Source of the DNA: Caulobacteraceae bacterium
GTDB lineage: Bacteria; Pseudomonadota; Alphaproteobacteria; Caulobacterales; Caulobacteraceae
DNA: 35,656 bases
Direction: 5' to 3'
NCBI GenBank assembly: GCA_031291685.1
Contig: JARLIP010000177.1
Coordinates: 1-35,656, forward strand
The notes beneath the pieces were generated by a model. It searched no databases, was not told the DNA's origin, and saw only the letters and a program-made list of their open reading frames with translations. Positions 1 to 35,656 of the stretch are shown in pieces. Positions within the stretch are counted from its first letter, which is position 1. Each line of letters begins with the position of its first letter. Made by a program: the position numbers and the translations under genes.

Positions 1-858
1 CGCCAGGAACAGGTGCGACAAGACCTGGTGGGCCTCCTCACCCGCAGGGTCGCCGACGAGATCGCCCCGGAGCGGGAGCTGAACGAGGCCAAGGCCGCCC
101 TGGAGGGCGTGCGGGCCACTATTCCGCCCCTGACCAGCGCCCTTAAGGCCCAGCTCAACCGCCTCGATGTGCTGATGGGCGCCCAGCCCGGGACCTATCG
201 CGCCGAACTGGAGGCTGAGGGCGCCATTCCCGCCGCCCCCGCCATCGCCGGCGCCGACGGCCCCGCCAGCCTCCTGCGCCGCCGCCCGGACCTGGCCGCC
301 GCCGAGCAAAGACTGATCGCCAGCAACGCTCGTATCGGCGAGGCGGTGTCGGACTACTATCCCAAGGTCTCGATCGGCGGCCTCCTGGGCGTCGAGAGCC
401 TGGACGCCGGCAAGCTGTTCACCGGGGACGCCCTTCAGCATCAGATCGGGGCCGGCCTGCGCTGGCGCCTGTTCGACTTTGGCCGGGTGGACGCGGAGGT
501 CGCCGCCGCCAAGGGGCGCAACGCCGAGGCCCTGGCCGCCTATCGCGGCGCCGTGCTGCGCGCCGCCGAGGAGGTCGAGGACGCCTTCAGCGACCTGACC
601 CAGCAGCAGGCCCGGGCCGAGGCCTTGCAACGGCAGGTCACCCACCTGACCCTGGCCCGCGCCCAGGCCGAGAAGGCCTATGAGGGCGGCGTGATCAGCC
701 TGGTCGAGGTGCGGGACGCCGATCGCGAGCTGCTGGGCGCCGCCGATCAACTGGCCCAGGCCCGGGCCGGCGCGGCCCAGGCCGCCGTCGCCTGCTTCCG
801 CGCCCTGGGCGGCGGCTGGCGCGCCGATCCCGAACCCCGCCAGCTCGACCGAGCCTGA
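1..858 (+). CDS. RND efflux outer-membrane lipoprotein, NodT/OprM family (3' part only)
   Basis: The reading frame is open from base 1, so the gene begins upstream and only about 285 C-terminal residues are here. The family forms trimeric outer-membrane exit ducts for RND or MFS tripartite efflux pumps. Typical OprM/NodT features are visible: the phrase LLRRRPDLAAAEQRL at the start of the second OEP repeat, then IGEAVSDYYPKVSIGG (canonical 'A..A.fPrisL.g'), then LRWRLFDFGR (canonical 'l.wplfdgGr'), and long Ala/Glu/Gln-rich helices ending in YEGGVISLVEVRDADREL. The signal peptide and lipobox would lie outside the window, as would any partner pump genes. The product ends shortly after ALGGGW, a usual family ending. 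The family is confident; the substrate is unknown. Confidence 0.9.
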   Translation, partial: RQEQVRQDLVGLLTRRVADEIAPERELNEAKAALEGVRATIPPLTSALKAQLNRLDVLMGAQPGTYRAELEAEGAIPAAPAIAGADGPASLLRRRPDLAAAEQRLIASNARIGEAVSDYYPKVSIGGLLGVESLDAGKLFTGDALQHQIGAGLRWRLFDFGRVDAEVAAAKGRNAEALAAYRGAVLRAAEEVEDAFSDLTQQQARAEALQRQVTHLTLARAQAEKAYEGGVISLVEVRDADRELLGAADQLAQARAGAAQAAVACFRALGGGWRADPEPRQLDRA

Positions 859-925
859 CTCCCAACCGGGGAGCGCCATGCGCGCCCCATGACATGACGA
901 CCATCATCAAAAGGAGACGAAAACC

Positions 926-1738
926 ATGACCTATTCCATCCCCAAGGGCGCGGCCCTGATCACCGGCGCCTCCAGCGGCATCGGCGCGGTCTATGCCGAC
1001 CGCCTGGCCAGGCGCGGCCACGACCTGATCCTGGTGGCCCGGGACATCGACCGGCTGGACGCCCTGGCCGCCCGCCTGACCACCCAGACCGGGGTCAAGG
1101 TCGATGTGCTCAAGGCCGACCTGGCGGACCGCGCCCAGCGCCGGGCCGTCGAGGACCGCCTGGCCAGCGACCCGACCATCAGCATCCTGGTCAACAATGC
1201 CGGCATCTCGGTGGGCGGGCCGGTGACCGGCGGCGACCTCGACAAGCTGGAAACCATCATCGACCTGAACATCACCGCCGCCACCCGCCTGGCCGGGGCC
1301 GCCGCCACCGCCTTCGCCGGCCGGGGCGCCGGGCTGATCATCAATATCGCCTCGGTCCTGGCCCTGGCGCCGGAGATCACCAACGGAGTCTATGCCGGCA
1401 GCAAGGCCTACATCCTCAATCTCAGCCACGCGCTGAATGTGGAGCTGGCCAGCCGTGGGGTGCGGGTCCAGACGGTGCTGCCCGGCGCCACCCGAACCGA
1501 GATCTGGGCCCGGTCCGGCATCAATATCGACACCTTCCCTGCGGAAATGGTCATGGAGGTGGACGACATGGTCGACGCCGCCCTGGCCGGGCTGGACGCG
1601 GGCGAGCTGGTGACCATCCCTTCCCTGCCTGACGTCGTCGACTGGAACGCCTTCGAGGCCGCCCGGGCCAATCTACGCCCCAACCTGTCCCGCGACCGCT
1701 CCGCCGAGCGGTTCCGCGAGACCGAGCCGGCGGTCTGA
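926..1738 (+). CDS. Short-chain dehydrogenase/reductase (classical SDR)
   Basis: A 270-residue NAD(P)-dependent oxidoreductase of the classical SDR family. The Rossmann cofactor motif TGASSGIG is at residues 13-20, the NNAG motif at 90-93, a catalytic Ser in INIAS near 143, and the YxxxK pair is Tyr156/Lys160 (YAGSK). Arg residues after the second strand (VARD) suggest NADPH preference, which is an inference. The ATG is preceded by a strong ribosome site, AAGGAG at 911-916, nine bases upstream. It lies 67 bp after the efflux gene on the same strand and may be co-transcribed with it. Substrate cannot be read from sequence. Confidence 0.93.
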   Translation: MTYSIPKGAALITGASSGIGAVYADRLARRGHDLILVARDIDRLDALAARLTTQTGVKVDVLKADLADRAQRRAVEDRLASDPTISILVNNAGISVGGPVTGGDLDKLETIIDLNITAATRLAGAAATAFAGRGAGLIINIASVLALAPEITNGVYAGSKAYILNLSHALNVELASRGVRVQTVLPGATRTEIWARSGINIDTFPAEMVMEVDDMVDAALAGLDAGELVTIPSLPDVVDWNAFEAARANLRPNLSRDRSAERFRETEPAV

Positions 1739-1750
1739 GCCGGATCGCTA

Positions 1751-1796
1751 AGAGCATGTTCGGGCCGGGCGATTTGCTCAGGCCTGAACATGGTCT
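1751..1796. repeat. Imperfect inverted repeat (REP-like hairpin) between SDR and crotonase genes
   Basis: Arms 1751-1766 (AGAGCATGTTCGGGCC) and 1781-1796 pair at 14 of 16 positions around a 14-base loop. It sits in the 69-bp gap between two same-strand genes. Elements starting AGAGCATG or AGAGCG and folding back on themselves are common dispersed repeats in alphaproteobacteria; a second, different one occurs at 12659-12694. No T-run follows, so it is not an obvious terminator, although it could stabilise the upstream mRNA end. Confidence 0.6.
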
Positions 1797-1807
1797 AGAG
1801 ACCGGTC

Positions 1808-2593
1808 ATGACCTCCTATGCCGACGGCGCCCTGCTGCTCTCCATCGACGGCGCGGTCGCCACCATCACCCTGAACCGGCCCGCTCAGCGCAACGCCCTC
1901 AACGCGGCCATGTGGCGGGCTCTTCCCGAGGCGGCGGCCAAGGTCGCCAATAACCCTTCAATCCGGGTGCTGGTCATGCGCGGCGCCGGCGGCCACTTCG
2001 CCTCGGGCGCCGACATCGCCGAGTTCCCGGTGCTGTTCGCCAGCCGTGAGACGACCCTGGCCTATGAGCAGGGCCTGGAGGACGCCACCGCCGCCATCGC
2101 GGGGCTCGGCAAGCCGGTGATCGCCCTGATCGAGGGCTATTGCATCGGCGCGGGCCTGGCCGTGGCCCTGGCCTGCGACCTGCGCTTGGCCGCCGACGAC
2201 GCCCAGCTGGGGGCCCCGCCGGCCAAGCTCGGCCTGATGTACAATCTCGTGGACACCCGCCGGCTGATCGATGCCGTGGGCGCCGCCGCCGCCAAGGACA
2301 TCCTGTTCACCGGCGCCCTGCAACCCGCCGCCCGGGCCATGCAAATCGGTCTGGTCAACGAGATCCACGCCCCGCAGGCCCTGGAGGCGGCGGTGCGCGC
2401 CAAGGCCTTGACCATCGCGGGCCTGTCGTCCTGGACCATGGGCAAGACCAAGACCGTGGTGGAGCTTATCCTGCACGGTCAGGCGGACGACGACGCGACC
2501 ACCCGAGGCTGGTTCGCCGACGCGGTCGAGGGCCCCGACTTCGCCGAGGGCCTCGCGGCCTTCCTGGAAAAGCGCAAGCCGTCCTTCCCCTGA
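1808..2593 (+). CDS. Enoyl-CoA hydratase/isomerase (crotonase) family protein lacking both catalytic Glu
   Basis: A 261-residue crotonase-fold protein of normal length. The CoA-binding/oxyanion-hole region is conserved (ITLNRPAQRNALN at 20-32; GHFASGADI at 62-70; GYCIGAG at 110-116). Aligning with rat mitochondrial enoyl-CoA hydratase, where Glu144 lies in GGGCE and Glu164 in QPE, the equivalents here are Ala118 and Pro138. Classical syn-hydration of enoyl-CoA is therefore unlikely, and the protein may be an isomerase-like, hydrolase-like or non-catalytic crotonase. It is free-standing, with no thiolase or 3-hydroxyacyl-CoA dehydrogenase gene beside it. The family is certain from the motifs; the reaction is unknown. 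Confidence 0.9.
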   Translation: MTSYADGALLLSIDGAVATITLNRPAQRNALNAAMWRALPEAAAKVANNPSIRVLVMRGAGGHFASGADIAEFPVLFASRETTLAYEQGLEDATAAIAGLGKPVIALIEGYCIGAGLAVALACDLRLAADDAQLGAPPAKLGLMYNLVDTRRLIDAVGAAAAKDILFTGALQPAARAMQIGLVNEIHAPQALEAAVRAKALTIAGLSSWTMGKTKTVVELILHGQADDDATTRGWFADAVEGPDFAEGLAAFLEKRKPSFP

Positions 2594-2627
2594 TCCAGCG
2601 CCCTCAGGGGGTGGTGCAAAATGCCAA

Positions 2628-2739
2628 TGCGTCCTTCGACTCGCGCTCTGACGAGCGCGGCTCAGGATGACGTAATATATTGAAAGCAATAGAACTATGT
2701 CATCCTGAGCCGGCGCGAAGCGACGAGTCGAAGGACGCA
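2628..2739. repeat. Long interspersed inverted repeat (112 bp) between convergent genes
   Basis: Outer arms 2628-2643 (TGCGTCCTTCGACTCG) and 2724-2739 are perfect 16-bp reverse complements. Inner arms 2660-2671 (GCTCAGGATGAC) and 2699-2710 are a perfect 12-bp pair. The centre is AT-rich (about 2672-2698), unlike the surrounding DNA. The phrases CCTTCGACTCG and GGCTCAGGATGAC are typical of an abundant dispersed repeat in Caulobacterales and Rhizobiales. It occupies the gap between the crotonase gene and the oppositely oriented dikinase-like gene, so it may also act as a bidirectional 3' end. Confidence 0.8.
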
Positions 2740-2759
2740 CGAATTACGCAGCGATCCCC

Positions 2760-4370
2760 TCAGGGCACGGCAGCCTCAGCGTGAACATGAGCCCCGGCCG
2801 GGCGCAGTCGCGCCGCCTGCTCCAGTTCCGCCTCAGGCGCCTGGCGAAGGATGTCACGGCGGCCCAGGAACACCTCGCCGGTCTCGCCGTCCACGGACAG
2901 CCAGTCGCCCTCGCGCACCTCGACCCCGCCCAGGCGGACCGTGCGGGCGGTCATGTCGATCTGAAGGGGCGCGCAGCTGACCACGCAGGGTTTGTTCATC
3001 TGGCGGGCCACCAGGGCGGCATGGGCGGTGCGTCCACCGATGGCGGTGAGCACGCCCACGGCGGCGTTGAAGCCCTCCACGTCCGCCGTGCTGGCGTCCC
3101 GGCGCAATAGAACCATGGGATCGCCCGCGGCCGCGCCACGCACCGCCGCGGGGGAGTCCAGGGCCAGCCGTCCGCTGGCCACCCCGGGGGCCGCGGGCTC
3201 GCCCCGGGCGACGGCCTTGGCCTGGCCAGAAAAGCGGGTGGCGACCAGATCCTCCGTCTTCAGACGGTCGATCCGATCCAGGGCCTCGGCGGCGTCGATC
3301 ACCCCCTCGGCCTGAAGGTCCAGGGCGATGCGCAGGGCGGCCCTGGGGGTGCGCTTGGCCGAGCGGGTCTGCAACACATAGAGCCGGCCGGATTCGATGG
3401 TGAACTCGATGTCCTGGACGTCGCCGAACGCCGCCTCCACCTGGGCCAGGACCGCGCGGATCTGGGCGGCGACGGCGGGGGCGCGCAGGGCCAGGGCGGA
3501 TTCCGGCTCCGGCGAGCGGCGTCCGGAAACCACGTCCTCGCCCTGGGCCTCGAACAGGACATCGACCACCGGCTCGGGCGCCCCGGTGGAGGGATTGCGG
3601 GAAAAGGCGACCCCGGCCCCGGACTCGGCGTCGGCGTTGCCGAACACCATGGCCTGGACCGTCACGGCGGTGCCGGGCAGATGCTCCAGGCCCTGAAGAC
3701 GCCGATAGGCTATGGCCCGCTCGCTGTTCCAGGATCCGAACACCGCCTTGGCCGAGGCCAGAAGCTGGGTGAAGGCGTCCTCCGGCGCGGCGCGGTCGGC
3801 GGCGGCCAGGCTTTCCTCATAGGCGCCGCAGAGGCGCTCCAGCGCCTCGCCGTCGAGGTCATGTTCGCCGGCGGCGGTCTCCGCCGTCAGCCAGTGGGCG
3901 AGGTTGCGCTCCAACAGCTGGGGATCCAGGCTAAGCACGGTCTCGGCATAGCCCTCCAGGAACCGTCGGCGGCAATCCCAGGCCAGGCGCGGATTGCCCC
4001 GCCAGCGCAGCAGGCCGCGCAGGGCCGCCTTGGTGCAGCCGACATTGAGGACGGTCTCAAGCATTCCGGGCATGGACACCGCCGCCCCGGACCGCACCGA
4101 GACCAGCAGCGGCCGGCGCCGATCGCCGAAGGTCAGGCCCGCGGCTCGCTCCAGATAGGCCAGGCCCTTTTCCAGGCCCCGGCGCAACTGTTCCTCGGCC
4201 TGCGCCTCGCCGGCGTTCAGCGCCGCGCACAGGGTGGTGGGCAGGACAAAGGCCGGGGGAACCGGCAGATTCAGGGCCGCCAGCCGGGCCAGATTGGCCG
4301 CCTTGCCCCCGACCAGATCCCGGCTTGGCGCGGGATCGCCATCAGGGCCGATGCGCACGATTTCGCTCAC
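2760..4370 (-). CDS. Half-length pyruvate phosphate dikinase (ATP-grasp plus phospho-His domain, no PEP/pyruvate barrel)
   Basis: A 536-residue protein matching the N-terminal and central parts of pyruvate,phosphate dikinase. The ATP-grasp region is at about 18-345: VGGKAANLARL, SVRSGAAVSMPGM at 91-103, and the distal DIEFTIESGRLYVLQTRSAKRT at 320-341. The swivelling phosphohistidine domain is at about 390-505, with GGRTAHAALVARQMNKPC carrying the predicted phosphorylatable His450. The roughly 350-residue C-terminal TIM barrel that binds PEP/pyruvate in the usual ~880-residue enzyme is absent. It can plausibly take phosphate from ATP onto His450, but its final acceptor is not encoded in cis. 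The start follows the stop of the upstream DUF47-type gene by 3 bp, indicating an operon and probably translational coupling. It may act with that partner. Confidence 0.88.
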   Translation of the reverse strand: MSEIVRIGPDGDPAPSRDLVGGKAANLARLAALNLPVPPAFVLPTTLCAALNAGEAQAEEQLRRGLEKGLAYLERAAGLTFGDRRRPLLVSVRSGAAVSMPGMLETVLNVGCTKAALRGLLRWRGNPRLAWDCRRRFLEGYAETVLSLDPQLLERNLAHWLTAETAAGEHDLDGEALERLCGAYEESLAAADRAAPEDAFTQLLASAKAVFGSWNSERAIAYRRLQGLEHLPGTAVTVQAMVFGNADAESGAGVAFSRNPSTGAPEPVVDVLFEAQGEDVVSGRRSPEPESALALRAPAVAAQIRAVLAQVEAAFGDVQDIEFTIESGRLYVLQTRSAKRTPRAALRIALDLQAEGVIDAAEALDRIDRLKTEDLVATRFSGQAKAVARGEPAAPGVASGRLALDSPAAVRGAAAGDPMVLLRRDASTADVEGFNAAVGVLTAIGGRTAHAALVARQMNKPCVVSCAPLQIDMTARTVRLGGVEVREGDWLSVDGETGEVFLGRRDILRQAPEAELEQAARLRPAGAHVHAEAAVP

Positions 4371-4373
4371 AGG

Positions 4374-6296
4374 TCAGCCCCCCAGGTCGGTCATCAGGTT
4401 ACGTCGAATGGCGTCCCCCGCCCGGGCGATCCAATCAGTGGACCGCTCCAGTCCCCGGGCCGTCTCAAGCGCCGCGATCAGAGCCCCGGCGGGGCGGTCG
4501 GCGGTCAGGCCGGCGGCGAACACCTCCCGCTCCAGCCGGTCGGCGGCCTGTTCGCAATCGACCACGGCGGTGAGGGCGGCCAGGGCGTCGTCAGCGTCCA
4601 CCTGGCGCCCCTCCGGACAATCGATACTGGCGTCGGCCGCCGTGACCAGGGCCTCGGCGGCCGACATGGCCAGACGGCACAGCCGGGAGAGCCCCGCCAG
4701 CACCGCCTCGCCCACATCACTGGGCAGGATCGAGGCGATGAAGGCGGCCTGCTCCAACTCGTCCACCGCCTGTTCCGCCCCGTCGATGATCGGCAACAGG
4801 TCCACAAGCCCCGCCGCCCGGGCCGCGGCGCGGCCCTCGATGGCGAGACGGTCGGCCTTGGCCTCAATCCGCTTGGCCCGGGCGGCCCAGCCGGCGTCAT
4901 CGTCCGCCCCCGCGCGCCGCAGAGCCTCGATCCGGGCGAGGATGGCGGCGCCGATTTCCCGGGCCAGTCCCGCCTGGCGGATCACCCCCAGGAACACCGC
5001 CGCCTCGGCCCGTTCGATCCGCCGCAGCAGCTCCGCCCCGATCCGGTCGCGCACCAGACGCTCCGAACCGCCCTGTCGCAGCACATCGGCGGCGAGTTGC
5101 AGGCAGGCCTGGAGGAACTCCACCGTCCCCTCATGACCCAGAACCTGATCCAGGCGCGCGCCAAAGCCGAGCCTTCCTGGGGCCACCTGCCGAACGGCCT
5201 GGGCGATCAGGTCGACCCCGCCCAGTTGCAGCCACGCCCGATGCCCCGCTCCATGCCGCGCCGCCCACAGCAACACCCGCTCGGCGCCCGGCTTGTCGCT
5301 GAGACCCGCCAGGGCCTTGCGCGCCTTGTTCCAGTCGATCAGGAACACCAGGCCCGCGCCCAGCCGTTCCAGCACATCGTCCCGCTGGGCGATGTCGTCG
5401 CTGACCAGCCGGCCCGTGACCAGATAGAAGCTGTCGCCCCCCGCCAAACCGGGCGCCTGCCGCTCCTCGAGCCCCGACCAGACCAGACCATCCATGCCTA
5501 GGAGCCGGATCAGGAAGCGCGCCCGGGCGCGGTGGACGTCGGTATAGGTGATCGTCACCGATCCCGGCTCGACGGCGGTGACCACCACGTGGGCGTCGGT
5601 AGTGCCAATGTCGTTCTGGATCAGCAGGCGCTCGCCGGAACGGGCCGCCGTGGTGTCCAGGCCCGGATGATCGAACTTGAGCGGGCGCGTGCGCTCCAGT
5701 CCGCGCATGAAGGCCAGCAGCGGCGCCCTGTCTTCCGGGCGCAGGCCGATGGCCTTGGCCCCGGCTATGGTCTCGGAAGCCTGGGCCGCGGCGGCGTGGT
5801 TAAGGCGCTTGTGCAAGTCCATCACTAGACGGTGGATGGAATCGCCGCCGGCCTTGGGCAGGGCCGTGATCCGGCTGACCGTCGCCGCTGCGATCTGGTC
5901 GGGGCCCGTCGGGATCAGGCCCGCCTTGAGTTCGGACCAGCGCGCGGTGAGCCCGGGGTCCTCGGCCCCGTCCAGGGCCTCGACGGACTGGAGCATGACC
6001 TCCAGATCCTCGCCCAGGGCCTTAAGCAGGTCCCCGAGACCGGGCGCCAGAAGCACCTGCCCGTCCATGGCCCGCGCCTGGCGTAGCAGGCGGCGCAGGG
6101 CCTCGGGATCGAGACGCGCGGCGGCGGCCTCCTGGTCCAGGTTGCGGCTGGCTGGATCACCCCCGCCGCCGGCCAACTGCAAGGCCGCCATGCGCACCTT
6201 GGCCCTATCGTTGGCGGCCAGCCCCGCGGACACCGACTGCGGCGCCGACAGGGCCCGCTCGCCAAGATACTCAAGAACAGCGTCCTTGACGGGCAT
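4374..6296 (-). CDS. Large protein with C-terminal DUF47/PhoU-like helical domain
   Basis: A 640-residue protein with no signal peptide or membrane segment, so probably cytosolic. The last ~175 residues (about 465-640) show the DUF47/PhoU-like helical pattern: RIEAKADRLAIEG, then DLLPIIDGAEQAVDELEQAAF, then DCEQAADRLEREVF and a final amphipathic helix. In known PhoU and DUF47 proteins, acidic residues in such helices bind metal clusters and the proteins regulate phosphate transporters. The N-terminal ~450 residues I do not recognise; they mix helices with a short beta-rich stretch around VVVTAVEPGSVTITYTD. It is the first gene of an operon with the half-length dikinase, 3 bp apart. An FNR/FixK-like site lies about 72 bp upstream. 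I infer a phosphorylation or phosphate-linked job for the pair. Confidence 0.72.
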   Translation of the reverse strand: MPVKDAVLEYLGERALSAPQSVSAGLAANDRAKVRMAALQLAGGGGDPASRNLDQEAAAARLDPEALRRLLRQARAMDGQVLLAPGLGDLLKALGEDLEVMLQSVEALDGAEDPGLTARWSELKAGLIPTGPDQIAAATVSRITALPKAGGDSIHRLVMDLHKRLNHAAAAQASETIAGAKAIGLRPEDRAPLLAFMRGLERTRPLKFDHPGLDTTAARSGERLLIQNDIGTTDAHVVVTAVEPGSVTITYTDVHRARARFLIRLLGMDGLVWSGLEERQAPGLAGGDSFYLVTGRLVSDDIAQRDDVLERLGAGLVFLIDWNKARKALAGLSDKPGAERVLLWAARHGAGHRAWLQLGGVDLIAQAVRQVAPGRLGFGARLDQVLGHEGTVEFLQACLQLAADVLRQGGSERLVRDRIGAELLRRIERAEAAVFLGVIRQAGLAREIGAAILARIEALRRAGADDDAGWAARAKRIEAKADRLAIEGRAAARAAGLVDLLPIIDGAEQAVDELEQAAFIASILPSDVGEAVLAGLSRLCRLAMSAAEALVTAADASIDCPEGRQVDADDALAALTAVVDCEQAADRLEREVFAAGLTADRPAGALIAALETARGLERSTDWIARAGDAIRRNLMTDLGG

Positions 6297-6361
6297 GGTG
6301 GGCGCTCTCGTATGGGGTCAGGGTGTGGCTGGAACCATCACCGGAACCCGGCGGCCCCGCC

Positions 6362-6375
6362 TTGATCCTGCGCAA
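6362..6375 (-). promoter_or_regulatory. Candidate FNR/FixK box upstream of the DUF47/dikinase operon
   Basis: On the minus strand the site reads TTGCGCAGGATCAA, matching 8 of 10 defined bases of TTGAT-N4-ATCAA. Its centre is about 72 bp before the ATG at 6296. It is the weakest of three such sites in the window, but it lies in the short 122-bp gap between the cytochrome c gene and this operon. Confidence 0.35.
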
Positions 6376-6419
6376 ACCGGCGCCGCGAAAGATCAGGACG
6401 GAACCCCCTGGAGCGCGCC

Positions 6420-6827
6420 CTATTTCAGGGTGGCGAGATAGGCGATCAGATCGTCGAGTTGGGCCGGGTTCTTGACGCCAGCGAACATCATCTTGGTTCC
6501 GGGAACCGCCTTGGCCGGCGCGGGCAGATAGCCCCGCAGGCGATCTTCACTCCAGGCGCCGCCATAGGCCTTCATGGACGGCGAATAGGCGAAGCCGCTG
6601 ACCGAAGCCACGGGGCGCCCGACGATCCCGAACAGGCTCGGACCCATGATGGCCGCCCCGCCCTTGGCCGGGGAATGGCACATGGAGCATTGCGAGGCGA
6701 ACACCGACTTGCCGTGGGCGGCGTCTCCCGCCAGGGCCGGCGCGGCGCTGAGCAAACTCCCCACAAGGCCGCTGGCAAGGATCAAGGCGAGCCGCGGGCG
6801 TCGCGCGGGCGTCAGTAGGCGAACCAT
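6420..6827 (-). CDS. Class I cytochrome c (small, periplasmic)
   Basis: A 135-residue monoheme c-type cytochrome. A signal peptide (MVRLLTPARRPRLALILASG...APALA, about 33 residues) precedes GDAAHGKSVFASQCSMCH, with the heme motif C47-S-M-C-H51. The rest fits mitochondrial/c2-like cytochromes: MGPSLFGIVGRPVAS, a Trp before DRLRGYL, the axial Met in GTKMMFAG (113/114), and the C-terminal helix LDDLIAYLATL. The ATG at 6827 is chosen because a signal peptide follows directly; the frame is open much further upstream but that is antisense noise inside the neighbouring gene. It overlaps the 3' end of the cytochrome-porin gene by 16 bp, so the two are co-translated. A role as periplasmic electron carrier for that protein is likely. 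Confidence 0.93.
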   Translation of the reverse strand: MVRLLTPARRPRLALILASGLVGSLLSAAPALAGDAAHGKSVFASQCSMCHSPAKGGAAIMGPSLFGIVGRPVASVSGFAYSPSMKAYGGAWSEDRLRGYLPAPAKAVPGTKMMFAGVKNPAQLDDLIAYLATLK

Positions 6828-8176
6828 GTAAAGACCCTCAAGGTGTTGTTGTCGGAGGCGTTGGCGCCCGCGCCGTCGAAGTTGGATCGAGCCCCATCGA
6901 ACCTCGTATATAGGGTATATTGGACGCCGACACGCATATTGAACCGGAGCCCAATGGGAGATCCACCGCCGAAGGGGGTGCCGTCGAGTTGGAAGGTCAT
7001 GCCCGTGCTGTCCGGCTTCAGGGTGCGGTTGGCGGCGTAGATCGTCGGATTGGCGGAGCCGAAGGTGTCGAACACCGCCACCGTCGCGCCGATCTCGTTT
7101 CTCCAATAATATGAGACATCGGCGCGGATGTCGGACAGGTCGTTGCTGGCGCAGTCGGTCATCTGCCCGGCCAGGGCGCAGGTGGCGTTGAGGGACTGGT
7201 GCTCGTGGATATAGCGGGCGTTGGCGGTCACCACGTCGCTGTTCTGCAAGGTGCGCTCGTAGGAGGCGTCGACGCCCAGATCCGTGAAGCGGTCCGTCAG
7301 GCCTGTGCTGCGATCGCGGCCGGGATGGATGTCGGCGCGCATGCCAAAGGCGCCCACCTCCAGGGTTCCCGCTCCCAGAGCCTGTTGATAGGCGAGACGG
7401 GCGTAGGGCGCGAGGCCATCGATATCCCCTGGGGACAGCGGATCGGCGCCCAGGCGGGCCAGGGCGTTGGCGCCGGGCGAGCCATAGGCCCCGCCCTCGA
7501 TCATGAACTTGTTGTTGATCCAGGCATAGGCGGTCACCCCCAGGGTGTTCTGGGCCAAGGCGCCCGCCAGCAAGGGCGAGGCCGAGGGCGAAGGCGCGAG
7601 GGCCGAGCTGGTATAGGGATAACCCCAGGCCGGCAGGGTGTTCCACGCGTCCTGAACCGCCGGGTTGTTGTTCAGGCTAACGCCCAGCACCATGTCCGCG
7701 CCCTTGAACTGGGCGGTGGTGGTGGCGCGAACGTCGAGATTGTCCCAGGTCCAGGCCTTGGCGACGCCGTCATAAGTGGTCTGCACAAAGGCGCCCAGGT
7801 GCGAGCCCAGGCCGCCGGCGAAGAACAGGCTGACCTGATCCAGGGCGGCGTTGTCGTTGGTGCGGAAATCCGGCGCCGGCGGCGCGGGCTGATCCTTGGC
7901 GGTGCGCAGATAGGAGGCCACCGCCATCACCGAGACCGGCAGGTTGAAGGCGTTGGTGCGCATGGTGTAGCCGCGCAGCTTGAATTCACGGCCGAAGTTG
8001 GTGAGCTGCGGGCCGAAACCGCCCACATGGCACGCTTGGCAAGCCTGCCCCGTCTGCACGGCGAAGGCGGGAACCGCTCGGGCGGGGGTAAGCCCGATCG
8101 CGAACAGCGCCAGAACCAGTGAGCCCACGAGAATAAATGTTCGCCTGAGGGCGAGAGCCTGCGACGAGTATCCCAT
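6812..8176 (-). CDS. Cyc2-like fused monoheme cytochrome / outer-membrane porin
   Basis: A 454-residue exported protein. A signal peptide (about residues 1-34, ending PARA) is followed by VPAFAVQTGQACQACH with heme site C46-Q-A-C-H50, then FGREFKLRGY. This resembles Cyc2, the cytochrome-porin of Fe(II)-oxidising bacteria, whose mature N-terminus also has '..RQTG..C..CH', then a 'FGR.FK..GY' phrase, then a beta-barrel. The remaining ~390 residues alternate polar and aromatic residues, have few charged helices, and end in an aromatic residue (FTWFAY), as outer-membrane barrels do. The ATG at 8176 has a strong ribosome site (GGAGGAAT, 8181-8188). A small cytochrome c gene overlaps its end. The fold is a confident guess; the electron donor (iron or otherwise) is not known. 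Confidence 0.75.
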   Translation of the reverse strand: MGYSSQALALRRTFILVGSLVLALFAIGLTPARAVPAFAVQTGQACQACHVGGFGPQLTNFGREFKLRGYTMRTNAFNLPVSVMAVASYLRTAKDQPAPPAPDFRTNDNAALDQVSLFFAGGLGSHLGAFVQTTYDGVAKAWTWDNLDVRATTTAQFKGADMVLGVSLNNNPAVQDAWNTLPAWGYPYTSSALAPSPSASPLLAGALAQNTLGVTAYAWINNKFMIEGGAYGSPGANALARLGADPLSPGDIDGLAPYARLAYQQALGAGTLEVGAFGMRADIHPGRDRSTGLTDRFTDLGVDASYERTLQNSDVVTANARYIHEHQSLNATCALAGQMTDCASNDLSDIRADVSYYWRNEIGATVAVFDTFGSANPTIYAANRTLKPDSTGMTFQLDGTPFGGGSPIGLRFNMRVGVQYTLYTRFDGARSNFDGAGANASDNNTLRVFTWFAY

Positions 8177-8237
8177 GGTGATTCCTCCATGCAGATTGGC
8201 CTGCGTGGAGACCATGGATGCCCGACTCCACCCCGCC

Positions 8238-8251
8238 TTGAGGTGTATCAA
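8238..8251 (-). promoter_or_regulatory. Candidate FNR/FixK box upstream of the cytochrome pair
   Basis: TTGAGGTGTATCAA on the plus strand matches 9 of 10 defined bases of the TTGAT-N4-ATCAA palindrome bound by FNR/FixK-type regulators. It lies in the 102-293 bp stretch between the MFS gene's end and the cytochrome-porin ATG, its centre about 68 bp upstream of that ATG. That spacing fits a class II site with transcription starting near 8203. It suggests expression under low oxygen. Confidence 0.6.
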
Positions 8252-8278
8252 ATACGACACACACAGGCGGGGCCTGGC

Positions 8279-9472
8279 CTAAATCTTCGCTCGAATAGGC
8301 AAAAACTGTATCAACAGCGCCACGGTCGCCAGTATCGCCCCAAGCGCGCTCACCCCCGACCAGCCTCCAAACCGCCAGACCGTCATGGCCAGGGCCGAGG
8401 CCGCGGAGCCGCCCAGGAACATGCCCGTCATGAACACCGTATTAAGCCGGCTTCGGGCCTGGGGATGCAGGGCGTAAACCCGATGCTGGTTGGAGACGAT
8501 GGCGCTCTGCACGCCGAAATCCAGCAGGACCACCCCCAGGATCAGGCCAGGGATCGTGTCCCACAGGCCAAAGATCAGCCAGGACAGGACAGTCAGGATC
8601 GCGCCCAGGCCGATCACAAGCCGAGGACCGCTGCGATCGACGATGCGGCCGGCCAGGGGCGCGGCGAACACCCCCACGGCGCCGACGACGCCGAACAGCC
8701 CGGCGACATCCGCGCCCATATGAAAGCGGGATTGCTGAAGATGCAGGGCCAGGATGGTCCAGAACACGGTGAAGGCGCCGAACAGGCAGGCCTGGGTCAG
8801 GGTCGCGGCCCTCAGGACCGGCTCCGTGCGCCACAGATGGGCCAGGGACCTCAGGGCCATGCCATAGCGCATGCCGGTGTGGGGATGGTTGCGGGGCAGA
8901 ACCACCGCCATGGTCCCAGCCGCCGCCAGGGCGAGGGGCGAGCTAAGCCAGAACATCTGGCGCCAACCGGCATGGGTGGCGACGAACCCGGCCAGGGTGC
9001 GGCTGAACAGGATGCCGCAGAGCAGGCCCGCCATCACCACCCCGACGGTTCCGCCGCGCTTTTCCGGCGCGGACAGGGATGCGGCGAAGGGGACGATCTG
9101 CTGGGCCACCGTGGCGCAGGCGCCGAGCAGGAACGAGGCGATCACCAGGATCAGGGCGCTGGGCGCGGCCGCGGCGGCGATCAGGGCCAGGGCCAGGATC
9201 ACGAACTGGCCGACAATCAAGCGGCGCCGGTCCATCAGATCGCCCAGGGGCGTCACCAGAAACAGGCCCAGCGCATAGCCGAGCTGGGTCGCCGTGGGAA
9301 TCAGGGCCGTGGCCGCCGACCGGGGGAAATCCCGCTCGATCACCCCCAGCATGGGCTGGTTGTAGTAGATGTTGGCCACCGCCACGCCGGTCGCGGCGGC
9401 CATGATGAGGGTGAGGGGCCGGCCCAGGGCCAAAGGGGCGGCCGGGGTCTCGGTGGATTGGGCCTGACTCAA
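8279..9472 (-). CDS. MFS transporter
   Basis: A 12-helix major facilitator protein, about 397 residues from the chosen start. NIYYNQPMLGVI at the end of TM1, the loop 2-3 motif A (GDLMDRRRLIVGQ) and a weaker repeat in the second half (GRIVDRSGPR) identify the family. It resembles YnfM-like and sugar/drug exporters that begin '..A.ANIYYNQPML'. Start choice: no ATG or GTG precedes TM1. Two TTG codons are available, at 9472 and 9565, neither with a strong ribosome site. I prefer 9472, because the extra 31 residues from 9565 are Arg/Pro-rich and unlike MFS N-termini, and because a dyad at 9514-9530 would then sit in the promoter. Substrate unknown. Confidence 0.87.
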   Translation of the reverse strand: MSQAQSTETPAAPLALGRPLTLIMAAATGVAVANIYYNQPMLGVIERDFPRSAATALIPTATQLGYALGLFLVTPLGDLMDRRRLIVGQFVILALALIAAAAAPSALILVIASFLLGACATVAQQIVPFAASLSAPEKRGGTVGVVMAGLLCGILFSRTLAGFVATHAGWRQMFWLSSPLALAAAGTMAVVLPRNHPHTGMRYGMALRSLAHLWRTEPVLRAATLTQACLFGAFTVFWTILALHLQQSRFHMGADVAGLFGVVGAVGVFAAPLAGRIVDRSGPRLVIGLGAILTVLSWLIFGLWDTIPGLILGVVLLDFGVQSAIVSNQHRVYALHPQARSRLNTVFMTGMFLGGSAASALAMTVWRFGGWSGVSALGAILATVALLIQFLPIRAKI

Positions 9473-9513
9473 AGGGAAAACGCTCTCAAGGGGAACACGC
9501 TCAGGGAAACTGA

Positions 9514-9530
9514 CGAGACAAATTATCTCG
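9514..9530. promoter_or_regulatory. Dyad CGAGA-N7-TCTCG near the MFS start
   Basis: Perfect 5-bp arms 9514-9518 and 9526-9530 flank an AT-rich 7-bp centre, the shape of a TetR/MarR-type operator. A related dyad, TGAGA-N5-TCTCA, lies 88 bp away at 9602-9616. Both share GAGA/TCTC arms and bracket the likely MFS promoter. No repressor gene is adjacent. Confidence 0.3.
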
Positions 9531-9601
9531 CCAGAGCACGGGCCGCCCCTCCGGCCCGGACGCAAGGATCCAGACTGGCGAACGCCCTCTACCCCATGTG
9601 G

Positions 9602-9616
9602 TGAGACGCAATCTCA
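9602..9616. promoter_or_regulatory. Dyad TGAGA-N5-TCTCA between response regulator and MFS genes
   Basis: Perfect 5-bp arms 9602-9606 and 9612-9616. It resembles the dyad at 9514-9530 and lies in the 9473-9679 intergenic stretch. It could be a second operator, or simply a small hairpin 3' of the response regulator gene. Confidence 0.25.
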
Positions 9617-9679
9617 AATATGGGCGCGACCCCGCGGCCGCAACCGGCCAGCGCGTCCTTTAATGGAACATCTTCCCCC

Positions 9680-10333
9680 CTAGGGAACGTCCTCAAGAGC
9701 GGCGACGGCGCCGGTCTCGTCCGTGCGTCCGGCGAAGATGGCCACCGCCTCGGTCCGATTGCGCGCGCCGGTCAATCTCAGGATCGCCTGAACGTGCAGC
9801 TTGACCGTCGCCACCGAGATGGCGAGGACCCGGGCGATGGCCTTGTTGCTCTGGCCGGCCTGGATGCCCTGCAGCACCTCCCGCTGGCGGGGAGATAATC
9901 GCTCCAACAGACCGGGGCGTCCAACCTCGGCGGGACGAACCTCGGCGTGAGTCAGGGGGGGGAAATAGACGCCACCGGCCAGGACCAGCCCGATCGCCGC
10001 CCCGACCAGTTCGGCGCGGCTTGTGGCCGGCACATAGCCATGAATGCCCGCGGCCTGCGCCCGGCGAGCGGTCACGCGATCGGAGCAATTGCCGAACACC
10101 ACCACCCGACCAGGCGACACCGCCTCGACCAGTTCGGGCAAGCGCCGCAGATCCTCGGCCGAGCAGCAGAGCATGTCGGTCAAGACGAGATCCGTCGGCC
10201 GCTTCACGACCACGTCACAGGCTTCCCCGTAGGACTCAACGGCGGAGACCTCCGCTTTCGGGAAATGTCTGATGAGCAAGCCTTCCAACGCTTCCCTCAG
10301 AAGCGGATGCTCATCGACAACAAGAAATCTCAT
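9680..10333 (-). CDS. LuxR/NarL-type response regulator with atypical receiver domain
   Basis: A 217-residue two-domain regulator. The receiver begins MRFLVVDEHPLLREAL, with the acidic pocket at D7-E8 and the predicted phospho-acceptor Asp53 (LVLTDML). The usual Thr/Ser switch (FGN here) and the invariant Lys near GY (GYVPATS here instead of GY..K) are both missing, so phosphorylation-dependent switching may be lost or altered. The C-terminal LuxR HTH is intact: LSPRQREVLQGI, SNKAIARVL, VATVKLHVQAIL. The ATG at 10333 is chosen because it begins the receiver exactly; a GTG ten codons upstream (10363) is possible. The hybrid kinase gene lies divergently 629 bp away but has its own receiver, so pairing is unproven. 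An FNR/FixK-like site lies upstream. Confidence 0.88.
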   Translation of the reverse strand: MRFLVVDEHPLLREALEGLLIRHFPKAEVSAVESYGEACDVVVKRPTDLVLTDMLCCSAEDLRRLPELVEAVSPGRVVVFGNCSDRVTARRAQAAGIHGYVPATSRAELVGAAIGLVLAGGVYFPPLTHAEVRPAEVGRPGLLERLSPRQREVLQGIQAGQSNKAIARVLAISVATVKLHVQAILRLTGARNRTEAVAIFAGRTDETGAVAALEDVP

Positions 10334-10425
10334 CAGGTTATACTTTCTGGGCCACTGCGCCACCTTCAGATAGTGCGCGCTATCCCGCGGCGAGATCGGC
10401 CTAGGGCGCGCAATTGCCGCACGGA

Positions 10426-10439
10426 CTGATCTAGATCAA
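10426..10439 (-). promoter_or_regulatory. Candidate FNR/FixK box upstream of the LuxR-type regulator
   Basis: CTGATCTAGATCAA matches TTGAT-N4-ATCAA at 9 of 10 defined bases, and its core GATCTAGATC is fully symmetric. The centre is about 99 bp before the ATG at 10333. TTGATCTAGATCAA-like sequences are typical FixK/FnrL sites in alphaproteobacteria. Confidence 0.6.
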
Positions 10440-10633
10440 GGCCCAAGTGTCTGGAGCGGCCCAAGACCCGTTTCATCCTGAAAGCGGCACTCTATCCCCA
10501 CCCCTGGCCACACGGCCAGAGGGCTATATAGCCATGTCCCATCCCTAGCCCGAACATAGTAAACCACCACCAGATGGTTAGCCCGATTAAGTACCGGTGT
10601 TATACCTAATTATACTGAGCCAACATTTTTAGC

Positions 10634-10648
10634 TTAACCACAAATTTA
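10634..10648. promoter_or_regulatory. Weak CtrA-like site in the divergent intergenic region
   Basis: TTAACCACAAATTTA fits TTAA-N7-TTAA with one mismatch. The surroundings are AT-rich, so chance occurrence is more likely than elsewhere. Confidence 0.25.
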
Positions 10649-10962
10649 CGAAACTGACGCGATCATCGGTTGCATGAGTGAGTATAAGCAACCTCGAAAC
10701 GACCCAGAATTGAAGGCGGCGCCGCCAACCCACCCAAAATAGGTAGGAACTGACCTGCGCCCGCATCCGACCAGGAAACCCTGTCAACGGCCGTTAACCG
10801 AATGTAATTGTAATATAAATTTCCCGGTCGAGCATATTGCCGCACCCCAAGTAACCATAGAGCGTAGGCGAGGCCCTCAATACAGTATCTTTACCGCCCC
10901 TCGCTCAGGATCCCGCGTTGAATTGAGTTAGGCCACAGGCACAGAATGGGCGACGAACCGAG

Positions 10963-12642
10963 ATGACAGGGCGTCAGAAGGTCAAAACCGTCGAGACTCC
11001 GACCATTGGGCGGTCCGCGCTCGAAGAACGGCTCTCCGCTATTCTAGACCACGTCGCGGACGCCATCATCGTCGCCAACGATCAAGGCGTGATCGAGAGC
11101 ATCAACCTGGCCGCCGCCCGCCTGTTCGGTTGGGACGAGGCGTCCCTGGCCGGCCAGCGCCTGGACGTGCTGATGAGTGGGCGCGACCAGGCCGAGCATG
11201 CCGGCTACCTGAGCCGCTATCTGGAAACCGGCAGGGCCGGCATCGTCAATGTGGGGCCGCGGACCCTGCAGGCGCGACGCCAGGATGGGGTCATGATCCC
11301 GATCGAGCTGTCGGTGGGCGAGGCCTGGATTGATGGCGAGCGCAAGTTCATCGGCGCCTGCCGCGACATCTCCCAGAGGATCGCCAACGAAGAAGCCCTG
11401 AGCCAGATGGTGGCCGACCTGCGGGCGTCCAACGAGGCGCTGGAACGCGAGCGGCGGCAGTCCGAGGCCTGGGCGCGGGAGGCCGAGGCGGCCAACCTGG
11501 CCAAGTCACGCTTCCTGGCCACCATGAGCCATGAGATCCGCACGCCCCTGAACGGGGTCATCGCCATCGCCGATGTGCTGGCCAGCCGCGTCTCCGCCCC
11601 GGAGGACCGGGAATTGGTGGGCATCGTGCGGGAGTCCGGCCGCACCCTTCTGGGCCTGCTCAACGAGGTCCTCGATCTCGCCAAGATCGAGGCCGGCGCC
11701 TTGCAGTTGGACCCGGCGCCTTTCGCCCTTGGGGAATTGGTGACCTCCCAGGCGGTGACCTGGCGTCAGGCCGCCTCCAGCAAGGGTTTGGACATCCAGG
11801 TGGCCACGGCGATGCTGCCGGCCCTGCTCGGAGACGAAGGGCGCCTGAGGCAGGTGATCTCCAACCTGATCAGCAACGCCATCAAGTTCACCGAGCGCGG
11901 ATCGGTCTCGATCCGCTGTGAAACCCTGGGGATCGCCGACAACCTGGCCCAGGTGCGGCTGGTGGTGGCCGACACCGGCCTTGGCTTCGATTCCGCCCTG
12001 GCCGAGCGGGTTTTCGAGCCCTTTGTCCAGGCGGACTCCACCAACACCCGCCGCCACGGGGGCACCGGGCTGGGTCTGGCGATCTGCCGGGAGCTGGTCA
12101 ACCTGATGGGCGGCGATATCCGGGCCGAGAGCGCGCCGGGGGTCGGCACCACGGTGACCCTGCGCCTGGCCCTGCCCCTGGCGCCGACCGAGGCGGGCCG
12201 CCACGCCGCCGATGACCACCGCCTGACGCGCCTGACGGCGCCGCAGACCCGGTCCGGGCCGCTGGTGCTGGTGGCGGACGACCACCCCCTCAACCGGCGC
12301 ATCATGGGGGTTCTGCTGGACGAGCTGGGCCTGGAGCACGAGATGGTGGAGGACGGCGCCGCGGCGGTCAAGGCGGCCGCCAGCGGTCTGTACGACCTGA
12401 TCCTGATGGACGTGCAGATGCCGGTGATGGATGGCCTGGAGGCCACCCGAACGATCCGCCGACTGCCGGGCGCGGCCGGCAAGGTCTGCGTCATCGCCGT
12501 GACCGCCGACGCCATGAACGACCACGCCGCCGCGTGCCGGGACGCTGGCATGAACGACTTCCTGCCCAAGCCGATCCAACCCATGCAACTGCAAGCCCTG
12601 CTGATCAAGCACCTGTCCGCCGCCCGACGTATCGCCAGCTAG
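10963..12642 (+). CDS. Hybrid sensor histidine kinase (PAS - HisKA - HATPase - receiver)
   Basis: A 559-residue soluble hybrid kinase without membrane segments. The PAS domain (about 20-140, LDHVADAIIVANDQGVIESIN through GACRDISQRI) is followed by a coiled linker. The H-box FLATMSHEIRTPLNG carries phospho-His190. The N-box is NLISNAIKF (301-309), the G1 box VADTGLG (335-341) and the G2 box GGTGLGLAI. The C-terminal receiver (about 434-550) has DD at 439-440, phospho-Asp483 (LILMDVQMPVMDG) and Lys536 (FLPKPI), so all key residues are present. It needs a downstream His-phosphotransferase or regulator not encoded here. A PAS domain suggests an intracellular cue such as redox, oxygen or a ligand; no heme or flavin residue can be assigned by eye. 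Stop is followed by a hairpin at 12659-12694. Confidence 0.93.
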   Translation: MTGRQKVKTVETPTIGRSALEERLSAILDHVADAIIVANDQGVIESINLAAARLFGWDEASLAGQRLDVLMSGRDQAEHAGYLSRYLETGRAGIVNVGPRTLQARRQDGVMIPIELSVGEAWIDGERKFIGACRDISQRIANEEALSQMVADLRASNEALERERRQSEAWAREAEAANLAKSRFLATMSHEIRTPLNGVIAIADVLASRVSAPEDRELVGIVRESGRTLLGLLNEVLDLAKIEAGALQLDPAPFALGELVTSQAVTWRQAASSKGLDIQVATAMLPALLGDEGRLRQVISNLISNAIKFTERGSVSIRCETLGIADNLAQVRLVVADTGLGFDSALAERVFEPFVQADSTNTRRHGGTGLGLAICRELVNLMGGDIRAESAPGVGTTVTLRLALPLAPTEAGRHAADDHRLTRLTAPQTRSGPLVLVADDHPLNRRIMGVLLDELGLEHEMVEDGAAAVKAAASGLYDLILMDVQMPVMDGLEATRTIRRLPGAAGKVCVIAVTADAMNDHAAACRDAGMNDFLPKPIQPMQLQALLIKHLSAARRIAS

Positions 12643-12658
12643 AGCCAAAAATTTGAAC

Positions 12659-12694
12659 GCGTTCCGCAAAACCGGATCCACCTTTGCGGAACGC
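12659..12694. repeat. Perfect 12-bp inverted repeat after the hybrid kinase gene
   Basis: Arms 12659-12670 (GCGTTCCGCAAA) and 12683-12694 pair perfectly around a 12-base loop. Sequences of the form GCGTTCCGCAAA...TTTGCGGAACGC recur as dispersed elements in Caulobacterales. Placed 17 bp after a stop codon, it may act as a transcript 3' end, though no T-run follows. Confidence 0.65.
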
Positions 12695-12842
12695 GCTCTG
12701 ACGCCGCCCCATTCGGCCATCTGGCTTTTTCAGTAACCCCCCCGCCGGAGGGAACCCCCACGCCCCGCCGACCGTATCGCCACGGCCCGAACCCTGGCGC
12801 GCTTGAGTTTCGCACCTTTTCGATTTCGCAAAGAGAACTCCA

Positions 12843-14348
12843 ATGCCGCCGAACCATGACGCCCTGAGCGATCGATTGAACTTCATGGAGCTGTCCCCCG
12901 AGGCGCAGCAGCATTTGCGGGCGATCAAGCCCGTCATCGGGGCCGCGCTTCCCGGGGCCCTGGACGCCTTCTATGGCCAGGTTCAGGCCTATCCAGAGAC
13001 CCGCCGCTTCTTCTCCGGCGCCAGCATGATCGCGGGCGCCAAGAACCGGCAATTGGCCCATTGGGACATCATCTCCAGCGGCCGGTTCGACCAGGACTAT
13101 GTGCGGGCGGTGACCACGGTGGGCGAAACCCACGCCCGCATCGGCCTTGAGCCGCGCTGGTATATCGGCGGCTACGCCCTTCTGATGCAGAGCCTGATCG
13201 GCGCCGTGGTCGAGGCCCGCTGGCCGAGGGGCGGACTGGGATCGAAGAAGGGCGCCAGCGCCAGGCAGGTCACCGCCGAACTCGGCGCCCTGGCCAAGGC
13301 CACCCTGCTGGACATGGACTACGCCATATCGGTCTATCTGGAGGCGGCGGAAAAGGCCCGCCTGGCGGCGGAGGCCGAGGTTCTGGCCGCTGAACGCTCG
13401 ACCGTGGTCAATTCGGTCGGCGAAGGCATGGCCAGTCTGGCCGCCGGCGACCTGACCTACCGGATGTCCAACTCTATCCCCAGTGAATACGCCAAGCTGC
13501 GGGACGACTTCAACGCCGCCATGACCCGGCTGGAACAGACGATCGGGGTGGTCGGCGAGAAGACCCACGGCATCAGCGCTGGCGCCGACCAGATCGCCCG
13601 GGCCTCGGACGATCTGTCCCACCGCAGCGAGCGGCAGGCCGCCAGCCTGGAAGAGACCGCCGCGGCCCTGGACCAGATCACCGCCGCGGTCCGCAAGACC
13701 GCCCAAGGCGCGGAGCAGGCCAGCGAGGTGGTCAACGGCGCCAAGAACGACGCGCAAAAGTCCGGCGCCGTGGTCGCCCAGGCGGTCCGCGCCATGGACC
13801 AGATCGAGGGCTCGTCCAAACAGATCAGCCAGATCATCGGGGTGATCGACGAGATCGCCTTCCAGACCAACCTTCTGGCCCTCAACGCCGGAGTCGAGGC
13901 GGCCCGGGCCGGGGACGCAGGCCGCGGCTTCGCCGTCGTGGCCCAGGAGGTCCGGGCCCTGGCCCAAAGGTCCGCCGAGGCGGCCAAGGAGATCAAGGCC
14001 CTGATCTCCGCCTCCTCCCAGCAGGTCGGCGAGGGGGTGTCCCTGGTGGGGGAAACCGGAACCGCCCTGCAATCGATCGTGGCCAAGGTGGCCGAGATCG
14101 ACGCCCTGATCTCGGAAATCGCCGGCTCGGCCAAGGAACAGGCCACGGGGCTCAACGAGGTCAACACCGCCGTCAACCAGATGGACCAGTTGGTGCAGCA
14201 GAACGCGGCCATGGTCGAGGAATCCACCGCCGCCGCCCATTCGCTCAAGGGGGAGGCCGAGGGCCTGGCCCGGCTGGTCTCCAATTTCAGGGTGGCGCGG
14301 TCGGGATCGTCCCTTTACCGCGGCCCGCCACTCGCCGCGGTCTCCTGA
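12843..14348 (+). CDS. Globin-coupled chemoreceptor (protoglobin - linker - MCP signalling domain)
   Basis: A 501-residue methyl-accepting chemotaxis protein without transmembrane helices. The N-terminal ~165 residues are a sensor globin: the proximal heme His is His97 in VGETHARIGLEPRWYIGGY, the hallmark of globin-coupled sensors such as HemAT. A HAMP-like linker follows (MASLAAGDLTYRM...YAKLRDDFNAAM). The MCP signalling domain is at about 245-480, with the highly conserved hairpin tip ([20 protein letters not shown], continuing to [17 protein letters not shown]). In this family the globin senses oxygen and the tip engages CheA/CheW. Cytosolic location is inferred. It probably steers aerotaxis, which fits the redox genes nearby. 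No che genes are in the window. Confidence 0.94.
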   Translation: MPPNHDALSDRLNFMELSPEAQQHLRAIKPVIGAALPGALDAFYGQVQAYPETRRFFSGASMIAGAKNRQLAHWDIISSGRFDQDYVRAVTTVGETHARIGLEPRWYIGGYALLMQSLIGAVVEARWPRGGLGSKKGASARQVTAELGALAKATLLDMDYAISVYLEAAEKARLAAEAEVLAAERSTVVNSVGEGMASLAAGDLTYRMSNSIPSEYAKLRDDFNAAMTRLEQTIGVVGEKTHGISAGADQIARASDDLSHRSERQAASLEETAAALDQITAAVRKTAQGAEQASEVVNGAKNDAQKSGAVVAQAVRAMDQIEGSSKQISQIIGVIDEIAFQTNLLALNAGVEAARAGDAGRGFAVVAQEVRALAQRSAEAAKEIKALISASSQQVGEGVSLVGETGTALQSIVAKVAEIDALISEIAGSAKEQATGLNEVNTAVNQMDQLVQQNAAMVEESTAAAHSLKGEAEGLARLVSNFRVARSGSSLYRGPPLAAVS

Positions 14349-14560
14349 TCGCCCATCTCCAGCCGCGGTCTTGCTCCGACGAGCGTTCAAGGCGATCCTG
14401 CGCCGGGCAACCTGGATTAGGGCCGGGGCGCGCATAGACGAGGCATCCACGGCCACAGAAATTCTGCCTGGACCAAATTCCCACTCGATTACTAGGTTTA
14501 AAACACGAGCCGTCCGATGAAGGAGGGCCAGAACGCGCCCGGCGCGGGAAGGACGAGAGC

Positions 14561-15862
14561 ATGAGCGAGACCAAGCTGCATCCGCAAACCCTGGCGCTGC
14601 ACGCCGGCTGGCGGGCCGATCCGGCCACGGGGGCGGTGGCGCCGCCGATCTACCAGACCACCTCCTACCAGTTCCATGACACCGAGCACGCGGCGAACCT
14701 GTTCTCGCTGAAGGAGCTGGGCAACATCTACACCCGCCTGGGCAACCCCACGACGGACATCCTGGAAAAGCGCGTCGCCGCCCTCGAAGGCGGGGTGGCG
14801 GCCCTGGCGGTGGCCTCCGGTCAGGCGGCCTCGGCCTATGCGGTGCAGAACCTGGCCCGGGCCGGGGACAATATCGTGAGTTCCACCGACCTCTATGGCG
14901 GGACCTGGAACCTGTTCGCCAACACCCTGCGCGACCAGGGGATCGAGGTTCGCTTCGTCGATCCCACCGACCCCGAAGCCTTCCGCAAGGCCACGGACGA
15001 GCGCACCCGCGCCTACTATGCCGAGACCCTGCCCAACCCGAAGCTGGCGGTGTTTCCCCTCGCGGAGGTGGCCGCCATCGGCCGCGAGTTCGGCGTGCCG
15101 CTGATCGTGGACAACACCGCCGCCCCGCTTCTCAGCCGGCCCCTGGACCATGGGGCGGCCATCGTCGTCTATTCAGCCACCAAGTTCATCGGCGGCCATG
15201 GCACCTCCATCGGCGGGATCATCGTCGATGGCGGCAATTTCGACTGGGCCGCCAAGCCCGAGCGCCAGCCCCTGCTGAACACCCCCGACCGCAGCTATCA
15301 CGGGGCGGTCTGGACCGAGGCGGTCAAGCCCCTGGGCCCTATCGCCTACATCATCCGCGCCCGGGTGGTGCTGCTGCGGGACCTGGGCGCGGCCCTGTCG
15401 CCCTTCAACGCCTTCCAGCTCCTGCAAGGGCTGGAGACCCTGCCCCTGCGAATCGCCGAGCATTCACGTAACGCCCAGGCCGTGGCCGACTTCCTGGCCG
15501 CCCGCCCCGGCGTGGTGAAGGTGATCCACCCCTCGCAACAGAGCGGGGTCCAGCGCGAGCGGGCCGACCGCTATCTGTCCGGGGGCTATGGCGGACTGGT
15601 GGGCTTCGAGCTGGAGGGAGGCCGGGAGGCCGGCCGCCGGTTCATCGACAGCCTGAAGCTCTTCTATCACGTGGCCAATATCGGCGACGCCCGCAGCCTG
15701 GCCATCCACCCGGCCTCGACGACCCACTCGCAGCTATCCGCCGAGGAACAGGCGGCGACGGGGGTCTCGGAGGGCTATGTGCGCCTGTCCGTGGGCATCG
15801 AGCACATCGACGACATCCTGGCCGATCTCGACCAGGCCCTGACGGCGGCCCAGGGCGCCTGA
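14561..15862 (+). CDS. metY: O-acetylhomoserine sulfhydrylase (PLP enzyme, MetY type)
   Basis: A 433-residue Cys/Met-metabolism PLP enzyme. Key motifs are HAGWRADPATGAVAPPIYQTTSY at 14-36, YTRLGNPTTDILE (phosphate-binding Tyr/Arg), SGQAASAYA, and YSATKFIGGHGTSIGG with PLP Lys208. The 'IGGHGT' and long insertion typical of MetY separate it from cystathionine gamma-synthases, which are about 390 residues. The expected reaction is O-acetylhomoserine plus sulfide to homocysteine in direct-sulfhydrylation methionine synthesis. The ATG at 14561 follows a plausible site (GGAAGGACGAG). The 212-bp upstream gap has no recognisable SAM riboswitch. The next gene is convergent, separated by a hairpin. Confidence 0.92.
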   Translation: MSETKLHPQTLALHAGWRADPATGAVAPPIYQTTSYQFHDTEHAANLFSLKELGNIYTRLGNPTTDILEKRVAALEGGVAALAVASGQAASAYAVQNLARAGDNIVSSTDLYGGTWNLFANTLRDQGIEVRFVDPTDPEAFRKATDERTRAYYAETLPNPKLAVFPLAEVAAIGREFGVPLIVDNTAAPLLSRPLDHGAAIVVYSATKFIGGHGTSIGGIIVDGGNFDWAAKPERQPLLNTPDRSYHGAVWTEAVKPLGPIAYIIRARVVLLRDLGAALSPFNAFQLLQGLETLPLRIAEHSRNAQAVADFLAARPGVVKVIHPSQQSGVQRERADRYLSGGYGGLVGFELEGGREAGRRFIDSLKLFYHVANIGDARSLAIHPASTTHSQLSAEEQAATGVSEGYVRLSVGIEHIDDILADLDQALTAAQGA

Positions 15863-15910
15863 AACAAGGCCGGCTGAAGCAAGGGCGGCTGACGCCAGAG
15901 CGTCTGAAAA

Positions 15911-15946
15911 CTGTCCGGATCAGGTGGCGTCACCTGATCCGGACAG
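15911..15946 (-). terminator. Perfect 16-bp hairpin terminator between convergent metY and MCP genes
   Basis: Arms 15911-15926 (CTGTCCGGATCAGGTG) and 15931-15946 are exact reverse complements with a 4-base loop. Read on the minus strand the stem is followed by TTTTC, giving a Rho-independent terminator for the chemoreceptor gene, which ends at 15955. On the plus strand no T-run follows, so it may only slow transcription from metY. Confidence 0.8.
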
Positions 15947-15954
15947 CCTAATCC

Positions 15955-17799
15955 CTAGCCCGCCCGCCGCGCGGGCGCGAACACCGGCGTGGGGGCGCTG
16001 TCCCTGGCCCCACCGACCTCGAAGCGGCCGACCAGACGGGCCAGCTGACCGGTCTCGTTCTTCAGCGAATGGACCGCGGCGGTGGATTGCTCGACCATGG
16101 CCGCGTTCTGCTGAGTGGTCTGGTCGATGTGCAGCATGGCCTCGTTGATATGGCCCAGGCCCAGGGACTGCTCCTCCGCCAGGGCCGCGATGCCGCGCAC
16201 CAGATTGTCGATCTCTCCGACCTTGCCCACGATGCCCTGCAGGGCGTCGCCCATTTCCCGCACCAGGTTCACCCCGACGCCGATCTGTTGGGTAGAGGCG
16301 CCGATCAGGGCCTTGATCTCCTTGGCCGCCTCGGCGGAGCGCTGGGCCAGGGCCCGCACTTCCTGGGCCACCACCGCGAAGCCCCGGCCGCTCTCGCCCG
16401 CGCGGGCGGCCTCGACCCCGGCGTTCAGGGCCAGAAGGTTGGTCTGGAAGGCGATCTCGTCGATCACCCCGATGATCTGCTGGATCTGTTGCGAGGAGCC
16501 CTCGATCTCGCCCATGGCCGAAACCGCGCGGTCGGCGACGCCACCGCTGTACTGGGCCTGTTCCTGGGCCACGGTGACCGCGGCGCGGGCCTGGCCGGCG
16601 CCGGTGGCGGAGCGGCGCACGGCGCCGGTCAACTCACCGAGGGCCGCTGTGGTTTCCTCCAGCGTGGCGGCCTGCTGCTCTGTGCGGCGGGCCAGATCAT
16701 CGGAGGCGGCGGCGATGTCGTCGGCGCCGTTCTGGATGCCATTGGTGTTGTCGCGCACGACCTTCATCGCGTCGGCCAGCTGCGACAGGGCCGCGTTGAG
16801 GTTATCGCGCAGGGCGGCGTAGTCGGCGGGGAACGAGTCGCTGATGCGCACGGTCAGATCGCCCTTGGCCAGCCTAGCCGCGACGCCGGTCACGTCGGCG
16901 ACCACCCGGCGCTGAATTTCGGCGGCGGCGTGGTCAGCAACTTCCCGCTTGTGACGCTCGGCCTCGGCGGCGGCGCGCTGGGCGGCGGCCTCGGCCTCAA
17001 GACGATCACGATCGATGGCGGCCTCGCGGAACACTTCCAGGGCGCTGGCCATCTGGCCGATCTCGTTACGCAGAGCCGTATAGGGCACGGCCTTGAGCTT
17101 GTCGCCCTGGGCCAGGCCGGTCATCCGGTGGGTCAGGTTCAGGATCGGCCGGGTGATGGTGCCGCCCAACAGGGTGGCGCCCGCGCCGACCGCCAGCAGC
17201 AACAGCAGGCCAACGCCGGTCAGCTTGAGGCCGGCGGCAATGACCGCGTCGTTGATTTCATCGACATAGACCCCCGAGCCGATCACCCAGCCCCAGGCCG
17301 GCAGGCTCGCCACATAGGAGATCTTGGGCTGCGGCTTGTCGTGACCCGGCTTGGGCCACTGATAGTTGACGTAACCGGCGCCCTTGGCCTTGGCCACCTC
17401 GGTCATGGCGCTGAACATGGCCTTGCCGGCGGGATCGCGCAGACCGGACACGTCCGTGCCGTTCAGCTTCGGCTTGAACGGGTGCATGATCATCCGGGTG
17501 TCGAGATCCGTGATCCAGAAATATTCCTGGCCATTGTAGCGCATGGCCCGCAGGGCGGAGATCGCGGCGGCCTTGGCGTCGGCCTCGCTCATGCGCCCGG
17601 CCTTGGCCTCGTCGGCATAGTGCGCCGCCACCGAGGCGGCGCTCTCAACCACGCTTCGGGTCTTGACCGCGATATCCTCGTGCATGGCGCCCGACAGATT
17701 GGCGAGACCCAGGGCGATGGCCACCGCGAGGCCAATCCCTGCGAGGGCCACGACCAGGCGCAGTCGCGCCATAATGGACAGATCCCGGAACGTCGGCAC
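15955..17799 (-). CDS. Methyl-accepting chemotaxis protein with periplasmic sCache domain
   Basis: A 614-residue transmembrane chemoreceptor. TM1 is at about 13-32 and TM2 at 194-215. They flank a single-Cache (sCache_2) sensor with the diagnostic phrases [19 protein letters not shown] (90-107) and [16 protein letters not shown] (168-183). sCache_2 domains of this kind usually bind small organic acids. A HAMP region follows TM2 ([19 protein letters not shown]), then a second HAMP-like segment ([13 protein letters not shown]), then the MCP domain with a tip nearly identical to that of the globin-coupled receptor at 12.8 kb. The adjacent lactate dehydrogenase makes carboxylate sensing an attractive but unproven idea. 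No C-terminal CheR pentapeptide is visible. Confidence 0.94.
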
Positions 17800-17964
17800 A
17801 GGTCACACCTTCAAATAAAATGGAGAGAATCTCCGCAAAATCTCAGGCCCCATGAAGGATCATCAAAGTTAAACGAGGCGTAATTACGCGGCCCAAGCAC
17901 CTCGCCTGCGTCGGAATGCCCCACTTCGGCGTAGTCCGTCACCGCTTTCGGCATATCGGCCAAC

Positions 17965-17979
17965 GATCGATTATCGATC
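17965..17979. promoter_or_regulatory. 15-bp palindrome GATCGAT-T-ATCGATC upstream of the MCP gene
   Basis: Perfect 7-bp arms around one central base, in the 221-bp gap between the hydroxylase and chemoreceptor genes, about 170 bp before the chemoreceptor ATG. The shape suits an operator, but no matching regulator is evident. Confidence 0.3.
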
Positions 17980-18020
17980 AGCGTTATCCCGCGCGACAGG
18001 TCCCGACCCTTGGCCCAACC

Positions 18021-18704
18021 TCAGACCTCGGCCCACATCCGCAGAAGGTTGTGATAGGCGCCGGCTAGGCGGACGGAGGCGATATGGTCATCGCCCAGGG
18101 CTGCCCTGGCCTCGATGATGCTGTGGTCCAGTTCGAACAGGAGGGTGCGCCGGTCGTCCCCCCGGATCATCGACTGCACCCAGAAAAACGAGGCCAGGCG
18201 GCTGCCCCGGGTCACCGGCGCGACCCGGTGCACGCTGGCGGACGGATAGAGCACCATGTCCCCCGCCGGCAACCTCACCGCCTGGCGGCCGAGCACATCG
18301 TCGATCACCAGCTCTCCGCCGTCATATTCGCGCGGATCGGACAGGAACAGGGTGCAGGACAGGTCCGTGCGATACCGCACCGAGCCGGCCATGGCGTAGC
18401 GGATCGCATTGTCCACGTGCGAGCCGAAACCCATGCCCGCGTCGTAGCGGTTGAACATGGGCGGCATGATCCTCAGCGGCAGAGCCGCCGAAACGAAGGT
18501 CGGGCTCTGGCCAAGGCGCTCCAGGATCAGATCCCGGACGGGCTGAGCCTCCGGGGCGTCCAGCGGGATCTGCATATTGCTCTTGACCAGGGCGGACTGG
18601 ACGCCCGCCGTGGCCCGGCCGTCGGTCCAGGGGCACGCCTCGAGCACGGCGCGGCATTGAGCGACCTGTTCGGCCGAGAGCACGCCAGGAATGTGTACGA
18701 TCAT
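18021..18704 (-). CDS. piuC: Fe(II)/2-oxoglutarate-dependent hydroxylase, PiuC/YbiX type
   Basis: A 227-residue PKHD-type hydroxylase of expected length. The metal triad is His96-x-Asp98 (GSHVDNAI) and His159 (ASVHRV), with the 2-oxoglutarate-binding Arg169 (TRGSRLASFFWVQS). The phrases FNRYDAGMGFGSHVD, YDGGELVI and LPAGDMVLYPSASVHRV are typical of PiuC/YbiX, often found beside TonB-dependent siderophore receptors and repressed by iron. No receptor gene is adjacent here. It lies 78 bp after the lactate dehydrogenase gene on the same strand, so it may be the second gene of that transcript. Its physiological substrate is not established. Confidence 0.93.
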   Translation of the reverse strand: MIVHIPGVLSAEQVAQCRAVLEACPWTDGRATAGVQSALVKSNMQIPLDAPEAQPVRDLILERLGQSPTFVSAALPLRIMPPMFNRYDAGMGFGSHVDNAIRYAMAGSVRYRTDLSCTLFLSDPREYDGGELVIDDVLGRQAVRLPAGDMVLYPSASVHRVAPVTRGSRLASFFWVQSMIRGDDRRTLLFELDHSIIEARAALGDDHIASVRLAGAYHNLLRMWAEV

Positions 18705-18782
18705 GATGGGCCCCAGGAAGGTCGCGCCGGCGCCACCGTCAGCTTGACCGGAGCCCCCGTCAAGCGCGGCCAGCGACCATGT

Positions 18783-19943
18783 TCAACGCTCCAGGCCCGA
18801 TATCGCCTGGATCACGGAGCCGTCGATCTGATCGACGCTCACACAGCCCGTCAAGGCCATGGCCACTCGCATCTCGGCCTCGATCAGCTCCAGCACATGG
18901 GCGACCCCCGCCTGTCCCCGCGCCGCCAGGGCGTAGGCCCAGGGGCGCCCGATCATCACCGCCTTGGCGCCCAGGGCCAGCATCCGCACCACATCGAGCC
19001 CGGAGCGCACCCCGCCATCCGCCAGCACCGTCACGCGGTCCCCGACGGCCTGGGCGATCGCCGGCAGGGCCCGGGCCGAGGAGAGCACGCCGTCAAGCTG
19101 ACGACCGCCGTGGTTGGAGACCACCACCCCGTCCGCCCCAAGCTCCGCGGCGGCCACGGCGTCATCCGGATCGAGCACGCCCTTCAGGATCAAGGTTCCC
19201 TTCCATCGCGCGCGAACCCATTCCAGGTCCTTCCAGGTGACCGTGGGATCGAAATTGTCGCGCATCCAGGCGAAGAAGTCGGTCAGGCCGGTCTTGCCCT
19301 TCAGCACGGGGGCGACATTGCCCAGGGCGTGAGGAGCGCCCATCAGCCCCACGTCGAAGGCCCAGTCGGGGCGCAGGGCGGCCTGGGCGAAACGGCGCAG
19401 ATCCCCCGCCAGGCCTGGAGCGCCCGCCAGGCCCGAGCGGTAGTCGCGATAGCGCGCACCCGGCACCGGCATGTCCACGGTGAACACCAGGGTGGTGCAG
19501 CCCGCCGCCTCGGCCTGACGCAGCAGATCCTCCATGAAGGACCGGTCGCGGATCATGTAGAGCTGGAACCAGAAGGGCTTGGACGCCGCGGCCGCGACCT
19601 CCGGCAGGGGGCAGACCGAGACCGTGGACAGGCAAAAAGGCGTCCCCGCCGCCTCGGCGGCCCGCACCGCCTGGGTCTCTCCCCTGCGGGCGTTCATGCC
19701 GGCCAGGCCGACGGGCGCCAGGACCACCGGCATGGACAGGGTCTGGCCGAACAGGGTGACGGAAGGATCGAGGCGCGAGACATCCCTCAACACCCTTTGG
19801 CGCAGCGCGATCCGCTCCAGATCAGCGACATTGTTGCGAAGGGTCACCTCGGCATAGGCGCCGCCATCCACATAGTCGAACAGGAAACGCGGCAGCCGGG
19901 CCTTGGCCATCGCCCGGTAGTCGCCCACGGCCGCCGCCTTCAT
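18783..19943 (-). CDS. lldD: FMN-dependent L-lactate dehydrogenase / alpha-hydroxy acid oxidase
   Basis: A 386-residue TIM-barrel flavoprotein of the glycolate oxidase/lactate dehydrogenase family. Expected features: FDYVDGGAY near the N-terminus, [13 protein letters not shown], the FMN-contacting FWFQLY and FTVDMPV, and the active-site [10 protein letters not shown] with catalytic His278 and Arg281, then [12 protein letters not shown] and [11 protein letters not shown] for FMN phosphate. LldD passes electrons from L-lactate to the respiratory chain. Lactate as substrate is inferred from overall likeness; mandelate or other 2-hydroxy acids are possible. The ATG at 19943 is chosen because it follows GGGAGGGG and begins the conserved region; an in-frame start 23 codons upstream would add a Gly-rich tail. 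Confidence 0.9.
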
Positions 19944-20332
19944 TCCCGCCCCTCCCGGAATCGCCTGACCATCACCAGCCCTTCCCTTGCGCCCAAATCC
20001 AGGCCCCGCCATCAGCTCAATCAGGGCTGAGGCGTCAAGGACAAAGGTCAGGCCCGCTCGCGCACGGCCACCCGGAACGACGCTTGAGGCGATGCGTCAC
20101 CGTAATCGTATCAACATTGCAACGATATTGCGTCACAGTTCAGAACCATGCGAGTTATTCTAGCGCTATCCTAGACACATCACGATGTAAGATGACGTTA
20201 ACCATTCGTTAGGAATAAAGAAGGTCCCGAATACAAGATTTTTCTGGCGCGGTCGCGAGACTCACTTAATTCTGGGATGTGGCGATAGCCTTAGGTCGCT
20301 TCTGATATCCATGCGCCCGGAGTTGTGCGGCT
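19944..20332. other. 389-bp intergenic region upstream of the giant repeat gene
   Basis: No gene recognised. The part from about 20100 to 20280 is AT-rich. It contains a CtrA-like site (20198-20212) and two direct copies of TGCGTCAC (20093-20100 and 20129-20136, 36 bp apart). The promoter of the repeat/glycosyltransferase operon must be here, or at least no nearer start is available; divergent expression of lldD also starts here. Confidence 0.55.
20198..20212 (+). promoter_or_regulatory. Candidate CtrA-binding site upstream of the giant repeat operon
   Basis: TTAACCATTCGTTAG matches TTAA-N7-TTAA with one mismatch and contains the favoured half-site TTAACCAT exactly. It is about 121 bp upstream of the predicted start. 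CtrA is the cell-cycle master regulator of Caulobacterales and controls many surface and motility genes. Confidence 0.45.
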
Positions 20333-23300
20333 TTGGCCTCGTCTGTCTCTTCCCTGACAACGGCGCAGATTGCGGCCATGACGACGACCGCCGTGTCGTC
20401 GCTGTCCAAGTCCGACATCTCCGCCCTGTCGTCGGACCAGATCCAGGCCTTCACCGTCACCGAAATCCAGGCGCTGTCCGGGACTCAGCTGTCCCTGCTG
20501 TCCGCGGCGCAGATGCAGGCGCTGTCGGACACCCAGATCGCCTCCATCGGCGTCAGCCAGATGGCGTTCAGCGCCTCGCAACTGTCGGTGCTGATCGACG
20601 ACCAGATTGACAGCTTCGGCGCCGACAACATCGCCGCCCTGACCACCCAGCAGATCAGGGGCCTGACCTCCACCGAGATCGGCGCCCTGACCCCGGCCCA
20701 ATTCGCGGCCCTGTCGCCGACCCAGCTGGGGGCGATGACGGTCACCCAGATCCAGGGCATCGCCAGCACTCAGATTCCGACCCTGACCACCACCCAGCTG
20801 GCGGGTTTCAACTCGACCCAGATCGGGGCGATGGTCAGCACTCAGGTCGCGTCCCTGACCACCACCCAGATCACCGCCCTGACCACCACCCAGGTCAAGG
20901 GCTGGGCCGCCGCCGACCTCGCCGCCCTCTACCCGTCCCAGATCGACGCCCTGACCACCAGCCAGATGTCGGTGCTGACCACGACACAGCTGCGCGGCCT
21001 GACGGTCACGGACGTGGACGAGCTGTCGGCCAGTCAGTTGGGCGCCCTGTCATCGACCCAGGTCGCGGGCCTGACGGCCGCCCAGGTCGCGGGCATGACC
21101 TCGACCCAGATCGGTTCGCTGACCACCACCCAGATGGACACGATGACCGCCACCCAGATCGGCGCCATCCTGGACACCCAGATGGGATCGATCAGCACGG
21201 CGCAGATCGCCGGACTGACGAAGGCCCAGATCGCGGGCCTGAGCACGACCGCCCTGGGCGCCCTGGCCGCGACCCAACTGGCGGCCATGTCCTCGACCCA
21301 GGTCGCGGCGATGACCACGACCCAGATCCGCGCCCTCAGCAATGACCTGATCGGCGCCTTGACCACGACGCAACTGGGCCAGTTCACCATCACCGAACTG
21401 GCGGCCCTGACCAGCGACCAGATCAGCGCCCTGACCAGCACCCAGATCGGCGGCCTGACCACGACCCAGGTCAAGGGCCTGACCGCCGGGGGCGTATCGG
21501 CCCTCAACCAGTCTCAACTGGCCAGCCTTTCGGCGACCCAGCTGAGCAATCTGACGGCGACCCAACTTCGGGGCCTGACCACCACCGCGATCTCCAGCCT
21601 CACCGCCACCCAGCTGGCCGCCCTGAGCGCCAGCCAGATCGGCTCGCTCACCACCGTGCAGATCGGCGCGCTTAGCCCCGACCAGCTGGGCGGCTTGACC
21701 AACACCCAGATCGGCGGCCTGACATCCACCGAGATCAGCGCCATCACCGACGTGCAGATGGATGGGATCACCACCGATCAGCTGGCCGTCCTGACCCGCA
21801 CCCAGATGGCCGGACTGAGCACCACGGCCCTCGGCGCCCTGGACATGACCCAGCTGTCGGCCCTCTCCGCCCGCCAGCTCAGCGCCCTGTCGAGCACCCA
21901 GATCCGCGGGCTGAGCACGGACCTGATCGGCGCCCTGACCACCACCCAGTTGGGACAGCTGACCTCGACGGAGATCTCCGCCCTCTCCAGCGATCAGATC
22001 GGCGCCCTTAGCACGGATCAGATCGCCGCCCTGAGCCAGGGCCAGATCAAGGGGCTGACCTCGGGCGAGATGAGCTATCTGTCCTCGACCCAGGTCGCGG
22101 CGTTCACCACCACCCAGATCTCCACCCTCAGCACCACCCAGCTGCGGGGCATGACCGGGACCGAACTCAACGCGCTGACCACCGCCCAGTTGGCGCAGCT
22201 GAGCGCCAACCAGCTGGCGGGCCTGACCACCAGCCAGATCGTCAGCTTCACCTCATCCCAGATCGGCGCCCTGACCACCACCCAACTCGACGGTTTCACC
22301 TCCACCGAGATCAGCGCCATCCAGGACACGCAGGTGGCGGCCCTGACCACCGGCCAGCTGGCCAGCCTGACCCGCACCCAGATCGGCGCTTTCAACAGCA
22401 CCGCCCTGAACGCCCTGACCTCCACCCAGTTCGCCCAACTGAGCTCCACCCAACTCGCCGGCCTGACTCCCGCCCAGATCAGCAGCTTGGGCGCTGACAC
22501 CATCGGGGCCCTGACCACCACCCAGATGGATCAGTTCACCTCCAGCGAGATCGCCGCCCTGACCCGCGATCAGGTGAACGCCCTGAGCGCAAATCAGCTG
22601 GCTGGCCTGACCACCAGCCAGATGAAGGCCATGAGCGCCGCGGCGATCGGCAATCTGAGCCAGGATCAGCTCAACCAGCTCGCCACCACCCAGCTGGCGG
22701 TGCTGACCACGACACAGATCCGGGGCCTGACCACCACCTCGATCGCCGGCCTGAGCAGCACCCAGCTGGGCGCCCTGACCTCGGCCCAGCTCAGCGGCCT
22801 GACGGGCTCGCAGCTCACCGGCCTGAGCTCGGGCGAGATCGCCAGCCTGACCAGCACCCAGATCGCCGGGATCACCTCCACCCAGATCAACGGCCTGACC
22901 AGCGACCAGCTGAGCGGGATCACCACCACGGACCTGGCCGCTCTCACCACCACCCAGCTGAAGGGCGTCACCGCCACCGAGCTGTCGGGTCTCAACGGGA
23001 CCCAACTGGCGGCCCTGTCCTCGCGGCAGCTGGCGGCGCTCACCGCCGGCGCCATGGGTGGTTTCAGCGACGTCCAGATCAGCGGCCTGACCACCACCCA
23101 GTTCGCCGGCCTGACATCGACCCAGATCGGCGCCCTTTCCACGACGGCCATCGGCGCCCTGAGCACCGACGAGATCCAATCCCTGACCACCACCCAGATC
23201 CATGGGATCAACGGAGTCCAGATCGGCTATCTGGACTCCGACACCCAGATCTCTGTCATGACCACGACCCAGCTGGCGGCGATCTCGACCACATCGGTGG

Positions 23301-26300
23301 CGGGGCTCAGCGACGGTCAGATGGCGGGCCTGACCTCCACCCAGCTTCGGAGCCTGACCTCCAGCCAGATCGGCGCCCTGACCACCACCGCCCTCGGCGG
23401 CCTGACCGCCACCGGGGTGGCGACCCTGACCACCACCCAGATCGCCGGCCTGACCCCCGCCCGGGTCTCGGGCCTGACAACGACCCAGCTCACAGCCCTG
23501 ACCGCGAGCCAACTCGGCGCCCTGTCAACGACCCAGCTGGGCGGGCTGACCACCACTGAAACCCAAGCCCTGACCTCCACCCAGATCAGCGCCCTGAGCG
23601 CCACCCAGCTGGCGTCCCTATCCGCCTCAGGCGTCGGCGGATTCAGCAATGATCAGATCGCCGGCCTGACCAGGACCCAGCTGGCGACCCTGACCACCAC
23701 CCAGATCAAGGGCCTGACCACCACCCAGATCTCGGCCTTCAACGCCACCACGATCAGCCAGCTGACCACCACCCAGCTCGGGGCCATGACGGCCATTCAG
23801 CTGAGCAGTCTGTCCGCGAACCAGATCGCGGACCTGACCACCACCCAGGCGGCCTCCTTCAGCACCACCTCGATCAGCGGCCTGACGGCGACCCAGGTGG
23901 CGGCCCTGACCAGCGACCAGCTGGGAGTGCTGACCTCGACCCAGCTCAGCGCGATTTCGAGTTCGGGTGTGACGGGCCTGACCTCCACCGAGGTGGGCGC
24001 CTTGACCACCACCCAGCTCAACGGGCTGACCTCGCAGCAGATCGCCGCCCTCTCCAATGACCAGGTTCGTGCGCTGTCGGCCAGCAGCCTGTCCAACCTG
24101 ACCACGACCCAGCTCGCGGGCCTGACGGCGACTGAGGTCAATGTCCTGTCCACCGCCCAGCTGGCGGCCCTCAGCAGCACCCAGCTGGGCAGCCTGACCG
24201 CCAGCGCCCTGACCAACCTATCCGGCGCACAGGTCCAGAGCCTGAGCAACACCCAGCTTTCGGGCCTGACCTCCACCCAATTGGCGGCCCTGAGCGTCAC
24301 CGAGATCAACAACCTGTCGGCCAGTCAGCTGGCTTCGATGTCCACCACCCAACTACGGGGTCTTACGGCCACCCAGGTCGGCACCCTGTCCGCGACCCAG
24401 ATCGCGGGCCTGACCCGCACCGAGATCTGGAACCTGACCGCCACCCAGATCGCGGGGCTCAATCCCGACTCCATCAGCGGCCTCAGCACCACCGACGTTT
24501 CCGATCTCAGCACCACCCAGATCCGCGGCCTGACCAGTTCGGTGCTGCAGGCCATGGACACCACCCAGCTGGCGGCGCTCAGTTCCCGCCAGATCAACGC
24601 CCTGAGCAACACCGCCATCGTCGGCTTCACCGGCGATCAGTTCGCCGCCCTGACCACGACCCAGCTGGCGGGCGTCGCTTCGACCCAGATCGGCGTCCTG
24701 ACCAGCGACGAGATCAGCGGCCTGTCGGCCACCGACCTGCAAACCCTGACCGTAACCCAGATCGGGGGCATGACCGCCTCCCAGATCGCGGCCATGGACA
24801 GCGTCACCCAGATCCCGGCCCTGACCTCGACCCAGCTGAATGTGCTGACCACCAGCGCCATCGCCGGCCTGTCCGACTATCAGATGGCCGCCCTGACCAC
24901 GACGCAGCTGAGCGGCTTGGCCTCCAGCCAGATAGCCGCCCTGACCTCCACGGCCATCTCCGGCCTGACCACAACCCAGATGACGGCCCTGAGCACCACT
25001 CAGCTGGCCGGCCTGACCACCACCGAGATCGGCGAGCTGAACACCAACCAGCTGGCTGGCCTGACCACGACCCAGTTCGCATCCCTGTCCACCACCCAGC
25101 TCGGCGGCCTGACCGACACCGAGGTCCAGTCCCTGACCGGCGCCCAGCTCAGCGCCCTCAGCACCACCCAGCTGGCGGCGATGTCCGCCACCGGCATCGG
25201 CGGCCTGAGCGGAACCCAGATCGCCGGTCTGACCACCACCCAACTGACCACCCTGACCTCGACCCAGATCAGCTCCCTGACCACCTCCCAGGTCTCGGGC
25301 CTGACCATCACCGAGCTGTCCACCCTGGCCACCAGCCAGATCAACTCGATGACCCAGGCTCAGATCACCAGCCTGACCACCACCCAGATCGCCGCCCTGA
25401 CCACCACTCAGACGGCGGCCCTGACCAATACCGTCCTGTCCGATCTGACCGCCACCCAGGCCGCGGCCCTGACCACCACTCAGATCACCGCCCTCAACTC
25501 GACCCAGCTCGGCGCCTTGTCGGCCAGCGCCGTCGGTGGCCTGACCACCGCCGAGGTGGCGGCCATGTCCACCACCCAGCTGCGGGGCCTCAGCGCGGCC
25601 CAGATCGGCGCCCTGGCCACCACGGCCCTGGCCGGAATCACGGCGACCAATCTGAGCGCCCTGACCTCCAGTCAGATCGCCGGCCTGACCAGCACGGAAA
25701 TGGAGGCCCTGAGCAGCGACCAGCTGGCCGGCCTGACCACCACCCAGATCGCCGCCCTGACCACCAGCGCCCTGAGCGGCCTGGCGGACACTCAGATCGC
25801 GGCCCTGAGCACGACCCAGATCCATCGCCTCTCGGCCACCCAGCTGGGCGCCCTGGATCCGAACGAACTCAACGGGCTATCCACCACCGACGTGGCGCTC
25901 CTGACCACCACCCAGATCAAGGGCCTGACCGGCGCCCAGATCGCGGCCTTCGACACCACACAGATGAGCGCCCTGACCACCACCCAGGTCTCGGCCCTGA
26001 GCAACACCACCATCGCCGGCCTCAGCGCCGACCAGGTGGGCGCCCTGACCACTGATCAGCTCGGCGCCCTGACCTCGACCCAGCTTTCGGCCCTGTCCAG
26101 CGGCGAGATGGGCGGCCTGTCCTCGACCCAGTTGGCGGGCCTGACGCCCACCCAGATGAGCGGCCTGACCAACAGCCAGATCAGCGCCCTCAGCACCACC
26201 CAGCTGTCGGGCCTGACCAGCACCGACATCGGCGAGCTGTCCACCACCCAGCTGGGCGCCCTGACCGCCACCCAGATCCAGACCTTCAACACCAGCCAGC

Positions 26301-27799
26301 TGGCGGGCCTGACCTCCACCCAGGTCTCGGCCCTATCGACCCAAGGGGCCAGCGGCTTCTCCTCGACCCAGCTGGCGGCCCTGAATTCCACCCAGTTCGC
26401 CGCCCTGACCTCGACCCAGATCGGCGCCCTGTCGACCACCCTGATCAGCGCCCTGACCAATACCGAGATCGCGGCCCTGACGGCGACCCAGATGCGCGGC
26501 CTGACGGCGGATCAGGTTTCAGCCCTGACCACCACTCAGGTCAGCGGCCTGACCACCACAGAGGTCGCGAACCTGAACACCACACAGCTGGGCGGCCTGA
26601 CCACCACCGAGATGGGGGTCTTGAACCTGGCCCAGCTCGGCGCCTTGACCACCACCCAAATCTCGGCCCTCAGCACCTCGGCGATCAGCGGCCTGACCTC
26701 GTCGCAACTGGCGGCGCTGACCACCACCCAGCTTCGCCGCCTGAGCGCGACCCAGGTCGGCGCCCTGGCCTCGGACCAGATCACCGGCCTGACCACCACC
26801 AGCATGGCCGCCCTGACCACCACTCAGCTCGGCGGCCTGACCAGCTCCGAACTGGGCGCCCTGACCACGACCCAGCTGAGCGCCCTGACCTCCAACCAGA
26901 TCGCCGCCCTGGGAACCGCGGCCCTGACCGGCCTGACCGGGGACCAGATCGTCAACCTGTCCACGACCCAGCTCGGCAATCTGGCCTCCAGCCAGTTCGC
27001 CGCCCTGAGCACCACCGAGGTCGGGGAGTTCACCTCGACCCAGATCGCGTCCCTGACCACGACGCAGCTATCCGGCCTGAGTTCGACCCAAATGGCCGGC
27101 CTGACCAACGACGAGGTCCGGGCCCTGTCGCTCACCGATCTGTCGAACCTGAGCACGACCCAGCTGGGGGGCCTGACCTCCACGGCGGTGGCCGCCCTGA
27201 CCTCGTCGCAGCTGGGCAATCTGACCGCGACCCAGATCGGGGCCCTGGCCAGCACCGCGGTCAACGGCCTGACCATCTCCCAGGTGGCGTCCCTGACCAC
27301 CACCGAGATCGGCGAGCTGACCACCACCGCCATCGCCAACCTGAACACCACCCAGCTGGGCGCCCTGGTGCGCATGCAGCTGCGCGCCCTGTCCAGCTCC
27401 CAGGTCGGCGCCCTGACCACCACCCAGATCAGCGCCCTCAGCGCGACCCAGGTCTCCAACCTGACCATCACCGAGATCGGCGAGCTGACCCCGGCCCAGT
27501 TCGCGGCCCTGACCTCCACCCAGATCGGCGGCGTCATCTACAACGACGTCCAGTATGGCGGCCTGACCGCGGCCCAGCTGCAAAATCTGACGGCCACGGA
27601 GCTTGGCAATCTGAGCTATGATCAGCTGTCGGGCCTGAGCCAGACCCAGATCACCCAGTTGAACGCCACGGACTTCAACGGCCTGAGCACGACCCAGATC
27701 AGCTCCCTGAGCGCGACCCAGGCCGCCGCCATCACCGCAACCCAATTGGCCGCCATGACCCCGGCTCAGCTCGCCGCCGTCCAAGCCGCCCAGTCCTAA
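20333..27799 (+). CDS. Giant octapeptide-repeat protein (2488 residues), Thr/Ser-rich
   Basis: Not a family I can name. Practically the whole protein is an octad, consensus L-[TS]-x-T-Q-[ILVM]-x-[AG], repeated roughly 300 times from about residue 8 to the end. Rare 7-, 9- or 10-residue units occur (IGVSQMA near the N-terminus; LDSDTQISV; MDSVTQIPA; VIYNDVQYGG near the C-terminus). No Cys was seen, few charged residues, two Trp. There is no signal peptide, membrane segment, lipobox, RTX nonapeptide or capping domain, so the export route is unknown. The start is a TTG (20333) with GGAG at 20319-20322; the next in-frame ATG is at 20378, and a stop lies at 20303-20305. Octads form 24-unit super-repeats. 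A GT41 glycosyltransferase gene follows after 26 bp. I infer a secreted or surface glycoprotein. Fold (beta-solenoid or short helices capped by T..Q) is open. Confidence 0.9.
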   Translation: MASSVSSLTTAQIAAMTTTAVSSLSKSDISALSSDQIQAFTVTEIQALSGTQLSLLSAAQMQALSDTQIASIGVSQMAFSASQLSVLIDDQIDSFGADNIAALTTQQIRGLTSTEIGALTPAQFAALSPTQLGAMTVTQIQGIASTQIPTLTTTQLAGFNSTQIGAMVSTQVASLTTTQITALTTTQVKGWAAADLAALYPSQIDALTTSQMSVLTTTQLRGLTVTDVDELSASQLGALSSTQVAGLTAAQVAGMTSTQIGSLTTTQMDTMTATQIGAILDTQMGSISTAQIAGLTKAQIAGLSTTALGALAATQLAAMSSTQVAAMTTTQIRALSNDLIGALTTTQLGQFTITELAALTSDQISALTSTQIGGLTTTQVKGLTAGGVSALNQSQLASLSATQLSNLTATQLRGLTTTAISSLTATQLAALSASQIGSLTTVQIGALSPDQLGGLTNTQIGGLTSTEISAITDVQMDGITTDQLAVLTRTQMAGLSTTALGALDMTQLSALSARQLSALSSTQIRGLSTDLIGALTTTQLGQLTSTEISALSSDQIGALSTDQIAALSQGQIKGLTSGEMSYLSSTQVAAFTTTQISTLSTTQLRGMTGTELNALTTAQLAQLSANQLAGLTTSQIVSFTSSQIGALTTTQLDGFTSTEISAIQDTQVAALTTGQLASLTRTQIGAFNSTALNALTSTQFAQLSSTQLAGLTPAQISSLGADTIGALTTTQMDQFTSSEIAALTRDQVNALSANQLAGLTTSQMKAMSAAAIGNLSQDQLNQLATTQLAVLTTTQIRGLTTTSIAGLSSTQLGALTSAQLSGLTGSQLTGLSSGEIASLTSTQIAGITSTQINGLTSDQLSGITTTDLAALTTTQLKGVTATELSGLNGTQLAALSSRQLAALTAGAMGGFSDVQISGLTTTQFAGLTSTQIGALSTTAIGALSTDEIQSLTTTQIHGINGVQIGYLDSDTQISVMTTTQLAAISTTSVAGLSDGQMAGLTSTQLRSLTSSQIGALTTTALGGLTATGVATLTTTQIAGLTPARVSGLTTTQLTALTASQLGALSTTQLGGLTTTETQALTSTQISALSATQLASLSASGVGGFSNDQIAGLTRTQLATLTTTQIKGLTTTQISAFNATTISQLTTTQLGAMTAIQLSSLSANQIADLTTTQAASFSTTSISGLTATQVAALTSDQLGVLTSTQLSAISSSGVTGLTSTEVGALTTTQLNGLTSQQIAALSNDQVRALSASSLSNLTTTQLAGLTATEVNVLSTAQLAALSSTQLGSLTASALTNLSGAQVQSLSNTQLSGLTSTQLAALSVTEINNLSASQLASMSTTQLRGLTATQVGTLSATQIAGLTRTEIWNLTATQIAGLNPDSISGLSTTDVSDLSTTQIRGLTSSVLQAMDTTQLAALSSRQINALSNTAIVGFTGDQFAALTTTQLAGVASTQIGVLTSDEISGLSATDLQTLTVTQIGGMTASQIAAMDSVTQIPALTSTQLNVLTTSAIAGLSDYQMAALTTTQLSGLASSQIAALTSTAISGLTTTQMTALSTTQLAGLTTTEIGELNTNQLAGLTTTQFASLSTTQLGGLTDTEVQSLTGAQLSALSTTQLAAMSATGIGGLSGTQIAGLTTTQLTTLTSTQISSLTTSQVSGLTITELSTLATSQINSMTQAQITSLTTTQIAALTTTQTAALTNTVLSDLTATQAAALTTTQITALNSTQLGALSASAVGGLTTAEVAAMSTTQLRGLSAAQIGALATTALAGITATNLSALTSSQIAGLTSTEMEALSSDQLAGLTTTQIAALTTSALSGLADTQIAALSTTQIHRLSATQLGALDPNELNGLSTTDVALLTTTQIKGLTGAQIAAFDTTQMSALTTTQVSALSNTTIAGLSADQVGALTTDQLGALTSTQLSALSSGEMGGLSSTQLAGLTPTQMSGLTNSQISALSTTQLSGLTSTDIGELSTTQLGALTATQIQTFNTSQLAGLTSTQVSALSTQGASGFSSTQLAALNSTQFAALTSTQIGALSTTLISALTNTEIAALTATQMRGLTADQVSALTTTQVSGLTTTEVANLNTTQLGGLTTTEMGVLNLAQLGALTTTQISALSTSAISGLTSSQLAALTTTQLRRLSATQVGALASDQITGLTTTSMAALTTTQLGGLTSSELGALTTTQLSALTSNQIAALGTAALTGLTGDQIVNLSTTQLGNLASSQFAALSTTEVGEFTSTQIASLTTTQLSGLSSTQMAGLTNDEVRALSLTDLSNLSTTQLGGLTSTAVAALTSSQLGNLTATQIGALASTAVNGLTISQVASLTTTEIGELTTTAIANLNTTQLGALVRMQLRALSSSQVGALTTTQISALSATQVSNLTITEIGELTPAQFAALTSTQIGGVIYNDVQYGGLTAAQLQNLTATELGNLSYDQLSGLSQTQITQLNATDFNGLSTTQISSLSATQAAAITATQLAAMTPAQLAAVQAAQS
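21242..22969 (+). repeat. Three tandem 576-bp (192-residue, 24-octad) super-repeats A-B-C
   Basis: Copies begin at 21242, 21818 and 22394, exactly 576 bp apart, each opening with STTALGAL, STTALGAL or NSTALNAL. The octads whose Gln is replaced recur in the same columns: unit 0 (STTAL/STTAL/NSTAL), unit 4 (SNDLI/STDLI/GADTI), unit 10 (TAGGV/TSGEM/SAAAI) and unit 14 (TTTAI/TGTEL/TTTSI). B and C also share units 20-23 (FTSTEISAI, then TRTQ) with A. Divergence between copies is substantial, so they are old or under diversifying change. Confidence 0.85.
22970..25687 (+). repeat. Duplicated super-repeat pair D-E and D'-E' inside the giant gene
   Basis: D (22970-23548) and E (23549-24124) are matched, unit by unit, by D' (24533-25111) and E' (25112-25687), 1563 bp downstream. 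A partial unit of 17 octads lies between (24125-24532). D and D' share SSRQ at unit 2, FSDVQ/FTGDQ at unit 4, an insertion octad of nine residues at unit 11 (DSDTQI / DSVTQI), and LSDGQM/LSDYQM at unit 14. E and E' share a Glu octad at unit 0 and SASGVGG/SATGIGG at unit 3. This points to a segmental duplication or an ordered higher-order architecture. Confidence 0.8.
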
Positions 27800-27825
27800 G
27801 TCCAGTTCCCTAGAAGGCTGAGTTC

Positions 27826-29934
27826 GTGTCCGAACGCCCAGACCATTTCACCGCGTCCCGCGCCGTTGATCGCGCGGTGGCCCGCGACCTGAGCGTCGCC
27901 GACCTGATCCAGGCGGTGGAGATGCGCAAGGCCAGCCTGGGGGTGGCCGGGGCCCTGGACCTCTATGACGCCTGGATCGAACACAACGCCGACAACCCCC
28001 TGATCTATGCGGTGCTGTTCAACTACGCGGTGCTGCTGACCGACAGCGGAGACCTCGACCGCGCCCGGGGACAGCTGGAACGGGCGATCATCCTCAACCC
28101 CGCCTTCATCCCCGCCTATATCAATCTGGGCCGGGTCTATGAGCGCATGGGCGCCACGGGCCTGGCGGTGTTGCAATGGTCCAACGCCGTCGATCGGCTG
28201 TCCGCGGTCAACGGCGCGGCGATCTCGCACAAGACCACGGCCCTGAACCAGATGGCCCGGGTGCTGGAGGGCGGCGGCCAGGACGACGCGGCGGAATCCA
28301 TGCTGCGTCAGAGCCTGGAGCTGGATCCTCAACAGCGTGAACCCCTGCAGCACCTGGCCGCCCTGCGCCAGCGTCAGTGCGAATGGCCGGTGGTCGCCCC
28401 CTGGGAGCGGGTCACCGGCGATCTACAGATGAAGGGCATGTCCCCCCTGTCGCTCGCGGCCTATACTGACGATCCGATGCTGCAGCTGGCCGGGGCCTGG
28501 AACTATAACCTGCGGGATGTGGGTCCGCCCGCTGGGCCCACCGGGGTTCATCCCCTGGCCGTCCAGGGCGGCTCCAAGCGCCTGCGCATCGGCTATCTGT
28601 CCTCGGACCTGCGCCACCACGCCATCGGCTTCCTGACCGCTGAGCTCTACGCCCTGCATGACCGTGATCAGGTGGAGGTGTTCGCCTATTATTGCGGCCC
28701 CGACCTGCCGGACCCGCTACAGGCCCGGATCAAGGCCGACGTCGATCACTGGGTCGCGATCAACACCCTGGACGACGCCGCCGCCGCCAAGCGCATAGCG
28801 GACGACGGAATCCAGATCCTGGTGGACGTCAACGGCTACACCCGGGACGGGCGCATCAAGCTTCTGGCCCAGCGGCCGGCGCCGGTGATCGTCAACTGGC
28901 TGGGCTTTCCTGGGACCATGGCCAGCCCCTATCACCACTATATCGTCGCCGATGATTGGATCATCCCTGAGGACCAGGAGATCTACTACTCGGAAAAGGT
29001 CCTGCGCCTGCCCTGCTACCAGCCCAACGACCGCAAGCGGAAGGTCGCCAGCCGACAGCCCACGCGGACCGAGATGGGACTGCCCGAGGACGGGGTGGTG
29101 TTCTGCTGCTTCAACGGCACCCACAAGATCACCCGCTTCACCTTCGAACGCTGGCTGCGCATCCTCGAGGGCGTGCCGGGCAGCGTGCTGTGGCTGCTCA
29201 GCGGCGCCGAGACCTCCCACGTCGCCCTGCGTAAGATCGCCCAGGCCCGGGGCCTGGACCCCGCCCGGCTGGTGTTCGCCGGCAAGATGGCCAATCCCGA
29301 CCACCTGGCCCGCTATCCCCTGGCCGACCTGTTCCTCGACACCACCCCCTACGGCGCCCACACCACCGCCTCCGACGCCCTGTGGATGGGGGTCCCGGTC
29401 CTGACCCTCAGCGGCCGCTCCTTCGCCTCCCGGGTCTGCGGCAGTCTGGTGCGCGGCGCGGGGCTGGAGGATCTGATCTGCGCCTCGCCGGACGACTATG
29501 TGGCCCGGGCGATCGAACTGGGCCAGGACGCCGCCCTGCGCCAGGGCTATCGCGACCGGCTGGCCGCCAACCGCGAGACCTGCGTGCTGTTCGACACCCC
29601 CCTGCTGGTCCGTGGCCTGGAGGCCCTCTATCGCCAGATGTGGGCGGACTTCGAGGCCGGGGCCCTGCCCCAGCCGGACCTGACCAATCTGGACGTCTAT
29701 CTGGAGGTGGGCGCGGCCCAGAACCACGACGAGATCGAGGTCCAGGCCATCGAGGACTATACGGGCTGGTGGCGCGGCAAGCTGGCCGAACGCCACGCCT
29801 ATCGCCCGATCCCGTTCGATCATAGGCTGTGGCCCGCGCCAGAGCACGGGGCGCCAGAGCCGGCGGGGTCGGAGCGGGCGGCGGCGCCCGCCAAGCCCCG
29901 CCGATCGCGCAAAGCCCCAATCGAGGGTCAATGA
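27826..29934 (+). CDS. TPR - GT41 glycosyltransferase (OGT/SPINDLY type)
   Basis: A 702-residue cytosolic glycosyltransferase. A TPR-like helical region (about 45-185, including [19 protein letters not shown]) precedes a GT41 GT-B core (about 250-640). Compared with human [15 protein letters not shown] places His265 at the position of His498; [32 protein letters not shown] matches the linker into the second lobe; [12 protein letters not shown] carries Lys434, the nucleotide-phosphate lysine (Lys842); and [11 protein letters not shown] gives the HTT and Asp517 that bind the UDP ribose/base. All core residues are present. The C-terminal tail is basic and Pro/Ala-rich. The GTG at 27826 follows the repeat gene by 26 bp. 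The likely role is O-glycosylation of Ser/Thr, with the adjacent repeat protein the obvious acceptor; the sugar is inferred only from the next gene. Confidence 0.92.
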
Positions 29935-30866
29935 CGAAGAAGATTCTAGTCACGGGCGGCGCCGGGTTCCTGGGCTCTCACCTGTGCGAGCGGCTCCTGG
30001 AGCGGGGCGACGACGTCCTGTGCGTGGACAACTTCTTCACCGGCCAGAGGCGCAACATCGCCCATCTGATGTCGCACGAACGCTTCGAGTTCATGCGCCA
30101 CGACGTCACCTTCCCCCTCTATGTGGAGATCGACGAGATCTACAATCTGGCCTGCCCGGCCAGCCCCGTGCACTACCAGTTCGACCCGGTGCAGACGACC
30201 AAGACCAGCGTCATCGGGGCCATCAACATGCTGGGCCTGGCCAAGCGGACCAAGGCCAAGATCCTGCAGGCCTCCACCAGCGAGGTCTATGGCGATCCCG
30301 AGGTCCATCCCCAGGTGGAGGACTATTGGGGTCGGGTGAACCCCATCGGCCTGCGCAGCTGCTATGACGAGGGCAAGCGCTGCGCCGAAACCCTGTTCTT
30401 CGACTACCACCGGCAGCATCGCACCCGCATCAAGGTGGCGCGGATCTTCAACACCTATGGCCCGCGCATGCACCCCAATGACGGGCGGGTGGTGAGCAAC
30501 TTCATCGTCCAGGCCCTGGCCGGCCACGACATCACCCTCTATGGCGAGGGCCGCCAGACCCGCAGCTTCTGCTATGTGGACGACCTGATCGAGGCCCTGA
30601 TCCGGCTGATGGACAGCCCCGACGACCTGGTGGGGCCGGTCAACCTGGGCAATCCGGTGGAGTTCACCATCGCCGAACTGGCCCAGAAGGTGATCGCCCT
30701 GACCGGGGCCCCCAGCACCCTGGCCCATCGCCCCATGCCCTCCGACGATCCGCGCCAGCGCCAGCCGGACATCAGCCTGGCCCGCCAGCGCCTGGGCTGG
30801 GAGCCGACCATCGCCCTGGACGAGGGGCTATCCCGCACCATCGCCTACTTCAAGGCCACCCTCTAG
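29931..30866 (+). CDS. uxs: UDP-glucuronate decarboxylase (UDP-xylose synthase), extended SDR
   Basis: A 311-residue extended SDR. Cofactor motif GGAGFLGSH (9-17), [35 protein letters not shown] (58-79) and the active site [14 protein letters not shown] with Tyr145/Lys149 are the diagnostic UXS phrases, followed by [21 protein letters not shown] and [13 protein letters not shown]. The reaction is UDP-glucuronate to UDP-xylose plus CO2 via a bound 4-keto intermediate. Its ATG overlaps the TGA of the glycosyltransferase gene (ATGA, 29931-29934), so the two are translationally coupled. The overlap strongly suggests that it supplies the sugar donor, UDP-xylose or a UDP-pentose derivative, to that enzyme. 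An in-frame upstream start at 29829 is rejected because it lies deep inside the transferase gene. Confidence 0.95.
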
Positions 30867-30917
30867 GCGGGCATTGGCGAGGACCGCCACGTCGGGTAAC
30901 CCGCCACCCTCTTTTTT
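30866..30917 (+). terminator. Possible weak terminator after the uxs gene
   Basis: GGCGGG (30866-30871) can pair with CCCGCC (30900-30905), with an internal TGGCG/CGCCA stem (30875-30889), and a run of T at 30912-30917 follows. The T-run begins six bases after the stem, so efficiency is doubtful. Confidence 0.35.
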
Positions 30918-31045
30918 GATTAACCTTTTGCGACCAATTCGCCGCCTCGTGCGTTCAAGCCGTGGCTGTCGGCGTCGCGACGTGTTCCCCAAGCAGAACA
31001 TAGCGCCATGCCGGCAGGGTTATGGCTCATGCAAGGAGGCCTTCA

Positions 31046-31636
31046 GTGAAAGGCGCAATGATCAAAATCGGGATCGTGGGGGCGATCCTTCTGGGCGCGA
31101 CGTCCCTTAGCGGCTGCGCCACCAAGAAATATGTCGATCAGCAGGTGGGTCAGGTCTCGACCCAGGTTCAGGCGGATGGAACCCGCCTGTCGGACCATGA
31201 CGCCAAGTTGGCGGACCTCGACAAGACTTCCCGCGAGGCCCTTGAACGGGCCCAGGCGGCGGGCAAGCTGGCCGAGGGCAAGTTCCTCTATTCCCTGGTG
31301 TTGTCGGATGACACGGTGAAGTTCGGTGTGAACCGCGCTGAGCTGTCAGCCGACGACCAGGCCAAGCTCACCGCCTTCGCCGAGAAGCTCAAGGCGGACA
31401 ACCACAATGTCTATGTGGAGATCCAAGGCCATACGGACGCCAGCGGACCCAAGCAGTACAACTATCGCCTGGGCGAGGAACGGGCCGAGGCGGCGCGGCG
31501 CTTCCTGAACCAGCAGGGGGTGGCGCTGAACCGTCTGGCGACCATCTCCTATGGCCCGGACGCCCCGGTGCAGCCGAACAAGACCCGCGAGGGTCGGGCG
31601 GCCAACCGTCGGATCGTCCTGGTGGTCCTCTCCTAG
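31046..31636 (+). CDS. OmpA-family peptidoglycan-binding lipoprotein
   Basis: A 196-residue outer-membrane lipoprotein. The signal peptide ends in the lipobox LSGC (lipidated Cys24). A short coiled-coil-like segment (about 30-80, YVDQQVGQVSTQVQADGTRL onward) precedes an OmpA-like domain (about 90-195) with VEIQGHTDASGPKQYNYRLGEERAEA and the closing EGRAANRRIVLVV, the usual diaminopimelate-binding pattern. The GTG at 31046 is chosen because AAGGAGG (31033-31039) sits six bases upstream; an ATG at 31058 is too far from it, and an ATG at 31022 precedes the ribosome site. The gene is 179 bp after the uxs stop and probably has its own promoter. It might anchor surface material, but no direct link to the repeat protein is shown. 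Confidence 0.92.
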   Translation: MKGAMIKIGIVGAILLGATSLSGCATKKYVDQQVGQVSTQVQADGTRLSDHDAKLADLDKTSREALERAQAAGKLAEGKFLYSLVLSDDTVKFGVNRAELSADDQAKLTAFAEKLKADNHNVYVEIQGHTDASGPKQYNYRLGEERAEAARRFLNQQGVALNRLATISYGPDAPVQPNKTREGRAANRRIVLVVLS

Positions 31637-31668
31637 AACCACCAGCCTCCAGTTCATCGCATTGCGTC

Positions 31669-31699
31669 AGCCCGGTCCTCACGGACCGGGCTTTTTCTT
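31669..31699 (+). terminator. Rho-independent terminator of the OmpA-like lipoprotein gene
   Basis: A 10-bp GC-rich stem, AGCCCGGTCC (31669-31678) with GGACCGGGCT (31683-31692), has a TCAC loop and is followed by TTTTCTTT. This is a textbook intrinsic terminator 32 bp after the stop codon. Confidence 0.92.
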
Positions 31700-31806
31700 T
31701 GCCCGGCGTCTTGGCGGACCAGCGAAAGGGTCGCACGGCGGATCATCTTGAAACGGAAGCAATCCCGGTCTAGCGTGGACTAGTCATATCTCAGATACGC
31801 TTAGTG

Positions 31807-31819
31807 ATGTTTAAAACAT
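31807..31819 (+). promoter_or_regulatory. 13-bp dyad overlapping the XRE gene start codon
   Basis: ATGTTT-A-AAACAT has perfect 6-bp arms and covers the first two bases of the ATG at 31818. A palindrome placed over the start of a small HTH gene is a common autoregulatory operator layout. No ribosome site is visible just upstream, so the transcript may be leaderless. Confidence 0.45.
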
Positions 31820-32060
31820 GATTTCCGCCGCTCAACTCCGAGCCGCCCGCGCGCTCCTGGGATGGGACCAACGCCGTCTGGCCGAGCTGTCGGGCCTGTC
31901 GGTGCCGACCATCCAGCGCATGGAAGCCAGCGAGGACATGATCCGCGGCAATGTGGATTCCCTGATGAAGCTGATCGCCGCCCTCGAGGCCGGCGGCCTT
32001 GAGCTGATCGGCGAAGGCGCGCCCAGCACCAGCAGTGGGCGGGGGGTGCGGCTGAAGTGA
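31818..32060 (+). CDS. Small XRE-type HTH regulator, coupled to hyfB
   Basis: An 80-residue protein with a single helix-turn-helix of the XRE/Cro family (about 5-57): LRAARALLGWDQRRLAELSGLSVPTIQRMEASE, then a stabilising helix VDSLMKLIAALEAGGLELI. The tail after residue 65 is short and Ser/Gly-rich. Its TGA stop overlaps the GTG start of hyfB (GTGA, 32057-32060), so it is the first gene of the hydrogenase-4-like operon and probably its regulator. It carries no ligand domain. Similar small XRE genes occur in front of many alphaproteobacterial operons; its signal is unknown. Confidence 0.85.
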   Translation: MISAAQLRAARALLGWDQRRLAELSGLSVPTIQRMEASEDMIRGNVDSLMKLIAALEAGGLELIGEGAPSTSSGRGVRLK

Positions 32061-34078
32061 CCACGATGTCGGGCGCAGACTGGCTGTTGATCTGTGACGC
32101 CGGCCTCCTGGCCCTGGCGCCCCTGGCCATGTTCGCCTGTCGGCGGTCCTGGGCCAACGGCGCGATCCATGGCGCCGCGCTGATCCTGTGCCTGATGGCC
32201 GGCGCCCTGGCCTTGAGCACGCTTCTGGCGGGAGGCGCGGCGCAGCAGGTCGTCCTGCCCCTGGGCCTGCCCTGGATCGGGGCGCGGTTTCGGCTGGACG
32301 CCCTGTCCGCGGCCTTTGCGGCGGTGGTCAATCTGGGGGGCGCGGCGGCCTGCCTCTATGGGGTGGGGCACGGGCGCCACGAGCGTGAGCCCCAAAGAGT
32401 GCTGCCCTTTCTGCCCGTCTTCATCGCCGGCATGAACCTGGTGGTGCTGGCGGACGACGCCTTCAGCTTCCTGGTCAGCTGGGAGGTGATGTCCGTGGCC
32501 TCCTGGGCCCTGGTCATGGCCCACCATCACGACCCCGCAAACCGCCGCGCGGGCTATATCTATCTGCTGATGGCCAGCTTCGGCGCCCTTTGCCTGCTGC
32601 TGGCCATCGGGCTGCTGGCCGGCCCCGCGGGGAGCTACGCCTTCGATGCGATCCGGGCGCACCGGGTCAGCGGGAGGGTCGCGGGGCTGGTCCTGACCCT
32701 GGCCCTCCTGGGCGCCGGCTCCAAGGCGGGGCTGGTTCCCCTGCATGTGTGGCTGCCCCTGGCCCACCCGGCCGCCCCCAGTCACGTCTCGGCCCTGATG
32801 AGCGGGGTGATGACCAAGGTGGCGATCTACGCCTTCGTGCGGATCGTCTTCGACCTCCTGGGCTCGCCGGATCCCTGGTGGAGCGTGCCGGTCCTGCTGT
32901 TGGGCGCGGCCACGGCGGTGCTGGGCATATTGCAGGGCCTGCTGCAGACCGATCTGAAGCGGTTCCTGGCCTACAGCACCGTGGAGAACATCGGTATCAT
33001 CTTCATCGGCCTGGGCCTGGCCCTGGCCTTCCGCGCCGAGGCCCTGCCCCTGGCGGCGGCCCTGGCCATGACCGCGGCCCTGTTCCACGTGCTCAACCAC
33101 GCCCTGTTCAAGAGTCTCCTGTTCCTGGGGGCGGGCGCGGTGCTGGGCGCCACCGGCGAGCGGGACCTGGAGCGGATGGGTGGGCTGATCCGGCGGATGC
33201 CGATCACCGCCGTGGTGTTCCTGGTCGGCGCCATGGCCATCTCCGCCCTGCCGCCCCTGAACGGGTTCGTCTCCGAGTGGCTGACCTTCCAGGCGGTGCT
33301 GGTCAGCCCGCAGATCGGCGCCACGGCCCTGAAATTCCTGGTCCCGGCGGTGGGCGCCATGCTGGCCCTGGCCGCCGCCCTGACCGCCGCGGCCATGGTC
33401 CGCGCCTATGGCGTGGCCTTCCTGGGCCGGCCCCGCTCCAACGCCGCGGCCCAGGCCAAGGAGACCGACCCATGGTCCCTGGCGGCCATGATCATCCTGG
33501 CGGGGCTGTGCCTGGCCGCCGGCGTCCTGCCGGGCTTCGTGATCGACGCCCTGGCGCCAGTGGCGCGGACCCTGACCGGGGCGCCCATGCCCGCCCAGTC
33601 GGCCCAGGCGTGGCTGTCCATCGTGCCCATCGCGGAGAGTCGCAGCTCCTATAACGGCCTTCTGGTGCTGGCCTTCATCATCGCCTCCGCCAGCCTGTCG
33701 GCCTTCGCCATCCACCGTCTGGCTTCCAGGGCCCTGCGCCGGGCGCCGGCCTGGGACTGCGGCTTCCCCGAACCCAGCGCCGCCACCCAATACACCGCCG
33801 GCAGCTTCGCCCAGCCCCTGCGCCGGGTGTTCGGCGCGCGCATCTTCGCCGCCCGGGACCAGGTGGACATGCCCGCCCCCGGGGACATACGGCCGGCCCG
33901 CTTCACGATGCTGGTCCGCGACCGGATCTGGGAGGGGCTCTACCAGCCCCTCGCCCTGGCCGTGGGCTGGACGGCGGACCGCATCAACCGCCTGCAGTTC
34001 CTGACCATCCGCGTCTATCTGAGCCTGGTGTTCCTGGCCCTGGTGAGCCTGCTTCTGGGGCTGGCCCTATGGGACTGA
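32057..34078 (+). CDS. hyfB: Hydrogenase-4 subunit B-like antiporter-type membrane protein
   Basis: A 673-residue polytopic protein of the NuoL/MrpA/HyfB family, of the expected HyfB length. Conserved proton-channel features are visible: SFLVSWEVMSVASW (the Glu of TM5), GAGSKAGLVPLHVWLPLAHPAAPSHVSALMSGVMTKVAIYAFVRI (TM7-8 Lys and His) and QTDLKRFLAYSTVENIGIIFIG. The family forms the proton-pumping arm of group 4 hydrogenases and related complexes. Start GTG 32057 overlaps the XRE stop; an ATG at 32066 is an alternative. Its end overlaps hyfC by 10 bp. No hydrogenase catalytic subunit is within the window, so hydrogen metabolism is not demonstrated. Confidence 0.93.
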   Translation: MTTMSGADWLLICDAGLLALAPLAMFACRRSWANGAIHGAALILCLMAGALALSTLLAGGAAQQVVLPLGLPWIGARFRLDALSAAFAAVVNLGGAAACLYGVGHGRHEREPQRVLPFLPVFIAGMNLVVLADDAFSFLVSWEVMSVASWALVMAHHHDPANRRAGYIYLLMASFGALCLLLAIGLLAGPAGSYAFDAIRAHRVSGRVAGLVLTLALLGAGSKAGLVPLHVWLPLAHPAAPSHVSALMSGVMTKVAIYAFVRIVFDLLGSPDPWWSVPVLLLGAATAVLGILQGLLQTDLKRFLAYSTVENIGIIFIGLGLALAFRAEALPLAAALAMTAALFHVLNHALFKSLLFLGAGAVLGATGERDLERMGGLIRRMPITAVVFLVGAMAISALPPLNGFVSEWLTFQAVLVSPQIGATALKFLVPAVGAMLALAAALTAAAMVRAYGVAFLGRPRSNAAAQAKETDPWSLAAMIILAGLCLAAGVLPGFVIDALAPVARTLTGAPMPAQSAQAWLSIVPIAESRSSYNGLLVLAFIIASASLSAFAIHRLASRALRRAPAWDCGFPEPSAATQYTAGSFAQPLRRVFGARIFAARDQVDMPAPGDIRPARFTMLVRDRIWEGLYQPLALAVGWTADRINRLQFLTIRVYLSLVFLALVSLLLGLALWD

Positions 34079-35031
34079 TCCGGGATCTGGCCATTCAGGG
34101 CGCGCAGATGCTGCTGGTCCTGGCCCTGTCGCCCCTGCTGATCGGGCTGGTGCGCAAGGTCAAGGCGCGCCTGCTGCGTCGCCGGGGGGCGTCCCTGGTC
34201 CAGCCCTATCGCGACCTATGGCGACTGATGCGCAAGGAGGTGGTCCTGGCCGACAGCGCCTCGTGGCTGTTCCGCGTCGCCCCCTATCTGATCTTCGCCT
34301 GCACCTGGGTGGCGGCGGCCCTGGTCCCGACCTTCGCCACCGGCCTGATGTTCAGCTGGACCGCCGACCTGATCGCCATCATCGCCCTCCTGGGCAGCGC
34401 ACGGTTCTTCCTCGCACTGGCCGGCATGGACGTGGGCACGAGTTTTGGCGGCATCGGCTCCAGCCGCGAGATGATGATCGCCGCCGTGGCCGAGCCAGCC
34501 ATGATCATGATCGTGTTCAGCCTGGCCCTGCTGGCCCACTCCACCCAGCTGTCCACCGTGGCCGGCTATATGCTGTCGTCCAATGTCGGGCTGAGGGTGA
34601 CCCTGGCCATGGCCCTGATCGCCCTGATCCTGGTGGCCATCGCCGAGACCGGCCGCATCCCCATCGACAACCCCGCCACCCACCTGGAGCTGACCATGGT
34701 CCACGAGGCCATGATCCTGGAATATTCCGGCCGCCACCTGGCGGTGCTGGAGCTGGCCGCGGCTCTGAAACTGCTGCTCTACGTCTCGCTGATCGCCTGC
34801 GTCTTCGTTCCCTGGGGTCTGGCGCCGGTGGGATCGGGTCTGGCCGCCACGGTGATCGGCCTTGGCGCCTATCTGGGCAAGCTGACCGTCGCCGGCGCCC
34901 TCTTGGCCCTGTTCGAGACCGCCGTGGCCAAGATGCGGGTGTTCCGCGCGCCTGAGTTCCTGGGCGCCGCCCTGATGCTGGGCCTTCTGGGGACCCTGCT
35001 CCTGTTCCTGTCGCGCGGAGGCCTTCGATGA
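34069..35031 (+). CDS. hyfC: Hydrogenase-4 subunit C-like (NuoH/HycD family) membrane protein
   Basis: A 320-residue polytopic membrane protein. LVQPYRDLWRLMRKE near residue 44 and AIAETGRIPIDNPATHLELTMVHEAMILEYSGRHLA (residues ~189-225) are the diagnostic HycD/HyfC phrases, including the acidic residues that in NuoH line the quinone/proton entry path. Length is normal. It overlaps hyfB by 10 bp and hyfE by 4 bp. As in other Hyf/Hyc complexes, it should join the hydrophilic arm to the antiporter-like subunit. Confidence 0.94.
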   Translation: MGLIRDLAIQGAQMLLVLALSPLLIGLVRKVKARLLRRRGASLVQPYRDLWRLMRKEVVLADSASWLFRVAPYLIFACTWVAAALVPTFATGLMFSWTADLIAIIALLGSARFFLALAGMDVGTSFGGIGSSREMMIAAVAEPAMIMIVFSLALLAHSTQLSTVAGYMLSSNVGLRVTLAMALIALILVAIAETGRIPIDNPATHLELTMVHEAMILEYSGRHLAVLELAAALKLLLYVSLIACVFVPWGLAPVGSGLAATVIGLGAYLGKLTVAGALLALFETAVAKMRVFRAPEFLGAALMLGLLGTLLLFLSRGGLR

Positions 35032-35656
35032 GCGGCCTTGCCTTCGACATCGCCCACATGCTGGCGGGCGGCCTGGTTCTGATGAGCTTCATGCTGCTCT
35101 ATCAGGACCGCCTGAGCGCCCTGATCAACGTGTTCGCCGGCCACGCCCTGCTGCTGGCCCTGGCCGTGGCCTGGCAGGCCCACGCCCAGAACGCCCCGCA
35201 CCTCTATGTCACCGCCTTCATCGCCCTGGTGTTCAAGGCGATCGTCATCCCCGTCGCCCTGCACCGGATCATCAAGCGCCTGGGCATCGCCCGGCAGATC
35301 GAGTCCGTGGTCGGGGTCGGGCCGGCCATGCTGGGCGGGATCGGCCTGGTGGCCCTGTCCATGGTGGTGATGCTGCGGGTGACCCAGGACGCCGACCGTC
35401 TGGCGCGGGAGGATCTGGCCTTCGCCCTGTCGGTGGTGCTGCTGGGCCTGTTGATGATGGTCACCCGGCGCAACGCGGTCAGCCTGATCATCGGCTTCAT
35501 GTCCCTGGAGAACGGCCTGGTCCTGGCCGCCGCCGGGGCCAAGGGCATGCCCCTGGTGGTGGAGATCAGCGTCGCCTTCTCCGTGCTGATCGCCTTCATC
35601 GTCATCGGCGTCTTCCTGTTCCGCATCCGCGAACGCTTCGAGACCGTCGATGTCGC
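35028..35656 (+). CDS. hyfE: Hydrogenase-4 subunit E-like membrane protein (3' end cut by window)
   Basis: The first 209 residues of a hydrophobic protein with about seven membrane segments, similar in hydropathy and phrasing to HyfE, a NuoK-like subunit with extra helices. The segment NAVSLIIGFMSLENGLVLAAAGAKGMPLVVEISVAF carries the conserved Glu and 'LENG' phrase of NuoK-type proteins. The ATG overlaps the hyfC stop (ATGA, 35028-35031). The frame is open to the window end; the full-length family is around 215 residues, so only a few codons are missing. No separate hyfD lies between hyfC and hyfE. Confidence 0.92.
   Translation, partial: MSGLAFDIAHMLAGGLVLMSFMLLYQDRLSALINVFAGHALLLALAVAWQAHAQNAPHLYVTAFIALVFKAIVIPVALHRIIKRLGIARQIESVVGVGPAMLGGIGLVALSMVVMLRVTQDADRLAREDLAFALSVVLLGLLMMVTRRNAVSLIIGFMSLENGLVLAAAGAKGMPLVVEISVAFSVLIAFIVIGVFLFRIRERFETVDV

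Follow-up and report, generated by a model that had tools for sequence, protein, structure and literature searches.

A Cyc2-type fused cytochrome-porin and its overlapping monoheme cytochrome c gene in Caulobacteraceae, members of a clade without the motif arginine

Described outer-membrane conduits and the Caulobacteraceae locus

Published Cyc2 proteins combine an N-terminal heme and a 16-strand barrel in a single polypeptide (PMC8406198). Cyc2-PV1 of Mariprofundus, compared here together with Cluster 1 Cyc2, is a proven Fe(II) oxidase (PMC8406198), and the rus-operon Cyc2 of the Acidithiobacillus ferrooxidans type belongs to Cluster 2 (PMC7029218, PMC8406198); Clusters 1 and 3 have been linked with Zetaproteobacteria (PMC7029218). 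The Cyc2 authors require the motif PXFAR[Q/K][T/Y], removed sequences without it from their tree, and call the function of distant homologues uncertain (PMC8406198). Homologues are already on record from bacteria other than the recognised iron oxidisers, and alphaproteobacterial ones have mono- or diheme cytochromes as neighbours (PMC10654088, PMC10715153); for those of Acetobacteraceae, both Fe(II) oxidation and Fe(III) reduction are discussed (PMC10715153). Electrons also pass the outer membrane through MtoAB, PioAB and MtrCAB, in which a 26-strand porin and a ten-heme cytochrome are separate proteins (PMC8406198, PMC10654088). No account of a Caulobacteraceae Cyc2 was found in the open-access literature searched.

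The window, that is, the whole 35,656-nucleotide stretch of Caulobacteraceae DNA analysed here, carries a fused cytochrome-porin gene adjoined by a cytochrome c gene, both located where the first-pass annotation had placed them. The best match of an unrelated gene elsewhere in the window is alphaproteobacterial. The fused protein resembles rus-operon Cyc2 in its single N-terminal CXXCH, its 16-strand barrel and its adjoining cytochrome partner gene, and groups with rus-operon-type Cyc2 in the tree; it differs in lacking the motif arginine, in having two extra residues before PQL, in a partner that is a monoheme class I cytochrome rather than the diheme Cyc1, and in the absence of a rusticyanin/aa3 operon around the pair. 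Cluster 1 Cyc2 shares the architecture and the heme-domain consensus but forms a distant branch with little similarity past the N-terminal part, and its hosts are obligate iron oxidisers, whereas RuBisCO was undetected in the carrier of the window. The Acetobacteraceae homologues are likewise alphaproteobacterial Cyc2 proteins beside a small mono- or diheme cytochrome, yet they represent a different family, and the accessible part of PMC10715153 mentions neither a fixed overlap nor an FNR-type box. Compared with the 26-strand porin and multiheme cytochrome of the MtoAB/PioAB type, the window pair has 16 strands, one fused heme and a one-heme partner. The arginine-less clade, the fixed gene overlap and the conserved oxygen-type promoter site are the new points of this locus.

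Architecture and descent of the fused cytochrome-porin

The fused gene (6812..8176, minus strand) encodes 454 aa and is confirmed by its open reading frame, structure model and tree placement. Translation starts at ATG 8176, with a GGAGG ribosome site ahead; the GTG at 8260 given in the ORF listing lies upstream, beyond the regulatory box. As read by eye, a Sec-type signal peptide spans about residues 1-34, with a hydrophobic region running to PARA, followed by VPAFAVQTGQACQACHVGGFGPQLTNFGREFKLRGY and a long strand-rich stretch; the C-terminal residue is aromatic. The heme plug with CQACH occupies about residues 35-70, and its heme site, AVPAFAVQTGQACQACHVGGFGPQLTNFGREFKLRGY (residues 46-50; 8027..8041, minus strand), has a CXXCH that is invariant across all aligned relatives. 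The signal peptide, the single CXXCH and the length agree with the definition of Cyc2, which sets a size of at least 365 aa.

Pfam and NCBIfam searches returned no model for the fused protein (a PorV match of 0.0014 fell well short of the cut-off), and searching PDB sequences gave no usable match. A structure model was built from an alignment of 58 relatives (pLDDT 85.6, pTM 0.83), showing a helical N-terminal heme domain at about residues 37-67 and exactly 16 strands, which form the predicted barrel of residues 81-453. The best structural matches in the PDB, obtained with Foldseek and a second aligner, were 16-strand general porins such as OmpC and OmpF (Z about 22; some 300 residues aligned at 3-4 Å), with the phosphate porin OprP also among the matches. 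The first-pass annotation had suggested a barrel and named a non-barrel fold as its refutation; the model predicts the barrel. A fold shared with general porins would also suit a plain substrate porin whose heme plug is a relic or structural part without electron transfer, but we regard such a porin as very improbable: CXXCH, PXL, GRXFK and the adjacent Q show no or almost no variation across all clade relatives in the alignment, and a soluble cytochrome c gene overlaps the porin gene in 9 of 11 orthologues.

Full-length relatives share 32-78% identity with the window protein. Relatives were found in 14 of 60 related genomes, in 88 of 398 genomes across the phylum and on 9 plasmids. In named genomes, 555 places were confirmed, many of them in genera known as heterotrophs, which makes electron uptake in a Caulobacterales heterotroph less surprising than had been supposed. 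Among the best 80 of these 555 relatives, the published Cyc2 motif is complete in nearly all, and a two-heme cytochrome gene comes directly after most.

To stand in for characterised Cyc2 proteins, the tree was anchored on a rusticyanin-bearing genome (G693) and on the bacterial family f39. In G693, some 7 kb separate a family member (E 4e-126) from a rusticyanin-like gene downstream of it (E 1e-39, under the curated cut-off). The intervening DNA encodes cytochrome oxidase subunits II and I, and coxC-, ctaA- and ctaB-like frames were recognised by eye, so that by its gene content the locus reads as a rus-type operon. Nearly every f39 genome holds 1 or 2 Cyc2-motif genes; we infer that this family is Zetaproteobacteria, which fits Clusters 1 and 3, and its matches to the window protein cover only about 60-140 residues. 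The window protein and the rus-operon proteins fall in one group (support 92/97), outside of which lie two f39 groups (100/99 each). Within it, a 20-row subclade (97/91) shares a GPQL-type signature two residues longer than usual, and the window falls in an 11-row clade (100/100) of this subclade. Because the protein nests with the rus-operon proteins while the f39 groups stay outside, it descends from within the Cyc2 family, in line with the resemblance proposed at first; the non-Cyc2 placement named as a refuter was not seen. It is thus Cyc2-type by descent, fold and layout, and by the strict motif fails one defining residue.

That residue is the arginine of AXPXFAR[Q/K][T/Y], which reads AVPAFAVQT in the window, with R replaced by V and every other motif position present. 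At this site (aligned position 40), arginine occurs in 0 of 13 sequences of the window clade and its paralogues, compared with 101 of the 102 remaining sequences in the alignment (83/84 further rows of the family and 18/18 reference rows, the latter comprising the f39 groups with 9/9 and 7/7 and the rus-operon proteins with 2/2). All 11 window-clade rows and both paralogues have V, A, M, D or Q instead. Two further alphaproteobacterial sequences (L144, L147), which group with the paralogues in the tree, and an Acidiphilium-type plasmid copy (L033) also lack the arginine, while it is retained in subclade members of gammaproteobacterial type, which belong to other classes of the phylum. The arginine-less clade comprises Caulobacteraceae-like genomes, a Sphingomonadales plasmid and other Alphaproteobacteria. 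In the window, PQL stands 5 residues after CXXCH, against a published Cyc2 spacing of 4 aa and spacings of 3, 4 or 5 among the aligned relatives. The paralogous Cyc2-type genes occur as second copies in two genomes of the same family (L044, L045), are about 40-44% identical and have no overlapping cytochrome; in L045, the copy is followed by a cupredoxin-like gene (8092-8409).

The cytochrome c partner and the FNR/FixK-type site

The partner gene (6420..6827, minus strand; start ATG 6827, stop at 6420) encodes a 135-aa monoheme class I cytochrome c with a signal peptide and a single CXXCH (Pfam PF00034, Cytochrom_C, 8e-11); its nearest NCBIfam model, Bradyrhizobium c-550, scored below the cut-off. 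It overlaps the 3' end of the porin gene by 16 bp, and both open frames and the Pfam match bear out the periplasmic class I cytochrome that had been reported to overlap there. The overlap lies at the identical position in 9 of 11 orthologues, including one on a Polymorphobacter plasmid, and in most orthologues that keep it, the LRV codons of the C-terminal strand provide a possible ribosome site, GAGGGT, for the cytochrome gene. A small cytochrome c gene follows the porin gene in most close relatives; in the subclade of the window, the partners that were found are monoheme class I cytochromes, each about 125-140 aa long, whereas other groups have diheme partners. In one relative (L041), the cytochrome gene stands about 700 bp from the porin gene, and in another (L039), no partner gene was found near it. 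Between porin and cytochrome, L041 encodes a weak hemerythrin-like protein with a homologue in L037.

Upstream of the pair, 62-75 nt before the ATG, lies the FNR/FixK-type palindrome TTGAG-GTGT-ATCAA (8238..8251; 9/10 to TTGAT-N4-ATCAA). A second box, CTGATCTAGATCAA (10426..10439; 9/10 match), precedes a response regulator gene, so the window holds two 9/10 sites where 0.19 are expected. Sites of the TTGAY-N4-RTCAA type occur at -75 to -82 in 7 of 12 orthologous upstream regions (the window and 6 further relatives) and are missing in the other 5; for each site, 0 to 1.3% of shuffled versions of its region reach as good a match. The site noted in the first-pass annotation thus stands, and its recurrence at the same placement in relatives strengthens the link to oxygen. 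The window's genome also encodes a regulator (L204) whose recognition helix, read from sequence, is ETVSR, and has a perfect box, TTGATCCAGATCAA, about 290 nt before a match to ccoN of the cbb3 oxidase. A site together with an E..SR regulator in the same genome points to predicted membership of an FNR/FixK regulon. FixK of Caulobacter crescentus drives ccoN expression when oxygen is scarce, and it also responds to iron availability (PMC3751524).

The NarL/FixJ-like response regulator behind the second box (9680..10363, minus strand) is context and not part of the conduit; the PAS-domain hybrid histidine kinase at 10963..12642 (plus strand) is probably its partner. In a congener (G003), counterparts of the two (70% and 69% identity, respectively) are neighbours of the cbb3 genes, with the Cyc2 pair of that genome about 16 kb away. 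A chemoreceptor with an N-terminal protoglobin domain (12843-14348; Pfam 2e-40), located about 5 kb from the window pair, is likely an oxygen or gas sensor; as a system part it was set aside, since sequences near other copies align only partly with it, mostly in the generic signalling half. Directly downstream of the pair, a 640-aa protein without a Pfam match above cut-off (4374-6296) is followed by a PEP-utilising enzyme-like gene. Farther along, a 2488-aa open frame (20333-27799), rich at its start in S-x-L-T/S-x-x-x-I-x-A/S repeats, probably encodes a repeat-rich surface protein. The pair is conserved while its flanking genes mostly differ among genomes, and a conserved operon beyond the pair across the whole clade was rejected for this reason.

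A predicted low-oxygen conduit and its alternatives

We consider it somewhat probable that the two genes form a translationally coupled conduit of the Cyc2 kind from outer membrane to periplasm, induced at low oxygen, with dissolved Fe(II) as the likeliest electron source and as a supplement to heterotrophy. Architecture, descent, overlap and the conserved regulatory site are observed features, to which the direction of flow and the substrate are added by inference. Porin termini are periplasmic, so the heme plug would sit at the periplasmic mouth of the barrel. Dissolved Fe(II), or another small reductant, would enter the barrel, as modelled for Cyc2 (PMC8406198), and reduce the plug heme. 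The small cytochrome c would take the electron from this heme and hand it to a terminal oxidase, for which the high-affinity cbb3 enzyme of this genome is the simplest candidate. Expression of the pair would be turned on when oxygen is low. RuBisCO had no match in the 9 carrier genomes searched; RuBisCO-based autotrophy was therefore rejected, and a supplement to heterotrophic respiration, or protection against Fe(II), would be a more likely role than CBB-type autotrophy. The window's own genome is 81% complete, so its lack of RuBisCO and of a multicopper oxidase weighs little. The fold and tree placement thus support the Cyc2 part of the original Fe(II) reading, whereas the diagnostic arginine is absent and Fe(II) uptake is the more conjectural part; furthermore, the arginine-less clade has no characterised member, and FNR control also suits reductive metabolism.

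The main rival is Fe(III) reduction, in which the same conduit would run outward at low oxygen: electrons would leave the quinone pool by way of the small cytochrome c and the plug heme and reach Fe(III) or another extracellular acceptor. The FNR/FixK-type control of the pair agrees with such a direction, although the cbb3 oxidase and the FNR box are equally compatible with microaerobic oxidation. Outward roles have been put forward for Cyc2-type proteins of acidithiobacilli (PMC8790237) and are discussed for Acetobacteraceae, where Acidiphilium reduces Fe(III) (PMC10715153). The plasmid copies of Acidiphilium and Acidithiobacillus have anaerobic neighbours (U32-peptidase/SCP2 genes of the UbiUV/UbiT kind and an anaerobic ribonucleotide reductase), but these relatives are only about 32% identical, and a narrow barrel with one heme is suited to soluble iron, whereas Fe(III) is insoluble at neutral pH. 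Outward flow is, on this evidence, unlikely. On these plasmids (L033, L034), related porin-cytochrome and cytochrome c genes occur near the genes of the oxygen-independent ubiquinone-synthesis kind and the reductase, and the Acidiphilium multivorum plasmid copy is annotated as two separate open frames.

Neighbouring genes in congeners bear on another reading, in which the pair, working with a periplasmic multicopper oxidase, would serve another reductant or protect against metals (e.g. by detoxifying Cu(I), Mn(II) or Fe(II)). Such an oxidase is encoded in all four congeners searched (75-76% identical) and next to the pair in three, where a membrane-type protein and a small protein complete the set (L035 8136-10567, L036 3649-6010, L037 2849-5818); the accompanying 110-115 aa and 187-211 aa proteins have no Pfam match. 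The loss of the motif arginine and the cupredoxin-like gene after one paralogous copy are consistent with a role of this type. Against it, the window's own genome (81% complete) has no multicopper oxidase orthologue, its best match being 31%, and no copper resistance genes were seen within the window; we judge such a role quite unlikely.

Fe(II) uptake at low oxygen remains the preferred reading, and the missing arginine may qualify it, since the heme environment may then differ from that of the proven iron oxidases. It is a tentative possibility that the arginine-less clade is a functionally distinct Cyc2 branch whose heme has been retuned and which has a monoheme shuttle of its own; it would let ordinary heterotrophs draw electrons from extracellular metal by a route induced at low oxygen. 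If it is truly distinct, this branch would have been missed because published screens demand the arginine. The published Cyc2 filter would in any case leave this clade off the tree. The natural loss of the arginine offers a way to ask how this residue affects heme potential and substrate. Cyc2 is a proposed marker gene for microbial iron oxidation, and with a clade that keeps the whole machine and drops the diagnostic arginine, current counts may understate how far such one-heme extracellular electron transfer reaches among heterotrophs.
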